Assembly: GCA_032595685.2 (NCBI GenBank)
Contig: CP159373.1
Coordinates: forward strand, 517,001-581,000
Direction of reading: 5' to 3'
DNA: 64,000 bases
Source of the DNA: Candidatus Electrothrix aestuarii
GTDB lineage: Bacteria; Desulfobacterota; Desulfobulbia; Desulfobulbales; Desulfobulbaceae
Shown: positions 1 through 64,000 of the stretch, in pieces
How positions within the stretch are numbered: position 1 is the stretch's first letter
Layout: each line of letters begins with the position of its first letter
Notes under the pieces: model-generated
Seen by the model: the letters and a program-made list of their open reading frames with translations, nothing else
What the model was told of the DNA's origin: nothing
Database searches by the model: none
Position numbers and translations under genes: made by a program

Positions 1-185
1 AAACGACGGGTATTCCAGGTAAAAAGAAAGATACTGCTGATGAAAATGATACTGAACAGCTCCGCCAGGGCATGGAATAGAAGGTGATTATAGACGTTCG
101 CCAGATAAAGGCCAAAAATGATAGCAAAGGGAACAAGACAGGCCGGTGAAAATCGCCTTCTCACAGGTGCAGGATCGGCTTTCAT
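1..185 (-). CDS. MASE3-type membrane sensor protein, N-terminal fragment (cut by window edge)
   Basis: The reading frame opens with ATG at 183-185 and stays open to base 1, giving the first 61 residues of a longer protein. After a basic cytoplasmic start (RRRFSPA) comes a hydrophobic helix, then the stretch YLANVYNHLLFHALAELFS and a second helix ending in TWNTRR. That pattern is typical of the MASE3 integral-membrane sensor domain, which usually precedes PAS, histidine kinase or GGDEF domains. The output domain lies outside the window, so the type of signalling protein is unknown. It starts 33 bases after the stop of the uridylyltransferase gene on the same strand and may be co-transcribed with it. 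Confidence 0.7.
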   Translation of the reverse strand, partial: MKADPAPVRRRFSPACLVPFAIIFGLYLANVYNHLLFHALAELFSIIFISSIFLFTWNTRR

Positions 186-217
186 TCGCTGGTCAGCAGG
201 TAGGAAAAATTTTATTT

Positions 218-1237
218 TCAGGAATAACGAAAAGTCAAAGCTGGCACCTTCTCACCTTGACTAACTACACAATTCTCAAGCACAGAATTCGCGCCAATAA
301 TAGCGCCATCGCCGATCTGGCAATTATGGATTACTACCCCAGACGCGATCTGCACCTTGCTACCGATCTTGCTCTTTCCGGTGATCGTCACACCTGCATG
401 AAGCACTGCATCCTGCCCGATCTGACAATTCGGAGCAAGCAGGATGGTTTCGGGTCCGTACAGAGTCACCCCGGCGAGCATGACCTCCCGGTTATGGCGC
501 AGCTGCAACTCCCGATGGGCCTGGGCCAGCTCCACCCGTGAATTCACCCCCAACACATCAATGGCCGGGGTGTGAACAAACTTCTCCACCCGATGCCCCT
601 GTCGGGTCGCGATAGAGACAATATCTGTGAGATAGACCTCTCCCTGGCTATTATCCGTACCCACCTGTCGCAAGGCGGAAAAAAGAAATTCCCGATCAAC
701 AAGATAGATACCAGCGTTAATTTCCTGAATAGCTCGCTGCTCTTCTGTTGCATCTTTCTGCTCCACGATAGCAAAGACGCCGCCCTCTGCATCGGTGAGG
801 ATCCGACCATAGCCAAAGGGCTCATCCAGCACTGTGGTCATCAGAGTAACCACGGCTCCGTTTTCCTGATGCCGATCAATCATAGTTTGCAGGGTCTCAG
901 GACGAATCAGCGGGGTATCGCCGCAGAGGATCATCACCAGATCCGCAGCAGAGCAGGCCGACTCTGCACAGAGCACTGCATGCCCGGTCCCTAACTGTTC
1001 TTCCTGCACCACTGGCGAGAATTGATAACCGGCCTCTTCCAGGGAAGTAAGCACCTTTTCCCGCTGATGCCCGACAATCACTGCCAACTCTCCGACATCC
1101 GTTGCCGCCACTGCATCCAGCACATGATGAAGCATGGGCTTGAAAAAAAGCTCGTGCAGCACCTTGGCCTGGTCAGATTTCATACGGGTGCCTTTACCGG
1201 CAGCAAGGATAACAGCTGAAATATTCGGGGTGTTCAT
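218..1237 (-). CDS. GlmU-like nucleotidyltransferase (UDP-GlcNAc pyrophosphorylase type), short form
   Basis: A 339-residue sugar-phosphate nucleotidyltransferase predicted to make UDP-N-acetylglucosamine from GlcNAc-1-phosphate and UTP for cell-wall and lipopolysaccharide synthesis. The N-terminal Rossmann-like domain starts with LAAGKGTRMKS (residues 11-21), the signature of this family, followed by GTGHAVLCAE and the metal-binding LCGDTP. From about residue 250 a short left-handed beta-helix runs to about residue 335 (hexapeptide repeats such as GQDAVLHAGVTITG). Full bifunctional GlmU is about 450-460 residues and carries a complete acetyltransferase domain; that part is missing here and the protein ends soon after the first helix coils. 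It is therefore probably a uridylyltransferase only, with acetylation supplied by another enzyme. A substrate other than GlcNAc-1-P is possible. Confidence 0.8.
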   Translation of the reverse strand: MNTPNISAVILAAGKGTRMKSDQAKVLHELFFKPMLHHVLDAVAATDVGELAVIVGHQREKVLTSLEEAGYQFSPVVQEEQLGTGHAVLCAESACSAADLVMILCGDTPLIRPETLQTMIDRHQENGAVVTLMTTVLDEPFGYGRILTDAEGGVFAIVEQKDATEEQRAIQEINAGIYLVDREFLFSALRQVGTDNSQGEVYLTDIVSIATRQGHRVEKFVHTPAIDVLGVNSRVELAQAHRELQLRHNREVMLAGVTLYGPETILLAPNCQIGQDAVLHAGVTITGKSKIGSKVQIASGVVIHNCQIGDGAIIGANSVLENCVVSQGEKVPALTFRYS

Positions 1238-1439
1238 TACAACGGGACTCCTGGAAAAATGGTCGTAGGGGGTGCAAATATCTTTCCCTGAAGGCAGGGT
1301 ACCGCAGGGCGAACCACTGTGTTCTCCCTTTGCTGCCGGACAAAGAACTCTTTCAGGTCAATTTGAGACAAATAGACGGATTGCAATAGGGCGTAGTATA
1401 ACAGAATTCGCAGGCAAGAGGCAATTCATGGATGCCTTT

Positions 1440-4400
1440 TTATTCATATTTCACCAGCGAAGAGAGGACTGGATAAAAGAGTTCTGCCAGTTCGGCAAAA
1501 CCTTGATCCAGAGGATTTTGCGCACGCAAGGCAAGCTCGTAGGAAGGGTCGTCTTCTTCGCCGCGATAATAATCTGAATACCAGATTCTGCGGGCGGCAT
1601 TCCACTTGGCTGCCTCTGATTTCGCCTTGGCCCAGGCATGACTGGTTTTGGGATAAAAATGGAGTGGTTCCATAGCCCCCTGCTGAAAAAAACGGAGCAA
1701 GACCGCAAGCTCTTCTTCTGGCCGATCCACCTCCTGAAAGGAGATCTTCGTATCCAGGCCAGCATGCACGGAGAGCGGCTGCACGCTTGACGGCGACTGA
1801 AGGAGAAGCACCAGATGATGAATCCATAATTGGAGAATATCTCCTGCCTTCAGGTTAGCCGGACGAAAGGTAACCCTACCGCTACGGTATAGGGAAGAAA
1901 GCTGACCGGTGAGAAGGATATCCTCAACCACTAGCTGCACCTCTTCCGGCTCTGCTCGTTCCTGGGTCAGGGCTTCTAAGTCCTCAACCAGCATGGCCGT
2001 TTTCCGTTCCATTTCCTGATAGAGGATATGACCAAAGCGACCGCCGGGCAAATGGCCTGCGGCCTGCATCCTATACAGAGGAGGAAAGATATGCGAAGGC
2101 GTTTTTTCCTCAAGGCGCTGCTGCTTCATGATCTCCTGACTAAGCAGGTATTTCTGCAAATGATCCAGGCAAAAGGCCTCACTTTCCGGGATAACCTCCT
2201 CCTCATAGCGGCTACGCAGGCCCATCCGCTGTTCCAGAAAAAAACGGACCGGATGATTCCAGAAACGAACCAGGCGACCAAGATCCACCTGTTGACAAGG
2301 CTCCAGGGGAGGCAGGGGAGCCTGGACAAAGACAAGGCTGTGGTCCGAAGAGGCAAAGGGCCTGGGTAACCATTCCGAGGCATAGGAATGCATTGCCTGA
2401 CAGCCGGAGAAACAATGTCTGCTAAAAGGCTGCAAGGGATATTCCACGGTCAGCAGGTCAGCAGCTGTTTGCTTTCCCTTCCCTTCCTTGCCCATTTCAT
2501 TACGAGCTGCCCACCCGCGATTGATATAATCCCGCAACTCCGCCACCACCACCGAGGGTGGCAGGGAGGAGTTATCCTGCTGATCACGTCCAACCCAGGA
2601 AATAGCCAGCTGTTTTCGGGCCGAGAGCAGGGCTTCGAGAAAGAGGTAGCGATCATCATCGCGGCGGCTCCGATCACCGAGGCGGGGCTGCCGCGCCATC
2701 AGGTCAAAGGCCGGGGTGCGTTGGGCACGGGGATAATCCAGATCATTCATGCCCAGCAACCAGATCACCTTAAAGGGCACAGACCGCATGGGCACCATAT
2801 TACAGAAGGTCACCCGGCCAGCAAGAAAGGCCTGTCCGCCTGCCGGTTCAGCAAGCTGTCCGTCAAACCAATGGCGGATAATGGGCAGACTGAGTTCCTG
2901 GGCAAAGCCAGCTAAGCGGCAATGCTCGACAAAGTCGGCAATGCTGCGGCGCAGGATGAGCAGGCCGTCCTGCTCCTCACCGTCACCGGCAAGAAAGTCA
3001 TCAATCATGTCAAGCAAGAGCTCAGCCCATTGCTCGGGCAGGTGCCTTGCCTTCATCTTGCGCCGCAGCTCCTGCAAAGAACGAATAAAGCCGGTCACCC
3101 CTCCAAGCCAGGAACCCATAGCACCAACAGGGTAGGAACAGGGCATGATACCCTGCCAAGGCTCAGCAAGCGGGCCGGTCAGATAGCCCAGCAGGAGGCG
3201 ATCCAGACCAAAATCCCAGGTATGCTGCTGCACCTCGGCAAGCCCCTGCTCGCAGCGTTGCTCCTGATCCAGTCCCCAACGGATACCAGCCTCCAGAATA
3301 GCTGAGCGCATAACGGCCACATCTTCAGCAGCAAGACCGAAGCGCCGGAGGATGGCCTGATTTTCCAACAGGGCCATGATATCCGGGGCTGTAAAGCGGC
3401 TCTCCTGCAATTCCAGGAGATTGAGAAAGCCCTCCACTATGGGTTGCTCCAGGCGCGAGGATTGATCAGCAATGGACCAGGGGATATAATGGGCAGGCGG
3501 TGCAGAGCCGAAGACTCCGGCCACTGCCGGGGCATAGGTCGTAATATCCGGGGTCATGACCAGGATATCTGCTGGCTTCAGGCTTGAATCCTGTGTGAAA
3601 AGATCCAGGAGGCGATCATGGAGCACCTGAATCTCCCGCATAGGACTATGGCAGCAATGAAAACGGATGGAGGACTCATCCGGGGCAAGCAGCGTCTTCT
3701 CCTGCACCAAGCCTTCCTCCTGCTCTCCCCTGTCCTGGAGATTGAGGATATCCCCCTGGACCTGCTCCAGCAAAGATTCTCCTTCCGGTTCTTCATACAG
3801 CTGCTTATCCAAGGGGTTCATGGTCATGAGCAGGGAGAAGAATTCCTGTCCCAAGGTGCCCATTGAGGCTAGGAGAGGATTGCCCGAGGTAAAGTAGGCG
3901 CTCAGATCATCAATGCCTTGTTCCCGCCAGCTCTGCCGCTTCAGGGCCAGCAGGCGCTCAGACAGGATATCGTCCCAGGCCTGCTGGCAGGGGCTGAGAT
4001 GAAAAATACAGACATCAACCGACTGGCTGATCCGCTCAATCACCTCCAGATAGGCCGGAGCCAGGGAGTTGATGCCAAAGACCGAAACCCGCTCCGGTAA
4101 GGCATCGCGCCGGAGTTCCCCCATCTCTGCGGCCCGGACAAAACGTTGCAGGACCGCCGCCCGATGCTGGCGGTTCTCCCTGGTCAGACGCCGCCACAGC
4201 TGGGCCTGCCAATGCCCTTCCCCGCCCTGCTCCCAATGCAGAAGCATGGCTGGTCGATAGACCTGGTACTGGTCAAAGAGATCACTGATCTTTTCCGCCA
4301 ACTGAAAGCGCTTTCGCCCATCAGCATCCTCGGTCAAATAGGCCCTGATCTCCTCCATGCCGGGATGGCCCAGGAGGGTATCCAGCTCTCCCTGAATCCG

Positions 4401-4673
4401 CCAGAGCAGGACCTTGCGATCAAAGAGGGTCAGATCAGGCAGAGCACCCAGAGTCTGTTCAAAGACCTGCCAAATAAAGCTGGCCGGGAGGGGAAAGGCG
4501 AAGTTGGCACAAATCCCGATGCGCAGGGCGATCTGCTGGGAGAGCCAGCGGGCCATACCCGGATTCTGGACCACAACGATCTCTGGGGTTAGGGGATTAC
4601 TGACCGGCTCGGCAAGGGTTGCGCAGAGGGCATCGAAGAGGCTTTCCAGCCGGTTGGATTGGAAGAGGTACAA
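1440..4673 (-). CDS. recC: Exodeoxyribonuclease V gamma subunit RecC
   Basis: A 1077-residue protein close in length to Escherichia coli RecC (1122). The N-terminus (YLFQSNRLESLFDAL, VVQNPGMARWLSQQIA, FAFPLPASFIWQVFEQ) matches the RecC opening very well, as do LFDQYQVYRPAMLLHWE and the FGINSLAPAYLEVIERIS segment. RecC is the Chi-recognising, nuclease-like but catalytically dead scaffold of the RecBCD helicase-nuclease, which processes double-strand breaks and degrades foreign linear DNA. The usual partners recB and recD are not beside it: the flanking genes are the GlmU-like gene downstream and an LRR GTPase 56 bases upstream. RecB and RecD must be encoded elsewhere if the complex is complete. 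No frameshift is seen. Confidence 0.93.
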   Translation of the reverse strand: MYLFQSNRLESLFDALCATLAEPVSNPLTPEIVVVQNPGMARWLSQQIALRIGICANFAFPLPASFIWQVFEQTLGALPDLTLFDRKVLLWRIQGELDTLLGHPGMEEIRAYLTEDADGRKRFQLAEKISDLFDQYQVYRPAMLLHWEQGGEGHWQAQLWRRLTRENRQHRAAVLQRFVRAAEMGELRRDALPERVSVFGINSLAPAYLEVIERISQSVDVCIFHLSPCQQAWDDILSERLLALKRQSWREQGIDDLSAYFTSGNPLLASMGTLGQEFFSLLMTMNPLDKQLYEEPEGESLLEQVQGDILNLQDRGEQEEGLVQEKTLLAPDESSIRFHCCHSPMREIQVLHDRLLDLFTQDSSLKPADILVMTPDITTYAPAVAGVFGSAPPAHYIPWSIADQSSRLEQPIVEGFLNLLELQESRFTAPDIMALLENQAILRRFGLAAEDVAVMRSAILEAGIRWGLDQEQRCEQGLAEVQQHTWDFGLDRLLLGYLTGPLAEPWQGIMPCSYPVGAMGSWLGGVTGFIRSLQELRRKMKARHLPEQWAELLLDMIDDFLAGDGEEQDGLLILRRSIADFVEHCRLAGFAQELSLPIIRHWFDGQLAEPAGGQAFLAGRVTFCNMVPMRSVPFKVIWLLGMNDLDYPRAQRTPAFDLMARQPRLGDRSRRDDDRYLFLEALLSARKQLAISWVGRDQQDNSSLPPSVVVAELRDYINRGWAARNEMGKEGKGKQTAADLLTVEYPLQPFSRHCFSGCQAMHSYASEWLPRPFASSDHSLVFVQAPLPPLEPCQQVDLGRLVRFWNHPVRFFLEQRMGLRSRYEEEVIPESEAFCLDHLQKYLLSQEIMKQQRLEEKTPSHIFPPLYRMQAAGHLPGGRFGHILYQEMERKTAMLVEDLEALTQERAEPEEVQLVVEDILLTGQLSSLYRSGRVTFRPANLKAGDILQLWIHHLVLLLQSPSSVQPLSVHAGLDTKISFQEVDRPEEELAVLLRFFQQGAMEPLHFYPKTSHAWAKAKSEAAKWNAARRIWYSDYYRGEEDDPSYELALRAQNPLDQGFAELAELFYPVLSSLVKYE

Positions 4674-4729
4674 GGGCTTATCTCCTGGGAATGGTCTGGT
4701 TGCAAGGCAAGGTCATAGGGACAATCAAA

Positions 4730-6889
4730 TCACTTCCTCTCCCTGCCCAACAGGACATCAAACATCGCATTGAGGTTGATTCCCACACCGAAGATCGAAG
4801 GCTCCAGTTTAAAGACGGTATTCAGGGCTGTGCCTGTTTTGTTCATTGCTCCGCCCTTCCGTTCTCCTTCTGCAAAGGCCAGCATCCGCTCCCCCTCCTG
4901 CTCGTTATCGGGATGCACCGCAGCAAGGAGATCCTGGACCCTGTAGACCTGCTCCGAATCCTCGGGGATGTACTGCTCCAGGCCCTTTTCTCGGTAGGTG
5001 AGTAAGGTTTTGTAGGGCACGCTGCGCTTGGGATCATCGGGCATGGGCACCCGCTCGCTCACCTTCAAGCCCTCGAAGCCGGTATTGATTTCCCGCAGGG
5101 AGAGCCAAATTAACGCCAGGTAGACCTTGCGCTCCTTACCCGTGACCGCGATATGGATGCGCCGGGCCTCGTTGTCCGCCCGTACTACCGCCGTGGCTTC
5201 CAGCTGGGGATGAGCCAGCACCACCCCGGTACGCCAACGCAGCTTGTCCTTGATCTCCTGGTGCCGTTTGACGATGAAGCGGGGCATGACCGAGGGAGGA
5301 AGAAAATCGGTATAGTGGATAACAAAACGGAGCGCTCCCTGGTAGGGGAAGTCAAAAGACGGCTGTGGCACGGCTAGCAGCTGAGGAATGAGCACCTCCT
5401 CGCCCGGTAGTTCGTAGCAAAGCTCGAACTTCTTCATCAGCTCGATGATATAGCGGTGATCGGCCCGCCTATATATATAAGGGTCGTCCTCCTGGGGCCG
5501 GAGAATTTCCTTGAGGGCATCCAAGCGAAGCAGGCCCTTGTCTGCGGCCACGGACTCGGCATTGATGATCTTATAGACTGCGCCGGTCACCCATTTGGGG
5601 TCCAGGACATGATTATCGTCCAGGCCGAAGTCGCTGAAGTGGATGACGATGCCCAGATCATGGAGAAATTCCGCCAGCACATCCTGTTTGCTCGCCTCGT
5701 TCACCCCGGCATCGCGACAAATACCTGTAAAGCGTTCATAGCAGATGCATGGCTCGTTCATCTGCTCAAACTCCGCCTTGACCCGAAACCAGCTGCCAGG
5801 CCAGCGGGTATGCACCATAGGCACATTGACCAGCTCCTCCAACAGGGCTTGCTTGAATTCTGGGATGCCGAGTCCCTCTGCACAGGATGTCCGCCAAAAG
5901 CCAGCGATGAAGGGGTATTTCTCCTGAAGGAAAGGCCGGTCCAGATCAAAGCCGGGATTGGTGTCGTACTTGTTGAGCACCACTAACACCGGCGAGCCGC
6001 CACCAAAGGACTCGATGTAGCGCAGCCAGTATTCGGGCCGCTCATCCCGCCTGCCGTCCAGGACCAGGACATAGAGGCTGCGTCGGGAGAGGAAAAACTG
6101 GTGGGTGGCGTGCATGATTTCCTGACCGCCGAAGTCCCAGAGGTTGCAACGTAGCTCCTGGTCACCGGTGTCCAGCTGCCAGTTCTTGATGCGTATGCCG
6201 TGGGTGGTTTCCTCGTTCGGGTTGAAGTGCTCCTCCCGGAGGCAGCGAGTGAGCGAGGTCTTGCCCGAAGCCCCCTCACCCACCAGAATGACCTTGACTT
6301 GGCCGACTGTGCGGGTATCTTCTTGGGCGGCGGCGAAGTATGCGCGTATGGCAGGAAGGCCCTTTTTGACTATCTCAGGAGGCGGGGAGGTAAGGGGGTT
6401 GCCTCGGAGCCAAAGTATTTCTAACTCAGTTAGCTGAGCGATCACGGGAGGCAGCTCACCGAGTTGGTTACTTTCCAGATTAAGTTTTTTAAGATTAGCT
6501 AGCTGACTGATCACAGAAGGCAATTGAACAAGCTGGTTGGTACGCAGATTAAGCTCTGTAAGGTTGGTCAGTTGGACAATCGCAGGGGGCAGTTCGGCAA
6601 ACTGGTTGTCGGCGAGATTAAGCAGTGTAAGTCTGGACAGCCGACTGAGTGTTGAGGGTATATGGGTAATCTGGTTACCGTAGAGGTAAAGCTCGGTCAG
6701 CTTGATCAGTTCAAAGAGTTCTGGCGGAAGGTGGACAAGTTGATTGGCACCAAGATTAAGCACTTGAAGGTTAGTCAGCTGAAAGAGTTCCGGCGGTATT
6801 TCGGTCAAACTTTGCATACTGAGATTAAGCACTGTTGTCCGGCGCTTATTTTCCTCCTCAATCAACCGCAACGCCTCTTCATACCCCAT
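4730..6889 (-). CDS. Leucine-rich-repeat Roc-COR GTPase (bacterial Roco protein)
   Basis: I prefer the start at 6889 (MGYEEALRL) over an upstream ATG at 6934, because GGAGGA lies seven bases before it; this gives 719 residues. Residues about 18-167 are six or seven leucine-rich repeats of the L..L.L..NQL..LP type. A Ras-like Roc GTPase follows: P-loop GEGASGKTS (about 204-212), switch DFGGQE (about 252-257) and NKYD (about 306-309). The remaining half is the COR dimerisation region, ending in a short Gly-rich tail. Bacterial Roco proteins are signalling GTPases whose targets are mostly unknown; some LRR NTPases take part in phage defence. The neighbouring RloA/RloB pair is compatible with a defence setting, but that is inference. 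Confidence 0.85.
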   Translation of the reverse strand: MGYEEALRLIEEENKRRTTVLNLSMQSLTEIPPELFQLTNLQVLNLGANQLVHLPPELFELIKLTELYLYGNQITHIPSTLSRLSRLTLLNLADNQFAELPPAIVQLTNLTELNLRTNQLVQLPSVISQLANLKKLNLESNQLGELPPVIAQLTELEILWLRGNPLTSPPPEIVKKGLPAIRAYFAAAQEDTRTVGQVKVILVGEGASGKTSLTRCLREEHFNPNEETTHGIRIKNWQLDTGDQELRCNLWDFGGQEIMHATHQFFLSRRSLYVLVLDGRRDERPEYWLRYIESFGGGSPVLVVLNKYDTNPGFDLDRPFLQEKYPFIAGFWRTSCAEGLGIPEFKQALLEELVNVPMVHTRWPGSWFRVKAEFEQMNEPCICYERFTGICRDAGVNEASKQDVLAEFLHDLGIVIHFSDFGLDDNHVLDPKWVTGAVYKIINAESVAADKGLLRLDALKEILRPQEDDPYIYRRADHRYIIELMKKFELCYELPGEEVLIPQLLAVPQPSFDFPYQGALRFVIHYTDFLPPSVMPRFIVKRHQEIKDKLRWRTGVVLAHPQLEATAVVRADNEARRIHIAVTGKERKVYLALIWLSLREINTGFEGLKVSERVPMPDDPKRSVPYKTLLTYREKGLEQYIPEDSEQVYRVQDLLAAVHPDNEQEGERMLAFAEGERKGGAMNKTGTALNTVFKLEPSIFGVGINLNAMFDVLLGRERK

Positions 6890-6924
6890 CGCCCATTCCT
6901 CCGTCCCTGTTTTTCCCGTAACCC

Positions 6925-6952
6925 GTCGGGGCACGACGTGCCGTGCCCGTAC
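6925..6952. repeat. 28-bp palindromic element (family A)
   Basis: A near-perfect palindrome with the arms GTCGGGGCACG and CGTGCCCGTAC, lying just upstream of the Roco start. It belongs to the family whose perfect copy is at 41789-41816 inside hypF. Confidence 0.75.
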
Positions 6953-7079
6953 AAAATCCCCTCAAACCTCTGCCTGAAAAGAACGTGACAGGGGCATCTT
7001 TCCCCTTGATTTTCATAGCCTGACTTTCTAAGGTGAGGCTCTGGATACAAGAGCATTTCCACACCTGAGAGAGCATACC

Positions 7080-8405
7080 ATGATCATAAGCTTTTCGCTT
7101 GAAAACTGGATGTCCTTCCGCGACCCGGTCACCTTCTCAATGCTTGCAACAGAGGAGCGTCGGCATAGAGGACGGATTGCCAAACTCGGCAAGTACCAAA
7201 CAAAGGTTCTGCCCATTGCAGCAGTCTATGGCGGCAATGCTTCCGGCAAGAGCAACCTGTTCAAGGCCCTGAACTTTGCTAAGTCCCTGGTTGTTAATAT
7301 TACCCAGCTTGACGAAGCGATTCCTGTGCAGACCTTCTGCCTGGATGCTGACAGAGCTGATCAGCCTGCCCGCTTTGCCTTTGAACTGCTGATTGATGAG
7401 GTCATATATGATTTCAGCTTTGCTGTGACCGGAACCGCTGTTGTGGAAGAGCAGCTTGTGAAGATTACAGGCGAGCAGGAGGAAGTCCTGTACAGCAGAC
7501 CGGGAAGACCGCCGGAAGCCCCCTCGCTTCAGGTCGTGTTTCACGGCACCAGGGATAACCAGCTCTTTCTCACCAACTCTGTTTCACAGAAGGTCAGTGC
7601 CTTCAGGCCGGTGTATGACTGGTTCAAGGATACGCTTAAACTCGTCTCGCCTGATTCTTCTCCCGGCCTCTTGTCTACAGTTCTGAATGGTCCCTTATCT
7701 CATACCATGAACGAGCTGCTGCAACAGCTGGACACAGGTATAGTGGACATGTCAGGAGAAGAAGTCCCTCTCGAACATATCTCATTCTCATTACCGGATA
7801 CACTGAAGCACGAGATTCAAAAAAATCTCAAAGAAGGTGCAACTGCGACTGTCCGGGATCCATTGAGCCAGACAGGTGGCTTGACAATACTTTTCGTTAC
7901 CCGGAAAGGAGAAAAGCTGATTGCGAAGAAACTGATGACCTCTCATCGAAAAACAGATGGCACAGAGGCAAAGTTTGAGATGCATCAGGAGTCGGATGGT
8001 ACGTTGCGGGTTATCGAACTCCTGCCGGTCTTTCTTGATCTTTCCGATAATACTTCAAACCGGGTATATGTCATCGACGAAATTGACCGCAGCCTGCATA
8101 CCCTGCTGACCAGAAGACTGCTTCAAGGCTATCTTGATGGCTGCTCGGCAAAGACCCGCTCACAACTCCTGCTGACCACCCACGATGTCCTGCTCATGGA
8201 CAAAGAACTCCTGCGCCATGATGAAATGTGGGTGACGGAACGGGATGCGGCAGGCGCGTCAACGCTCTTTTCCTTTAGTGAGTACAAAGAGGCGGACAAA
8301 GATAAAGATATTCGGAAAAGCTATCTTCAGGGACGGCTGGGCGGTATCCCGCATATTCTGCTGCACAGTCCTTTGCAGCACTCCGGGACTGAGGAGGCGG
8401 AATAA
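7080..8405 (+). CDS. RloA-type AAA ATPase (ATP-binding subunit of an ATPase-TOPRIM pair)
   Basis: A 441-residue AAA15/RloA-like ABC-type ATPase. The start MIISFSLENWMSFRD is characteristic of this group. Walker A is GGNASGKSN at residues 51-59, Walker B is VYVIDEID at about 329-336, and the H-switch is TTHD at about 365. There is no coiled-coil hinge of SMC length. In characterised relatives (PARIS, Gabija and OLD-like systems) such ATPases hold or activate a partner TOPRIM nuclease upon infection. Here the stop codon overlaps the start of the RloB-like gene (TAATG at 8403-8407), so the two are translationally coupled. Its function as a defence ATPase is inference from family and pairing. Confidence 0.82.
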   Translation: MIISFSLENWMSFRDPVTFSMLATEERRHRGRIAKLGKYQTKVLPIAAVYGGNASGKSNLFKALNFAKSLVVNITQLDEAIPVQTFCLDADRADQPARFAFELLIDEVIYDFSFAVTGTAVVEEQLVKITGEQEEVLYSRPGRPPEAPSLQVVFHGTRDNQLFLTNSVSQKVSAFRPVYDWFKDTLKLVSPDSSPGLLSTVLNGPLSHTMNELLQQLDTGIVDMSGEEVPLEHISFSLPDTLKHEIQKNLKEGATATVRDPLSQTGGLTILFVTRKGEKLIAKKLMTSHRKTDGTEAKFEMHQESDGTLRVIELLPVFLDLSDNTSNRVYVIDEIDRSLHTLLTRRLLQGYLDGCSAKTRSQLLLTTHDVLLMDKELLRHDEMWVTERDAAGASTLFSFSEYKEADKDKDIRKSYLQGRLGGIPHILLHSPLQHSGTEEAE

Positions 8406-9013
8406 TGGCCCGGAAAGCACGCAGGTTTGTACGACAGACTGGGCAGCGACCATATCGCAAACTGTTCCTCATTGCTGCGGAAGGAGCAAAGACGGAACCG
8501 CAGTATTTCTCCATGTTCAACAGCCCACACGCAACGATTCAGGTAAACTGCCTGAAATGCGGGCATGACAGTGCGCCTCCTCAAGTGCTGAAGCGCATGA
8601 CAACTTGGCTGAAAAAGAACGGCCTGAAGGATTCAGACGAGGCATGGCTGGTTGTTGACAAAGATCAGTGGACCGATGCGCAGCTCAAGGAACTGCTCAC
8701 TTGGTCGCAGAGCAAGGAGAATTACGGTTTTGCTCTCAGTAACCCCAAGTTTGAATACTGGCTGCTCCTGCATTTTGAAGAGGGCAAAGGTGTAGATACC
8801 GCGCGTAAATGTTCAGAGCGTCTGAGAAGGTATCTCAAAAACTACGACAAAGGGATTGATCTGCGAAAATTCACCCAAGACAGCATCAGCAAGGCTGTTC
8901 ATCAGGCCAGATTGCGTGATACTCCGCCATGCACAGGCTGGCCCAAATCCTTCGGCACAACAGTGTACAGACTGGTTGAGCAATTCATTGCACCAGAAGC
9001 CGGTTGCCGTTGA
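8405..9013 (+). CDS. RloB-like TOPRIM-domain protein, partner of the AAA ATPase
   Basis: A 202-residue protein of the RloB family. The motif LFLIAAEGAKTEPQYF (about residues 20-35) supplies the conserved glutamates of a TOPRIM-like fold, and WLVVDKDQW (about 80-88) supplies the aspartate pair. A third conserved segment, GFALSNPKFEYWLLLHFE, is typical of RloB proteins. TOPRIM proteins coupled to RloA-like ATPases are predicted nucleases or RNases of abortive-infection-type systems. The gene begins inside the stop codon of the ATPase and ends 48 bases before a long array of hairpin repeats. Catalytic residues look intact. The target nucleic acid cannot be told from sequence. Confidence 0.8.
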   Translation: MARKARRFVRQTGQRPYRKLFLIAAEGAKTEPQYFSMFNSPHATIQVNCLKCGHDSAPPQVLKRMTTWLKKNGLKDSDEAWLVVDKDQWTDAQLKELLTWSQSKENYGFALSNPKFEYWLLLHFEEGKGVDTARKCSERLRRYLKNYDKGIDLRKFTQDSISKAVHQARLRDTPPCTGWPKSFGTTVYRLVEQFIAPEAGCR

Positions 9014-9061
9014 GGTCAAAATTCGTTTCCCTATTCTTGCCTTTCACCCATACCCCGCCGG

Positions 9062-9314
9062 GAGTATAACGCTATACTCCGTCCGAGCATAACACTATGC
9101 TCCACACGAGCATAACACTATGCTCCACACGAGTATAACACCATGCTCCACCCGAGTATAACGCTATACTCCATCCGAGTATAATGCTTTACTCCTCATG
9201 AGCAACCCTCGTTCCTCTCCATGAGAAACCTTAGTCCCTCTATCAGAGCAACTAGGGTTCCTCGATAAGAGCCACTACGGTTCCTCCATCGGAGCAACCT
9301 TGGTTGCTCTGCAT
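9062..9314. repeat. Eleven 23-bp tandem hairpin repeats with compensatory arm changes
   Basis: Eleven units begin with GAG at 9062, 9085, 9108, 9131, 9154, 9177, 9200, 9223, 9246, 9269 and 9292, an exact 23-bp period. Each unit has the layout 7-bp arm, 4-base loop, 7-bp arm, 5-base spacer. Arms differ between units but often stay paired: GAGTATA/TATACTC, GAGCATA/TATGCTC and GAGCAAC/GTTGCTC. Several middle units have one to three mismatches. The array fills most of the gap between the RloB-like gene and the convergent glycosyltransferase. 23 is not a multiple of 3, so this is not a coding repeat. Confidence 0.9.
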
Positions 9315-9352
9315 AAAGATACCATGCACCTCTTTGCTGATCACCCTCCTGA

Positions 9353-10552
9353 TCAGGGTCGTTCATCCTCCCTGATCTTCACCTGCACCCAGGGCAGAGC
9401 CGAAACCTTGTGCCGCCGCAGCTCCTCCAGGGAATAGAAGGTGCCGCGCCAGTCAACCCCACCCCGGAGCAGGGTGAGCAACACAGCGCGCCATATAATA
9501 TAGAGCTTGATATAGGGGGTCACGGGAAACCAGTACAGGCAGCGGAGATCCATGTGAAAGAAGCGAAGCGACAGGAACAGGCCGAGCACATTGACCGCAA
9601 CGATGGCCCCGCAGAGAAGCCGGGGCGGGCCGTCAGCCAGCAGCAGGCCCCAGAGCGGGAGGATCTGGGTGGAGAAGACAGCCACAATCGTGGCAAGGAA
9701 GAAGGACAGGCGGTAGTCCAGCAGGGCATAGGTATTCTTTTCCAGGCCGCGCATCATCTGGCCCACAGTTTGGTACCAATCCACGCTGACAAAGTGGCCC
9801 CCGAGCAGGCAATCGCACCTGCCACCGCTGATCTTGACCATGCGCCCCAGCAGCACGTCATCCACCGGACAGAGGCGGATGGGATGATGCCCGCCAAAGC
9901 TGTGATAGAAACTCTTCCGTATCATGTTGAAGGCGCCTGCCCCGACATAGAAGCGGGGTCCAGGCTTGCTGACCAGCCAGGGCCTCAGCAGAGAGAAAAG
10001 ACTGGCAAGGCTGTCTGCAACCAGCAAGGGCAGCAGTGAGCCGGGCGCGCTCATGCGGAAAAAGAGACAGAGGTGATCCAGGGTTTGGGCCTGCATCCGT
10101 GCCACGGCCCTGCGGAGGGTATCCGGGGCAAAGTGAACATCGGCATCGGTAAAAAGGAGGTATTCGCCCTGGGCTTGGGCCGCCCCCAGGTGCAGGGCAT
10201 GATTCTTGCCCAGCCAACCCGCTGGCAGCTCTGTGATGTGGATCACCCGCAGGCGGTCATGCTGGCTTGCCATGCGGTCAAGGATCTGCGGCGTGGCATC
10301 AGTGGAACGATCATCAAGGACGATGATCTCCAGGTTGGGATAATCCAGGGCCAGGACCGAGGTCAAGGCCTGCTCTATCTCCTGCTCCTCATTGCAGGCC
10401 GGGATAATGACCGAGATTGAAGGCAGGGTATCTCCATCCAGAGGCGTAACATCCTCCAAGCGCACCATACGGCGATGGGCCAGATACATATTCCGCAGCA
10501 CAGCCAGGGCAATAACAAGGAGACAGAACAGAAACAGGGTTAACACGAACAT
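9353..10552 (-). CDS. Membrane-anchored family 2 glycosyltransferase
   Basis: The start at 10552 (MFVLTLFLF) has a strong GGGAGG three to four bases upstream and replaces a longer frame opening at 10651; the product is 399 residues. An N-terminal transmembrane helix is followed by a GT-A domain: SVIIPACNEE, LDDRSTDAT (DD at about 80-81) and LFTDADVHF (DAD at about 136-138). The C-terminal third has further hydrophobic helices (for example LSFFLATIVAVFSTQILPLW). It probably transfers a sugar from a nucleotide donor to a lipid or polysaccharide acceptor at the inner membrane. The arrangement resembles HpnB-like and other membrane GT2 enzymes, but the acceptor cannot be named. It lies downstream of argC and truA in the same orientation. 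Confidence 0.82.
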   Translation of the reverse strand: MFVLTLFLFCLLVIALAVLRNMYLAHRRMVRLEDVTPLDGDTLPSISVIIPACNEEQEIEQALTSVLALDYPNLEIIVLDDRSTDATPQILDRMASQHDRLRVIHITELPAGWLGKNHALHLGAAQAQGEYLLFTDADVHFAPDTLRRAVARMQAQTLDHLCLFFRMSAPGSLLPLLVADSLASLFSLLRPWLVSKPGPRFYVGAGAFNMIRKSFYHSFGGHHPIRLCPVDDVLLGRMVKISGGRCDCLLGGHFVSVDWYQTVGQMMRGLEKNTYALLDYRLSFFLATIVAVFSTQILPLWGLLLADGPPRLLCGAIVAVNVLGLFLSLRFFHMDLRCLYWFPVTPYIKLYIIWRAVLLTLLRGGVDWRGTFYSLEELRRHKVSALPWVQVKIREDERP

Positions 10553-10579
10553 GATTCCTCCCTTGGTTGAATATAGTTT

Positions 10580-10609
10580 GTAGGGGCCACGGCGCGCCGT
10601 GGCCCTAGG
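10580..10609. repeat. Palindromic element overlapping the truA stop codon (family A variant)
   Basis: A palindrome with arms built on GTAGGGGCCACGGCG and CGCCGTGGCCCTA. It fills most of the gap between truA and the glycosyltransferase start, and the truA stop codon (10605-10607) lies within its right end. Any hairpin would sit in the mRNA between the two genes. Confidence 0.75.
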
Positions 10610-11387
10610 CCATGACCTCCTCATAATGGACCTGCTCCAGAAAGAGACCACAGGCCGGGGCCGTGGGCCCTGCCTTTTTCCGATCCCCGGCCTTTACGAT
10701 ATCCCTGAATTGCTCGCTGCTCAGACGGCCCGAGCCGACCAGAAACAGGGTGCCAGCAAGATTGCGCACCATGTGGCGAAGGAAGCCGTCACCGGTAAAA
10801 CGGAAGGAGAAATGCTCCGGTCGGCCAGGATCAACAAGGCAATCAGCCCGGAACAGGGTTCGTACTGCCCCTCTTCCCTCGGTCCGGGTACGGTCCCGAG
10901 AACCTACAGCCTCAAAGGAGGCAAAGTCATGGGTACCCACCAGGTAATCTAAACTCGCCTGGAGGAGATCCGACTGAAAGGAGCATGGGTAATGGGTGCG
11001 GTAGAGGCGTTCTGCGGGGAGCTGGAGGGGCCCGGTAAAGAAATCGTAGCGGTAGGTCTTGCCCTTGGCAGAAAAGCGGGCATGGAAATCCGGGGCAGCC
11101 TCCTCGGCTGCAAGGATGCGGATATCCTTGGGCAGCATGGAGTTGAGGGCCTTGGCAAAGGCCGGAGCAGGCATGGTCACTCCGGTGCTGAAATGGGCCA
11201 CCATGCCCAGGGCATGCACCCCGGCATCGGTGCGCCCCGCCCCATGCACCGCAACCTGCGTCGTGGTGATGAGGCAGAGTTTTTCTTCCAGCGTGCCCTG
11301 AATACTCGGCCCGTTCTGCTGCCGTTGCCAACCGCAAAAGTTGGTGCCATCAAAGGCAATACAGAGGCGGATGGTACGTTGTGACAT
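10605..11387 (-). CDS. truA: tRNA pseudouridine(38-40) synthase TruA
   Basis: A 260-residue TruA that converts uridines 38-40 of the tRNA anticodon arm to pseudouridine. The N-terminus IRLCIAFDGTNFCGWQRQ and the catalytic motif GRTDAGVHALG (Asp54) are textbook, and the later HDFASFEAVG and FSFRFTGDGFLRHMVRN segments complete the family pattern. The gene starts four bases after the argC stop, so it is in an operon with argC. The last codons and stop are embedded in a palindromic repeat, suggesting the natural C-terminus may have been slightly altered by its arrival. Confidence 0.95.
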   Translation of the reverse strand: MSQRTIRLCIAFDGTNFCGWQRQQNGPSIQGTLEEKLCLITTTQVAVHGAGRTDAGVHALGMVAHFSTGVTMPAPAFAKALNSMLPKDIRILAAEEAAPDFHARFSAKGKTYRYDFFTGPLQLPAERLYRTHYPCSFQSDLLQASLDYLVGTHDFASFEAVGSRDRTRTEGRGAVRTLFRADCLVDPGRPEHFSFRFTGDGFLRHMVRNLAGTLFLVGSGRLSSEQFRDIVKAGDRKKAGPTAPACGLFLEQVHYEEVMA

Positions 11388-11391
11388 GAAC

Positions 11392-12432
11392 TTAGGGAAA
11401 GAAGGGCGCCCCCATCAGGGCACAGGTCTCGTCAAAGCCGTTCATCAGATTCATGTTCTGCACAGCCTGCCCCGAAGCCCCCTTGGCAACGTTATCAATG
11501 GCCGACATAACGATGATCCGCCCGGTGCGGCTATCCACCTTGATCCCTATATCGCAGCAGTTGCTGCCCCTGACATACTGGGTGGCCGGAAAGCTGCCCG
11601 CCGGACAGACCCGGACAAAGGGTTCGTCGGCATAGGTACTCTCGTAGAGTGCCTGAATCGCCTCCTCGCTGGTTCCCTCTTGTAATGGGGCGTACATGGT
11701 ACTGAGGATACCACGGGAGATAGGAAGGAGATGGGGGGTAAAGGAGATGGTCACCGGCTTGCCTGCCAGCACAGACAACTCCTGTTCGATCTCCGGGATA
11801 TGACGGTGCGCCCCCCCGACCTTATAGGCACGGAAACCGTCCGTGACCTCACAGAACAGGGTACCCACTGCCGCGCTACGCCCTGCCCCGGACGTTCCAG
11901 ACTTGGAGTCGATGATCAGGTGCGCCGGATCAATCAAGCCCTGGCGTAGCAAAGGCGCCAGCCCCAGGATGATGGAGGTGGGATAGCAGCCCGGATTGGC
12001 GGTCAGACGGGCATCCTTGACCTGATCCCGGTACAGTTCCGGCAGGCCGTACACCGCCTCACCAAGCAGTTCCGCACTGGAATGGGGCTGGTACCACTCC
12101 TCGTAGACCGCTGCGTCGCGAATACGGAAGTCTGCACTGAGGTCCACCACCTTCTTTCCTGCCTTCAACAGGACAGGCACCAGATCCATAGCTGTCTTAT
12201 GGGGCACCGCAGCAAAGAAGAAGTCTGCCCGCTCTGCCAGTTCTTCCGGCCCCAGGTTCTCACAGACCAGATCGACCCGCTTACGCAGGTTTGGGAAGAC
12301 CTCGGACAGGGGTTTGCCTGCATATTGACGGGAGGTGGCCACGGTGAGTTCGACCTCTGGGTGGGTGGAAAGAATGCGGGCCAGTTCAACCCCGGTATAG
12401 CCGGAGGCCCCAATGATTCCTACTTTGAGCAT
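11392..12432 (-). CDS. argC: N-acetyl-gamma-glutamyl-phosphate reductase
   Basis: ArgC reduces N-acetylglutamyl-5-phosphate to the semialdehyde with NADPH in arginine synthesis. The preferred start is [14 protein letters not shown] at 12432 (346 residues); an ATG five codons upstream (12447) is also possible. The nucleotide-binding GASGYTG is at the N-terminus. The active-site cysteine is in NPGCYPTS (about Cys149), and [10 protein letters not shown] and [14 protein letters not shown] are the expected later motifs. Length is normal for the family. It heads the argC-truA-glycosyltransferase gene string on the minus strand. Confidence 0.96.
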
Positions 12433-12511
12433 GGTTTTTATCCTCAATCTTTATCCTCAATCTATAAGCTCTCGGCCCGAAGAAGACCTGAGATGGGAGT
12501 TAGTTAGACAT

Positions 12512-12550
12512 AAAAAAAGGGGAATAACGAATCGCTTCGTCATTCCCCTT
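12512..12550 (-). terminator. Rho-independent terminator of the rplM-rpsI operon
   Basis: On the minus strand AAGGGGAATGACGAA pairs with TTCGTTATTCCCCTT around a GCGA loop and is followed by seven U residues. It lies about 45 bases after the rpsI stop. Confidence 0.92.
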
Positions 12551-12595
12551 GGAAAACAATATGAACTGTGCTGAAGAACAGCCGGTTCCTTCTCC

Positions 12596-12988
12596 TTAAC
12601 GTTTGGAGAACTGGAAGCGGGCACGAGCACCGCGCAGACCGTATTTTTTACGCTCTTTAGTACGGGAGTCACGGGTCAGCAGGCCTGCTTTTTTCAGAGA
12701 ATCACGAAGCTCAGAATTCATTTCCTGCAAAGCTCGGGAGATTCCGTGAACCAAAGCATCAACCTGTGCAGACTTACCACCGCCTTTTACGGTAGCCATT
12801 ACATCAAACTGCTCAGCTGTCTCAGTTACTGCAAAGGGTTTTTCAACCTTCTGCTCAAAGAAGATATTACCGAAATAATTCTCTGCTGGTTGTTTATTAA
12901 CAACCACATTGCCGCTTCCCGGAGTAATCCAGACCCGAGCAATAGCGCTTTTTCTTTTTCCGGTTGCGTATGTCTGTTCCTGCGCCAT
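12596..12988 (-). CDS. rpsI: 30S ribosomal protein S9 (uS9)
   Basis: A 130-residue S9. The N-terminus YATGKRKSAIARVWITPGSG and the C-terminus KKYGLRGARARFQFSKR, whose basic tail reaches the ribosomal P site, are diagnostic. Length is normal. It follows rplM with an 11-base gap in the standard rplM-rpsI order and is closed by a strong terminator. Confidence 0.98.
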   Translation of the reverse strand: MAQEQTYATGKRKSAIARVWITPGSGNVVVNKQPAENYFGNIFFEQKVEKPFAVTETAEQFDVMATVKGGGKSAQVDALVHGISRALQEMNSELRDSLKKAGLLTRDSRTKERKKYGLRGARARFQFSKR

Positions 12989-12999
12989 GATAAGCTCCG

Positions 13000-13428
13000 T
13001 TATATATCGAGAAGTTCAGGCTGCTGGGCCGCATGAGGATGGTCAGCACCTGCATAAACTTTTAATTTCTTCAGCTGAGCCCGACCAAGTTTATTCTTGG
13101 GCAGCATACCTTTTACCGCCATCATGATCAGATCTTCTGGAGATTTCTCACGAACCTCTTTCGCAGTCTGTTCCTTGATCCCGCCCATGTATCCAGTATG
13201 GCGATAATACTTCTTATCATCCCATTTGGCACCGGTCAGATGCACACGGTCTGCATTAACAACAACGACAAAATCACCATTATCCTGAAAATTACAAAAG
13301 GTCGGCTTATGTTTGCCGCGCAGTCGACGGGCTATCTCTGTCGCGATACGGCCAAGGACCTTACCGTCGGCATTAACCACGAACCACTTGCGATCAATTT
13401 CGTCTACCGGCGTATAATATGTTTTCAT
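13000..13428 (-). CDS. rplM: 50S ribosomal protein L13 (uL13)
   Basis: A 142-residue L13 with the expected segments [44 protein letters not shown] and the conserved MLPKNKLGR. It is the first gene of the rplM-rpsI operon. A GGGGCG sequence just upstream of the ATG may serve as ribosome-binding site. The start lies only about 20 bases after the terminator-like hairpin that follows the upstream tRNA-Gly, so expression may depend on readthrough or on a promoter inside the tRNA region. Confidence 0.98.
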
Positions 13429-13448
13429 GCATGCGCCCCAATGAGTAA

Positions 13449-13479
13449 TAAAAAAAGGTTCGAACAGGGTTCGAACCTT
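13449..13479 (-). terminator. Terminator between tRNA-Gly and rplM
   Basis: On the minus strand AAGGTTCGAAC pairs perfectly with GTTCGAACCTT around a short loop, followed by a run of U. It lies 13 bases after the 3' CCA of the tRNA and about 20 bases before rplM. It may be a tRNA terminator or an attenuator for the ribosomal-protein operon. Confidence 0.85.
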
Positions 13480-13492
13480 GAATTGTCTAAAA

Positions 13493-13567
<75 letters not shown>

Positions 13568-13592
13568 TCACTTGTGTTGTGAAACGAGCAGT

Positions 13593-13622
13593 TATTTACC
13601 ACGCAGCGACGTTGCCTGTCAA
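13593..13622 (-). promoter_or_regulatory. Putative sigma-70 promoter of tRNA-Gly
   Basis: On the minus strand a consensus TTGACA (13617-13622) is followed after 18 bases by TAAATA (13593-13598), 25 bases before the tRNA 5' end. The -35 is perfect; the -10 is weak. Confidence 0.55.
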
Positions 13623-13819
13623 TAAAAAAATTACAGATTAACATCTTTTTTCGTTTACGTCCTTCACGAAGCACAATACCCTCTACAATCAACATGCTGA
13701 GTTTTCAAAAAAAACACTTAACAGCCAGGAAATTCCCATTATTTTCTCTTCTCCTTTTCTTTCTCATGCCGTAATATTATAACGGGCTTAGATTGTTAGT
13801 TCTTAGAGAGGATTCTCGT

Positions 13820-14743
13820 ATGAAAAAAAAAATTCTGGTAGCGGTAGACGGATCAATATACAGCTCAAATAGCCTGGACTACCTGATACGTCTGTTTCGA
13901 CAGGATCAAAATTTCAACGCTGATCTGCTTGCTTTGGTCTCCAATTGCTGTGGAGACCAAAGCTGGATGGCGGACCTTGATGGTCAGCGCCCGGAAAGCA
14001 CGGCTGTACTCCAACGTAAAGCCAAGGCGAAAAAATATCTCAGGGACGCAAAGGATCGACTGGTCCGCAACGGTCTTCCTGAAGAAAATATAGCCACGTT
14101 TGTTCATGCATCAAATGAAGGCGTGACAAATGCCATTTATCATTTTGCTCAAGACAAAATGTATGACAGCCTGCTGGTCGGCAGAAGAGGCGTGGGGCGA
14201 GTTGGTGAAATGCTCTTAGGTAGCGTCTCTGCCGATTTGGTGCGAAAATGCCATGACATTCCTCTTTGGATTATAGATGGCAATGTCACCTCTAACCGTT
14301 TTCTTCTTGCTGTGCATACCAGCACGCATTCGCTCATGGCTGCGGATCATTTGGCTTTCATCCTGCGAGGCAACCCAAAGGTTGAATTCTACATCTACCA
14401 TTCCCTTGCGGCTTTTGGCACAATACCACCTGCTGAGGAAAAAGAGTTCCATGATCGCTGGGGAGCAAAGTGGTGCGAACAACACCTTGATATGGAGACA
14501 TGTCTCTACAGAGCCCATAGCCAGATCTTGATTGACAATGGTATCCCGGAAAAACAGATCGTGCAGATTCCTCCTCGCCGGGGAATCCACCCGAGCCATG
14601 ACCTGCTCCGCCAAGCCAAGAGAAGTAAATGCGGAACTATTGCTATCGGACGCAGGCCTCAAGTAGACAAAGGGCTTCTCGGTGGCGTTTCTGATCGAAT
14701 AACTAAAAACGCTCAGAACATGGCAATTTGGTTGATCGGCTAA
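13820..14743 (+). CDS. Universal stress protein with two Usp domains
   Basis: The start at 13820 (MKKKILVAVDGS) follows GAGAGGA at a good distance; a longer frame beginning at 13793 is unlikely. The 307-residue product has two tandem Usp folds. The first ends with the nucleotide-binding glycine pattern LVGRRGVGRVGEMLLGSVS (about residues 125-143). The second ends with IAIGRRPQVDKGLLGGVSD. Usp proteins bind ATP or act as stress modulators in the cytoplasm. It stands 34 bases upstream of the di-iron protein gene and probably shares its transcript, suggesting a common response to oxidative or redox stress. Confidence 0.85.
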   Translation: MKKKILVAVDGSIYSSNSLDYLIRLFRQDQNFNADLLALVSNCCGDQSWMADLDGQRPESTAVLQRKAKAKKYLRDAKDRLVRNGLPEENIATFVHASNEGVTNAIYHFAQDKMYDSLLVGRRGVGRVGEMLLGSVSADLVRKCHDIPLWIIDGNVTSNRFLLAVHTSTHSLMAADHLAFILRGNPKVEFYIYHSLAAFGTIPPAEEKEFHDRWGAKWCEQHLDMETCLYRAHSQILIDNGIPEKQIVQIPPRRGIHPSHDLLRQAKRSKCGTIAIGRRPQVDKGLLGGVSDRITKNAQNMAIWLIG

Positions 14744-14777
14744 TCCAAAGGCTAGCGCAACCCAAAAGAGGATGTTA

Positions 14778-15857
14778 ATGGAACCTGTTGAGTTAAAAAA
14801 AAATGTATGGTGGATCGCTAACCGCTCAGATTCCCTGCTTGAAGTAAATATATACCTCCTTTGTTATCAGCACGAAAAAGGACAGGCCAATATTATTATT
14901 GATCCCGGCCCTGGCGAACTCCTCACGACTTTGCAGAAGGCAGTGCGCCCTATCATTGGTGGCCTGGAAAATGTTCACGCTGTCCTCATTAATCATCAGG
15001 ACCCGGATGTTGCCCCTAACGCTGCTTTTCTGCAAAAGCTGAATCCACAATGTCTGGTGGTCGCCTCAGAAGATACCTGGCGCCTGATTCATTTTCTCGG
15101 ACTGAAGGCATCACGCTTTAAGGCTGTAGAGACCTATAGGAACAACCGCGCGCTTATGCCCGGAGGCAACAGGCTGGTCTTTGTCCCATCGCCCTTCTGT
15201 CATTTTCGCGGGGCCATGATGTACTATGATGTTGCCAGCAGAATTCTCTTTTCCGGTGATCTCTTCGGAGGCTTGTCCTACACCCATGACCTCTACGCCG
15301 ACGAAAGGTCATGGGAGGGCATCAAGACCTTTCACCAGCTCTATATGCCTTCCCGTGATGCGCTAAAACTGGCGGTTTCCCGGATCAGAAACCTTAACCC
15401 GCCCCCAGAAATGATCGCCCCACAGCATGGTTCTATTATTAAAGGAGACCTGATTCGCGACTTCACAGATCGCATGTATAATCTGGATGTAGGGCTGGAT
15501 CTGCTCATGGCTGGAGAAAAAGAAGAAAACTACCTTGGAGCAGTCAATGAAATTCTGACCGAGTTGGAAAAAGAGGATTCTTCAGAAGCGATTTCAAAAG
15601 GAATTGCCACACTGAACAAAGATCAATCCTTTACGAACATTCTGACTGTTGAGAAAAACAGGGTCACGTCCTTTAAGGTTGATCCGCCTATTGCGATCAA
15701 AAACCTCTTAACGCACCTTCGTGAAGGTGGGGGAACTGACTTGGAAAGCCTTGTCAAACTTGTCGCCCTGAAGACCCTGATTGGACGCAATATCCCCATA
15801 GGAGATATCCTGCCCCAGGCCGGAGACACCCAGGACCTGCCGGATTATTTCGAATAA
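14778..15857 (+). CDS. Oxygen-binding di-iron (flavodiiron-like) metallo-beta-lactamase-fold protein
   Basis: I choose ATG 14778, since AGAGG lies six bases upstream; ATG 14772 overlaps that site. The roughly 359-residue protein has a metallo-beta-lactamase fold of the flavodiiron type but no flavodoxin domain. Candidate iron ligands are NHQDPD (flavodiiron enzymes have HxExDH, so Glu is Asp and the last His is replaced), SPFCH, SGDLF and APQHG. This ligand set resembles oxygen-binding di-iron proteins, which bind O2 in sensing rather than reducing it. A C-terminal extension of about 110 residues has no recognised fold. The next gene, nine bases on, encodes a receiver-DUF4388 protein, so a sensory role is plausible. 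Oxygen binding here is inference. Confidence 0.72.
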   Translation: MEPVELKKNVWWIANRSDSLLEVNIYLLCYQHEKGQANIIIDPGPGELLTTLQKAVRPIIGGLENVHAVLINHQDPDVAPNAAFLQKLNPQCLVVASEDTWRLIHFLGLKASRFKAVETYRNNRALMPGGNRLVFVPSPFCHFRGAMMYYDVASRILFSGDLFGGLSYTHDLYADERSWEGIKTFHQLYMPSRDALKLAVSRIRNLNPPPEMIAPQHGSIIKGDLIRDFTDRMYNLDVGLDLLMAGEKEENYLGAVNEILTELEKEDSSEAISKGIATLNKDQSFTNILTVEKNRVTSFKVDPPIAIKNLLTHLREGGGTDLESLVKLVALKTLIGRNIPIGDILPQAGDTQDLPDYFE

Positions 15858-15866
15858 CAGGAACTC

Positions 15867-16565
15867 ATGAGCCGCAAAAACATCCTGATAGTAGACCGGG
15901 ACAAGGACTTCCTACTGGAATTACGGGACTCTTTTCTTCCCTTCAAAAACGTCTATCAACTCGCCTTTGTTTCCACTCTTTCTAAGGCTCAGGAAATCCT
16001 GCGTAAATTTACAGTCCACATGGTCATTGCCAATGTGCAACTTTCAGGAGAAAGCGGTCTGGAGCTCCTTCTCTCTGTCCGGCGCTGGCATGCAGAAACC
16101 CATATTGTCCTCTACAGCGAGGAGCTCAATGAAGAAATAAAACGATCTGCCTATCATAGCGGCGTCGCTGCTATCCTTCCTTACCCCTTTAAGTTTGAGG
16201 AACTCCTTAAAGTTCTGGCAAGTATCTTTGCCAAAGAATCCGGCAACACGACTATTCCAGATACAATTCCTTTGGCAGATCTGCTCCAACTCATAGGCAT
16301 GGGACACCATTCCACAGACATCGTTGTTATTAATGCCAAAAGAGAACGAGGAATCATTCGCATCCGGAAGGGAAATCTTCTTGAAGCCGAGGCTGCCGGT
16401 TTGCAAGGCGTGCAGGCTGTGACCGAAATGCTTTCCTGGGAGTCGCCGACCATCAAAACCTGTAAGGGAGGACATGGCGTCCCCTTATCAGCCCATCCCG
16501 TGCCTTTGCATGATGCTCTGATCCAGGCTGCTGCACGATTAGACGAGAAATCCCATAAAAATTAA
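15867..16565 (+). CDS. Receiver-like domain plus DUF4388 protein (phospho-Asp replaced)
   Basis: A 232-residue protein. Residues about 1-120 form a CheY-like receiver (NILIVDRDKDFLLELRDS, acidic pair present). The usual phosphorylation segment reads VIANVQLSGESGLELL: Asn stands where the phospho-accepting Asp is expected. The remainder (TIPLADLLQLIGMGHHSTDI, RGIIRIRKGNLLEAE) is a DUF4388 (PATAN) domain, common in gliding and chemotaxis regulators. The receiver is therefore probably a pseudo-receiver that works by binding and not by phosphorylation. It is tightly linked to the di-iron protein (nine-base gap) and the Usp gene, making a three-gene signalling unit. Confidence 0.75.
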   Translation: MSRKNILIVDRDKDFLLELRDSFLPFKNVYQLAFVSTLSKAQEILRKFTVHMVIANVQLSGESGLELLLSVRRWHAETHIVLYSEELNEEIKRSAYHSGVAAILPYPFKFEELLKVLASIFAKESGNTTIPDTIPLADLLQLIGMGHHSTDIVVINAKRERGIIRIRKGNLLEAEAAGLQGVQAVTEMLSWESPTIKTCKGGHGVPLSAHPVPLHDALIQAAARLDEKSHKN

Positions 16566-16682
16566 ACCACAAAGACACGAGAAGACACAAGGGAACCCGA
16601 TCATCTTTCAGTACCCAATATAACCAGTAGCACAAAGATACAAGCTGACAGGCTCCCTACGCATTTCACCCTTTATCTCGGG

Positions 16683-17033
16683 TTATTTTTGAGCAGAAGA
16701 CGTTGAATTGCCGCTTTCTTTTTCCATTTTGCCCGCTGCTTTCTTCTTCACAGCAGTTGCGGTGCCCGTAGCAGCAGGCGCCTCACTCACGGTGATATCA
16801 TTTTTTAAGCGGGCAACCGTCTTTTCACCAATTCCATACACATTACTCAGGTCTTCCACCTTGGCAAAAGAGCCCTTCTCACTCCTGTACTTGATGATAG
16901 ACTCTGCCTTAACTCGCCCAATACCCGGCAACGAGGTCAGCTCTTCTAAATTCGCTGTGTTAATATTGATGACAGCCGCTGCCGAAGCCGTCAGGAAAAA
17001 AACAAAGAACAGGGTAAGGTAGAATGATCTCAT
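16683..17033 (-). CDS. Secreted ComEA-like helix-hairpin-helix DNA-binding protein
   Basis: A 116-residue protein with a signal peptide (MRSFYLTLFFVFFLTASAAA) followed by a ComEA-type double helix-hairpin-helix: ININTANLEELTSLPGIG and GIGEKTVARLKNDI. The C-terminal 35 residues are Ala/Lys/Ser-rich and probably disordered. Such proteins bind DNA without sequence preference, for example during DNA uptake through type IV pili. No other competence gene is next to it. It is convergent with the receiver-DUF4388 gene. Size and fold suit a small periplasmic DNA receptor; the uptake role is inferred. Confidence 0.8.
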   Translation of the reverse strand: MRSFYLTLFFVFFLTASAAAVININTANLEELTSLPGIGRVKAESIIKYRSEKGSFAKVEDLSNVYGIGEKTVARLKNDITVSEAPAATGTATAVKKKAAGKMEKESGNSTSSAQK

Positions 17034-17366
17034 AATTCCCTCCTTCTCAAGTTTTTAATCTATCACCTACTCACGCAGGTATTCTTATCTGAGCTTCGAA
17101 GCTCACCAACTATAGGCCTGTTCATCGTCGCAAGTCAATAAAAAAATACTGCCTTTACAACTCGTTATCCAGTAAACACTTATTTTCATTGTCGCACAAC
17201 AAAATTTCTTTTTTACACTTTCAACTTTTTTTTCCAGAAGATACCCTGTACAGTTTACAAGATCATTACGCGGTTCCCTTGCACCGCAGAGTTAACAGCA
17301 TAAGTATCTTTATATCTTCCAAAGAAGATTCTTTTCAATCCTATAGCATCGACACAAATACCTCCC
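17034..17366. other. Intergenic region without a supported gene
   Basis: About 330 AT-rich bases between the divergent comEA-like gene and the Sat-CysC gene. It should contain both promoters, but I could not assign a convincing -35/-10 pair. No repeat or RNA motif is evident. Confidence 0.5.
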
Positions 17367-19079
17367 ATGAAGGATAACCTTTCCCACAGCATTTCCTACT
17401 CAGAAAGCCTGATCGTTCATTCTTGCCGAGCCAAGGAATTACGATCCGAGGCTGTCCACCTTGTCTCCCGCGATCTGAATAGGCGTCAAATCCGCGACCT
17501 TGAATCTCTGCTCAACCGCGCCTTTTATCCTTTGGCTGGTTTTATGGGCCGGGATGATTACCAAAGCATATTACAAGATATGTGCCTGAGCGATGGCTGT
17601 ATCTGGCCGATTCCAATTTGTCTTGATGTTCAGGAGGAGTTTGCCGCATCTTTACAACCAGGACAACGCATAGGACTCAATGATCAGGAAGGCTTTCTTC
17701 TGGCTATCCTCACGATCAGCGACATCTGGAAGGCAGATAAAAAAGCAGAGGCACAAGCTATCTACGGCACTGCTGATCCAGAACAGCACCCCGCAGTACA
17801 AGCGCTCTTCTCCGAGGTGAACGACTGGTATATCGGCGGGAGCGTGGAGGGAGTGACCCTACCAATCCATTATGATTTTTGCGATCTTCGCCTGACACCG
17901 GCAGAGAGCAACCGCCGCTTCATTCAGTATGGCTGGCGAAAGGTGGTTGGTTTTCACACCAAGGAATACCTGCATTGCGCCCATAGGGAGATGGTTATGG
18001 CTGCAGCCCGCGATACCGGTAGTTCCCTCTTCCTGCATCCCGTGGTTGGCTTGGACCATCCCGGCAATATGGAACATTACACCCATGTGCATTGCTACCA
18101 GGAATTTGTCCAGCACTTTCCACGCAATATGATCCAACTGGGCATCATCCCCTTAGCAGAACGAAATGCTGGCCCCAGAGAGGCACTCTGGCATGCTCTC
18201 ATACGGAAGAACTACGGGTGTAGCCATTTCATAGTCGCAGCAGACCACGGCGACCCCTTTGCAGACACCAATATCGATCTTTTTTACCCCCAGGGAGAAG
18301 CCCAGCAACTTGTTGCCTCCTTAGCCGCAGATACTGGCATTGAAATGGTTCCAGAACGAGCAATGGGCTATGCGGAACAACGAGGAAAATATGTCTATCT
18401 CGCAGAAACCCCTGATGAAGAGGTCAAGAATATTACCTCTAAGGAGCTCAAACGACGTCTGGAGCAAGGAGAGAACATACCGGAATGGTTTTCCTTTCCC
18501 AATGTGGTTGCTGAACTACGCCGTTCCTTTCCACCACGTTCAAAACAGGGATTCACTGTCTTTCTTACCGGCCTGTCCGGTTCAGGAAAATCAACCATTG
18601 CCAAGGTATTAATGGTTCGTTTCATGGAAATGCGTGATCGACCTGTCACCCTGCTGGATGGCGATATTGTTCGCAAAAATCTTTCCTCAGAACTCACATT
18701 TTCCGAGAAACATCGCAACCTCAATGTGACTCGAATCGGCTTTGTGGCCAGCGAGATCACCAAGAACGGCGGCATTGCCCTCTGCGCACCCATTGCACCC
18801 TATGAGGAACCCCGCCAGGAGAATCGACGCCTGATCAGTCGATACGGCGGTTATATCGAGGTGCATATTGCCACCCCCCTGGAGGTCTGCGAGCAGCGTG
18901 ACCGCAAAGGCCTCTACGAAAAGGCTCGGGCAGGCCTGGTTAAGGGGGTGACCGGCATCTCTGATCCCTACATTCCGCCAAGCAACCCGGAAATCGTGAT
19001 TGACACCTCAAAAATGACCCCGGCCGAAGCTGTGCAGGAGATCTTTCTTTATCTTGAAGAACAGGGATATATTCGCTAG
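17367..19079 (+). CDS. ATP sulfurylase-like/APS kinase fusion (Sat-CysC), sulfurylase motifs degenerate
   Basis: A 570-residue fusion. Residues about 1-385 are an ATP sulfurylase fold (PUA-like start, then LNRAFYPLAGFMGRDDY). Residues about 395-570 are an APS kinase with P-loop GLSGSGKST (402-410), LDGDIVRKNLSSELTFS and LCAPIAPYEEPR. The kinase half looks intact and would phosphorylate APS to PAPS. In the sulfurylase half the catalytic QTRNP...HRAH is replaced by HTKEYLHCAH (about 197-206) and the GRDHAG loop by AADHGDP (about 291-297). HPVVG and the second half of HxxH remain. The first domain may thus be inactive, structural, or act on another substrate. There is no obvious Shine-Dalgarno sequence before the ATG. 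Confidence 0.85.
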   Translation: MKDNLSHSISYSESLIVHSCRAKELRSEAVHLVSRDLNRRQIRDLESLLNRAFYPLAGFMGRDDYQSILQDMCLSDGCIWPIPICLDVQEEFAASLQPGQRIGLNDQEGFLLAILTISDIWKADKKAEAQAIYGTADPEQHPAVQALFSEVNDWYIGGSVEGVTLPIHYDFCDLRLTPAESNRRFIQYGWRKVVGFHTKEYLHCAHREMVMAAARDTGSSLFLHPVVGLDHPGNMEHYTHVHCYQEFVQHFPRNMIQLGIIPLAERNAGPREALWHALIRKNYGCSHFIVAADHGDPFADTNIDLFYPQGEAQQLVASLAADTGIEMVPERAMGYAEQRGKYVYLAETPDEEVKNITSKELKRRLEQGENIPEWFSFPNVVAELRRSFPPRSKQGFTVFLTGLSGSGKSTIAKVLMVRFMEMRDRPVTLLDGDIVRKNLSSELTFSEKHRNLNVTRIGFVASEITKNGGIALCAPIAPYEEPRQENRRLISRYGGYIEVHIATPLEVCEQRDRKGLYEKARAGLVKGVTGISDPYIPPSNPEIVIDTSKMTPAEAVQEIFLYLEEQGYIR

Positions 19080-19110
19080 GCATTGCCTGTTCCCAAACGA
19101 TCATATTGTT

Positions 19111-19139
19111 TTGAGTTTCAGGCAAGAATATGCTATATC
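19111..19139 (+). promoter_or_regulatory. Putative sigma-70 promoter upstream of the outer-membrane efflux gene
   Basis: TTGAGT (19111-19116) and TATATC (19134-19139) are separated by 17 bases. They lie about 155 bases before the TolC-family gene and just before an inverted repeat. Confidence 0.4.
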
Positions 19140-19144
19140 CTACC

Positions 19145-19174
19145 TAGTGGTCCCTATAACCACAAGTACCACTA
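19145..19174. promoter_or_regulatory. Inverted repeat, candidate operator of the efflux genes
   Basis: TAGTGGT (19145-19151) and ACCACTA (19168-19174) are perfect inverted arms, immediately downstream of the putative promoter. This position fits a regulator-binding site, but no regulator gene is nearby. Confidence 0.35.
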
Positions 19175-19294
19175 AATGACACGGTTCTTTTACTCTCAGT
19201 CTCTCTTCATTGTTGAAAATTTTGAAAAATGATGGCAGGCCGTTTACGAGGAACCTTTGTTGTTTGATATTGCTCTGCCAGCGAGTAAGAACGT

Positions 19295-20599
19295 ATGAAC
19301 CGAAATAGCTTTATCTGTACCCTCAGTTTCTTGATAGCCGTAGCCTTTATCAATATTTTACCAGAGATCTGCTCTGCTCAAGAATCTGACCTCAAAGCAA
19401 AAAAACCTCTCTCCTCCTATCTTGAACAAGCCCTGGCCAATAATGATTCCCTCCAGGCTATGCGTGCTAAACTACGAGCAATCTCCTACAAAATCCCCCA
19501 AACAGGGGTCCTTCCCGACCCCAAGCTTGCTGTTCAGTATTATCTTGAGCCTATAGAGACCAGAACCGGACCGCAGCAAGCAGCCCTAGGTATCACCCAA
19601 GGCCTGCCCTGGTTCGGGAAGCTTGCTCTGCTTCGGAAACTTGCTGACCACGACCTAGCCATTGCCGGAGCTGAGCTTGCCGCCACAGAACTTGACGTGG
19701 CTCGCCAAGTGAAAGAAACATATATTGCCTATAGTTTTCTGGGCCGATCACAGCGAATTTTTACCGACAACCTAGAGTTACTCCAATACCTTGAAGGCAT
19801 TGCCCGTGATCGCTACACTGGAGGCAAAGCAACCTATTTTGATGTACTCAAGGTCCAGACTGAACTGGCACAAACCCGGGAAAAGGTGCGCACCTTACAA
19901 GATAAGACATCGTCTCTCCGTGTTCAGCTGAATAATCTCCTTGGAACAGACCCGGAACTGGCTCGTCCTATTCCTGACACAGTCCCTGAGCTGGCCCTGA
20001 AAAAGAAAGAACATGTCATCTACAAGCTCGCCCTTGAGCATTCGCCTTTGCTGACCGCTGCCCAGGAACGTATTGCCAAGACACAAACAGGCACGGCTTT
20101 GGCAGAGAAAGATTTCTTCCCGGATTTCCAGGTCTCACTCAAGACTCTCTTCACAGGCTCGGCTGAATACGGCAATCCACCGGATAGTGGCTCTGACCCC
20201 ATTATTGCCGGAGTAAGCATGAATATCCCCCTGTTCCGGGAACGCCGCCATGCCAAGGTAGCTGAACAAAAAGAAGCTCTTCAGAGTGCCAAGGCTCTAC
20301 AGGATGAACAGGAGCGAGGAATACAGAACCGCATTGAGCAGGCTCTCTATACCTATCGGGATGCGAAACATCGAGTGTCCCTGTACAGGGAAGAACTCCT
20401 GCCCAAGGTCAGACAGCAACTCGAAGTAGCTGTGAGCGGATTCCAAAGCGGCAAGAATTCTATCCTGGAGATTATTGATGCAGAAAAAAGCTTATTGGAA
20501 TTTGAACTCGCTGAAAGCCGGGCTTTGACAGACAAGGCCATTGCCCTTGCCAAACTGGAGGCGCAAGCAGGAATTATCTTAGCTGATTGGCGACGATAG
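19295..20599 (+). CDS. TolC-family outer-membrane efflux protein (CusC-like)
   Basis: A 434-residue outer-membrane factor with an N-terminal signal sequence ending near ICSAQ. Two long alpha-helical coiled-coil repeats follow: ARQVKETYIAYSFLGRSQ, RYTGGKATYFDVLKVQTELAQ, and in the second half GFQSGKNSILEIIDAEKSLLE. The segment LPDPKLAVQYY and the phrase GLPWFGKL are typical of heavy-metal efflux outer-membrane proteins. It would form the trimeric channel through which a Cus-type RND pump exports Cu(I)/Ag(I) from periplasm to outside. The adaptor gene lies 2.1 kb downstream, after a protease and a YHS protein; the pump gene is 38 kb away. Confidence 0.88.
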   Translation: MNRNSFICTLSFLIAVAFINILPEICSAQESDLKAKKPLSSYLEQALANNDSLQAMRAKLRAISYKIPQTGVLPDPKLAVQYYLEPIETRTGPQQAALGITQGLPWFGKLALLRKLADHDLAIAGAELAATELDVARQVKETYIAYSFLGRSQRIFTDNLELLQYLEGIARDRYTGGKATYFDVLKVQTELAQTREKVRTLQDKTSSLRVQLNNLLGTDPELARPIPDTVPELALKKKEHVIYKLALEHSPLLTAAQERIAKTQTGTALAEKDFFPDFQVSLKTLFTGSAEYGNPPDSGSDPIIAGVSMNIPLFRERRHAKVAEQKEALQSAKALQDEQERGIQNRIEQALYTYRDAKHRVSLYREELLPKVRQQLEVAVSGFQSGKNSILEIIDAEKSLLEFELAESRALTDKAIALAKLEAQAGIILADWRR

Positions 20600-20715
20600 C
20601 TAATGATTTTCAAGACATATTCGTCTCTCGGACCCCCAGAAATCCACCGAACGTCCACAAAGGCTTCTGATACGATCTACTGTGGAACGCGAAACAACTC
20701 AACTGGAGAAGCCAC

Positions 20716-22128
20716 ATGAAAAGAATAGAAAAAAACAGAAAATATATCATAACAAGCATTGCATTTTTCATTCTTATTGCGTCCCCCCCCCTAGCTGTCT
20801 TTTCACAAAGCACTGATAAACAGCTCATTGAAAAAGCAAGCAGCAAAGGCAGTATCCGCTTAATTATAAAAATAAAAACAGGATACCGCACAGAAGGCAT
20901 GCTTGCTTCACCCCAAGCTGTTGAAAAACAACGGAACACCATCGCCCGAACACAGAATGCCCTGCTTAACCGTTTTGCTAGCCACGAACTCTCCAATGTC
21001 AAAAGCTTTACAACGGTTCCTTACCTGGCTATGACAGTTGATGCTGCGGGTCTGGAGACATTGCTCAATGCTTCCGACCTCGTTACCTCCATAGAGGAAG
21101 ATATCCCGGTTCCACCGCTTCTTAACGACAGTGTCCCCTTGATCAATGCGGATGATGTACATGCGCAGGGTTTTGACGGAAGTGGATGGGCTGTTGCTGT
21201 CTTAGACACAGGAGTTCGCAGCAGCCATGAATTTTTAGATTCCGGCAAGGTTGTTTCAGAAGCCTGCTACAGTACAACGGATGCCACTAATGGCTCCACA
21301 ACCGTTTGCCCGAACGGTTTAGAGTCCCAGACAGGAACCGGATCAGGCGTTAATTGTGACACTTCCATTGACGGCTGTAGGCACGGCACCCATATTGCCG
21401 GGATTGTCGCGGGAACAGGTGGCACCACAGCAACTAAAGGAGTGGCTCCGGGTGCGGACATCATTGCAATCCAGGTGTTTTCCAGGTTTGACAGCTGGGA
21501 TTTTTGTGTTTATACGGCTTCATGCATTGGCAGCTACCCCAGTGATCAGCTGGCTGCCTTGGAAAGAGTCTATGAACTACGCACAACATACAATATTGCT
21601 GCCGTGAACATGAGTCTCGGCGGAGGTGAGAATACTAATTATTGTGATACAGATTCGAGAAAAGATATCATCGACAATCTACGAGAAGCTGGTATTGCAA
21701 CGGTTATTGCTTCAGGTAATGATAGGTATGATGACGCGGTTGGTACTCCGGCCTGCATTTCTTCAGCCATTGCTGTCGGGGCCACAGATGACTCAGACAA
21801 TGTTGCCAGCTACTCCAACCACGCTACCATAATAGACCTGATGGCTCCTGGTTCAGGAATCATCTCATCCACGGCGGATTCCGATTCGTCGTACGCAAGC
21901 ATTAGCGGCACCTCAATGGCTACCCCACATGTTGCCGGAGCCTTTGCCGTGCTACGGAGCAAAAACAGTATCTGGACTGTCGACTACATAGAGAATTTGC
22001 TCAAAACAACAGGCGTTGACGTAACACGGTCCGGTATCACCAAGCCGAGAATAGATATTTTTGCCGCAGCTAACGCAGAATCATCTTCTGCTCCAGTCAT
22101 AGTACCGTGGCTTATGTTGCTATTATAA
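20716..22128 (+). CDS. Secreted subtilisin-like serine protease (S8 family)
   Basis: A 470-residue precursor with an N-terminal hydrophobic signal segment. A prodomain of about 90 residues (IRLIIKIKTGY... to SIEEDIPVPPLL) resembles the I9 inhibitor. The catalytic triad is complete: Asp164 in VAVLDTGVRSSHEF, His223 in HGTHIAGIVAG and Ser400 in SGTSMATPHVAGAF; the oxyanion Asn lies in TVIASGNDR. Several cysteines in the catalytic domain suggest disulfides and extracellular location. The last residues (VIVPWLMLLL) are hydrophobic and could be a truncated sorting tail. It sits between two metal-efflux genes in the same direction. A role in turnover of envelope proteins is conceivable but not shown. 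Confidence 0.92.
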   Translation: MKRIEKNRKYIITSIAFFILIASPPLAVFSQSTDKQLIEKASSKGSIRLIIKIKTGYRTEGMLASPQAVEKQRNTIARTQNALLNRFASHELSNVKSFTTVPYLAMTVDAAGLETLLNASDLVTSIEEDIPVPPLLNDSVPLINADDVHAQGFDGSGWAVAVLDTGVRSSHEFLDSGKVVSEACYSTTDATNGSTTVCPNGLESQTGTGSGVNCDTSIDGCRHGTHIAGIVAGTGGTTATKGVAPGADIIAIQVFSRFDSWDFCVYTASCIGSYPSDQLAALERVYELRTTYNIAAVNMSLGGGENTNYCDTDSRKDIIDNLREAGIATVIASGNDRYDDAVGTPACISSAIAVGATDDSDNVASYSNHATIIDLMAPGSGIISSTADSDSSYASISGTSMATPHVAGAFAVLRSKNSIWTVDYIENLLKTTGVDVTRSGITKPRIDIFAAANAESSSAPVIVPWLMLLL

Positions 22129-22236
22129 GAAATACCACCTCACATACCTGTGAAAATATCCACGATAACCACATGGACTTCAGAAAACAATTCTGCTTGT
22201 CCATCTTTTAACTAAAACAACAAGAAGGAGTCTGTT

Positions 22237-22569
22237 ATGCGTATCATGAAAACATCCAATATTGCCGGTCTTTGCCTTTTTCTGCTCTTATGCTTTGCAG
22301 GAAGCGTTTTTGCTGCTCCTCAAACCAAATGTCCGGTTATGGGCGGTGATATTAACAAAGAAATCTATGCTGATTACGAGGGGAAACGCATTTATTTCTG
22401 CTGCCCTGCATGTATCCCTGCATTTGAGAAAGATCCTGCAAAATATCTCGCCAAGATGAAAGAAATGGGCATGGAGCCAGCCGATATTCCTGCTGAAGGT
22501 GAAGGCGATGATGCAGCACCGGCAGAGCATGATGCGAACCACGAAGGCCATGCTGAACACGCCAAATAA
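22237..22569 (+). CDS. Periplasmic YHS-domain metal-binding protein with His-rich tail
   Basis: A 110-residue secreted protein preceded by a good Shine-Dalgarno sequence (AAGGAG). The signal peptide ends near SVFA. The YHS/TRASH-like domain begins KCPVMGGDINKEIYADYEGK and contains FCCPACIPAFEKDPAKYL. The tail (HDANHEGHAEHAK) is rich in His and acidic residues. Such proteins chelate Cu or other soft metals and often accompany Cus and CopA systems. Position between the outer-membrane factor and the CusB adaptor supports a periplasmic metallochaperone or buffer role. Confidence 0.82.
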   Translation: MRIMKTSNIAGLCLFLLLCFAGSVFAAPQTKCPVMGGDINKEIYADYEGKRIYFCCPACIPAFEKDPAKYLAKMKEMGMEPADIPAEGEGDDAAPAEHDANHEGHAEHAK

Positions 22570-22711
22570 CCCCCACCCTGCAACCGTCCCGGCCTGCCGC
22601 GCCGGGATGGCATGAGACTGGACAGTGAAAACCAACAACGGACCACGTTTTCGGCCAACATCTCCAACCATTTCCAGATAAGTTCAGACAAGAGATAACG
22701 AGGAAAATATC

Positions 22712-24808
22712 ATGCAGGCTCTGTTGCGTTACCTGATCATTTTCATCTGCTGCGGGATTCCTTTCTTCTCAGGCCCCTCCTTTGCAAAACAAACAGATTC
22801 CCAGGCAAATCCTGCTGAACATCAACATAAACAGGCTTTAGAGACAATCTGGACCTGCTCTATGCATCCGCAGATTCAGTTGCCGGAGTCCGGCCAATGC
22901 CCTCTCTGCTTTATGGACCTGATTGAGGTGGAAAAGCAGAGCAACGAGGAACGCCTCAGCCTGCGCCAGATCTCCCTGGACCGCCAGGAAAGGAAACTGG
23001 CAGAGATCGAAGTGCAGCCAGTCACCCGAGGCAATAAGGAAAGCGATGCGACTGTCCAGATCTTCGGTCGGATTGATTATGATGAAACAAGAGTCAGCAC
23101 TATAACCTCCTGGGTCGACGGCCGAATCGACAAGCTCTTTGTCGATTATACCGGAGCCACTGTACAACGTGGTCAGGCAGTGGCTGAGGTCTACAGTCCA
23201 AATTTGTTCACGGCCCAGGCAGAGCTTATTCAAGCTGCCAAAGAGTACGAACGTACCCGACAGTCCGGCAATGAACTGGTCAAAAAGATGTCCGCCCGGA
23301 CCCTGGAAGCAAGCCGGGAAAAATTGCACCTCCTGGGCATCGGGAAAAAACAGATCCAGTCTCTGGAGACGCAGAGCCAACCCACCCGTGACATCCCCCT
23401 CACCGCCCCTTTATCCGGTATCGTCATAGAAAAACATGTCAACGAGGGCATGTATGTCAAGACTGGCAATCCGGTTTATACTCTGGCTGATCTGGCCCAG
23501 GTCTGGGTAATCCTGGAGGTGTATGAAACTGATCTTCATGCTGTCAGCATGGGACAAAAAGTCGGCTTCACCGTGGAGGCCTACCCTGGTACGCAATTTC
23601 AAGGCAAGGTGGTGTATATTGATCCGCTTGTTGATGAAAAGAATCGGACCGTGCGCGTCCGCCTCAATGCTGAGAACAAAAAAGGAAAACTGAAGCCCGG
23701 CATGTTTGTTCGGGCGGAGCTGGTCGCTCCAACAGAAAAACAAGGCCAGGCACCGCTGCTGATCCCGGCCTCAGCCCCCTTACTCACCGGCAAACGGGCC
23801 TTGGTCTATGTCCAGGTCCCAGACAAACCAGGCACCTACATCGGGCGTGAGATCGTGCTCGGTTCACGGCGCGGAGCATTTTACGAGATACGAAGCGGCT
23901 TGGAAGAAGGCGAGCTGGTGGTTGTTCGCGGCAATTTCAAGATCGATTCCGCCATTCAACTCCAGGCCCGTCCCTCCATGATGAATCCCTATAGCGGGAG
24001 GAGCGGAGACAAACAAGACAAGGCCTTTCCTGAGCTGTTCACCTCCCGGCTTGACCTCTTAAACCAGGATTTTGTCGCATTTTCCCGAGAGATCCACAAG
24101 CAGGATGGAGGGCAATACCGCTCAACCTTGCAGGGTTTCAAACGGACGCTCTCAGCCATTACTGAAGATGGGCTCAAAGAAGAGGAACGACTGAGCTGGC
24201 AGGAATTTGCCATGCTCCTGAAAAACGACCTTATCCTTCTCCAGGAAGCAGAAGACGCTCAAGAAGCGCAACGAATCTACGTGGAGTTTGCCGAGCATTT
24301 TCATCAGATTCGCGAACGCTTTGCCATCCAGGATGTCCCGGCAATGCATGCCGCCTCCCCGGAACTCCAGGCTAAGGTGGGAGAATTGCTCAAAGGCTAC
24401 CTGATTCTCCAACAAAACCTTGCTGCAGACAATGAGCAGGTGGCACTGGAGTCGGCAGCTGCCCTGCCCCCCTTAACATCCTCCTTAACCACGGCCCTCC
24501 CCCAGACAGCAGCAAAAGAAGCAGGTGAGCTGGCAAATCGTCTGGAAGAAGGGATGCATGGAGTATCAGCAGCTGGGAATCTGGCAGAGCTTCGCACGGC
24601 CTTCTCTCCCTATAGCCAAGCTGTGGTTGAGACCGTGGAGAGCTATGGCAGCAACGACCACACCTCCTGGTTTGTCCATTTCTGCCCTATGGCCTTTGAT
24701 AACACCGGGGCCTCCTGGCTGGCCCCGTCCGAGGAGATCAATAATCCCTATTTTGGTGCCATGATGCTCCGTTGCGGGGAAGTGCGCAAGCAGCTGACTC
24801 AGGAGTAA
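22712..24808 (+). CDS. CusB-type RND efflux periplasmic adaptor with extra metal-binding domains
   Basis: A 698-residue membrane-fusion protein, long for the family (CusB is about 400). After the signal peptide a heavy-metal-binding segment appears: TIWTCSMHPQI and GQCPLCFMDLIEVE. The adaptor core follows: FGRIDYDETRVSTITSWVDG, the lipoyl/barrel segment APLSGIVIEKHVNEGMYV, and LKPGMFVRAEL. The last 250 residues add helices ending in a DUF3347-like domain with HFCPMAFDNTGASW and NPYFGAMMLRCGEV, another metal site. It would link a Cus-type inner-membrane pump to the outer-membrane channel and load metal. GAGG ten bases before the ATG supports the start. The gene that should follow, cusA, is displaced to 58.7 kb. 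Confidence 0.88.
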   Translation: MQALLRYLIIFICCGIPFFSGPSFAKQTDSQANPAEHQHKQALETIWTCSMHPQIQLPESGQCPLCFMDLIEVEKQSNEERLSLRQISLDRQERKLAEIEVQPVTRGNKESDATVQIFGRIDYDETRVSTITSWVDGRIDKLFVDYTGATVQRGQAVAEVYSPNLFTAQAELIQAAKEYERTRQSGNELVKKMSARTLEASREKLHLLGIGKKQIQSLETQSQPTRDIPLTAPLSGIVIEKHVNEGMYVKTGNPVYTLADLAQVWVILEVYETDLHAVSMGQKVGFTVEAYPGTQFQGKVVYIDPLVDEKNRTVRVRLNAENKKGKLKPGMFVRAELVAPTEKQGQAPLLIPASAPLLTGKRALVYVQVPDKPGTYIGREIVLGSRRGAFYEIRSGLEEGELVVVRGNFKIDSAIQLQARPSMMNPYSGRSGDKQDKAFPELFTSRLDLLNQDFVAFSREIHKQDGGQYRSTLQGFKRTLSAITEDGLKEEERLSWQEFAMLLKNDLILLQEAEDAQEAQRIYVEFAEHFHQIRERFAIQDVPAMHAASPELQAKVGELLKGYLILQQNLAADNEQVALESAAALPPLTSSLTTALPQTAAKEAGELANRLEEGMHGVSAAGNLAELRTAFSPYSQAVVETVESYGSNDHTSWFVHFCPMAFDNTGASWLAPSEEINNPYFGAMMLRCGEVRKQLTQE

Positions 24809-24920
24809 CTCATCTCTCTCCCACTTTTTCAAACCTCAGATTCCCGTTCCCATGAAAGGCGGTACGATAATGAACCGCAAAGTACATAACATTGTCACAG
24901 CACCGGGGAAAAAGAAAATC

Positions 24921-25014
24921 CTGGCTATTTTCGGCAGTCCCTCCGGGACGCTATATCCCGGATATCCCCGCCCCGGAGGGGCGATTGATAATAGCCCACT
25001 GTTTTAACGGTGGG
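24921..25014. repeat. Composite palindromic repeat, family B, copy 1
   Basis: Contains CCCTCCGGGAC...CCCCGGAGGGG and, at its right end, CCCACTGTTTTAACGGTGGG. It matches copy 3 at 44801-44913 nearly base for base over this span. The similarity resumes further right at CGTAGATACGCCC (25041-25053). Confidence 0.85.
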
Positions 25015-25057
25015 TGGCTGAGTTGACAGCCCCCCCAACTCGTAGATACGCCCGAAG

Positions 25058-25085
25058 GCAGGGGCACGGCGTACCGTGCCCGTAC
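25058..25085. repeat. 28-bp palindromic element (family A)
   Basis: The palindrome has GCAGGGGCACGG and CCGTGCCCGTAC as arms around GTA. It lies 43 bases after the family B copy in the 620-bp gap downstream of the adaptor gene. Confidence 0.75.
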
Positions 25086-25202
25086 AACCTGTTTCGGTCC
25101 CCTTCCTCCCCACCAAAACAGCAGGAAAACACTGGACAATCCCCGTCAAGCTCAGTATTTTTATATGCAATCATACGGATAAAGCCTGTCTTTTAACCGC
25201 AT

Positions 25203-25353
25203 CTGCGGGAAAATTCATTCAGCCCCAGGGAAAAACCAGGCAGGAGCGCGGCAAACTCATGCAGTAGGCCGGAAAAGTCATTCCGCGCACGGAAAAATGA
25301 GTGCGAAGCGCGGCAAAATGACCGAGGAGCACGGAAAAATCGCTCAGGAGCAC
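25203..25353. repeat. 21-bp tandem repeat array, seven imperfect units
   Basis: Seven units share a GG(A/C)AAA core starting at 25208, 25229, 25250, 25271, 25291, 25312 and 25333. The period is 21 bp with one 20-bp step. Translated units look like GKMTEEH and GKIAQEH, a seven-residue repeat, but a stop codon and the 20-bp unit break the frame. It ends about 75 bases before the 220-residue gene. Confidence 0.8.
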
Positions 25354-25427
25354 TCCTCCGCCGTTTCTCCGGGCTGCGCAGTCCCTTTTCCAGCCATCTC
25401 TCCCATAATTCAGCCAGGAGTGCCATT

Positions 25428-26090
25428 ATGTCCAGCATTTCTCACCAATCCATTGAACAACGTCTCGAAACCTACCATACCGGCCTGACCAATGCCCGTG
25501 ATGTCCCTGAATTGCAGAGCCGCCTGGCCGTGTTCGGCTATACCCCGGACAGATTGAACCAGCTCCTTGCCCTGTATCAGGAGGTCTTTGACCTTTATCT
25601 GGCGCAAAAAAACGAATTCAGCGAGCAGCTTGCAGCCACCCATGCCTTCCAGGAGGCCTGGCACATGGCCCACAACGATTATATCCGCCTGATCAAGCTG
25701 GGGCGCATCATCCTGAAGAACGATTATGCCGCCTATGTCAAACTCACCCTGAACCAAGAACGGAAGAAATCCTTTTCCGGCTGGCTGACCCAGGCCCGGA
25801 CCTTTTTCAATGCCCTGCTGGCCGATTCCGGGGTGCTGGCGCAGTACAACAGATACGGCACGGATCAGGATGCGATCCAGGCCGCCTTTGCCCTGGTCCA
25901 GGCAGCGGAACAGGCCAATACCGCCAAGGTGAAAGAGACCGGCGAGGCCCAGCAGGCTACACAGGAGCGCGACGCTCGGCTTGATGTTCTGGACAGCAAG
26001 ATGTCCAAATTCTACAGCCTTGCCCGGCTGGCCTGCGAGGATGCACCCCAGCTTTTGGAGATGATTGGGATTACGGTCAAGGGTGATTAG
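25428..26090 (+). CDS. Uncharacterised helical protein
   Basis: A 220-residue protein I do not recognise as a named family. It starts at an ATG with CAGGAG upstream. The sequence is soluble, rich in Ala, Gln and Leu, and predicted almost entirely helical; no signal peptide, transmembrane segment or cysteine cluster is visible. Notable segments are LAVFGYTPDRLNQLLALYQE and FNALLADSGVLAQYNRYG. The C-terminal part (EQANTAKVKETGEAQQATQ) looks like a coiled coil. It is preceded by a 21-bp minisatellite and followed, after a palindromic element, by a TPR gene in the same direction. The neighbourhood suggests an accessory or lineage-specific gene; no function can be given. Confidence 0.75.
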   Translation: MSSISHQSIEQRLETYHTGLTNARDVPELQSRLAVFGYTPDRLNQLLALYQEVFDLYLAQKNEFSEQLAATHAFQEAWHMAHNDYIRLIKLGRIILKNDYAAYVKLTLNQERKKSFSGWLTQARTFFNALLADSGVLAQYNRYGTDQDAIQAAFALVQAAEQANTAKVKETGEAQQATQERDARLDVLDSKMSKFYSLARLACEDAPQLLEMIGITVKGD

Positions 26091-26093
26091 CAT

Positions 26094-26154
26094 GTAGGGG
26101 CGAATCCCTGTGTTCGCCCTTTTCTATCGGGCAGACACAGGGGTCTGCCCCTAC
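26094..26154. repeat. 61-bp palindromic element (family A, long form)
   Basis: Begins GTAGGGGCGAATCC and ends GTCTGCCCCTAC, with internal TGTGTTCGCCC and GGGCAGACACA. The same design, with a second palindrome nested in its middle, is inserted in hypF at 41387-41486. It separates the 220-residue gene from the TPR gene. Confidence 0.85.
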
Positions 26155-26179
26155 AGCAGGATGAACAGAGGAACGGAGA

Positions 26180-27682
26180 ATGACGGATAACACATTCGAG
26201 AGCAAAGGCAGTGACCAGAACGTTGCCCAGGGCGATGGGGCGGTGGGGAAGCAGGAAAATGTCGGGCAGGAGGTGGACGGAGATGGCAGCATCTTCTCCG
26301 GTACCGGTAATGTGACGGTAAACAAACACTACGGCATCTCTGAGGAACGCTTTGAAGAACTGAGGGATCACCTCTCAATTACCGACCTGGCACTGCGCAA
26401 CTTCTTTAAGATCTTAGAGGAGCAGCAGATCCCCCGTGATGACCTGGACGCCAAACTGCGCGAGATTGCCGCAACCCACAAGGACTTACTTACCCGACTG
26501 GCAACCGTGCAGTCGGAAGACCCGGAGGTGCAGCGGCTCAAGCAGGAGGCCAAGCAGGCCATTGAAGCGGGTGAGTACGACAAGGCTGAGGAACTGCTGA
26601 ATCAGGCCGAGGCCCTTGACCTGAAGGCCATTGAGAAGATGGAGAAGACAGCCAAACAACGGCGTATCTCTGCGGCCACAACCAATGCCGAACAAGCTAA
26701 GTTGCAGGAAGTACAGTTGCGCTACGCCAAGGCAGCAGAGTACTGGCAAAAGGCGGCGGCCCTGCTGCCGGAGGGGGAGAACAAGGATCAGGCCTACTAT
26801 TTGGGCGAGGCCGGTTATGACCTGCTCCGCATTTCCCGCTACAGCGAAGCCCTGCGCATGTATGAGCAGGGCCTTGCCATCAGCCAAGAGATCGGTGACA
26901 AGAAGGTGGAAGGTACCACCCTGAGTAGCACGGGTGCAATTCATCAGGCACAGGGCGACTATGACCTAGCCCTCACGTATCTGGAGCAGAGCCTTGCCAT
27001 CCGCCAGGAGATCGGCGACAGGGCCGGGGAAGGCACCACACTGAACAACATCAGCCAGATTTACCGTGCATGGGGCGACTACACCACAGCTCTCAAGTAT
27101 CTGGAGCAGAGCCTTGCCATCCGCCAGGAGATTAGCGACCGGGCTGGGGAAGGCACCACCCTGAGCAACATGGGTGCAATTCATCATGCACAGGGTGGGT
27201 ACGATAAGGCCCTGCATCTGTTTAAGCAGAGCGTAGCTATATTCCGTGAGGCAGGCAGTAAGGCGGAAGAAGGAACTCTTCTGAACAACATCAGCCAGAT
27301 TTACAAGGCACGGGGCGATTACGACACAGCCCTCAAGTATCTGGAACAGAGCCTTGCAATCCGCCAGGAGATCGGTGACCGGGCCGGGGAAGGCACCACC
27401 CTGAATAATATCAGCCAGATTTACCATGACCGGGGCGACTACGACACGGCCCTCAAGTATCTGAAGCAGAGCTTGGAGATAATGGAGGAGATCGGGGCGA
27501 AGATGGAGGAGGCGGTGATCAGCTGGAACATCGGCCACATCTACAAGGATCAGGGCGACCTTACCAGGGCAGAGCAGTACATGGCCCGTACCGTGGAGAT
27601 TGAAGAGGCCATCGGTCTCCCTACACTTGAAGAATCACGCAATGCATTGGCAGAGCTGCGGGCAGCCCTGCCGCAAGAATAA
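26180..27682 (+). CDS. TPR protein with N-terminal Gly/Asn-rich repeat segment
   Basis: A 500-residue soluble protein. Residues about 1-55 are rich in Gly, Asp and Asn with a GNVTVNKHYG end, a pattern seen before helical domains in NLR-like bacterial proteins. Residues about 55-165 are helical (LRNFFKILEEQQIPRDDL, EAGEYDKAEELLNQAEAL). Residues about 190-490 are seven or eight TPR units of 40 residues, with near-identical motifs such as YLEQSLAIRQEIGDRAGEG. The high identity between units at DNA level (120-bp period) suggests recent expansion by recombination. TPR arrays bind proteins; with the uncharacterised gene upstream this could be a signalling or defence scaffold, which is inference. 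Confidence 0.8.
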   Translation: MTDNTFESKGSDQNVAQGDGAVGKQENVGQEVDGDGSIFSGTGNVTVNKHYGISEERFEELRDHLSITDLALRNFFKILEEQQIPRDDLDAKLREIAATHKDLLTRLATVQSEDPEVQRLKQEAKQAIEAGEYDKAEELLNQAEALDLKAIEKMEKTAKQRRISAATTNAEQAKLQEVQLRYAKAAEYWQKAAALLPEGENKDQAYYLGEAGYDLLRISRYSEALRMYEQGLAISQEIGDKKVEGTTLSSTGAIHQAQGDYDLALTYLEQSLAIRQEIGDRAGEGTTLNNISQIYRAWGDYTTALKYLEQSLAIRQEISDRAGEGTTLSNMGAIHHAQGGYDKALHLFKQSVAIFREAGSKAEEGTLLNNISQIYKARGDYDTALKYLEQSLAIRQEIGDRAGEGTTLNNISQIYHDRGDYDTALKYLKQSLEIMEEIGAKMEEAVISWNIGHIYKDQGDLTRAEQYMARTVEIEEAIGLPTLEESRNALAELRAALPQE

Positions 27683-27773
27683 TATGGACATACCCCCCGG
27701 TGCAACGCGCCGGGTATACTCCCTCTTCACTCTTTCCGGTTGCACGCCACCACCCTTTCATGACAAAATACCG

Positions 27774-27802
27774 TTGTCAACATATCACGCACAAGGTATA
27801 GT
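27774..27802 (+). promoter_or_regulatory. Putative sigma-70 promoter of the hdr-mvh operon
   Basis: TTGTCA (27774-27779) and TATAGT (27797-27802) are separated by exactly 17 bases, about 110 bases before hdrC. No other gene could use it in this direction. Confidence 0.6.
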
Positions 27803-27912
27803 TCATAATTACAACCACAACGTGCCACAAAGATGTAATACATCGCACCAAAACGAATACCTTTCCTTTTTGAACACTCAAAAATGCAATCTGCAACCCC
27901 GGAGGACGTCCT

Positions 27913-28512
27913 ATGTCCAAAACACCCGTAGAACATGTACATGCACGCTTAGACCACGACGAAGACCTTTCTCTTCTCAACGAGGTCAGCATGAAAACCG
28001 CCGGTGTCTCCCGCCTGGAGATGTGTATCCAGTGCGGAAGCTGCGGTGGCTCCTGCCCCTCTGAGATGGATATGGACCACACCCCGCGCACCCTGTTTGC
28101 CATGCTGCGGGCCGGTATGCGGGAAGAGGCCCTACTGAGCAACACTCCCTGGATCTGTGTTTCCTGCTACCACTGTGTTGTCCGGTGCCCACAAAACGTA
28201 CATATCACTGATGTCATGTATACCCTCAAAGGCATGGCTATCCGCGAAAAGAAATACCGCGACTCCACAGCGCCTGACTTTTCAGAGACCTTTGTGGACA
28301 TGGTGGAGAAATATGGCCGCAGCTATGAGTTCGGCCTCGCGACCCGCCATTACCTCAAGCATTCGCCCCTGCGTATGATACGTACAGCTGCAATGGGACT
28401 GGATATGCTCAAAAAAGGACGTCTCAGCATGAAGCCAACAACAATCGAAGGGATGGATCAACTCACGGCCATCCTCAATAAAGCCAAGGAAATGGAGCTG
28501 GCCCATGAGTGA
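27913..28512 (+). CDS. hdrC: Heterodisulfide reductase-like subunit C
   Basis: A 199-residue iron-sulfur protein with two [4Fe-4S] ferredoxin motifs, CIQCGSCGGSCP (about residues 38-49) and CVSCYHCVVRCP (about 84-95). The rest is helical and matches HdrC length. In HdrABC-MvhADG complexes HdrC carries electrons between HdrA and the catalytic HdrB in the cytoplasm. GGAGGA lies upstream of the ATG, and the gene is first in the hdrCBA-mvhDGA string; its end overlaps hdrB by eight bases. In a bacterium without coenzymes M and B the physiological disulfide acceptor is unknown. Confidence 0.9.
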   Translation: MSKTPVEHVHARLDHDEDLSLLNEVSMKTAGVSRLEMCIQCGSCGGSCPSEMDMDHTPRTLFAMLRAGMREEALLSNTPWICVSCYHCVVRCPQNVHITDVMYTLKGMAIREKKYRDSTAPDFSETFVDMVEKYGRSYEFGLATRHYLKHSPLRMIRTAAMGLDMLKKGRLSMKPTTIEGMDQLTAILNKAKEMELAHE

Positions 28513-29512
28513 TTACATCTTCTATCCGGGCTGCGCAATGGAAAGCAATGCCAAGGCCTACTATGACTCCTTGATGGAGATCGCCCAACCGCTGGGCATC
28601 AACCTCCAGGAAATCGACGACTGGAACTGCTGCGGTGCCACGGAATATGTGGGCATCAACCTCATTCCTGCCTATTCTCTGATTGCCCGTAATCTGGCCC
28701 TGGCAGCAAAAATGGGGCGCAAGACCATCATCTCCCCTTGTTCAGCCTGTTATCTGAATCTTGCCAAGGCCGATTATTACATGGCAGAACGCCCCTCCCT
28801 AGGCGAAAAAGTCAACGAGGCCTTAGCAGCAGGTGACCTCCAATACACACCAGGCTCCCTGGACATTCGCCACCTGCTTGATGTGTTGATTAACGACATC
28901 GGGCTCGACAAACTGAAAGAAAAAGTCGTCCGACCACTCAAAGGCCTCAAGGTTGCCCCATACATGGGCTGTATGGTCCCTCGTCCTGATTATAATAATC
29001 GCTGGTCAGATGCGGAACACCCGACGGAGCTGTTTGATGTCCTTAAAGCTATTGGCGCAGAGGTCGTGGACTTTCCAGGAGCAGCTACCTGCTGCGGTGG
29101 TCATATGACCCAAATCGGCCCAGAAACCGCTTACGAGCTGATTCGCCGCCTGATCTCCTCTGCGGAAAAAAGCAAGGCAGATATCATGGTCACGGTCTGC
29201 CCCATGTGTCAGCTCAATGTGGATGCCTATCAAGGCGAGACCAATAGCCATTTCGGCACCAATTATAATATGCCCATCGTTTTTTTCTCCCAGCTGGTTG
29301 GGCTGGCCCTGGGGTTTCCGCCAGAGAAACTGGGCTTTGGCAGTGAAGTCACCAGCACAGAAAAAGCCTTGGCTCAAATTGGCGTAGACATTCCCGAATC
29401 AGCCATTGCAGAAGGGAAAAACGCCAGCAGGAAGGACTTCCCATGCCGCTTTGCATGCGAAAAACAACCCCGTCGGAAAGCAAGGCCGCAGAGGAGGCAA
29501 AAGCATGAGTAA
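28505..29512 (+). CDS. hdrB: Heterodisulfide reductase-like subunit B
   Basis: A 335-residue HdrB with both cysteine-rich CCG domains: YPGCAMESN, NCCGATEY and SPCSACYLN in the first, YMGCMVPRP, ATCCGGHM and VCPMCQLN in the second. These bind the two noncubane [4Fe-4S] clusters that reduce the disulfide in methanogens. All cysteine positions look present. Typical HdrB is about 290-300 residues; here the C-terminus adds about 35 strongly basic residues (for example RRKARPQRRQ). The last eight bases overlap the hdrA start. The tail may be a by-product of that overlap or a contact region. Confidence 0.92.
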   Translation: MSDYIFYPGCAMESNAKAYYDSLMEIAQPLGINLQEIDDWNCCGATEYVGINLIPAYSLIARNLALAAKMGRKTIISPCSACYLNLAKADYYMAERPSLGEKVNEALAAGDLQYTPGSLDIRHLLDVLINDIGLDKLKEKVVRPLKGLKVAPYMGCMVPRPDYNNRWSDAEHPTELFDVLKAIGAEVVDFPGAATCCGGHMTQIGPETAYELIRRLISSAEKSKADIMVTVCPMCQLNVDAYQGETNSHFGTNYNMPIVFFSQLVGLALGFPPEKLGFGSEVTSTEKALAQIGVDIPESAIAEGKNASRKDFPCRFACEKQPRRKARPQRRQKHE

Positions 29513-31514
29513 GCAAAAGAAACCAGCAAAAATAGGAGTCTATATCTGTCATTGCGGTACCAATATCTCACATACGGTTGATGTGGAAAAAGTCCGCGAG
29601 TGGGCCGCTGAAAAACTCGATGGTGAAGGCGTCGTCATTGCCCGTGATTATAAATTTATGTGCTCCAGCCCCGGCCAGGAGCTGATTGAAAACGACATCA
29701 AAGAGCTGGGACTGGATCGGGTCGTGGTTGCAGCCTGCTCACCCCATCTCCACGAGATGACCTTTCGCAATGCCAGCAAACGGGCAGGACTCAACCCCTA
29801 CCTCACCGAGCTGGCCTCCATCCGCGAGCAGGTCTCCTGGGTCCATACCGATAAGGAAGCAGCCACTGAAAAGGCCAAAGCTGTGGTAACCGGTGCTGTG
29901 GAACGGGTCATCGAAAACGAACCGCTTGAGGAACTCAAGGTCCAGATCCACCCGGATACCCTGGTGGTCGGTGGTGGTATTGCCGGTATTCAGGCAGCCC
30001 TGGAAATCGCCAATGCGGGCAAAAAAGTCTGGTTGGTGGAGCGGGAGGCCTCTATCGGTGGTCATATGGCCCAGTTTGATAAGACCTTCCCTACCCTGGA
30101 CTGTGCCGCCTGTATCCTTACCCCGCGTATGTTTGAGGCCGGCAATCATCCCAATATTGAGCTGATGACCTGGAGCGAAGTAACCAACGTTGCTGGCTAT
30201 GTGGGTAACTTCTCAATCACGATTAAAAAGAAGCCTCGTTACCTCAAGGAAGAGCTCTGTACTGGCTGTCGAATTTGCGTCGAGAAATGCCCGAAAAAAA
30301 TCGTTGATCAGGGATATGAAGCAGGTATCGGCTATCGCAAGGCCATCTACACCAGCTCAGCCCAGGCCGTGCCTAAATTCCCGGTCATTGACACAGAAAA
30401 CTGCAACTTCTTCCAAAAAGGCGTTTGTAAAATCTGTGAGAAATCCTGCCCCACCAACGCCATTGATTACGAGCAAAAAGAAGAATTCCTGACCGTAGAG
30501 GTGGGAAATATCATCCTGGCCACAGGGTATGATCTCTTTGATGCCCGTAAGGTGAGCAACTATGGTTATGGTCGCTTACCCAATGTCTTTACCAGCATAG
30601 AGTTTGAACGCATGTGTAATGCTGCTGGCCCGACTTCAGGTGATATTGTCCTGCGGGACGGCAAAACCACCCCCAAGACCGTGGGTATTATCCACTGTGT
30701 GGGTTCCCGTGATCGCAATTACAACAACTACTGCTCCAATATCTGCTGTATGCAGAGCCTGAAATTCGCCCATCTGGTCAAGGAGCGCACCGGGGCCACG
30801 GTCTATGATTTCTATATTGATATGCGGACCCCGATGAAGGCCTATGATGAGTTCTATCAGCGCGTTCTGGAGGAAGGAGCCCTCTTTGTTCGCGGCAAGG
30901 TGGCCCAGGTTACCGATGCTGCCCGTAATCCCGCAGAGGAAGGTAAGCTGATGGTCCAGGTGGAAGACACCCTGATCGGTAAGCAACGTCGCGTTCCTGT
31001 GGACATGGTCATCCTCTCCATCGGCATGGAGCCGCGTCATGATGCCAAGGAAACCGGCAAGATCTTCGGCATCGGTTGTTCAGCCAATGGCTGGTTTACC
31101 GAGAAGCACACCAAGCTGGATCCCATCTCCACCATGACCGAGGGTATCTTTATTGCGGGCACTGCGACCGGTCCCAAGGACATCCCCGCCTCAGTGGCCC
31201 AGGGCAGCGCAGCAGCAGCTCGGGTCCTGAATATGATCATGCGCGGTGAAGTTACCCTGGAACCCATCAAGGCCAGTGTCTATCAGGGGCAGTGCTCAGG
31301 TTGCCGCATCTGCAACAGCCTCTGCCCCTTTAACGCGATCACTTTCCTGGAAGACCGCAAGGTCAGCGAAATCAACCCGGCCCTGTGCCAGGGTTGCGGC
31401 ACCTGCGTGGCAGCCTGTCCTGCCGGAGCAATCAGCGGCACCGGCTTTAGCAATGATCAGATACTCGCCCAGATCGACGGCCTGCTGATGGACGTTACTC
31501 TGGCGGACGCATAA
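29505..31514 (+). CDS. hdrA: Heterodisulfide reductase-like subunit A, FAD-containing (bifurcating core)
   Basis: The start at 29505 (MSKQKKPAKIGVYICHCG) has GAGGAGG eight bases upstream; an earlier frame opening at 29406 is rejected. The product is 669 residues. An N-terminal Fe-S region (ICHCGTN) precedes the FAD-binding LVVGGGIAGIQAALE and HMAQFDKTFPTLDCAACI. Four ferredoxin-type clusters follow: CTGCRICVEKCP, CKICEKSCP, CSGCRICNSLCP and CQGCGTCVAACP. HdrA FAD is the site of flavin-based electron bifurcation, coupling H2 oxidation to ferredoxin and a disulfide or other acceptor. Organisation matches methanogen and Desulfobacterota HdrA. Confidence 0.95.
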   Translation: MSKQKKPAKIGVYICHCGTNISHTVDVEKVREWAAEKLDGEGVVIARDYKFMCSSPGQELIENDIKELGLDRVVVAACSPHLHEMTFRNASKRAGLNPYLTELASIREQVSWVHTDKEAATEKAKAVVTGAVERVIENEPLEELKVQIHPDTLVVGGGIAGIQAALEIANAGKKVWLVEREASIGGHMAQFDKTFPTLDCAACILTPRMFEAGNHPNIELMTWSEVTNVAGYVGNFSITIKKKPRYLKEELCTGCRICVEKCPKKIVDQGYEAGIGYRKAIYTSSAQAVPKFPVIDTENCNFFQKGVCKICEKSCPTNAIDYEQKEEFLTVEVGNIILATGYDLFDARKVSNYGYGRLPNVFTSIEFERMCNAAGPTSGDIVLRDGKTTPKTVGIIHCVGSRDRNYNNYCSNICCMQSLKFAHLVKERTGATVYDFYIDMRTPMKAYDEFYQRVLEEGALFVRGKVAQVTDAARNPAEEGKLMVQVEDTLIGKQRRVPVDMVILSIGMEPRHDAKETGKIFGIGCSANGWFTEKHTKLDPISTMTEGIFIAGTATGPKDIPASVAQGSAAAARVLNMIMRGEVTLEPIKASVYQGQCSGCRICNSLCPFNAITFLEDRKVSEINPALCQGCGTCVAACPAGAISGTGFSNDQILAQIDGLLMDVTLADA

Positions 31515-31526
31515 GAGGAGTCAATA

Positions 31527-32009
31527 ATGAGCGAACAATTTGAACCGGTGATCATCTGTTTCACCTGTAACTGGTGCTCGTACCGGGCTGCGGACCTGGC
31601 AGGTACAGCCCGAATGCATTACGCCCCCAATGTCCGCTTGGTCCGGCTGATGTGTTCCGGTCGCCTGGACCCCACCTTTATAATGAAGGCCCTGTCCGGT
31701 GGGGCAGACGGCGTCTTGATCACGGGTTGTCATCCCGGTGAATGTCATTATATCGAACAGAACTACAAGGCCCAGAGCCGCTGGCTCCTGCTGCGACGAG
31801 TGCTGAAAGGCTTGGGCATTGCCCCGGAGCGGGTCAAACTGACCTGGACCAGTGCAGCTGAGGGGACAAAGCTGACCAATGAAATCAACTCCTTTGTTGA
31901 GGAGATCCGTGGCCAAGGCCCGTTGGCTTGGCATAAAAACCTACAGCAAGAGAAGCAAGAGACATCACAACACAATCCGAAGCAGGCTCCTGTGGAGGTG
32001 ACAGTATGA
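31527..32009 (+). CDS. mvhD: F420-non-reducing hydrogenase iron-sulfur subunit MvhD
   Basis: A 160-residue MvhD that carries a [2Fe-2S] cluster and links the hydrogenase to HdrA. Conserved segments are CFTCNWCSYRAADLAG, RLMCSGRLDP and ITGCHPGECHYIEQN, containing all expected cysteines. GAGGAG precedes the ATG, and hdrA ends 12 bases earlier. Its last four bases overlap the mvhG start (ATGA). The C-terminal 20 residues are polar and Gln-rich, and probably flexible. Confidence 0.94.
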   Translation: MSEQFEPVIICFTCNWCSYRAADLAGTARMHYAPNVRLVRLMCSGRLDPTFIMKALSGGADGVLITGCHPGECHYIEQNYKAQSRWLLLRRVLKGLGIAPERVKLTWTSAAEGTKLTNEINSFVEEIRGQGPLAWHKNLQQEKQETSQHNPKQAPVEVTV

Positions 32010-32998
32010 GCAAACCAAAATTCGCCATGTACTGGTCTGGCTCCTGCGGTGGCTGCGAAATTGCGGTCATCAATATCCATGAGAAGATTCTGGATGTGGA
32101 TGCCAATTTCGATATTGCCTTCTGGCCTGTGGCGATGGATGCCAAGGTCAAGGATGTGGAGGCCCTGGAAGATGAGGAAATCCTGCTCTGCCTCTGGAAC
32201 GGTTCCATCCGTAACGAGGAAAACGAGCATATGGCCCATCTGCTGCGCAAAAAATCCAAGCTGCTGGTCTCCTTTGGCTCCTGCGCCACTGAGGGCTGCG
32301 TGCCCGGCCTGGGCAACCTTTTCCCTGTTGCCGAGCTCATCGACACCGCATATACCACCCTGACCACGGATAACCCGGATAATATCCGTCCGCAGACCGT
32401 AACCCAGGTTCCAGAGGGTGAGATCACTATTCCGGCCATGAAGGACCGGGTACATACCCTGGCCCAGGTCGTGGATGTGGATTATTTCATGCCCGGCTGT
32501 CCGCCGGAAAGTCACCAGATCGCAGCAGTGATTGATCTGGTTATTGAAGTCCTCCAGGGTAAGGCCGAGCTGCCGCCCAAGGGTGCGGTAATCGGGGCTG
32601 GTCATTCCACGGTCTGTGAGGAATGCCCGCGCCAACGCAACGTCAAGGCCATCAAAGCCTTCCGCCGTATCCAGGATGTGGCCCCGCTTGACCCGGAACT
32701 CTGTATCCTGGAACAGGGGGTTCCCTGCAACGGCCCGGCCACCCGCAGCGGCTGCAAGGCCCGTTGTCCCAGCGTCGGTGCCCAGTGCATTGGCTGCTAT
32801 GGCCCGGCAGAAGGTGTGGTGGACTACGGCGCACGTCTGGTCACTGCTTTTGCCTCGGTCATTGACTCCAGAGATCCTGAAGAGATAGAGCAGATCCTGG
32901 ACGGCATCCCTGACCCGGCAGGGCAATTCTATCGTTTCAATCTGGCTGACTCGCTGTTCCAGGCGGGTGCGTCAGCATTCAAGAAAAATGAGGTGTAG
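32006..32998 (+). CDS. mvhG: [NiFe]-hydrogenase small subunit MvhG
   Basis: A 330-residue group 3c small subunit. It starts MSKPKFAMYWSGSCGGCEIA with the proximal-cluster cysteines, followed by FGSCATEGCVPG and MPGCPPESHQI. Further clusters are carried by TVCEECPRQR and the C-terminal CKARCPSVGAQCIGCYGP. There is no Tat signal peptide, so the enzyme is cytoplasmic. It passes electrons from the Ni-Fe site to MvhD. It overlaps mvhD by four bases and is followed two bases later by mvhA. Confidence 0.95.
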   Translation: MSKPKFAMYWSGSCGGCEIAVINIHEKILDVDANFDIAFWPVAMDAKVKDVEALEDEEILLCLWNGSIRNEENEHMAHLLRKKSKLLVSFGSCATEGCVPGLGNLFPVAELIDTAYTTLTTDNPDNIRPQTVTQVPEGEITIPAMKDRVHTLAQVVDVDYFMPGCPPESHQIAAVIDLVIEVLQGKAELPPKGAVIGAGHSTVCEECPRQRNVKAIKAFRRIQDVAPLDPELCILEQGVPCNGPATRSGCKARCPSVGAQCIGCYGPAEGVVDYGARLVTAFASVIDSRDPEEIEQILDGIPDPAGQFYRFNLADSLFQAGASAFKKNEV

Positions 32999-33000
32999 TC

Positions 33001-34467
33001 ATGGAACGCATAACTATTGATCCCATTACTCGCCTTGAGGGACACGGGAAGATTGATATCTTTCTGGATGATAAGGGCGACGTTGCCAATTCCTATTTTC
33101 AAATCCCTGAGCTGCGCGGCTTTGAACGCTTCTGCGTGGGCCGCCCTATTGAGGAAATGCCCCTGCTGACCAACCGCATCTGCGGGGTCTGCCCGGAGGC
33201 CCATCATATGGCTGCTGCCAAGGCCGCTGACGCTGCCTATCAGGTTACACCGCCGCGCACAGCCAAGCTGCTGCGTGAGTTGCTCTACATGGCCTTTTAC
33301 TGCACCGACCATACCACCCATTTTTATGCTCTGGGTGGGCCGGACTTCATCATCGGGCCGGATGCTCCGGTTGCAGAGCGCAACATCCTCGGGGTTATCC
33401 ATAAGGTGGGTATGGAAATCGGCGGCAAGGTCATCCAGATGCGGAAATTCGGTCATAAGGTGGTGGAGATGATCGGGGGCCGCAAGGTCCACCCGGCTGT
33501 TGCCATCCCCGGTGGTGTGACCAAGATCCTCAGCGAGGGAGAACGCAAAGAGATTGAGGAGATGGGCCGCTGGGCCATTGATTTTGCCCAGTTCAGTCTT
33601 CAGACATTTAATGACATCGTTCTAGCCAACCAAACCTATCTGGACCTGATTGTCGGGGATATCTACCGCGATGAAACCTATTATATGGGCATGGTGGACG
33701 AAAACAACAAGGTCAATTTCTACGATGGTAAGGTACGGGTGGTTGATCCTGAGGGCAAGGAATTCTGTAAATACGCGCCCAATGAGTACATGAATCATCT
33801 TGCCGAGCATGTCGAACCCTGGACCTATCTCAAGTTCCCCTATCTGAAAAATGTGGGCTGGAAAGGCTTTACTGATGGCAAGGATTCCGGGGTCTATATG
33901 GCAACTCCGCTCTCCCGCCTCAATGCGGCAGACGGCATGGCCACCCCGCTGGCTCAGGAACAGTATGAAAAGATGTACGAGACTCTGGGCGGCAAGCCAG
34001 TCCATCAGCGGTTGGCGATCCATTGGGCCCGCCTGATTGAGCTACTCTATGCGGCAGAACGCTGGGTGGAGCTGGTAACCGATCCGGATATCACCTCTTC
34101 AGATGTTCACTGCAAACCCACAGAGATTCCGACGGAAGGCGTGGGCATTGTAGAGGCACCGCGCGGCACCCTGACGCATCATTACTGGACCGATGAGCGG
34201 GGAATCCTCACTCAGGTTAACCTGATCGTGGGCACCACCAATAATTATGCCCCGATCCAGATGAGCACCAAGAAGGCGGCGCAGCATCTGATTAAGGGCG
34301 GTAAGGTGAATGAAGGCTTGCTCAATATGGTGGAAATGGCCTTCCGGGCCTATGATCCCTGCTTTGGTTGTGCGACCCATTCGTTGCCGGGACAGATGCC
34401 GCTGGAGGTCCGCTTGCATGACCAGCGTGGTGAGTTGGTGGATGTGATTAAGCAGTTTTTGGATTAG
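33001..34467 (+). CDS. mvhA: [NiFe]-hydrogenase large subunit MvhA
   Basis: A 488-residue catalytic subunit. The L1 signature RICGVCPEAHH (about residues 59-69) and the L2 signature DPCFGCATH (about 456-464) supply the four cysteines that bind Ni-Fe(CN)2CO. About 24 residues follow the L2 motif and should be removed by the maturation protease encoded downstream, so the enzyme is of the processed type. In the Hdr complex it oxidises H2 and feeds electrons to HdrA by way of MvhG and MvhD. It is the last gene of the hdrCBA-mvhDGA transcript; a family B hairpin stands 25 bases after its stop. Confidence 0.96.
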   Translation: MERITIDPITRLEGHGKIDIFLDDKGDVANSYFQIPELRGFERFCVGRPIEEMPLLTNRICGVCPEAHHMAAAKAADAAYQVTPPRTAKLLRELLYMAFYCTDHTTHFYALGGPDFIIGPDAPVAERNILGVIHKVGMEIGGKVIQMRKFGHKVVEMIGGRKVHPAVAIPGGVTKILSEGERKEIEEMGRWAIDFAQFSLQTFNDIVLANQTYLDLIVGDIYRDETYYMGMVDENNKVNFYDGKVRVVDPEGKEFCKYAPNEYMNHLAEHVEPWTYLKFPYLKNVGWKGFTDGKDSGVYMATPLSRLNAADGMATPLAQEQYEKMYETLGGKPVHQRLAIHWARLIELLYAAERWVELVTDPDITSSDVHCKPTEIPTEGVGIVEAPRGTLTHHYWTDERGILTQVNLIVGTTNNYAPIQMSTKKAAQHLIKGGKVNEGLLNMVEMAFRAYDPCFGCATHSLPGQMPLEVRLHDQRGELVDVIKQFLD

Positions 34468-34492
34468 TTGGATATGGGCGGTGTAACCTTCC

Positions 34493-34556
34493 CCCACCGT
34501 TAAAACGGTGGGCTATGTTCGTTCCGTCCCTCCGGGACTAGGTGTCCCGGAGGGGC
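34493..34556. repeat. Composite palindromic repeat, family B, copy 2
   Basis: CCCACCGTTAAAACGGTGGG followed by CCCTCCGGGAC and GTCCCGGAGGGG. It sits directly after mvhA, where the hairpins could stabilise or end the hydrogenase mRNA. Confidence 0.85.
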
Positions 34557-34604
34557 ATTCGCCGGGAAGGAGAAACAGCTACGTCAAGTTCAGGTTGAGT
34601 ACCC

Positions 34605-34793
34605 ATGCAAACAAAAAAATTATCTGAATACCGAAACCCTGCCGAAGATTATGACAATATGCTGGAGAATCTCTATATCCTGCAGGACGAGACAACGGTA
34701 AAAAGTCTGTTACAAACCCGCCTCAATATCGCTCAGGGAATGTTTCAGGGAAGCGAGGTCAAGGATGCATTCAAAGACCTCATGGACTCTTAA
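34605..34793 (+). CDS. Small protein, probable antitoxin of the adjacent YoeB-like toxin
   Basis: A 62-residue acidic helical protein (KLSEYRNPAEDYDNMLENLY) with no recognised DNA-binding motif. It overlaps the beginning of the YoeB-like reading frame by 29 bases, the usual antitoxin-first arrangement. No family can be named with certainty. A strong ribosome-binding site is not seen. Since the toxin is interrupted, the antitoxin may be under little selection but its own frame is still open. Confidence 0.55.
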   Translation: MQTKKLSEYRNPAEDYDNMLENLYILQDETTVKSLLQTRLNIAQGMFQGSEVKDAFKDLMDS

Positions 34794-35043
34794 ACTCAGT
34801 CCGCAGACTGAGAAAGATCTGGCTTGGTTTCGTAAGACAGACCGGAAACTCTACCAAAAATGCTTTGATCTGACCTTGGCGGTCATGAAGGATCCCACAA
34901 GCGGGATAGGTAAACCTGAAGCACTGAAATATCTGGGCGGTAACGTCTAGTCACGTCGCGTGAATCAGGAACACCGTATGGTTTATGAAATTTTTGATTC
35001 GCTCGTCGTGGTCGCAGCATATCGCTACCATTACGAACGATAA
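34765..35043 (+). pseudogene. YoeB/Txe-like mRNA interferase interrupted by an amber codon
   Basis: The frame from ATG 34765 reads LKLSPQTEKDLAWFRKTD and IGKPEALKYLGGNV, then TAG at 34948-34950. It continues in the same frame as SRRVNQEHRMVYEIFDSL and AAYRYHYER, ending at TAA 35041-35043. Intact YoeB/Txe toxins have Trp exactly where the TAG stands (the W-SRRI-EHR-VY pattern), so one TGG to TAG change explains the stop. The downstream catalytic segment is otherwise well preserved, indicating a recent event. Unless amber is suppressed, the product would lack the C-terminal active-site half and be inactive. Confidence 0.85.
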
Positions 35044-35233
35044 CAAAGAGACATTCTGACGAATCCTACCGTACTTTTTTACATCGAGAAAACGGTTGGT
35101 CACCGGATACAAAGCCAGTAAAGGGCCACCTCAATTTCTTTGGTTCCTTCCTCCATGCGCCAGCACGCCATCCTATAGATAGCTTCGACAAGAAAAGTGG
35201 CAAGTATCATGGTTCCTTGTTACGATAAACTTC

Positions 35234-38200
35234 ATGAATTCCCAAAACACAGCGAAAGTTTTGTCCGAAATCACTGATGCTGGACTTTTCGAATGGTTAG
35301 CAACAGCCGTTTTGCGGGAAGCAACTCCAGTATACGCTTCGCTTGCTCATCCCGGTGTTAATGTTGACGGCAAAACAGTCAGGTCACCTTTGGACGGAAT
35401 ATGTTTTGTTCTGGATGCTGATCCCCCGCATATGATTGCTGTTCATCATACGACTGGCAAACGGGATGACTTGAAAAAAAAGTGGCTGCACGATAAGGAG
35501 CCGATTGGCGACCTCATCAAGACAGCGAAAATTGCAGAAGATGAACGGACACGCAGACCGAATTTGCGGGCAACGCTGGTTCTCACCACCAATAAAGAAC
35601 CGAGAGAGGATTTAATCCGTAAAGTCCATGCTGTCGGGCAGGAGCATGGTTTGGAAATTGACATTTGGTCATGCTCCCAGCTAACTCATTTTCTTGATCA
35701 TAAGCCCACAGGGCAATGGCTACGTCGCTTTTATCTCAATATTGAACAGGATCTGCTTTCCGCCGAGCTTCTTCATGAGCTTTCCAAAAAGAGTTTGCAG
35801 ACTCACTGTCCGTTGAGCGATTCAGACACATGGGTTTCGCGCGAGCTGGACAGCAAACTGTCCGCCGGTCTTCGGCCCAATATGACCTTTCTGGTTGCGG
35901 AATCCGGTATGGGTAAGTCAGTGGCATGTTATCGGAGGCTGGCGGAGCATGTAGAAGCCGGAGGATTCGGACTCATTCTTTCCCATGACCTGATTGCTCC
36001 AGCAATATCTCTTGAACAGGCAGTTGCCGCAGCATTGCGCCAGCTTCATCCATCCTTAGCTGAAATTGGCAACTCGGCATTGTCGTTCTGCTCATCTGAA
36101 AAGCCGCTGCTCTTGGCAGTTGAAGACATCAACATATCAGGGCAGGCGCAGCGTTTGGCTGAAAAATTGATCAGGTGGAGTTGCTCTCCCGCAAACAGCG
36201 GAGAAGCAACATGCGGAAATTCTGCATGGCAGCTTGTCTGCCCGCTTTGGCCGGAAGTGCTGCTCTCGCTTGGCGAGGAAGTAAAAAAGAGCATAGAGCC
36301 GCTGATCATCACGGCCAGCGGGTTCAGCAAAGATGAAGGATGCGAGGCTGTTTTGCGTCGGGCGCAACTTGCTGGCCACAGCTTGAGTCCGCTTGTTGCT
36401 GATGAGATTGCCAAATCTCTTGGTTATGATCCTCTGCTCATCGCCCTGCATGATCAAAGCAAGGAGCCTGATCCGCAGCAGGTGATCAGCCGATTTGCGG
36501 AAAGTGTCCTGTCACGGATTGCGGTGGACGAGCGAGAGCATACCTCGTCGGATTATCGTCAGGCACTGCGGAAACTTGCAGGCGAGATGCTGGCGCGGCG
36601 GCAGATTGAACTGCGCTGGCAGGAAGTCAACCTTCAAAGTGAATCGCTGCGGCTGCTCAGTCGGCTGGCACACCAAGGCGAACTGATGCGGCTGACAGGG
36701 GCATCCGATGACCAGCGGCTTGCATTCCGCCATGACCGTGTGCGCGACTGGCTGCTGGCTGATGCGGCAGCAGACTTGGACCGCCAAAATCTTCTCGCGG
36801 ACGATGTGCTGGCCGAACCGTATTTTGCCGAGGTGATGGGGGCGGTTCTGGCGGCAGGACAGGCGAAAGAGGATTTTCTTCAGCGGGTTGTGAAGCTCAA
36901 TCCGCTGGCTTTGTTTCACGCCTTCCGGCTGCTTGGCCAGCAGATCGGCAAGCCGCTTCGTCGCGCTGTTCTTCAGGCAATCAATACGTGGCTTGACAGT
37001 CCTTCGGCGCACGAGCGATGCAACCAGTATCTGCGCTGGGAGGCGTTGGCAATGCTGATGCAAACAGATGATCTTGAAGTGCCTGCCTTGGTTTGCAAGT
37101 TCAATGAGCAAGGACATTATAATAGCGGTCAGCTTGCCCGGCTGCGCAACGGTGATGTTGCCGGTGGCATTGAATTCTGCATCAGGATGTCGCCCGGTGT
37201 TCTTGCTCCGTGGCGGGATGCTCAGATGGAACATGCCAAGCTGCGCTATGGCCGCAAATTGTCTGAAGATTTGCAGCAATTTTTGCGAAGGGTGGATTTA
37301 GACCGCAAGCAGCGCACAGGTGCTTTATGTATGGCTGGTCATCTTGCCGATCCTGCGTTGGCTTTGGCTATTGAAGCCTGCTGGAATGCTGACGAGGAAC
37401 GGGATGCCCATCTTGACGATTATCTCTGGGCTTTCGCAGAATGCTGCGGAGATGCCCCGGTGCGTTTTCTTGCCCCAGTTTGTGATACTTGGGCGGCTTT
37501 GCCTGATGAAGCAACAAAGCCATCGCCACGCAATGCAGTTCTGGGTTACAGCTCCGGGCTTAAAGGAGCTTTTCGCAGGTGGCCGCCGTCTGCCGCAATA
37601 GACTATTTCATTGAACGTGCCTCTCAAGATGAGGAGCTACGCTGGCAGATAACCTGCATGTTGCATAAAGTGGATAACCCGAAGGCAATTTCTTTTGTCG
37701 TTCATCAGTGTGCGGCAATGGAAAAAAGCCTTGAGGGGACAGGTTTCTTTTCTTCGTTTGCTATGAATGCTTACCAAGATTGGCAAACTATTCAAGAATA
37801 TTACAGCAGTCCTATGTCGCAAGCCTCTCGTGACATGCTGCTTAACCTTTGGCAGGATGAATCAAATGACAAATATTTACGCAAGCAGGCTTTTTATTTT
37901 TGGGCGGCAACCAAAGGTTGTTACGATATAGAAGTTCTCAAAACTGCAAAAGAATCCGCAGAACTGTCTGATGATATTCTAAAAGCACGACTGGAGAGGG
38001 GTGACCAACAAGCGATTCCGTTAATGATCAAAAAAATAAATGACGGCGGAGACTGGTGGTTTTATGGCCGTTACCTTTGGTCTGCTGATCTCACAGATGC
38101 CTTGGATAAATTTCTTGAAAAGTGCGATAAAAAGGCAACAGAGAAATGGGGGGATTTATTTGAATCTTCTTGCATTGCTGATGTGATAATGCGCTTGCCT

Positions 38201-38875
38201 TTTGATGAAGCGGAAAGAATCCTCTTGAAATATTGGAAGGAATTTTGCTTGCATCGTGATTTCGTTCAAGCTGCATTATATGTTGCAACTCCATCTCTCT
38301 TACATGCCGTAGAAGTAGCTGTTGACGAATGCCCGGCCCCAGCCAAGCTTTTTGACTTTTTAAGTCAGCATCTTATAATTTGCGGAGATCGCCCAAGTAT
38401 TTCTCGTGAGCCGCAACTATACGCTTTAGTGCCATATCTGCATTTCTTATCTCCAATGGATCTCCATGACCTATGGGAGGTTTGCAACAAACAGGGCTGG
38501 TTCCGCATTCGGAGAGAGTTTCTGGATGATCGTTTGCAAGACAGGTGGGTGAAATTCAAGTGGGATACGAAGCAAGCCTTGTCTCAGCTTGACAAGATGA
38601 TCGCTGAAAAACGCTGTTGTTGGATAGACGATTGGATTGACGATTTCATTAAAACGGATGTTTCATGGGATGAGATTTACGAAACCATGCTGGCATGGCT
38701 GCAAGAGCGTCGTTCATTCGAGGCCCTGCGAATCGTAGCCGCTGCTGTTCAACACCGGGGAACCCGAAAGGATATGGAAGTGCTGATGAACTGCAAAGAT
38801 GCATCTGAGACTGAAGAAACTCTTGCGCTGATGCTTGATACGGAGTTTGCCGTGCAGCGGCGGAGTATTCAATAA
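35234..38875 (+). CDS. Large STAND-type NTPase with an N-terminal nuclease-like domain, predicted defence protein
   Basis: A 1213-residue protein. Residues about 1-175 look like a PD-(D/E)XK-type effector: VDGKTVRSPLDGICFV (Asp54), then MIAVHHTT (about 67-74) and KRDDLKKKW. The expected ExK is not obvious, so the active site is atypical. An NTPase core follows with Walker A ESGMGKSV (Lys228) and a Walker B-like LLLAVEDIN. Residues about 450-1200 are helical repeats, probably a sensor. This effector-NTPase-sensor plan is that of STAND/Avs-like antiphage proteins. No Shine-Dalgarno precedes the ATG. It separates the hydrogenase structural genes from their maturation genes, which indicates insertion. 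Its function is inferred from architecture alone. Confidence 0.7.
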   Translation: MNSQNTAKVLSEITDAGLFEWLATAVLREATPVYASLAHPGVNVDGKTVRSPLDGICFVLDADPPHMIAVHHTTGKRDDLKKKWLHDKEPIGDLIKTAKIAEDERTRRPNLRATLVLTTNKEPREDLIRKVHAVGQEHGLEIDIWSCSQLTHFLDHKPTGQWLRRFYLNIEQDLLSAELLHELSKKSLQTHCPLSDSDTWVSRELDSKLSAGLRPNMTFLVAESGMGKSVACYRRLAEHVEAGGFGLILSHDLIAPAISLEQAVAAALRQLHPSLAEIGNSALSFCSSEKPLLLAVEDINISGQAQRLAEKLIRWSCSPANSGEATCGNSAWQLVCPLWPEVLLSLGEEVKKSIEPLIITASGFSKDEGCEAVLRRAQLAGHSLSPLVADEIAKSLGYDPLLIALHDQSKEPDPQQVISRFAESVLSRIAVDEREHTSSDYRQALRKLAGEMLARRQIELRWQEVNLQSESLRLLSRLAHQGELMRLTGASDDQRLAFRHDRVRDWLLADAAADLDRQNLLADDVLAEPYFAEVMGAVLAAGQAKEDFLQRVVKLNPLALFHAFRLLGQQIGKPLRRAVLQAINTWLDSPSAHERCNQYLRWEALAMLMQTDDLEVPALVCKFNEQGHYNSGQLARLRNGDVAGGIEFCIRMSPGVLAPWRDAQMEHAKLRYGRKLSEDLQQFLRRVDLDRKQRTGALCMAGHLADPALALAIEACWNADEERDAHLDDYLWAFAECCGDAPVRFLAPVCDTWAALPDEATKPSPRNAVLGYSSGLKGAFRRWPPSAAIDYFIERASQDEELRWQITCMLHKVDNPKAISFVVHQCAAMEKSLEGTGFFSSFAMNAYQDWQTIQEYYSSPMSQASRDMLLNLWQDESNDKYLRKQAFYFWAATKGCYDIEVLKTAKESAELSDDILKARLERGDQQAIPLMIKKINDGGDWWFYGRYLWSADLTDALDKFLEKCDKKATEKWGDLFESSCIADVIMRLPFDEAERILLKYWKEFCLHRDFVQAALYVATPSLLHAVEVAVDECPAPAKLFDFLSQHLIICGDRPSISREPQLYALVPYLHFLSPMDLHDLWEVCNKQGWFRIRREFLDDRLQDRWVKFKWDTKQALSQLDKMIAEKRCCWIDDWIDDFIKTDVSWDEIYETMLAWLQERRSFEALRIVAAAVQHRGTRKDMEVLMNCKDASETEETLALMLDTEFAVQRRSIQ

Positions 38876-38903
38876 ACGAGTTGATAGAATTTTAAAATTT
38901 GCA

Positions 38904-39449
38904 ATGACTGTCTGTAACACATATAAAAGCACCCTCATCGTCGGCCTCGGCAACCCCATCCTCGGAGATGACGGCGTGGGCTGGCGGGTCGCCGAGGAAG
39001 TCAGTAAACAGAGCGGCATTCCGATGGGCGACGCTCCCCTGCCCGGCCTGCATGACCTGGAGCAGGAACCAGTCACCATTGAGTGCTACTCGCTGGCTGG
39101 CCTCAGCCTGATGGAGCGCCTCATCGGCTATGACCGGGTGATCCTCATTGATGCCCTGAACACTGGCAAGCACCCGCAGGGCGAGGTGGTCTGTTTCACC
39201 CTGGACGATATGGAAGACCTGACCCACGGTCACACGACCTCAGCCCATGATGTCTCGCTTAAACAGGCCCTCAAACTAGGCCGCAGCATGGGGGAGTCCC
39301 TGCCCGATGACAACCAGGTGTATATTATCGCGGTAGAGGCTTCCCACGTCTACGATTTTCAGGAAGAACTCAGCCCGGCAATAGCTGCTGCTGTGCCGAT
39401 GGCTATGCAGAAGGTGCTGAAGCTTATTGACAACAAAAACAATCTATGA
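38904..39449 (+). CDS. Hydrogenase maturation protease (HycI/HyaD family, M52)
   Basis: Starting at ATG 38904 (MTVCNTYKSTLIVGLGNPI), the product has 181 residues. TLIVGLGNPILGDDGVG at the N-terminus contains the Ni-binding Glu/Asp region of M52 peptidases, VILIDALNTG the second motif, and HTTSAHDVSL the conserved His. It removes the C-terminal peptide of MvhA after nickel insertion. It stands only 28 bases after the STAND gene and has no strong ribosome-binding site, as if its original leader had been lost when that gene arrived. Confidence 0.9.
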   Translation: MTVCNTYKSTLIVGLGNPILGDDGVGWRVAEEVSKQSGIPMGDAPLPGLHDLEQEPVTIECYSLAGLSLMERLIGYDRVILIDALNTGKHPQGEVVCFTLDDMEDLTHGHTTSAHDVSLKQALKLGRSMGESLPDDNQVYIIAVEASHVYDFQEELSPAIAAAVPMAMQKVLKLIDNKNNL

Positions 39450-39464
39450 CATAGAGTAATCTAT

Positions 39465-39650
39465 ATGAAAAAACAGAGTGAAAGAATTAACAGCAAGGTT
39501 ACTCAACCAGTTCATAGAAACGAACATTCATCTTCTCGTAAACCTTCATTTACCGATTTTCTACTAACCTGCCCAAAACTTGACAACACTGTCAATCCAT
39601 TTCAACGACAGATTGAATATCCACGGGAATTGGATCTCATCAAGAAATAA
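39465..39650 (+). CDS. Small antitoxin-like protein within the hyp cluster
   Basis: A 61-residue ORF between the protease and hypA. Its C-terminal half (TDFLLTCPKLDNTVNPF and YPRELDL) resembles the toxin-binding tail of some VapB/Phd-type antitoxins, which end in FxRxxSLPREIDL-like sequences. The N-terminal half is basic and probably disordered, with no clear DNA-binding fold. No toxin gene is adjacent, since hypA begins three bases later. It may be an orphan or remnant antitoxin, or a chance ORF. Confidence 0.35.
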   Translation: MKKQSERINSKVTQPVHRNEHSSSRKPSFTDFLLTCPKLDNTVNPFQRQIEYPRELDLIKK

Positions 39651-39653
39651 TCA

Positions 39654-39986
39654 ATGCACGAACTTTCCGTCACCCAAAGCATCCTTGATATCGTCCTGCA
39701 ACACGCCAAGGAACGAAAGGTCCAGCAAGTCAATCTGGTGATCGGCCAGTTTTCATCCATTGTCGATGATTCGGTGCAATTTTATTGGGATATTATCGCC
39801 AAAGATACCTTGGCAGCAGAGGCAAAACTCCATTTTGAACGCATCCCCGGAGAGATGACCTGCAATAGCTGCGGCCACGTCTTTCATCCCGGCAGCGAAA
39901 CCTTTCTCTGTCCGGCCTGCGAAAGCAACGCGGTACGGGTCAGTGGAGGTCGGGAGTTTCAGGTGGACAGTATTGACGTTGAATAA
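39654..39986 (+). CDS. hypA: Hydrogenase nickel-insertion protein HypA
   Basis: A 110-residue HypA. The essential Ni-binding N-terminus MHELSVTQSI is perfect, and the zinc-ribbon cysteines are in CNSCGHVF and CPACES. HypA delivers nickel with HypB to the hydrogenase large subunit. Length is normal. It is the first of the hypABFCDE genes here. Confidence 0.96.
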   Translation: MHELSVTQSILDIVLQHAKERKVQQVNLVIGQFSSIVDDSVQFYWDIIAKDTLAAEAKLHFERIPGEMTCNSCGHVFHPGSETFLCPACESNAVRVSGGREFQVDSIDVE

Positions 39987-40087
39987 CTCAAAAATATAGT
40001 CAGTACAGCAAGGAAACACCCTAACTGACTTTACTTTCTTGCTGGCCCACTCCTACGAGCTGAGACAGCATTTATCGGAGAAATACT

Positions 40088-40789
40088 ATGTGCGATGGTC
40101 ACAATCACACTCATAGCCATACAACAACACGGGTTCCTGTAGCAGAGCAAATTCTGTCCGCCAATGACAGGATCGCCCAGCGTAACCACAGCCTGTTGCA
40201 TCAAAAAAACGTGTATGGCATTAACATCATGGCCTCTCCCGGCGCAGGCAAGACCAGTATCCTGCTCAAAACCTTGGAGGCTCTGCAAGGACGACTAAAA
40301 ATTGGCGTCATTGAAGGCGATCCGGCAGGCTCCATTGATACGGACCGGGCTCTTGCCGCAGGAATGCCTGCGGTGCAGGTCAATACCGGCGGAGAATGTC
40401 ATATGGATGCGGTAATGATGGAAGATGCCCTGAGCCAGCTGCCCCTGGACGACCTGGATCTGGTAGTGGTGGAAAACGTGGGCAACCTGATCTGCCCAGC
40501 TAATTTCCGGCTCGGCACCCATCTCAATCTGGTGATTGCCTCCATCCCGGAAGGCGATGATAAGCCCTATAAATATCCGGGCATGTACATGGGTATGCAG
40601 GCCCTGATCATTAATAAAATTGACCTCCTGCCTTATGTCCCCTTTGATATGGAGTATTTCCAGCAAGGTGTTGAGGTTCTTAATCCCGGCATTGCCACCT
40701 TCCCGCTTTCCTGCCAAACCGGTGAAGGTCTGGATGCCTGGGCTGATTGGCTGGTTGATAAAGCACGCGCGGAGATTACCCTCAAGTAA
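40088..40789 (+). CDS. hypB: Hydrogenase nickel-incorporation GTPase HypB
   Basis: A 233-residue SIMIBI-class GTPase. A short His-containing N-terminus (CDGHNHTHSHTT) may hold nickel. The P-loop is ASPGAGKTS (about residues 49-57), followed by VIEGDPAGSIDTDRA, the Cys/His metal site in TGGECHMDA, NVGNLICPA and the specificity motif NKIDLL. It hydrolyses GTP to drive nickel transfer from HypA. The stop codon overlaps the start of hypF (TAATG). Confidence 0.96.
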   Translation: MCDGHNHTHSHTTTRVPVAEQILSANDRIAQRNHSLLHQKNVYGINIMASPGAGKTSILLKTLEALQGRLKIGVIEGDPAGSIDTDRALAAGMPAVQVNTGGECHMDAVMMEDALSQLPLDDLDLVVVENVGNLICPANFRLGTHLNLVIASIPEGDDKPYKYPGMYMGMQALIINKIDLLPYVPFDMEYFQQGVEVLNPGIATFPLSCQTGEGLDAWADWLVDKARAEITLK

Positions 40790-43263
40790 TGTTCGTCCGG
40801 GTACAGGGGCTGGTGCAGGGAGTGGGGTTTCGTCCCTTTGTCTACGGCCTGGCAACAAGGCTGGAACTCTGCGGCTGGGTACGCAATACCTCTGCTGAGG
40901 TGGAAATCCTCGTTCAAGGACAAGACGATGATCTTGAAAATTTTCTTGCCTACCTGAAAAATGATGCGCCCTCACTGGCTCGCATTCATTCCATCACCAC
41001 CGAACCGGATTCCTCTACAAAGCAGCAAACAAACAGGTACAGGGATTTTACCATCCTGCCCTCTGCGGAGCAGCCCGGCAAAGGCCAGCCCATCACTCCT
41101 GTTACCCCGGATGCATCTCTCTGCCCGAGCTGCGAAGAGGAACTGCTGAACCCCGCTGACAGGCGCTACCTCTATCCATTTATCAGCTGCACCAACTGCG
41201 GCCCACGCTTTACCATTATCCAGGATCTGCCTGTGGACCGCCAACGCACGGTTATGCAGAACTTTCCTCTGTGCCCGACCTGTCAGGTGGAGTATGATAA
41301 TCCGCTGGATCGTCGTTTTCATGCCCAGGCATCGGCCTGTCCGGTGTGTGGGCCACGCCTCAGCCTACATGAGATAAAAACATCCCGTAGGGGCGAACCT
41401 GTGTGTTCGCCCTCCCCGGATTCTGTAGGAGCACGGCGTGCCGTGCCCCTACACATCATCGGGCAGACACACAGGTCTGCCCCTACAAATCTGGATTCCC
41501 TGCTCACAGCCCGCCGCCTCTTACGCAAAGGAAAAATTCTTGCTATCAAAGGACTAGGGGGTTTTCACCTAGCCTGTGATGCGGAGAATCCTGAAGCGGT
41601 TGCAGAACTCCGTCGCCGTAAGGGCCGCCCGGATAAACCCTTTGCCCTCATGGCAACAGACCTGGAGCAGATTAAAAATATCTGTCAGATTAGTGAGGTT
41701 GAGGCAAAACTTCTTCAGGGGCCGGAGAAACCCATTGTCCTGTTGGAGAAAAAAAACGTAGGGGCAGGCCCCTGTGCCTGCCCGGTACGTAGGGGCACGG
41801 CGCGCCGTGCCCCTACCTCCAATGTTGCCCCCAACCTGGACCGCCTGGGTTGCATGTTGCCCTACACCCCGCTTCATCTGCTTCTGCTCAATCAAACCGA
41901 CCCTCTTCTTGCCCAAGAATCTGCCCCGGCCCTGCTGGTGATGACCAGCGGCAACCGCAGCGGCGAACCCATTATCACGGAGAACGAGAAGGCCCTTGCT
42001 CGACTGGCTCCCTTGGCCGATGCCCTGCTTCTTCACGACCGCCCTATCCACAGTCGCTGCGATGACTCGGTTCTACGGATAGACAGCGGGAAGCGCACAG
42101 CCCTTTTTCTCCGCAGGAGCCGGGGCTATGCCCCCTATCCGATCCAGCTCCCTTTTACCGTCGAGCCGATACTGGCTGTGGGTGGTCAGCTCAAGAATAC
42201 CTTTTGCCTGGCCGAGGGAAGGCAGGCTCTTCTTAGTCAGCATATCGGAGACATGGACGAAGTAGCAACCTGTAATACCTTTGAAGCAAGCGTGCAGCAG
42301 GCTGGCAAGCTCTTCCGCATCCAGCCAAAATACATCGCCCACGACCTCCACCCGCAATACTTCACCAGCCGTTATGCCCAAAGAGAATCTCAACGCAACG
42401 GGCTCCCCTGCCTTGCGGCCCAGCATCACCATGCCCATATCGCGGCCTGCATGGCGGATAATGGTCTGGAGGATCGAAAACTCATCGGCCTTGTCTTTGA
42501 CGGCACCGGCTATGGCCCGGACGGTACCATCTGGGGCGGCGAGGTACTGATTGCCTCCTATGGGGCGTTCGAGCGTTTTGCCCATCTCCAATGCTTCCCC
42601 TTGCCTGGCGGTGAGGCAGCCATCCGGCAACCTTGGCGCATCGCGGTTGGGGCAGCCCACTCCCTTGATATAGCAAGCGCGGAGCTTGACGACCTGCCCT
42701 TTCTCGATCATATTGAACCACAGGCCCTGAGCATTATCCGGCAGCAGGTGAACAAACAGATCAATTGCCCCCAGACCTCTTCGCTGGGGCGGCTCTTTGA
42801 TGCAGCGGCCAGCCTGATTGGCATCCGCAATCAGGTGAATTACGAGGCCCAGGCCGCCATTGAGCTGGAGGTGCTTGCCAAGCCCTACTTAAACTCAACA
42901 ACCTCCTATCCATCTGATCTTTTCTCTACAGATGATTCAGAGAGAGCTGTTCCCTTACAGGGACTGTTCCGGGCCATAATAGAGGATGTCCGCAGACAGA
43001 AGCCAGCAGGCATGATCGGAGCACGACTCCATCATACTCTTGCCCAGCTGGCCATCACGCTCTGCCGCAAGGCACAAGCCGCAACCGGTCTCCAGGAGGT
43101 GGCCCTGTCTGGCGGGGTTTGGCAGAATCAACTCCTGCTGGACTTGGTCCGCCAGGGCCTGGAAGAACAGGGCCTGACCGTGTATTGCCATCAACTGGTT
43201 CCCTGCAATGACGGTGGCCTTGCTTTGGGTCAGCTTGCTGTGGCGAGTCATCAAATAGAATAG
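40789..43263 (+). CDS. hypF: Carbamoyltransferase HypF carrying two in-frame palindromic-repeat insertions
   Basis: An 824-residue HypF, longer than the usual 750-770. It makes the cyanide ligand precursor from carbamoyl phosphate and passes it to HypE. Domains in order: acylphosphatase (VRVQGLVQGVGFRPFVYG), zinc fingers (CPSCEEEL, SCTNCGPRF, CPTCQVEYDNPLDRR, CPVCGPR), YrdC-like (IKGLGGFHLACDA, KGRPDKPFALMA), and Kae1-like (AAQHHHAHIAACMAD, VFDGTGYGPDGTIWGGE, LSGGVWQN). Two stretches at about residues 200-233 and 323-343 are translated copies of genomic palindromes (41387-41486 and 41758-41816). One lies at the zinc-finger/YrdC junction, the other in a YrdC loop. All recognisable catalytic motifs are intact. 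Confidence 0.95.
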   Translation: MFVRVQGLVQGVGFRPFVYGLATRLELCGWVRNTSAEVEILVQGQDDDLENFLAYLKNDAPSLARIHSITTEPDSSTKQQTNRYRDFTILPSAEQPGKGQPITPVTPDASLCPSCEEELLNPADRRYLYPFISCTNCGPRFTIIQDLPVDRQRTVMQNFPLCPTCQVEYDNPLDRRFHAQASACPVCGPRLSLHEIKTSRRGEPVCSPSPDSVGARRAVPLHIIGQTHRSAPTNLDSLLTARRLLRKGKILAIKGLGGFHLACDAENPEAVAELRRRKGRPDKPFALMATDLEQIKNICQISEVEAKLLQGPEKPIVLLEKKNVGAGPCACPVRRGTARRAPTSNVAPNLDRLGCMLPYTPLHLLLLNQTDPLLAQESAPALLVMTSGNRSGEPIITENEKALARLAPLADALLLHDRPIHSRCDDSVLRIDSGKRTALFLRRSRGYAPYPIQLPFTVEPILAVGGQLKNTFCLAEGRQALLSQHIGDMDEVATCNTFEASVQQAGKLFRIQPKYIAHDLHPQYFTSRYAQRESQRNGLPCLAAQHHHAHIAACMADNGLEDRKLIGLVFDGTGYGPDGTIWGGEVLIASYGAFERFAHLQCFPLPGGEAAIRQPWRIAVGAAHSLDIASAELDDLPFLDHIEPQALSIIRQQVNKQINCPQTSSLGRLFDAAASLIGIRNQVNYEAQAAIELEVLAKPYLNSTTSYPSDLFSTDDSERAVPLQGLFRAIIEDVRRQKPAGMIGARLHHTLAQLAITLCRKAQAATGLQEVALSGGVWQNQLLLDLVRQGLEEQGLTVYCHQLVPCNDGGLALGQLAVASHQIE
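41387..41486. repeat. Nested family A palindrome inserted inside hypF (first insertion)
   Basis: The 100-bp element begins GTAGGGGCGAACC and ends GTCTGCCCCTAC, like 26094-26154. A second palindrome (41425-41452, arms GTAGGAGCACGGCG and TGCCGTGCCCCTAC) is nested in its middle. The hypF frame stays open through it. Confidence 0.9.
41758..41816. repeat. Two abutting family A palindromes inside hypF (second insertion)
   Basis: 41758-41788 is an imperfect palindrome. 41789-41816 is a perfect 28-bp palindrome with arm GTAGGGGCACGGCG. Translation gives residues of the type NVGAGPCACPVRRG and TARRAP, foreign to HypF. Confidence 0.92.
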
Positions 43264-43280
43264 AGTACCCAGGGTTCGGC

Positions 43281-43354
43281 GCAGGGGCGATCGGCGGTCG
43301 CCCTTGCTTAACCACAACGGAGACATTCCGGGGCACGGCACGCCGTTCCCCTAC
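43281..43354. repeat. Family A palindromic elements between hypF and hypC
   Basis: GCAGGGGCGATCGGCGGTCGCCC is followed by a second palindrome with GGGGCACGGCACGCCG and TCCCCTAC. They are hairpins in the hypF-hypC spacer. Confidence 0.7.
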
Positions 43355-43428
43355 GGATTATGGAATACGCTCCATTTAATCGTCTCAGGGAAACACCCTG
43401 AGTATCTTCATATAATCTGAGAACACCC

Positions 43429-43671
43429 ATGTGTCTTGCTATCCCAGGAAAACTCACAGAAATATATCAGAAGGATAAACTCCGTATGGCCAAGATCGAC
43501 TTTGGCGGTGTAGCCAAGGAGATCTGCCTGGAATTTGTCCCTGAAGCGGAATTAGGCGATTACGCCCTGGTCCATGCAGGCTTTGCCATCAGCCTGATGA
43601 ACGAGACCGAGGCCCAGGAAAATATCCAGCTGATTCAGGAGGTCTCGCGCTTTGACGATGAAGTATCTTGA
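43429..43671 (+). CDS. hypC: Hydrogenase assembly chaperone HypC
   Basis: An 80-residue HypC/HupF. It begins MCLAIPGKL, where Cys2 is essential for carrying the Fe(CN)2CO unit with HypD, and continues VDFGG-like ([11 protein letters not shown]) and [12 protein letters not shown]. HypC chaperones the MvhA precursor. It overlaps the start of hypD by 14-20 bases. Confidence 0.96.
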
Positions 43672-44740
43672 CGAATACCGCGACCCAGCCCAGGTCAAGA
43701 CCCTGCTCCAGAAGATAGAGGAACTTGTCAGCCAGCACTGGGTGATCATGGAGATCTGCGGCGGCCAGACCCACTCCTTTCTTCGCCACGGCCTGAATAC
43801 CCTCCTGCCCCCACAGGTTGAGTTGGTCCACGGTCCTGGCTGCCCGGTCTGCGTGACCCCGCTGGAGCAAATTGACAAGGCCATTGCCATTGCCTCCCGT
43901 CCCGAGGTCATCTTCACCTCCTACGGTGATATGTTGCGGGTGCCCGGTTCCAGCACGGATCTCTTTTCCGTGCGCGCCAAGGGAGGCGACGTGCGGGTGG
44001 TCTACTCGCCCCTGGAGGCGGTCCAGCTTGCCGAGGCCCATCCTGACAAGGAGGTGGTCTTCTTTGCCATCGGCTTTGAGACCACGGCCCCGGCCAATGC
44101 AATGGCGGTCCTGCTGGCCCAGCGGAAGGGAATCACTAACTTCTCTATCATCACGGCTCAGGTTCGGGTACCGCCAGCAATGGAGGCCATTCTTCAGGCC
44201 GAATCCTGCCGGGTTCAGGGTTTTCTGGCGGCAGGCCATGTCTGCGCAGTCATGGGCTTCCACGAATATCTCCCTCTGGCGGAAAAATACCAAGTACCCA
44301 TCGTGGTGACCGGCTTTGAGCCTGTTGATCTGCTCCAGGGTCTGTACGCAACTATCAGGCAACTGGAAGCAGGACAGGCCCAGGTGGAAAATCAATACCA
44401 GCGTGCGGTCAGTGAACAAGGCAATCAGGCGGCCCAACAGAGCATCGAAAAAGCCTTCCAGCCTGTTGACCGCAAATGGCGCGGCATCGGCACTATCCCG
44501 CAAAGTGGCTGGGGCCTGCGCCCTGAGCTGACTGCCTTTGATGCGGAATTAAAATTTGAGGTCCAGGATATCCTCACCCAGGAATCACCGCTCTGCATTG
44601 CAGGTGAGATCCTCCAGGGTCTGAAAAAAACCGTGGAATGCCCTGCCTTTTGCTCAGAATGCACACCGCAGAATCCACTCGGAGCCCCTATGGTTTCCTC
44701 GGAAGGGGCCTGCGCGGCCTATTACAGGTACCATCGATAG
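43658..44740 (+). CDS. hypD: Hydrogenase formation protein HypD
   Basis: A 360-residue HypD starting at ATG 43658 ([10 protein letters not shown]). A TTG two codons upstream (43652) is better spaced from AGGAGG and may also be used. Conserved motifs: [52 protein letters not shown] and the C-terminal [4Fe-4S] cysteines in [11 protein letters not shown] and GACAAYY. HypD with HypC assembles the iron centre with its CN and CO ligands. Confidence 0.96.
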
Positions 44741-44800
44741 ATATCATCGGGAGTTAGAACCTTGGGCGTATCTATGGCTTAGGAGGATGCCAATTTTCTG

Positions 44801-44913
44801 CGCCCGGTGTTAAAACACCGGGCTATTTTCGGCAGTCCCTCCGGGACGCTGTTTCCCGGCTGTCCCCGCCCCGGAGGGGCGATTGATAATAGCCCACCGT
44901 TTTAACGGTGGGC
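44801..44913. repeat. Composite palindromic repeat, family B, copy 3 (most complete)
   Basis: Three palindromes in a row: GCCCGGTGTTAAAACACCGG, then CCCTCCGGGAC with CCCCGGAGGGG, then GCCCACCGTTTTAACGGTGG. The central and right parts repeat copy 1. The shared sequence resumes at CGTAGATACGCCC (44969-44981). It occupies the hypD-hypE gap. Confidence 0.88.
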
Positions 44914-45019
44914 GGTGAAGGCAGAAGACTCAAGTTCTTCCGATGCCGAGTATACTGCCCCCCATTCGTAGATACGCCCTAAGACCTCTTCCCAGATGAG
45001 AGAACAATATAGAACGATT

Positions 45020-46078
45020 ATGGATAAACCGAATTTTGCAGGTGCTGCCTGCCCTACCCCGCATCAAGCCAAAGAAACCGTCCTGCTCGGACACGGCTCT
45101 GGCGGCACCCTGAGCCGGGAGCTGGTTGAACAGGTCTTTCTCCCGGAGCTGGGTGAGGCAGCCCCGCGCACCCTGGACGATGCCGCAATCATTGAGACGG
45201 CGAAGCAGGGACAACGCCTCGCCCTGAGCACGGATTCTCATGTGGTTGAACCGCTTTTCTTTCCCGGCGGAGATATCGGTCATCTGGCCGTCTGCGGGAC
45301 CGTCAATGATCTGGCAATGATGGGGGCAAGGCCCTTGGCACTGACCTGCGGCTTTATCCTGGAAGAGGGTCTGCCCTTTGCCACTCTCCGGCAGGTGCTG
45401 GCCTCCATGCGGGTCGCTGCTGAGGAGGCTGGTATTTACTTTGCTGCGGGCGACACTAAGGTGGTGCAGCGCGGTAGTGCTGATAAGATGTTCATCAATA
45501 CCTCCGGGGTCGGCGTGGTGGATCAGGGCGTACAGGTCTCCGGGGCCAATGCCCGACCTGGAGATGTCATCATTGTCTCCGGCACTCTGGGTGACCACGG
45601 CATCACCGTGCTGGCGACCCGTGAGGGACTGGGTTTTGAGACCGATCTGGCAAGCGATGCAGCTCCGCTTAACCATCTGGTCCAGGCCATGCTGGCCGCC
45701 GGAACGATCCATGTGCTCCGTGATCCCACCCGAGGTGGGCTGGCAACCTCCCTGGTGGAGATCTCCGAGCAATCCCAGGTCACCCTGCTGATTGAGGAGG
45801 ACAAGCTCCCGGTAAAACCTGCGGTTCGGGCAGCCTGTGAAATGTTGGGCTTTGATCCGCTCTTTATCGCCAATGAGGGCAAGCTGGTCGCCTTTGTCCC
45901 ACTGGAGGATGCTGAGGCCGTGCTGGCCACCATGCGTCAGACCAAGTACGGGGAAGATGCTACGATTATAGGGCGGGTTCTTGAGGCAGGAAAGGCACAG
46001 GTGCAGCTCCGAACAGCTATCGGCGGCACCCGGCTTTTGGATATGCTACCTGGAGAGCTGCTGCCGAGGATTTGTTAA
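45020..46078 (+). CDS. hypE: Carbamoyl dehydratase HypE
   Basis: A PurM-like HypE of about 352 residues. The start at 45020 (MDKPNFAG) matches family N-termini better than the ATG at 44996. LLGHGSGGTLSRELVEQVF, LDDAAII, STDSHVVEPLFFPGGD and FAAGDTKVVQRG form the ATP-binding half. It ends with the carbamoyl-accepting cysteine in LLPRIC. HypE dehydrates the thiocarbamate to thiocyanate, the CN donor. A 21-bp minisatellite starts directly after its stop, and a decayed copy of its last 18 codons occurs at 48646-48702. Confidence 0.95.
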   Translation: MDKPNFAGAACPTPHQAKETVLLGHGSGGTLSRELVEQVFLPELGEAAPRTLDDAAIIETAKQGQRLALSTDSHVVEPLFFPGGDIGHLAVCGTVNDLAMMGARPLALTCGFILEEGLPFATLRQVLASMRVAAEEAGIYFAAGDTKVVQRGSADKMFINTSGVGVVDQGVQVSGANARPGDVIIVSGTLGDHGITVLATREGLGFETDLASDAAPLNHLVQAMLAAGTIHVLRDPTRGGLATSLVEISEQSQVTLLIEEDKLPVKPAVRAACEMLGFDPLFIANEGKLVAFVPLEDAEAVLATMRQTKYGEDATIIGRVLEAGKAQVQLRTAIGGTRLLDMLPGELLPRIC

Positions 46079-46084
46079 GCGGTG

Positions 46085-46571
46085 TTGAGTCGCGCTGATC
46101 TGTAGCAGCGTCATCCTGCGGCGTCGCAGAGCCTTTCTAACCTTGTGCAGAGCGATCCGTAGCTATCGTAGAACGATTCTTCGGAGGCTCTGAGCCATGC
46201 TAACCTGTCGCAGCGTCATCCTGCGGCGTTGCAGAGCCTTCCTAACCTTGTGCAGAGCGATCCGTAGCTATCGCAGAACGATTCTTCGGAGGCTCTGAGC
46301 CATGCTAACCTGTCGCAGCGTCATCCTGCGGCGTCGCAGCACCATGCTAACCTTGTGCAGGACGATCCGTAGGTGTCGAAGAACGATTCGTCGGAGGTGC
46401 AGAGCCTCGCGAATCTATCGCAGAGGCATTCTGAGACAGTGAATCATGATGATGCGCAATGTTTTTGTCATCATTCGGTAGTATTTCGTCATGATTCAAC
46501 ACAAATTGGTCATCATTCGCCTGTGACGCAAGGCAATCCCCTGGTGACGGAACATGCTTCCGCTCATGCAA
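46085..46571. repeat. 21-bp minisatellite, about 23 units, with 105-bp higher-order repeat
   Basis: Homologous octamers (for example GTCATCCT, GCGATCCG, ACGATTCT, GCCATGCT) recur at 46089, 46110, 46131, 46152 and so on to about 46551, always 21 bases apart. The first part shows a five-unit (105 bp) super-period: GTCATCCTGCGGCGT recurs at 46110, 46215 and 46320. Later units drift. Translation shows seven-residue patterns but with stop codons, so it is not an ORF. Confidence 0.88.
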
Positions 46572-46777
46572 ATATAGATTTTTCTATTTTTGCACCCTGA
46601 AAACCCGGTGCGCGGGGCATCGGGGTATTTGTTTTGACAGAGACGGGAGGAACGGGTAGCATCAAAGGTCGATGCTGTCGGGATTAAGCTGCCTGCTGTT
46701 GTTAAAGCATCCCCTGGAAACAGGATCAGCAATAAAAGTACCCCGAACGGCTGATTATGCCTACAGGAGAACAACAG

Positions 46778-48616
46778 ATGACAACTCCGACACGAACCCG
46801 GAAAAAGCCGCCCGAACCCAATCGGCTGGCAGAATTTCTTGCCATGCTTGAGACCCGAACCAAGCTCCTGGCCTTTTTCTTCGGCCTCTGCTTTGTTGCT
46901 GTTCTGCTCATTCTGGCTATCGGTTTTCCACATCCTACGACATTTCAATACACGGTCTTCCGCATCACCCTTGCCTTGGCTGCTGCCGGAGTTGCCGGGG
47001 TCATTCCCGGTATGATCCGCCTGAAGATGCAGCCCAATGCCCGGTTACTGCTACATGCCGGTGGTGCCCTGGCTGTCTTTGTCCTGGTCTATCTCTTCCC
47101 TCCGGCAGATATGCGCAGCCAACCCGCAGAGAACGGGGGCAATCCGACTGCCCCGACCTTCGGCAGCATCCTGACCATTGAACAGTACAAGAACGATCTG
47201 CTTGAGCAGCATGAAAGATACTTTCAGGAAAAGCAGAAGCGGGAAGAGATTGAGGAGAAACTGGCTCGTCTGGAAGAGAGCTATCAGGAAAAACTACAAC
47301 TGTTACAAGACGCTCAGAAGAAATTGCAGCAAATGGCTGGCATCCTGCCCAAGGAGCAGCTGGCTCAGGCCGAAGAACAGCTGGCGCAGGGTAAGACCGA
47401 GTTGGCTGAGCAGCTTTTTGACCGGGCGGCTGAGGAGTCAGGACAGACTGCGGCACAGGCCCTGTTCCAGAGCGGACGTCTGGCCGAGGATCGGTTGGAT
47501 TACGCCAAGGCTATGCGGCAGTACAGAAAGGCGGTGACTCTTGAGGAGGATAACCCGGATTACCTGTTAGCTGCCGGGAATATGGCCCGCACGATTGGTG
47601 ACTATGAACAGGCACAGAAGTGGTTATCAAAGCTGGTGACAATTATCAAGGGCGGGAAGGATGAGGACAGATGTCAATCCTGCGCCTTTAATGACTTGGC
47701 CGTGTTGTATTTATATATGGGTCGTTATGCAGAAGCAGAATCCTTATTAAAAGACGACTTGGTGATCAAGAAGCAGGGACTCGGCAAAGATCATCCAAAA
47801 GTCGCAACTACCCTGAGCAATCTGGCTGCACTGTATCGACTTCAAGGCCGCTACGAGGAAGCCGAGCCGCTCTACAAGCATGCGCTGAAGATCGGGGAGG
47901 ATAAACTCGGTAAAGACCACCCTGACGTGGCAACCGCCCTGAACAATCTGGCCCTGTTGTATGATGCGCAGGGCCGCTACGAGGAAGCAGAGCCGCTCTA
48001 CAAGCGTTCGCTGGAGATTTGGGAAGAGAAACTCGGCAAAGACCATCCTGATGTGGCAACCTCACTCAACAATCTGGCCGGATTATACGAATCACAGGGC
48101 CGCTACGAGGAAGCGGAGCCACTCTACAAGCGTGCGCTGGAGATTGTGGAAAAGTCACTTGGCAAAGACCACCCTGACGTGGCAACCACCCTCAACAATC
48201 TGGCAAACCTGTATCAAGAGCAGGGCCGCTACGAGAAGGCGGAGCCGCTGTATCAACGCTCGCTGGAAATTGTGGAAAAGTCACTTGGCAAGGAGCATCC
48301 GCATGTAGCATCCGCGCTCAACAATCTGGCCTTGCTATATAAAACACAGGGCCGGTACGAGGAAGCAGAGCCGCTCTACAAGCGTTCGCTGGAGATCAGA
48401 GAGAATAAACTCGGAAAAGACCACCCTGACGTGGCAACCACACTCAACAATCTAGCCTTGCTGCATGGGGCACAGGGCCGCTACAAGGAAGCGGAGCCGT
48501 TGTATCAACGCGCCATTGCCATCATGAAGGCCAAATTCCCCGGCGGCCATTCGTATCTTGATATTTTTCAGGCCAACTACGACGCCCTGAAGAAAAAAAT
48601 GGCCGAAAAGCAGTAA
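46778..48616 (+). CDS. Membrane-anchored kinesin-light-chain-type TPR protein
   Basis: The start at 46778 (MTTPTRTRKKP) follows AGGAG at eight bases; ATG 46757 lacks one. The 612-residue product has two transmembrane helices (about residues 30-55 and 60-110, e.g. LLAFFFGLCFVAVLLILAI). A coiled coil comes next (EKQKREEIEEKLARLEESYQ). Then there are single TPRs and at least six 42-residue TPR_10/KLC repeats with the pattern LGKDHPDVATTLNNLA and GRYEEAEPLYKRSLEI. The repeats are nearly identical in DNA, indicating recent duplication. The TPR domain would be cytoplasmic or periplasmic depending on topology. The gene lies between hypE and a decayed hypE end and is probably an insertion. Confidence 0.82.
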   Translation: MTTPTRTRKKPPEPNRLAEFLAMLETRTKLLAFFFGLCFVAVLLILAIGFPHPTTFQYTVFRITLALAAAGVAGVIPGMIRLKMQPNARLLLHAGGALAVFVLVYLFPPADMRSQPAENGGNPTAPTFGSILTIEQYKNDLLEQHERYFQEKQKREEIEEKLARLEESYQEKLQLLQDAQKKLQQMAGILPKEQLAQAEEQLAQGKTELAEQLFDRAAEESGQTAAQALFQSGRLAEDRLDYAKAMRQYRKAVTLEEDNPDYLLAAGNMARTIGDYEQAQKWLSKLVTIIKGGKDEDRCQSCAFNDLAVLYLYMGRYAEAESLLKDDLVIKKQGLGKDHPKVATTLSNLAALYRLQGRYEEAEPLYKHALKIGEDKLGKDHPDVATALNNLALLYDAQGRYEEAEPLYKRSLEIWEEKLGKDHPDVATSLNNLAGLYESQGRYEEAEPLYKRALEIVEKSLGKDHPDVATTLNNLANLYQEQGRYEKAEPLYQRSLEIVEKSLGKEHPHVASALNNLALLYKTQGRYEEAEPLYKRSLEIRENKLGKDHPDVATTLNNLALLHGAQGRYKEAEPLYQRAIAIMKAKFPGGHSYLDIFQANYDALKKKMAEKQ

Positions 48617-48645
48617 TTCGTCCCTGGCAGCGGCACGGCCAGAGA

Positions 48646-48702
48646 GGCGTTACCCGGCTACTGGATATGCTGCTGGGCAAAATGCTGCCGAGGACTTGTT
48701 GA
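48646..48702 (+). pseudogene. Decayed duplicate of the hypE 3' end
   Basis: Translation reads GVTRLLDMLLGKMLPRTC followed by TGA, against GGTRLLDMLPGELLPRIC and TAA at the end of hypE. By my count 50 of 66 aligned bases agree, and the match runs a few bases past the stop (to about 48711). No other part of hypE is present. Confidence 0.85.
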
Positions 48703-48780
48703 GCAACGTTGTCCACTTTTGCCACGCTCAAGCGAACCTACCAACTGGATACCCATAAACATACAACAGGGGCTGCAACC

Positions 48781-49806
48781 ATGACAAACGATTCTTTTAC
48801 AGCATCAGAAATCGACAAAGAGACAAAGCGCCTGCATGAAAGGCTGCATAAGCTTGGTTGGACACGAGAGGGATGTCGTTTACTGGCACCAACCACCCTC
48901 GAGATCAACACCTTAAAAAAGGAACAAGGCGCGCTTATCCTTGTCCATTCCTATCAAACGCCTGACATCATGTACGGTGTGGCCGACTTTGTTGGTGATT
49001 CCTACGACCTCAGCCGCAAAGCAAGCGAGCACCCTGCCCGGAAAATTATCTTCAGCTCTGTCTATTTTATGGGTGAAACAGCCAAGCTGCTCAACCCTGA
49101 AAAAGAAGTACTGGTTCCCAGAAAAGCGGGTTGCTCACTGGCGGATTCCATCACTGCGGAACAGGTCAGAGAGTTACGGAAACAATACCCGGATGCCGGA
49201 GTTGTCTGTTATGTGAACACCTATGCCTCGGTAAAAGCTGAAAGCGATGCCTGCTGCACCTCGTCCAATGTGCAAGCGGTTGTTCAGGCCATGCCCCAGG
49301 AAGAAATCATCTTTATTCCTGATCAGATGATGGGCATGAACCTCCAGAATATGACCTCCAAAACCATCATCCCCTGGCAAGGCACCTGCATTGTTCATGA
49401 TGAATTCAATGAAAACAGTATACAGCAGATCAGGCAGCAGTTCCCTGATGCTGAAATCCTGGCCCACCCGGAATGTTCTCCCGGTATCGTGAGTCTGGTT
49501 GATTTTGTCGGCGGTACGGCAGCCATGCTCAAGCACGTGCAGAGCTCCCCAGCTACAACCTTCATGCTGGTCACCGAATGCGGTCTGACAGATCGCTTAA
49601 AGGCCGAATATCCAGAAAAAAATATTGTTGGCAGCTGTATCCTCTGCCCCTATATGAAAGAGATAGGGCTTACAGATATACTCGACACCCTGAAAAATCC
49701 ATCACCTGAAAACAGAGTGGAGCTGGAACCAGCTCTGGCTGAAAAAGCCCGGGCCTGCCTGGACAATATGTTTGCTTTGGAAAAAAAATCAGGTTCTTCG
49801 ATCTGA
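48781..49806 (+). CDS. nadA: Quinolinate synthase NadA
   Basis: A 341-residue NadA from ATG 48781 (MTNDSFTAS); a longer frame from 48709 includes the decayed hypE region and is unlikely. It condenses iminoaspartate with dihydroxyacetone phosphate to quinolinate in NAD synthesis. Expected motifs are VHSYQTPDIMYGVADFVGDS, the cluster cysteines in CCTSSNVQ, HPECSPGIV and CILCPYMK, plus FIPDQMMGMNL. No nadB or nadC gene is next to it. The gene is convergent with the HAD hydrolase gene six bases away. Confidence 0.93.
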   Translation: MTNDSFTASEIDKETKRLHERLHKLGWTREGCRLLAPTTLEINTLKKEQGALILVHSYQTPDIMYGVADFVGDSYDLSRKASEHPARKIIFSSVYFMGETAKLLNPEKEVLVPRKAGCSLADSITAEQVRELRKQYPDAGVVCYVNTYASVKAESDACCTSSNVQAVVQAMPQEEIIFIPDQMMGMNLQNMTSKTIIPWQGTCIVHDEFNENSIQQIRQQFPDAEILAHPECSPGIVSLVDFVGGTAAMLKHVQSSPATTFMLVTECGLTDRLKAEYPEKNIVGSCILCPYMKEIGLTDILDTLKNPSPENRVELEPALAEKARACLDNMFALEKKSGSSI

Positions 49807-49811
49807 CAGGG

Positions 49812-50582
49812 CTAGTCCTCAGCCCCGTTGAACTCATCCGACTGCTCAGCAAAGAAACGAACCGCGTTCAGGAGCTCAGGAAAATTATAAATAATATAAT
49901 CCGGCTCCGTACCTTCATACTTTTGCTGGCCCTGATTGGATTTGAAGAAGACGGTTTTCAGGCCGAACTGCTGGGCGCCAAAGACATCGCGGTACATGTC
50001 ATTACCAATAAAGAGGACCTCTTCGGGTTGAAGCTGCATGGCCTCCAGGGTCATGGTAAAAAGTCGTTGGTCCGGCTTGCGGAAGCCGTGGTCGCCAGAG
50101 ACAATCACCGGGGTAAAATAATCAAGCAGACCAGCGGCCCGAAGCTCCGGTACGGCCCAGGCCGTCTGCCCGTCAGAGAGGGCTGCTAGCTGATACTGTT
50201 GCTGGAGTTCTCTAATCGTATCCTTCACGCCCCGGTAGCGTTTCAAACGGAAAAGTGAAGTGGCCCGAAAGGTTTCAGCCAGAAAGAGTGGCAGTTGCTC
50301 CAGCTTCGCTGCTGGTAAACTCCGGGTAAACTCGGTTGCGTGCAGATCGATCATCTCCCGAAAGATGCCAGTTGCATCAAACTCAGGATACTCTTCTTCG
50401 CCTGCCTTACGCTGGCTCTTGAGCAGACGATAATACAGGTCGCGGACCTCCTGCTCACTTAAGGAAATCCCCTGATACAGGAGCAGATTACTGAGGACGC
50501 GATAAATTTCACTATGCCATTCATTGGTATTAATGTCCGTGACTGTACCATTAATATCAAAAATAAGCCCTTTGATGATCAT
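49812..50582 (-). CDS. HAD-superfamily hydrolase
   Basis: The start at 50582 (MIIKGLIFDINGTVTD) overlaps the stop of the upstream kinase (ATGA). The 256-residue product is a phosphoglycolate-phosphatase-like HAD: motif I FDINGT, motif II AALSDGQTAW, motif III lysine in HGFRKPDQRLF and motif IV FIGNDMYRDV. In motif I the second Asp, the general acid/base, is Asn, which may slow or alter phosphatase turnover. Translational coupling to a phosphotransferase suggests the pair acts on the same small molecule, but the substrate is unknown. Confidence 0.82.
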   Translation of the reverse strand: MIIKGLIFDINGTVTDINTNEWHSEIYRVLSNLLLYQGISLSEQEVRDLYYRLLKSQRKAGEEEYPEFDATGIFREMIDLHATEFTRSLPAAKLEQLPLFLAETFRATSLFRLKRYRGVKDTIRELQQQYQLAALSDGQTAWAVPELRAAGLLDYFTPVIVSGDHGFRKPDQRLFTMTLEAMQLQPEEVLFIGNDMYRDVFGAQQFGLKTVFFKSNQGQQKYEGTEPDYIIYNFPELLNAVRFFAEQSDEFNGAED

Positions 50583-51595
50583 GCAAACCTCCGTAGGCAT
50601 TCTTTGGCCTCGTGGATTAAACAGCGGCGGTAGTCCTGAGTGATCCAGCTGTTGCGGGCAATACGCAGCAGAGTAATCCCCATGTAGAACGGCACCCTGC
50701 CGGTGATTGAGCGGAAGGCCTTCTTTCTGTCAGGGAAATGGCAGGCATATTCCCAGAGAAAATGACCAATAAAGGGTTCTGCCGCCTCTTTGTGGCCTGT
50801 ATCACGGAGGAAGAAATGCTTCAGCTCGCCAGCGATGCGGCCCACATCAAAGACGCGATCATCCCGATGGGCCCGCTCCAGATCATAGGTACTCACGTTC
50901 AGACCACCGGTAAACTTGAAGTTTTCCGGGGTGGCATCGCCATGCACCAGCACCTCCCGGTCTTCCCACATCCGCTCCTGCCGATACCACTGATCACGCA
51001 ACCAGCGCAACTCATCTGCCTCTTTTCCCTTGAGGCCATGAATCCGCAACAGTTTCCGGATCAGATGTTCTGTATAGTCGCAGGTCGGGGCAAAGTCAAC
51101 TTTACGGCCATTCGCGGTTCGGTTATGGAGTTTGGAAAAAAAATACGCCAAGGCAGTAAGCCGCTGGAAGAGTTTTTCACGTTCACCACGATGGATGGCT
51201 GCAAGAATCACCGTACTCAACAGCTCGCCTTCACAGATTTCCGTGACTAGCAGAGCATTCAGATCGTAATTTTTCCCCAAGGGACGGGCCACATGATGAG
51301 GCGAACCGGTCAGGCCGCAGCCGCGCATGACGTGGAGATTATCAAATTCATGCTTTAGCCGGGCAGCAGCTTTTGTTGCATCCTTGGTTCGGTCACAACG
51401 AAAAAACTTGCCGATGAACTTTGCGCCGCTATATTTTTCTTCATAGAGGAAAACGTCATTGGAGGCGTTAAGACGGAAGACTCGATATTTTGCCCGCTCA
51501 GGAGGTCTGCCGACTTGCGGATGAATTTCATGCCACAGGTAGTTATAAAGCGGATCATCCCTGCGGACATGGCCAAGATATTGCCCATTGCTCAT
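50579..51595 (-). CDS. APH-family phosphotransferase (small-molecule kinase)
   Basis: The start is uncertain. I use ATG 51595 (MSNGQYLGHVRRDD, 338 residues); the frame extends upstream to a TTG at 51658. The C-terminal half has the APH catalytic loop VLVHGDATPENFKF and the metal site TYDLERAHRDDRVFDVGR. The N-terminal half (VFLYEEKYSGAKFIGKFF) carries the ATP-binding lysine region. Family members phosphorylate aminoglycosides, choline, homoserine and similar compounds. Nothing marks it as antibiotic resistance. It is translationally coupled to the HAD gene. Confidence 0.78.
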   Translation of the reverse strand: MSNGQYLGHVRRDDPLYNYLWHEIHPQVGRPPERAKYRVFRLNASNDVFLYEEKYSGAKFIGKFFRCDRTKDATKAAARLKHEFDNLHVMRGCGLTGSPHHVARPLGKNYDLNALLVTEICEGELLSTVILAAIHRGEREKLFQRLTALAYFFSKLHNRTANGRKVDFAPTCDYTEHLIRKLLRIHGLKGKEADELRWLRDQWYRQERMWEDREVLVHGDATPENFKFTGGLNVSTYDLERAHRDDRVFDVGRIAGELKHFFLRDTGHKEAAEPFIGHFLWEYACHFPDRKKAFRSITGRVPFYMGITLLRIARNSWITQDYRRCLIHEAKECLRRFA

Positions 51596-51798
51596 GATGC
51601 CCAGTCTGCTTGCATGATTAATAAAGATTTTTACCGAGTTATAACTGTTTTCTAACAAAATTAGAATACTTTTTTAATGGTGGGGCTATTATTGAGCGAG
51701 CTGGTACTTATGCAATTTTAATCATATGAGTGCTCGATACGGGAAGGAGCGAGCTTAGGTTCCAATTTTATTTTTCTTCTACTCAGGACAAGAGAATC

Positions 51799-52557
51799 AT
51801 GATTGCTTCAAATATCTCAGAAGTTATTGAAATCATAAACACGATAATTTCAGATGCAAAAGAGAACAACAGCAGGCACGGATATTTCGCTGCTCTTTAC
51901 AAACAAGTGACAACCCAGATAAAGCAGGGAATTGATGACGGAAGGTTTGCTGATTCTGAGAGGATGGACAGATTGGACACGGCCTTTGCCAACAGATATT
52001 TTGAGGCATACAAACAGTTCAAGCAAGGTCAGGCAAGTAAAAGCTGGTGCGTCGCCTTCAGATACAGTAAGAGTCAGGAGCTGATAATCCTCCAGCATCT
52101 TTTACTGGGAATAAATGCCCATATAAATTTAGATTTAGGTATTGCAGTTGCTGAGCTCAACCTGGAGGATCTAGATACATTTAAAGACGATTACGATCAA
52201 ATAAATAATATTTTAGAGTCGTTACTCGATAATATCCAAAAAATCGTAGGCAGATTCTCGCCGCTGTTAATATTTTTAGACAAGATCGGAGGCACAGTGG
52301 ATGAAACTCTTGTGAACTTCGGTATTGAGAGAGCCAGACGAGACGCATGGGATTTTGCGGAACTACTTTCACAGCAAAATCAAAAGGAACGGGCCAGAAC
52401 AATACGCAATATGGACAGAAGAACAGCGATGCTTGGAAGATTGATTGCGGAACCGGGAGGCCCCTTAGGCAAAGCGATAGATGTCATCCGGTTCCAAGAG
52501 GGTCAGGAGGTCGCTGAAATCATAGATGCATTGGAACAATTCCAACCAGAGCCATAA
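51799..52557 (+). CDS. DUF5995 family protein
   Basis: The start at ATG 51799 (MIASNISEVIEIINTI) follows AAGAGA; an upstream GTG frame is unlikely. It is a 252-residue helical protein with the DUF5995 hallmarks HGYFAALYKQVTTQIKQGI, RMDRLDTAFANRYFEAY and the core LQHLLLGINAHINLDLGIA. The His and Asn residues of that core suggest a metal or hydrolase site, but no activity is established for the family as far as I know. It is divergent from the phosphotransferase gene. Confidence 0.82.
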   Translation: MIASNISEVIEIINTIISDAKENNSRHGYFAALYKQVTTQIKQGIDDGRFADSERMDRLDTAFANRYFEAYKQFKQGQASKSWCVAFRYSKSQELIILQHLLLGINAHINLDLGIAVAELNLEDLDTFKDDYDQINNILESLLDNIQKIVGRFSPLLIFLDKIGGTVDETLVNFGIERARRDAWDFAELLSQQNQKERARTIRNMDRRTAMLGRLIAEPGGPLGKAIDVIRFQEGQEVAEIIDALEQFQPEP

Positions 52558-52588
52558 GAAACGCACTCTTCAACAATAGTCAGCACTC

Positions 52589-52987
52589 TTATGGCTCATC
52601 TTCATCAATTTCTTGGGCAATCTTCTCAATCGCCTCCATAGACAAGCCAGTCAAATCAGCTATTATTTTTTTATCAAGTCCCTGTTTCAGTCCTCTGATA
52701 ACTGTTTCCCGCTGGTTTTCCGCTATCCCTATTTCTTTTCCCTTCTCTAGTCCTTCCTCTCTTCCCTCATCAAACGCCGTATCAAGTGAGTTTTTCATAT
52801 CCCGATAATATTTCAGACTCTTCTCGTAGGAACGAACCTGATCCGGGGTAAATCGGGCGATTTCTGCTGTGGTGAAGAGCTGCTCATTAAGAAAATCGAG
52901 AAGGAGATTTTTATTGGGTTCTTCGCCGAAGATTTTTTTGAACCCATAGTCGGCGAAAAGATTGACGTAGCGTTCTTTGGAGGGCAT
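52589..52987 (-). pseudogene. Rpn/PD-(D/E)XK transposase-like protein with an internal deletion
   Basis: A 132-residue frame joins the first 35 or so residues of an Rpn-family protein (NLFADYGFKKIFGEEPNKNL) directly to its usual C-terminal part (FTPDQVRSYEKSLKYYRDMK, then Glu/Lys/Gly-rich DEGREEGLEKGKEIG). Full proteins are about 250-320 residues; the central nuclease core with the D-ExK residues is missing. The frame is maintained, so it may still be translated as a small helical protein, but nuclease activity is not expected. Confidence 0.75.
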
Positions 52988-53289
52988 GGTTTTCGAGGGG
53001 GAACGGGTTGGTGGTCACTGCTTTTGTGTGCTTCTTTGCATAAAGTCAATATACTCTATTATGACTAAATGGCAAATATTGTCCTTTAGAGCATTCCTGA
53101 GGAAATAGGAGATCAGTAAACCAGGAGTATCTTGCTCTCTCCACTGGCAAATCCTCCGTATAAAGTGTATGTTGTTTTGGCGTTTCAAACTTGATGGAAT
53201 GAAAAACGGGAGCAAGGGACGAATAGAGAGGGAATTACCCCTTTTGCGTTCAAACCCACCATAATGCCGCACAAAAAAATCCCCCCTAG
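52988..53289. other. Intergenic region without a supported gene
   Basis: About 300 AT-rich bases upstream of the methyltransferase. A minus-strand frame (53015-53272) is open but has no recognisable similarity or ribosome-binding site. I see no repeat. Confidence 0.5.
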
Positions 53290-55497
53290 ATGATAGAGCA
53301 AAACTTCAACATCCCTTTTATCGCCAACATAGCCCTACGAGAAAAACAGATCCAGCAAAACTACCGCCCGATCATAGCCGTCCATAAATGGTTCGCCAGA
53401 CGCCCTGGCACCTTATTTCGCGGCCTGCTGCTCTCTGAGTTTTCAGAAAAACCGCTTGAACAGGCATTCTACGAATCCAATAATCTCGCAGGACTCCAAA
53501 TAGCTGACCCCTTCATGGGGGGCGGCACCCCCATTCTGGAGGCCAATCGTGTCGGCTGCGACGTTACCGGCTTTGACATCAACCCCATGTCCTACTGGAT
53601 CGTGAAACAAGAAATCGAACATCTTGATCTGGATGCCTATGCCCAGGCCGCAAAGGAACTCCGGACCACCTTGGAAAATGAAATCGGCTCCTTGTATCGT
53701 ACCCGCTGCACCCAGTGCGGTTCAGAGGAGGCCCATGTCAAATACTTCCTCTGGGTGAAAACCATTCCCTGCCTGCAATGTAAGGAGGAAATAGACCTCT
53801 TTCCCGGCTATCTCCTGTCGGCCAATGCCAGACACCCGAAAAACGTCTTGATATGCCACAGCTGCGGAGAACTGACAGAAACCGATGATAAAAAAGACCC
53901 CGGCCCCTGCTCCCATTGCGCTACGGAGTTAACCGCCACCGGCCCGGCAAAGCGAAGTCGTTGCACCTGTTCTGCCTGCGGCACAGATAATCGCTACCCT
54001 AACGCCGCACTTGGAGCTCCACGCCACCGGCTTTTTGCTCTGGAGTACCACTGCTTGCGCTGCAAGCCCACTCATACCGGCAGGTTCTTCAAGAAACCCG
54101 ATAAGCAGGACTTGGCCCGGCTCCAGGAGGTAGATACCCGCTGGTCGGGAATGCGTCCCGAGTTTGTCCCTGACGATGAAATCCCCAGCGGCGATGAAAC
54201 CGACCGCCTGCACCGTTGGGGCTACACCCGTTATCAGGAGATGTTCAACAAACGCCAGTTACTGGGCCTGGAACTTTCTGCAAAGCTCATTGCCAAAACA
54301 GCAAACGAACGGGTACGCAATGCCCTGGCAACCAATCTTTCAGACCTGCTCCGTTACCAGAATATGCTCTGCCGTTATGACAGCCGCGCTCTCAAATCCT
54401 TAGACATTTTCTCGGTTCACGGCTTCCCTGTGGGCTTGATTCAATGCGAATCCAACCTCCTCGGTATTATGAACCCCGGAAGCAAGGCATGTGTGGGCAG
54501 CGGCGGATGGGCCAATATTATTGAAAAATTTAAGAAAGCAAAGGCCTACTGCGATCATCCCTTTGAAGTCATACATGAGGGAAGGAAGAAAAAAAACATC
54601 CCCATCGCCGGGGAATGGATAGGCGATCATCTGAACGGTGACAGCACCACACCGTCACGGGTCGTCAATATTGCCTGCCAGGATGCGGCCTCCTGCACCC
54701 TGCCGGATGCCTCTTTGGATGCGGTCTTTACAGATCCGCCCTATTTCGGTAATGTCCAGTATGCAGAACTTATGGACTTTTGTTATGTCTGGCTCAAGAA
54801 ACTGGTCAATGGCAATGCAAGCGCATTTGCTGCCGACTCCACCCGTTCACCGGAGGAATTGACCGGTAATGTTGATATGGGGCGCGGGATTGAGCACTTT
54901 ACGGACGGGCTTTCCTCTGTTTTTCAGCGCATGGCAAAAGCCTTGAAGATCGGATCGCCTTTGGCCTTTACCTATCACCATAATAAGATTGAAGCATATT
55001 ATCCTGTGGCCGTGGCAATCCTTGATGCCGGACTGACCTGTTCAGCCTCTTTGCCCTGTCCGGCAGAGATGGGCGCATCCATCCATATCAGTGGCACAGG
55101 CTCATCAATTATCGATACGGTCTTTGTCTGCCGACAGACCGGCACTATGCAGCGAAAATGGCTGACAGATTCCCCCGATGAACTTGCCCGAATCGTGGAA
55201 CAGGATGTAGCATTGCTCAAGACCGGGAACGTCAAACCCACAGCTGGCGATATCCGATGCATCATTTACGGCCATATGGTCCGTTTGGCAATCTGGAGCC
55301 TGCGCCTTGACTGGAAGAAAACAGCACCAATAACAACCCGCATCGCACAGGTGCAGCAGTGGCTCCAGGATTTCGGAGACTGGAGTGACGTTGAAAAAAA
55401 TATGAGCCATACAACGACGAAACACGAACTGCCCTTGTTTGCTCTCCATGAAAATAACGCAGAATACCGAGCTGAACATGACGACATTCCCTTTTGA
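53290..55497 (+). CDS. DUF1156-type DNA methyltransferase
   Basis: A 735-residue DNA methylase. The DUF1156 start (NIALREKQIQQNYRPI, HKWFARRPGTLFRGLL) leads to motif I DPFMGGGTPILEANRVG (about residue 74). A Cys-rich middle (CTQCGS, CLQCKE, CHSCGE, CSHCAT, CSACGT, CLRCKP) forms several zinc ribbons. The catalytic motif IV is DPPYFGNVQYAELMDF (about residue 481). DPPY suggests adenine-N6 or cytosine-N4 methylation. It overlaps a restriction endonuclease gene by 20 bases, so it is probably the protective half of a restriction-modification system. The recognition site cannot be predicted. A decayed copy of its zinc-ribbon segment is at 57314-57485. Confidence 0.87.
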   Translation: MIEQNFNIPFIANIALREKQIQQNYRPIIAVHKWFARRPGTLFRGLLLSEFSEKPLEQAFYESNNLAGLQIADPFMGGGTPILEANRVGCDVTGFDINPMSYWIVKQEIEHLDLDAYAQAAKELRTTLENEIGSLYRTRCTQCGSEEAHVKYFLWVKTIPCLQCKEEIDLFPGYLLSANARHPKNVLICHSCGELTETDDKKDPGPCSHCATELTATGPAKRSRCTCSACGTDNRYPNAALGAPRHRLFALEYHCLRCKPTHTGRFFKKPDKQDLARLQEVDTRWSGMRPEFVPDDEIPSGDETDRLHRWGYTRYQEMFNKRQLLGLELSAKLIAKTANERVRNALATNLSDLLRYQNMLCRYDSRALKSLDIFSVHGFPVGLIQCESNLLGIMNPGSKACVGSGGWANIIEKFKKAKAYCDHPFEVIHEGRKKKNIPIAGEWIGDHLNGDSTTPSRVVNIACQDAASCTLPDASLDAVFTDPPYFGNVQYAELMDFCYVWLKKLVNGNASAFAADSTRSPEELTGNVDMGRGIEHFTDGLSSVFQRMAKALKIGSPLAFTYHHNKIEAYYPVAVAILDAGLTCSASLPCPAEMGASIHISGTGSSIIDTVFVCRQTGTMQRKWLTDSPDELARIVEQDVALLKTGNVKPTAGDIRCIIYGHMVRLAIWSLRLDWKKTAPITTRIAQVQQWLQDFGDWSDVEKNMSHTTTKHELPLFALHENNAEYRAEHDDIPF

Positions 55498-56512
55498 AGT
55501 GCCCCTGGAGACTATTCTCCAAGATCCTGAACCCTATGTTGATGCTGTTTTTTCCTGCCTGGAATCAGAGTTTCTCGTTCTGCCAAAAGGGGCCGGTTTT
55601 ATTGAGTACCCTCTCTTTGAACGCGGCTATGAAGCCCTGAAAGCGGCAACCGAAGGATTCTCCCAGCTTGACCCAGAAAAAATATTCCCAGTGACGGTCT
55701 CCGAGCCCATAGCAATTGTGGTTCTGCGCTCAATGCTTGGCTTTACACCGCCTGAGTGGGGCTATGTCACCAGCCAACGGACAGGAGTATCTGTCACCCA
55801 GGGCTTTGTCCGCTCGCTGGACCGCAAGGTGAGAATGGCCCCGGAAACAGAACTCAGTACCAAAGGCATCACAGAGGAACGACTGAAAGCAATGATTCAG
55901 ACAGCATGCCAGCTACTGGTATCTGGTGCCCCAGAGGTCAAAGAAGAACAGCTCCATCGCCTGGATAAAGCAGACACCAAATATGGCCTTAATGGCATCC
56001 AAAATCTCGCCGGTATGGGTGCTCCCTATGCCATGCTCCTCTATGAGAGATTTCTTGGCAGGCCCTTTGCAGGACATCGGGATTCAGTCAGTGATCTTAT
56101 CGGAGATAGTCTGGAGTCTGCCATCGAAGAAGTTCTGGCCAAGGCAGGTATCAGCTTTCGTAAAACCAAACGTGCGGAACGCATTGCAGGCTTTGATCAA
56201 GTACCAGATTTCATCATCCCCAGTGAATTCAATCCACAAGTCATCATTGAAGCTAAAATAACCGAAGATGACGGCACAGCTCGTGACAAAGCAACCCGCA
56301 TCCAGCATCTCGGCGAATTAAGCCGAGCTGGTCGTCCCGAGAACAGTCCCAAATACGAGGTCATTGCCTGTATCGGTGGCAGAGGTTTCGGGGTTCGGCG
56401 AGAAGACATGAAGAAAATGCTTCTTGCAACACAGGGAAAAGTCTTTACCGCCAAAACGCTGCATCGACTTGTTGACTGTACCCGACTGCAAGAGTTCAAG
56501 GTGAAATTTTGA
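55478..56512 (+). CDS. Restriction endonuclease (PD-(D/E)XK) partner of the methyltransferase
   Basis: The preferred start is MTTFPFEVPLETIL at 55478, overlapping the methyltransferase end by 20 bases; 344 residues. The candidate catalytic core is VPDFIIPSEFNPQVIIEAKI, with Asp about 243, Glu about 257 and Lys about 259, a classic PD-x(n)-ExK. The N-terminal 200 residues are unrecognised and may hold DNA recognition. The gene order methyltransferase-endonuclease with overlap supports a type II system. Specificity is unknown. Confidence 0.8.
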   Translation: MTTFPFEVPLETILQDPEPYVDAVFSCLESEFLVLPKGAGFIEYPLFERGYEALKAATEGFSQLDPEKIFPVTVSEPIAIVVLRSMLGFTPPEWGYVTSQRTGVSVTQGFVRSLDRKVRMAPETELSTKGITEERLKAMIQTACQLLVSGAPEVKEEQLHRLDKADTKYGLNGIQNLAGMGAPYAMLLYERFLGRPFAGHRDSVSDLIGDSLESAIEEVLAKAGISFRKTKRAERIAGFDQVPDFIIPSEFNPQVIIEAKITEDDGTARDKATRIQHLGELSRAGRPENSPKYEVIACIGGRGFGVRREDMKKMLLATQGKVFTAKTLHRLVDCTRLQEFKVKF

Positions 56513-56604
56513 TTAAAATTCAAGCTCCTGCCACATTTTTTCCATACACTGCATGGGCAGGGTAAACGATCTTTGTATTCAATCCTTACAAACGAAAGAA
56601 AGAT

Positions 56605-57321
56605 ATGAGTTACCTCAATACATTCAAATTAATTCAATGTCTTGTTGAAAGAAAAAAACCAGATGCCAGGAGTTTCCTGGAAGAGGTGGACGAGGACAAG
56701 GTAATAGCTGCTCTGAAAAGGAGCAAGGACGGGCTTCCTCAACCATTCGAGTGGACAACTGAACCAATCGAAGAAGAGAACTTTGCCAAATTATCGGTTG
56801 CAGAGAAGAAAAAAATCAATAAGGTCTTCCAACGAGTTCAAAAAGCCCCGAGCAAACAGATACCCATATTATTACAACTCAAGAAGAAACATCCTGACCT
56901 TCCGGTACTGTACAATTATCTCGCCATTGCCTATCAAAGCTCTCAACAACTCGACCAATACACAGAAATACTCCATGAGACTGTACAGTTATTTCCTGAT
57001 TACCTGTTCGGTAAAGTAACGCTGGCAGACTATCACTTTAACAGAAACAATCACAGGGAAGTACGAAAGATATTTAACAATAAGCTGGAAATACACCACC
57101 ATTTCCCTCCTTCCCGCACAATCTATCATATCAGCGAGGTTCGATCATTTTATTCCACTATCGGTGCCTTACATGCCAGGTCAGGCAACATAAGCAGAGC
57201 AATATTCTGTTATTTTCTACTCCAAAAAATAGACCCGGATCATCCTTTATCTCTTCGGATTGGCAATGAAATACTCCTGAAGGAGATTTCCAAACTCGGC
57301 AAAAAGATAAACAGGAAATAG
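56605..57321 (+). CDS. Uncharacterised TPR-like helical protein
   Basis: A 238-residue basic helical protein. Two or three degenerate TPR units are visible (PVLYNYLAIAYQSSQQLDQY, FYSTIGALHARSGNISRA). No signal peptide or enzyme motif is present. Its last codons and TAG stop fall at the junction with a decayed methyltransferase fragment (57314-57485), so the true C-terminus may have been changed by that event. Position after a restriction-modification pair, same direction, suggests an accessory gene of that locus. Function unknown. Confidence 0.7.
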   Translation: MSYLNTFKLIQCLVERKKPDARSFLEEVDEDKVIAALKRSKDGLPQPFEWTTEPIEEENFAKLSVAEKKKINKVFQRVQKAPSKQIPILLQLKKKHPDLPVLYNYLAIAYQSSQQLDQYTEILHETVQLFPDYLFGKVTLADYHFNRNNHREVRKIFNNKLEIHHHFPPSRTIYHISEVRSFYSTIGALHARSGNISRAIFCYFLLQKIDPDHPLSLRIGNEILLKEISKLGKKINRK

Positions 57322-57485
57322 ACCTGTTTCCCAGCTATCTCCGGTCCAAAAATGCCAGACTCTGAAAAAACGTATTGTGATATGCCCCTGCTGGGACAAA
57401 ATGATAGAAAACAATGACGAGATACGCCCTAAACCCCTGTTCCCATTGCGCTGCGGAACTGACCGCAATACGGCCCCGGCAAAGG
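57314..57485 (+). pseudogene. Decayed duplicate of the methyltransferase zinc-ribbon segment
   Basis: The sequence matches 53786-53953 of the methyltransferase gene with many substitutions and small indels. Shared blocks include GGAAATAGACCT, AATGCCAGAC and CCCATTGCGCT. No frame is maintained. It lies 3.5 kb downstream of the parent in the same orientation. Confidence 0.85.
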
Positions 57486-57589
57486 GCGGAGCCATAACGA
57501 CTCTGCCTTTCCATATTTCCCACGTTATGTCCCGGAAGAAATACCGAACAGATCAAAGCGGTTGCCATTCAGACAGCCCCAGTGAGACA

Positions 57590-58132
57590 TCAATGCTCAG
57601 TCTGGCTCGAATGATAATCCAACTTCCTAAACCCGGCAGACATTATTTTTGCAGCAATCACTTCAACTTCCTGCCAGACACTCTGTAATTCCGGTGACAA
57701 CTCAGAGAACATGCGCGGGGTCGGTACCCAATCACGACATTCACGGCAATAAGCAAGATAGGCAGCCAGTCCTGTGCCCTCAGCACCATCTATAAAAGAC
57801 ATAACCTTAGGCGTGCCAACAGAGATAAGAAAACTGGCCTCGGCAACAGAATGCCAAACATTCATCCAGGCTGACTCCATATGGCTGGGTGCCGCTGTGA
57901 TCTTACGATGAATAGGCTCGGTAATAGTCCGGTATGTTGAGCCTGCTGGCGGAGTGGAAAACTCCATGCAGGTAATCTGTATTTTTTCAGTGCTGGTCAT
58001 CTCTGCAAAAACTCTCTGTGCTTCAAGAGCTGCTTCAATTTCAAACTCATGCACTTCCCTGCCGAGATGTCCTTTTTTATACAAGCCCTTACCACTCTGA
58101 TTAACCATCATCAACCAAATATCTCTTTCCAT
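57590..58132 (-). CDS. Uncharacterised protein
   Basis: A 180-residue soluble protein I do not recognise. It begins MERDIWLMMVNQSGKG and contains three cysteines in the central and C-terminal parts, including AYLAYCRECRDWVPTPRMF. No signal peptide or membrane segment is seen. Base composition is similar to the surroundings. It runs opposite to the methyltransferase and TPR genes. It may belong to the accessory region; I would not assign a function. Confidence 0.55.
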   Translation of the reverse strand: MERDIWLMMVNQSGKGLYKKGHLGREVHEFEIEAALEAQRVFAEMTSTEKIQITCMEFSTPPAGSTYRTITEPIHRKITAAPSHMESAWMNVWHSVAEASFLISVGTPKVMSFIDGAEGTGLAAYLAYCRECRDWVPTPRMFSELSPELQSVWQEVEVIAAKIMSAGFRKLDYHSSQTEH

Positions 58133-58658
58133 TTCACATCTCGCTGTTGACTTCCAACTTCACATACCAACGTTTATGTGAAGCCTTGTTCCCCATTTTT
58201 TCTTTTGCCTGTGCTCAGAAAAAATAAGCCGCACCTTTCTTCGCCTTTTATCTTCACCATCGCCATAAATTGAGCTTTTGGGATTACCTCGTTCAATACA
58301 TGCCAAGTGCCTTTCACCCTGCATTATCATAATGTAAGCCTGCATAATCCATGCCAAACCAACCTGCCCCCTCCTAGATATCACCAGTATCTGCTTGAAA
58401 CTGCTTACCTAAAAAACGTTGCGCAAATCAACAGCAATCAACTAGATAATAAATATCAGTTGATATATATTATTGAGAAGTTCAGGGTGCCGCAAAAAAT
58501 TGTCACCAAGCGACATAAAACGTCTGAGCGCGATCTTCGAGATGACTCTGGACAGAGAAAGAAAAAATATTGGAAGATCATAATGCATGCCGTACAATAG
58601 CGAAAACGATTAAACCACACCGTATCACGCACAATGAATCATCTTTCCCGGCACCGGC
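58133..58658. other. Intergenic region upstream of cusA
   Basis: About 525 AT-rich bases without a convincing gene. A 7-bp inverted repeat ATCAACT/AGTTGAT lies at 58437-58464 and could be an operator for cusA. Open frames on both strands lack recognisable similarity. Confidence 0.45.
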
Positions 58659-61600
58659 ATGAATAACGCAGACCAACACCTCCCCCCAGCCACCTCCCCG
58701 GTCAGCGCAATAATCCGCTTCTGTCTGCTCAACAAGATGGTGGTGGCGCTCCTGCTCTTGGCCGTAACCGGCTGGGGTCTGATGGTTGCCCCCTTTGACT
58801 TCAATCTTGGCGATCTGCCCCGCGATCCGGTGCCGGTGGATGCCATCCCGGATATCGGCGAGAACCAGCAGATCGTGTTCACCAAGTGGGCTGGTCGTTC
58901 CCCCCAGGACATGGAGGATCAGGTCACCTATCCCCTGACCGTGTCCCTGCTCGGTCTGCCCGGTGTCAAGACCGTGCGCAGTTACTCCATGTTCGGTTTT
59001 TCCTCGATTTACGTCATCTTTGACGACTCGGTGGAGTTCTACTGGTCTCGCTCTCGGCTGCTGGAAAAGCTCTCCAGCCTGCCGCCCGGCACCCTGCCCG
59101 ATAACGTGAAGCCAACCCTAGGGCCGGACGCCACCGGTCTGGGCCAGATATTCTGGTACACTCTGGAAGGTCGAACCCCGGAGGGTGAACCCGCAGGCGG
59201 CTGGGATCTGGCCGAGCTGCGTTCCGTCCAGGACTGGTATGTGCGTTACGCCCTGATGGGGGCTTCTGGGATTTCGGAGGTGGCCTCCATCGGCGGTTTT
59301 GTCAAGGAATACCAGATCGACGTGGATCCAGATGCCCTGCACGACCGGGGCGTGAGCCTGGAGGAGGTCTTTGCCGCAGCACGTCAGTCCAATATCGACG
59401 TGGGCGCACGCACCATCGAGATCAACCGGGTGGAGTACGTGATCCGGGGCATCGGTTTTGTCAAGAGCATCAAGGATCTGGAGCAGTCGGTGATCAAGGC
59501 TGTGGATAATATCCCCATCCGGATTTCGGACGTGGCCACGGTGAGCCTCGGTCCGGCCTTGCGGCGGGGCGTGCTGGACAAGGCCGGGAGCGAAGTGGTG
59601 GGCGGGGTGGCGGTGGTGCGCTACGGCGACAACCCGCTGGCCGCCATTGAGCGGGTCAAGGAGAAGATTCGGGAGATCTCACCGGGCCTGCCCAGTAAAA
59701 CCCTGGCCGACGGCACTGTGAGCAAGGTGACCGTCGTGCCCTTCTACGACCGCTCCGGCCTGATCCATGAAACTCTGGACACTTTGAAGGTCGCCCTGAG
59801 TGAGGAGATTCTGATCACGATTATCGTGATTCTGGTCACGGTAATGCACCTGCGCAGCTCCCTGCTCATTTCCGCTCTCCTGCCCCTGACCGTGCTCATG
59901 GCCTTTATCGGCATGAAACTCTTTAAGGTGGATGCCAACGTGGTGGCCCTGTCCGGCATCGCCATAGCCATCGGCACCATCGTGGATATGGGTATTATCA
60001 TCTGCGAGAACATTCTCACCCGGCTGGACGAGGCCGGGCCGGAGGAATCAACCCTGCGGATCATCTACGATGCCTCGGTGGAGCTGGGCGGCGCAGTCCT
60101 GACCGCTGTGGCCACCACTGTGGTCAGCTTTCTGCCGGTTTTTACCATGCAGGCCGCCGAGGGCAAGCTCTTCAAGCCCCTGGCCTACACCAAGACCTTT
60201 GCCCTGATCTCTTCGGTTGTCATCGCCCTGACCGTGCTGCCGCCCCTGGCCCATCTCCTGTTCCGGCGCAGGAAGGAAGGCGCGGCCTCCTGGAAAATTC
60301 GCTTTGCCTTGCCCATCTTGCTGATCATCGCCGGGGCTGTGCTGGCCTGGAAGGTCCATTTCCTCGGCCTGATCGTGCTCGGCTTCGGTATCTACCGGCT
60401 GATTCTGCAATGGTTGCCGAAAAAAATCCTGCCCGTCCTCACCCGGCTGGAGAACTGGCTGGTCATCCTGCTGGTCACGGTCCTGCTGGCCCGGAGCTGG
60501 CAGCCCCTGGGGATTGAGAAAGGGGAATGGGCCAACTTCTTCTTTGTCGCCCTGCTCATCGGCGGCCTGCTGGGATCGTTCCAGGTCTTTCAGTGGCTCT
60601 ACCCGCATCTGCTGTGCATCTTCCTCCGCTGGAAGCTGGCCTTTCTGTTCTTTCCCCTGCTGATCGTCATCGGCGGGGCCATGGTCTGGCTCGGTGTGCC
60701 CAGGCTCACCGGCTGGCTGCCGGATTCTATCCGCCGCACCAAACCCATGATGACCTTGGCGCACAGCTTCCCCGGTCTGGGCCGGGAGTTCATGCCTGCC
60801 CTGGATGAGGGTTCCTTCCTCTACATGCCCACCACCATGCCCCATGCCGGGCTGACCGAGGTGCAGGAGGTGCTGGCGACCCAGGATCGGGCCATCACCG
60901 CGATCCCGGAGGTGGAGTCAGCCGTGGGTAAGCTGGGCCGGGCCGAAACCCCGCTGGATCCGGCTCCGCTCTCCATGATCGAGACCATCATCAATTATCA
61001 CTCAGAATACCTACAGGATGAGACAGGCAAACGACTGCTGTTCGCCTGGCGCGCGGATAGAAAGGACTTCTGCCGCAGCCCGGAAGGAGTTCTGCTCAAG
61101 GCCGGGGACGGTATGCCCTACTTGGTCCAGGGCCGCTTTGAGCGGAATGAACGAGGAGAGCTGATCCCTGATCCTGAGGGTAAACCCTTCCGCCTCTGGC
61201 GTCTGCCCCTTGATCCGGTCATCAACCCGGAGCGCGAAGCCTGGGAGGGCATTCAGACCCCGGATGACATCTGGAACGAGATCGTTCAGGCCGCCGAGAT
61301 CCCCGGTGTGACCTCGGCCCCCAAGCTCCAACCCATTGCGGCCCGCATCGTCATGCTCCAGAGCGGCATGCGCGCACCTATGGGTATCAAGGTCAAAGGA
61401 CCGGATCTGGCCACCATCGAGCAGGTGGGCATGGACCTGGAACGGCTGCTCAAACAGGTGCCTTCGGTGGCCCCGCTGACCGTGCTGGCCGACCGGGTGG
61501 TGGGCAAGCCCTATCTGGAAATCGTTATCGACCGGGAGGCCATCTCCCGGCACGGGATCAAGCTGGGCAGGGTGCAGGAGGTGATTTCGGCGGCAGTGGG

Positions 61601-62552
61601 CGGCAAAATGATCACCATGACCGTGGAAGGCCGGGAACGCTACCCGGTGCAGGTGCGCTATCAGCGCGAGCGGCGGGACTCGGTGGAGGCCCTGAGCCGC
61701 ATCCTGGTCACCGCCTCCACCGGCGAGCATATCCCCCTGTCCCAGCTGGCGGACATCCGCTATGTGCGCGGCCCGCAGATGATCAAGAGCGAGGACACCT
61801 TCCTGACCGGCTATGTCCTGTTTGATAAGAAAAAGGGCTTTGCCGAGGTGGATGTGGTCGAGCAGGCCCGCAGCTTCCTGGAGGAAAAAATCGCCAGCGG
61901 CGAACTGCGCATCCCGCCGGGTGTGTCCTACACCTTTGCCGGGAATTACGAGAACCAGATCCGGGCCCAGAAACGGCTCTCGGTGATCCTGCCCCTGGCC
62001 CTGCTGGTGATCATGCTCATCCTCTATCTCCAGTTCCGTTCTCTCGGCACCACCCTGATGGTCTTTTCCGCCATCCTGGTGGCCTGGTCCGGCGGCTTCC
62101 TGATGATCTGGCTCTACGGGCAGGACTGGTTCCTGGATTTTTCCCTGTTCGGCACAGACATGCGCAGGCTCTTCCAGGTCCACGGCATCAATCTCTCCGT
62201 GGCCATCTGGGTGGGCTTCCTGGCCCTGTTCGGCATCGCCACCGACGACGGCGTGCTCATGGCCACCTATCTGGACGAATCCAAGGCCCGCCTCAGGGAT
62301 AGGGAGGGCAGAACCCGGCAGGAGGTCAGGGACATGGTCCTGCACGGGGCCCAGCGCCGCATCCGCCCGGCCCTGATGACCTCGGCCACCACCATTCTCG
62401 CCCTGATCCCGGTGCTCACCTCGACCGGACGCGGCTCGGACATCATGGTGCCTATGGCCATTCCCTCCTTCGGCGGTATGGTCATCGCCATGCTGACTGT
62501 TTTTGTGGTGCCTGTGTTGTATTGTTGGGTGGAGGAGAGGAAAGCGGGATGA
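58659..62552 (+). CDS. CusA/CzcA-type heavy-metal RND efflux pump
   Basis: A 1297-residue inner-membrane proton antiporter of the HME-RND family, predicted to export Cu(I)/Ag(I) through the CusB/CusC partners. Motifs include NQQIVFTKWAGRSPQDMEDQ, GIAIAIGTIVDMGIIICENI (TM4 with the proton-relay Asp), LDEGSFLYMPTTMPHAGLTE, VKGPDLATIEQVG and the C-terminal FGIATDDGVLMATYLDES. It is about 250 residues longer than E. coli CusA (1047). The extra length is a hydrophobic segment of several helices in the middle (about residues 540-690) and a hydrophilic insert near residues 790-870. It stands apart from its usual adaptor gene, which is 34 kb away. Confidence 0.9.
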   Translation: MNNADQHLPPATSPVSAIIRFCLLNKMVVALLLLAVTGWGLMVAPFDFNLGDLPRDPVPVDAIPDIGENQQIVFTKWAGRSPQDMEDQVTYPLTVSLLGLPGVKTVRSYSMFGFSSIYVIFDDSVEFYWSRSRLLEKLSSLPPGTLPDNVKPTLGPDATGLGQIFWYTLEGRTPEGEPAGGWDLAELRSVQDWYVRYALMGASGISEVASIGGFVKEYQIDVDPDALHDRGVSLEEVFAAARQSNIDVGARTIEINRVEYVIRGIGFVKSIKDLEQSVIKAVDNIPIRISDVATVSLGPALRRGVLDKAGSEVVGGVAVVRYGDNPLAAIERVKEKIREISPGLPSKTLADGTVSKVTVVPFYDRSGLIHETLDTLKVALSEEILITIIVILVTVMHLRSSLLISALLPLTVLMAFIGMKLFKVDANVVALSGIAIAIGTIVDMGIIICENILTRLDEAGPEESTLRIIYDASVELGGAVLTAVATTVVSFLPVFTMQAAEGKLFKPLAYTKTFALISSVVIALTVLPPLAHLLFRRRKEGAASWKIRFALPILLIIAGAVLAWKVHFLGLIVLGFGIYRLILQWLPKKILPVLTRLENWLVILLVTVLLARSWQPLGIEKGEWANFFFVALLIGGLLGSFQVFQWLYPHLLCIFLRWKLAFLFFPLLIVIGGAMVWLGVPRLTGWLPDSIRRTKPMMTLAHSFPGLGREFMPALDEGSFLYMPTTMPHAGLTEVQEVLATQDRAITAIPEVESAVGKLGRAETPLDPAPLSMIETIINYHSEYLQDETGKRLLFAWRADRKDFCRSPEGVLLKAGDGMPYLVQGRFERNERGELIPDPEGKPFRLWRLPLDPVINPEREAWEGIQTPDDIWNEIVQAAEIPGVTSAPKLQPIAARIVMLQSGMRAPMGIKVKGPDLATIEQVGMDLERLLKQVPSVAPLTVLADRVVGKPYLEIVIDREAISRHGIKLGRVQEVISAAVGGKMITMTVEGRERYPVQVRYQRERRDSVEALSRILVTASTGEHIPLSQLADIRYVRGPQMIKSEDTFLTGYVLFDKKKGFAEVDVVEQARSFLEEKIASGELRIPPGVSYTFAGNYENQIRAQKRLSVILPLALLVIMLILYLQFRSLGTTLMVFSAILVAWSGGFLMIWLYGQDWFLDFSLFGTDMRRLFQVHGINLSVAIWVGFLALFGIATDDGVLMATYLDESKARLRDREGRTRQEVRDMVLHGAQRRIRPALMTSATTILALIPVLTSTGRGSDIMVPMAIPSFGGMVIAMLTVFVVPVLYCWVEERKAG

Positions 62553-62603
62553 GCCTGGATTTACTTCTTTACCTGCACAGAATGATTGCTGTATACTGAG
62601 ATC

Positions 62604-63047
62604 ATGATGAAAATATATCTTGATAACTGCTGCATTCAGCAACCGCTTGATGACAGGACGCAGCTGAGGATTGCGGTAGAGGGTGAAATTATCCTGAACA
62701 TCCTCTCGCTGATTGAAGCAGGGCAGATCAGGCTGCTGTCATCTGAAATCTCGCTTTATGAGGCGGAGAAAATCAGCAATACTTTTCGCAGAGAATTCAC
62801 ACTGAAGGTACTGAGCGAACGAAGCGGATTCACCCTGCTGAATGATGCGATTGAAGAGCGATCAAGGCTGTTCACCGGCTTCGGCATCAAACCGATTGAT
62901 GCCCTGCATCTTGCATCGGCGGAAATGCTGAAAGCTGATTTCTTCTGCACCTGCGATGACAGGTTTCTGAAAAAGGCGAAGAAAATAGACGACCTCGGAG
63001 TCAGGGCTGTTTCAATCCTTGAACTGTTACAGGAGATGGAAAAATGA
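62604..63047 (+). CDS. PIN-domain ribonuclease toxin (VapC-like)
   Basis: A 147-residue PIN protein from ATG 62604; ATG 62607 is an equal candidate. Acidic active-site residues are in KIYLDNCCIQQPLDD, SLYEAEKI, KPIDALHLASAEM and TCDDRFLKKA, matching the D-E-D-D set of PIN nucleases. VapC-type toxins cleave tRNA or rRNA. It precedes its putative antitoxin gene with an ATGA overlap, the reverse of the usual vapBC order. Confidence 0.85.
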   Translation: MMKIYLDNCCIQQPLDDRTQLRIAVEGEIILNILSLIEAGQIRLLSSEISLYEAEKISNTFRREFTLKVLSERSGFTLLNDAIEERSRLFTGFGIKPIDALHLASAEMLKADFFCTCDDRFLKKAKKIDDLGVRAVSILELLQEMEK

Positions 63048-63247
63048 GTGCTACAGCAACAACGTTGAATGATATAAATATCAAAGCTATTGCTCTGTTA
63101 AGCAGCAAGCTCGGAACAGCGGACACAATCCGCTTTCTCAATCAGTTCACGACCGGATTCGGCGACTACACGGAAGAAAGAAAAAAAGTGTTTGATAAGA
63201 TGAGCCTTGATGATATTATGAGTGAAATCAAGGATCGGAGAAAATGA
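63044..63247 (+). CDS. Putative antitoxin of the PIN toxin
   Basis: A 67-residue protein overlapping the PIN gene by four bases. It is helical (IKAIALLSSKLGTADTIRFL) with an acidic-basic C-terminus (LDDIMSEIKDRRK). The size, coupling and LGTADTIRFLNQF segment, seen in small proteins beside PIN genes, support an antitoxin role; no known DNA-binding fold is evident. Confidence 0.65.
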   Translation: MSATATTLNDINIKAIALLSSKLGTADTIRFLNQFTTGFGDYTEERKKVFDKMSLDDIMSEIKDRRK

Positions 63248-63807
63248 ACCTGAAAATCCTCTTCGTTATGGCGATGCCTATGGCAAATCGCCGGATGGGG
63301 TGATCGAGATGTGTCATCGGACTGGTGGGATGGTTTGTGGGGAGAAAAAGGGGATGAATTGATTCCTGATCTGTTCTGGGACAGGATTTAACTTTGACGG
63401 TTTCGTAAAAAGTCCAATTTTGCCAAAAAACGCATTGTAACCCCTTGAGTTGTCGTTATCGGTTTGCGAATTTCCGACTTTTTACGAGATTATCAACTTT
63501 GCTCTGCCCCCTTTTATTTCAGGAGAAATACAAAGGTCGATTGATAGTATCGTCGAAAATCGTAAAAAGAGGGTAATAATCACAGGGGGGAGCGCAAAGC
63601 ATCCATCCGGCCTTGGTGTGCTCATCAATTTCAGTAAACGGCGGTTGTGGAATTCTCCACATGGATTGAGCGGGATGTGTCATAGGAGTGGAGGGGTGGC
63701 TTGTGGGAAGAAGATAAAAAAAGGGGCTGGTTTAAAATAAACGTAGTCTGTCTCCCAAATTTTTGTCCACAAAATTTCGCTAAAAAATATTAAACCGGAG
63801 ATTTTTC
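63248..63807. other. Intergenic region with a duplicated 45-bp segment
   Basis: About 560 bases without a convincing gene. Segments near 63301-63346 and 63667-63712 are similar and share GATGTGTCAT and a Gly-rich reading (MCHRTGGMVCG and MCHRSGGVACG). They look like remnants of a coding repeat. A short-arm inverted repeat lies between them. Confidence 0.5.
63401..63490. repeat. Inverted repeat with 14-bp arms, possible small mobile element
   Basis: TTTCGTAAAAAGTC (63401-63414) and GACTTTTTACGAGA (63476-63489) are inverted copies with one mismatch, separated by about 60 bases. Similar arms delimit short non-coding elements in other Desulfobacterota, from memory; no transposase is present. Confidence 0.6.
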
Positions 63808-64000
63808 TTGCATTATTATCAACTTATGCCCAAACTTATGACTTGTAATTCTAATATTGAGATGTCTATTGGTATGTATACCAATCCAAAAACTCCCAAT
63901 AATTTTTCAGTTGAAGGAATTTATAGAAAAAGAAAAGACTTTGGAGCATTGATCTGGAATTGTGAGGATATCTTTTCTCATCCAAAATTCAAGTATTCAA
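63808..64000 (+). CDS. Uncharacterised protein, N-terminal part (cut by window edge)
   Basis: An open frame runs to the end of the window. A TTG at 63808 has CCGGAG seven bases upstream and is the likely start; ATG at 63826 is the alternative. The visible 64 residues (for example IEMSIGMYTNPKTPNNFSVE and FGALIWNCEDIFSHPKF) match no family I know. The sequence is much richer in A/T than neighbouring genes, suggesting recent acquisition. Confidence 0.5.
   Translation, partial: MHYYQLMPKLMTCNSNIEMSIGMYTNPKTPNNFSVEGIYRKRKDFGALIWNCEDIFSHPKFKYS

What the first reader, a model, noticed from the sequence alone, without database searches (positions are those of the whole stretch)
41387..41816. Genomic palindromes translated as protein inside HypF
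Two insertions in hypF are copies of the palindromic elements found between genes elsewhere in the window (6925, 10580, 25058, 26094, 43281). Both keep the frame open and fall at a domain junction and a loop of the YrdC domain. All HypF motifs remain. The first is nested (one palindrome inside another), so there were at least two rounds of insertion. This resembles the protein-coding palindromic elements of Rickettsia but in an unrelated lineage and an essential maturation enzyme.
Basis: partly seen in the sequence, partly recalled or inferred. Interest (0 to 1): 0.78.

Follow-up and report, generated by a model that had tools for sequence, protein, structure and literature searches.

The report
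Mobile palindromes translated inside HypF
Short mobile palindromic DNA repeats have landed in frame in two loops of a bacterial enzyme-maturation protein and are probably read as extra amino acids; the same kind of event is known from other bacteria, but here related species show it at successive stages.

Summary
hypF (window 40789-43263, 824 aa) holds two clusters of GTAG-tagged palindromic repeats (REPs), residues ~200-233 and ~324-343, in an open frame. Of 31 aligned HypF rows, both sites are filled in the 5 close same-genus orthologues and empty in the other 26, including the 61%-identical sister-genus protein. The repeat is abundant (82+80 matches, reversed control 4+6) and often forms a 61-bp head-to-head doublet, REPIN-like. 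The rest of the gene is under purifying selection (dN/dS 0.16 between the two nearest species); the inserts turn over: an element missing by what looks like a 33-nt deletion, a REP lost, and in the nearest sister species an unrelated 107-bp palindromic repeat at site 2, also in frame. HypF is not special: in-frame copies also sit in HrpA (two sites), UvrD, a Mur ligase double ORF and probably DnaX and an aminotransferase-CobB fusion. Intragenic GTAG-REPs, often doublets and in repair genes, were described in 2013 (PMC3733652), so this is a new member of a known kind; its value is the species series. Most likely these are tolerated passengers. Translation, neutrality and the transposase that moves them are inferred.

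The parts
40789..43263 (+). hypF, 824 aa, host gene
   Evidence: TIGR00143 765.5 bits; Pfam Acylphosphatase, zf-HYPF x2, Sua5_yciO_yrdC, HypF_C, HypF_C_2; motifs VQGVGFRPF, two Cx2Cx18Cx2C, SGN, QHHHAH, SGGVWQN present (motif names and patterns recalled)
41387..41412 (+). site 1, REP B (GTAG + hairpin)
   Evidence: read as RRGEPVCSP
41425..41452 (.). site 1, palindrome A lying between B and B'
   Evidence: read as VGARRAVPL
41461..41486 (-). site 1, inverted REP B', partner of the doublet
   Evidence: read as GQTHRSAPT
41758..41783 (+). site 2, REP B
   Evidence: read as VGAGPCACP
41789..41816 (.). site 2, perfect 28-bp palindrome A
   Evidence: read as RRGTARRAPT
43281..43303 (+). REP-like copy downstream of hypF, no ORF of >=150 aa overlapping
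43330..43353 (.). A-type palindrome downstream of hypF, no ORF of >=150 aa overlapping
26094..26154 (.). canonical 61-bp head-to-head REP doublet, no ORF of >=150 aa overlapping
25058..25085 (.). A-type palindrome, no ORF of >=150 aa overlapping
6925..6952 (.). A-type palindrome, overlapping the end of a 734-aa ORF
10580..10607 (.). A-like palindrome, overlapping the ends of two ORFs
44794..44913 (-). copy of the second palindromic family, the one found in HypF site 2 of sister species G007
   Evidence: 78.5% over 121 nt

Best explanation
The inserts are GTAG-tagged REP elements, probably mobile as a 61-bp head-to-head doublet (REPIN-like), that entered hypF before the five sampled species of this genus split. 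Shown: the element family, the filled and empty sites, the open frame in all five species, strong purifying selection on the rest of the protein, and different make-up of the inserts between species (an element missing, one REP lost, replacement by a second palindromic family). Inferred: (1) copies land widely and those that break frame, hit the TAG-containing frame or damage the fold are removed by selection, leaving in-frame copies in length-tolerant linkers and loops; (2) ribosomes read them as ordinary codons, adding roughly 20-34 residues per site; (3) these residues are tolerated passengers rather than new functional parts; (4) movement is by an HUH/Y1 transposase of the TnpA-REP (RAYT) kind acting in trans. 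An established insert is then a permissive place where further elements can land or be lost at little cost.
For: Copy number and control. Doublets: 35 head-to-head against 1 tail-to-tail neighbour pair within 120 nt, spacer peak at 9 nt; in all 21 canonical doublets the two REPs have different stems, as one composite unit would (read). Sites filled in 5 of 5 close same-genus orthologues, empty in 26 of 26 other rows, among them G016 at 61% identity; the empty rows include G013, whose genome has 151 pattern matches. Tree of 11 rows: G006 branches outside (G003, G001, (G000,G007)) at 92/91, the order of G003 and G001 unresolved; so A at site 1 (in G006, G000, G007) and B+A at site 2 (in G006, G001, G000) are most simply ancestral, and the missing pieces and the replacement later. 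All 10 site-by-species insert states keep frame without a stop. Core dN/dS 0.163 (G000-G007, 756 codons); insert regions 0.31 to 1.56 in the finite within-genus comparisons, on 16-42 codons. G007 site 2 holds a repeat with a 91% copy over 107 nt elsewhere in G007. The same happens in HrpA: both sites absent in 11 of 11 other-genus rows aligned, site 2 differing between species. Against 3vth the native zinc-finger/YrdC linker is ~11 residues and ~46 here.
Against: The transposase link is weak: none of the 9 Y1_Tnp loci of this genome, nor of the 25 further genus loci read (of 39 further matches), shows GTAGGGGC-type REPs with a perfect 7-bp stem on both sides within 1.5 kb; L027, with REP doublets on both sides, carries a different GTAG stem, and the palindrome near L020, L182 and L197 lies on one side only, 0.34-0.65 kb off. 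No protein-level evidence. Insert 1 has no difference in 38 codons between G003 and G001 (core 213 of 756 codons differ), and low dS between G000 and G007 (0.16 against 0.39 in the core): this may mean constraint or gene conversion and does not fit plain neutrality. Loop letters of doublet partners do not match more than shuffled ones (91 of 126, p = 0.14). The structure prediction was useless (mean pLDDT 36), so surface exposure rests on sequence alignment alone. HrpA in G002 and G004 shows in-frame stops, so not every decorated gene is certainly intact.
Confidence: 0.85

Rival explanations
1. The inserts have been taken into use: the long linker or loop changes HypF activity, partner binding (HypE) or stability, and is kept by selection.
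For: Both sites are filled in 5 of 5 close orthologues down to 76% identity; no empty site was seen among them; insert 1 is identical in G003 and G001.
Against: In the other homologous comparisons insert regions have a higher dN than the core, and whole elements are missing or replaced; the same peptides occur in unrelated proteins, so no HypF-specific role is indicated.
Confidence: 0.08
2. The inserts are skipped: hairpins in the mRNA are bypassed by the ribosome, so the protein lacks the residues.
For: Very stable RNA folds: site 1 -66.4 kcal/mol (z -9.6), site 2 -44.9 (z -4.4).
Against: All 10 insert states keep frame and are stop-free, and the apparent G003/G001 deletion is 33 nt; bypass would not need this. 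Take-off and landing codons were not sought.
Confidence: 0.03
3. hypF is a decaying gene or the inserts are an assembly artefact.
For: Repeats are a common cause of misassembly; HrpA of G002 and G004 has stops.
Against: Five separate genomes agree on the sites; core dN/dS 0.12-0.16 within the genus; motifs present; the gene sits between ORFs that look like hypB and hypC (named by eye).
Confidence: 0.02
4. Sites 1 and 2 are insertion hot spots hit again and again, rather than old insertions being inherited and edited; resident REPs serve as targets for other elements.
For: Two unrelated families at the same loop in sister species; A inside the B-B' spacer at site 1; an added REP in HrpA of G003. 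REPs as targets of insertion sequences are in print (PMC1525189, title and start of abstract in search listings).
Against: Shared flanks and shared A at site 1 in G000, G007 and G006 favour inheritance plus editing; no insertion intermediates seen.
Confidence: 0.3

Closest known systems
Intragenic GTAG-REPs (Di Nocera, De Gregorio and Rocco 2013, PMC3733652)
   Same: GTAG end, short hairpin, head-to-head doublets, more than half of intragenic cases doublets or groups coding 20-30 aa, two insertions per gene, many in DNA synthesis and repair genes, suggested to be tolerated in linkers or loops; different REPs at about the same site in recB of two Xanthomonas species
   Different: HypF as host and this lineage; here five orthologues suggest the order of events and a different kind of repeat occupies the same loop in a sister species. 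Their family consensus table is a figure and could not be compared
Rickettsia palindromic elements (RPE) and Wolbachia palindromic elements (WPE)
   Same: Mobile palindromes in frame within conserved proteins; orthologues filled at the same sites (PMC3767692, passages); WPE-like in-frame inserts in addA, addB, priA (PMC4224334, passage); [quoted passage not shown]
   Different: RPE-4 and RPE-6 are placed in the CGTC group (PMC3733652); RPEs are given as 100-150 bp (PMC3767692). No RPE sequence was compared here
REPINs (Bertels and Rainey 2011, PMC3116915, passages)
   Same: Inverted REP doublet as the mobile unit
   Different: There studied in extragenic space and linked to RAYTs; no cognate RAYT found here
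IS200/IS605-type miniature elements (name recalled)
   Same: The 107-bp repeat at G007 site 2 resembles repeats around IS200-like Y1 transposase genes (L020, L184, L187)
   Different: Carries no gene and lies in frame in HypF; its transposase is not proven

Membership tests
GTAG-REP | GTAG at one end of a short palindrome | tested here: met
   B = GTAG + GGGCGAAC...GTTCGCCC
GTAG-REP | High copy number, dispersed | tested here: met
   82+80 matches against 4+6 for the control; 97 clusters from the 157 places listed
GTAG-REP | Head-to-head arrangement predominates among doublets | tested here: met
   35 head-to-head, 1 tail-to-tail among neighbours within 120 nt
GTAG-REP | Mostly intergenic, some units inside genes | tested here: inconclusive
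   30 of 97 clusters lie in an open frame of >=120 aa; 4 of 97 have family matches on both sides or across the insert (hypF, HrpA, Mur ligase double ORF, UvrD), 2 more on one side (DnaX, aminotransferase-CobB). The 67 others were not shown to be intergenic by annotation
GTAG-REP | RAYT gene flanked by the same REPs | tested here: inconclusive
   No both-sided match among 9 own and 25 further genus Y1_Tnp loci read; 14 further matches had no locus and were not read; three loci are cut by contig ends; L027 is flanked by another GTAG-REP
Rickettsia palindromic element | In-frame insertion in conserved ORFs | tested here: met
Rickettsia palindromic element | Sequence belongs to an RPE family | not tested
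   No RPE sequence was fetched; the literature places RPE-4 and RPE-6 in the CGTC group and the tag here is GTAG
Rickettsia palindromic element | Insert peptide on the protein surface | tested here: inconclusive
   Gaps fall in a linker and a length-variable loop against 3vth and 4g9i; own model unusable
REPIN | Inverted REP doublet of fixed spacing as the repeated unit | tested here: met
   21 of 35 head-to-head pairs have a spacer of 8-10 nt, 17 of them making 61 bp
REPIN | Mobility dependent on a resident RAYT | not testable with these tools
   needs an experiment

The most novel reading that the evidence does not exclude
An in-frame REP insertion turns a protein loop into a landing pad: once filled, the loop collects, sheds and exchanges further mobile palindromes, even of an unrelated family, so that conserved enzymes across a whole genus (HypF, HrpA, perhaps UvrD and DnaX) carry fast-changing modular segments built from mobile DNA.
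Probability: 0.35. Interest if true: 0.6.

Novelty: new member of a known kind. Interest (0 to 1): 0.42.

Why it matters
How proteins gain segments from mobile DNA is usually inferred from single before/after pairs. Here several species and two genes (four sites) show filled sites of differing make-up: nested elements, missing elements, and replacement by another repeat, with empty-site relatives for comparison. It gives a natural test of how much random peptide an enzyme tolerates and whether such inserts are ever put to use. It also warns annotators that REPs in this group cannot be assumed to be extragenic.

Tried and rejected
Structure prediction from a three-row alignment gave mean pLDDT 36; no fold search was run on it. 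A test for matching loops between doublet partners was negative (p = 0.14). A search for a cognate RAYT flanked by GTAGGGGC REPs found none in the loci read. Assembly error and pseudogene were rejected. A claim of first report was rejected on PMC3733652 (abstract, passages, sections 5 and 15, first of two parts of section 17). Searches on HypF with palindromes and on Electrothrix with REPs listed no paper reporting this case; only listed rows were seen (10 of 54 and 12 of 672). RepRanger (PMC12306157, passages) had no occurrence of 'intragenic'.

Rows dropped or not examined: of 32 genomes with HypF over the cut-off, 31 were aligned and G027 was not (loci limited to 30); fragmentary hits (G010 second copy, G015, G022) were left out; G002 and G005 gave no HypF over the cut-off. 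In the HrpA alignment rows under 900 aa were dropped (L209 of G004, L220, L222 of G005, L223, L224). Pattern places beginning GTAGGGGCC or GTAGGGGCT (5 of 162 matches) were not clustered. The gene list is a lower bound: exact patterns miss decayed copies such as HrpA site 1. The repair/helicase lean (HrpA, UvrD, DnaX of 6) was not tested statistically.

Full report
What is there. The ORF at 40789-43263 is hypF: 765.5 bits to TIGR00143 against a cut-off of 466.1, with acylphosphatase, two zinc-finger, YrdC and two Kae1-like domain matches. Two stretches inside it are built from palindromes. Site 1 is REP B (41387-41412), palindrome A (41425-41452) and inverted REP B' (41461-41486). Site 2 is REP B (41758-41783) and A (41789-41816). 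With up to 3 mismatches the 28-mer has 18 matches on each strand of the 5,110,699-bp single-contig genome (21 distinct places) and none for the reversed control. The looser REP pattern gives 82+80 matches against 4+6; symmetric copies count on both strands.

Nature of the repeat. The 157 places listed fall into 97 clusters. Neighbouring pairs within 120 nt are 35 head-to-head and 1 tail-to-tail; 21 of the 35 have a spacer of 8-10 nt, and 17 of these make 61 bp. In all 21 the two halves have different stems (read), so the doublet looks like one unit. The GTAG end, short stem, copy number and head-to-head doublets fit the GTAG-REP super-family of PMC3733652. Site 1 is such a doublet with A in its spacer (48 nt instead of 9), so the nested reading holds. 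In the doublets one frame on each strand is always closed by the TAG of GTAG, the others are mostly open (of 21: 17, 0, 18 forward; 16, 0, 20 reverse).

Spread. In 37 genomes the pattern is abundant in the genus (39 to 302 matches in 8 genomes, the lowest in a 69%-complete one), in G013 (151) and in G016 (70, as a palindrome of other core sequence in nearly all listed places), weaker in G029 (31) and G032 (27, against 49 for its control), and at most 12 in the rest. G013 and G016 have the element but empty HypF sites (L076, L065).

Who has the inserts. HypF was sought in 37 genomes; 36 had some match, 32 one over the cut-off, and 31 of these 32 were aligned (all but G027): the window, 5 further same-genus rows and 25 rows of other genera. 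Both sites are filled in the window and in G001, G003, G006 and G007 (76-86% identical to it), and empty in all 25 other-genus rows and in G004, whose HypF is only 43% identical and falls outside the group in the tree, on a long branch. The G016 protein, 61% identical, shows both sites empty. The site-2 loop varies by several residues in length in some other genera (L064, L073, L081), so it is naturally tolerant. Against solved HypF 3vth, the linker between zinc fingers and YrdC is about 11 residues, here about 46.

Order of events. The tree puts G006 outside (G003, G001, (G000,G007)) with support 92/91; the order of G003 and G001 is unresolved. At site 1, G000 and G007 carry B-A-B'; G006 carries A-B' with other sequence in place of B; G003 and G001 carry B-B' with a junction that equals the A-containing form minus 33 nt (read by eye). 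At site 2, G000, G001 and G006 carry B-A, G003 only A, and G007 neither: it carries a different repeat in frame. A 110-nt query from it has a 91% match over 107 nt elsewhere in G007, and 31, 40, 35 and 26 matches (E <= 0.001, some partial or on both strands, at most 40 candidates scored per genome) in G007, G000, G003 and G006; it also occurs in the window (44794-44913, 78.5%) and resembles repeats around IS200-like Y1 transposase genes. All ten site-by-species states are in frame and stop-free.

Selection. Between G000 and G007 the core (756 codons) has dN 0.064, dS 0.390, ratio 0.163; the other within-genus pairs give 0.124-0.162. Insert regions, which include a few flanking codons, give ratios from 0.31 to 1.56 on 16-42 codons; the G000-G007 site-2 value compares non-homologous sequence and means nothing; G003-G001 insert 1 has no difference in 38 codons, against 213 of 756 in the core. 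The gene works under constraint; the inserts mostly look less constrained, with that exception.

Not only HypF. ORFs of at least 120 aa, with at least 30 codons before and 15 after, run through 30 of 97 clusters. Of the 17 of at least 200 aa, hypF was scanned and the other 16. Family matches lie on both sides of or across the element in HypF, HrpA, a double Mur ligase ORF (two stretches) and UvrD, and on one side in DnaX and an aminotransferase-CobB fusion. In ALAD, IGPD, SBP_bac_5 and OEP ORFs the element lies near the N-terminus and may precede the true start; in a TPR ORF it lies near the C-terminus; six ORFs had no match. In HrpA two sites are filled in the six genus genomes aligned and absent in 11 of 11 other-genus rows aligned, with site 2 again differing between species; HrpA of G002 and G004 shows in-frame stops. 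Repair and helicase genes among the hosts recall PMC3733652; this was not tested.

Mover. Nine Y1_Tnp genes are in the genome. Neither these nor the 25 further genus loci read (14 further matches were not read) are flanked on both sides by this REP. L027 is a RAYT-like gene with GTAG doublets of another stem on both sides. Mobilisation in trans by a RAYT is thus an inference.

How it most likely works. Doublets jump; most hits in genes are lost; those in frame, in an open reading of the element and in a tolerant loop persist and are translated as passengers; the filled loop is then free to gain, lose or exchange elements. Filled and empty sites and the differing make-up are shown; translation, neutrality, direction of some changes and the mover are inferred.

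Organism. A same-genus contig of the same length (11,289 bases) as G001:C20 is JAABTP010000116.1, 'Desulfobulbaceae bacterium isolate S24.Bin023'. G007 has 5,089,909 bases; the closed genome of Candidatus Electrothrix scaldis is reported as 5.09 Mbp (PMC10926707, passages). So the genus is probably Electrothrix (cable bacteria); this is an inference from size.

Verdict. Its interest lies in the species series and in one palindrome family standing in for another at the same protein loop, for which partial precedents exist (recB of two Xanthomonas species in PMC3733652; biotin ligase of Rickettsia and Wolbachia in PMC3767692).

Noticed in passing
L095 (G000:C1:61972-65883, - strand): HrpA helicase gene with two in-frame REP sites (residues ~520-545, decayed, and 601-638), both absent in the other-genus rows aligned; site 2 make-up differs between species.
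   Followed up: yes
L027 (G000:C1:3438523-3441852): RAYT-like Y1_Tnp gene (172 aa) flanked on both sides by GTAGGTTGGGGTGA...GAACCCCAAC doublets, a second GTAG-REP type in the genome.
   Followed up: partly
L109:748-3861 (-): 1038-aa ORF with two Mur ligases and a REP at residues 613-621: the REP may have joined two formerly separate genes, or merely sit near the start of the second ligase.
   Followed up: no
L137:1-2409 (-): Aminotransferase-CobB fusion ORF with a full REP doublet at residues 117-137, just before the matched part of the aminotransferase domain (146-399).
   Followed up: no
L138:1963-4908 (-): 982-aa ORF without Pfam match, with an in-frame REP doublet (RRGESLCSP...GQTQRPAPT) after a Cys-rich stretch.
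   Followed up: no
G027:C1:257374-259896: HypF of another family of the order has 228 nt between profile positions 362 and 365 in one open frame: possibly another in-frame insertion at a different site.
   Followed up: no
window 47634-48563 and 26849-27612: Tandem repeats with periods of 126 and 120 nt, by period perhaps TPR-type coding repeats.
   Followed up: no
window 9039-9225: Short tandem repeat of 23 nt, GAGTATAACGCTATACTCC type.
   Followed up: no
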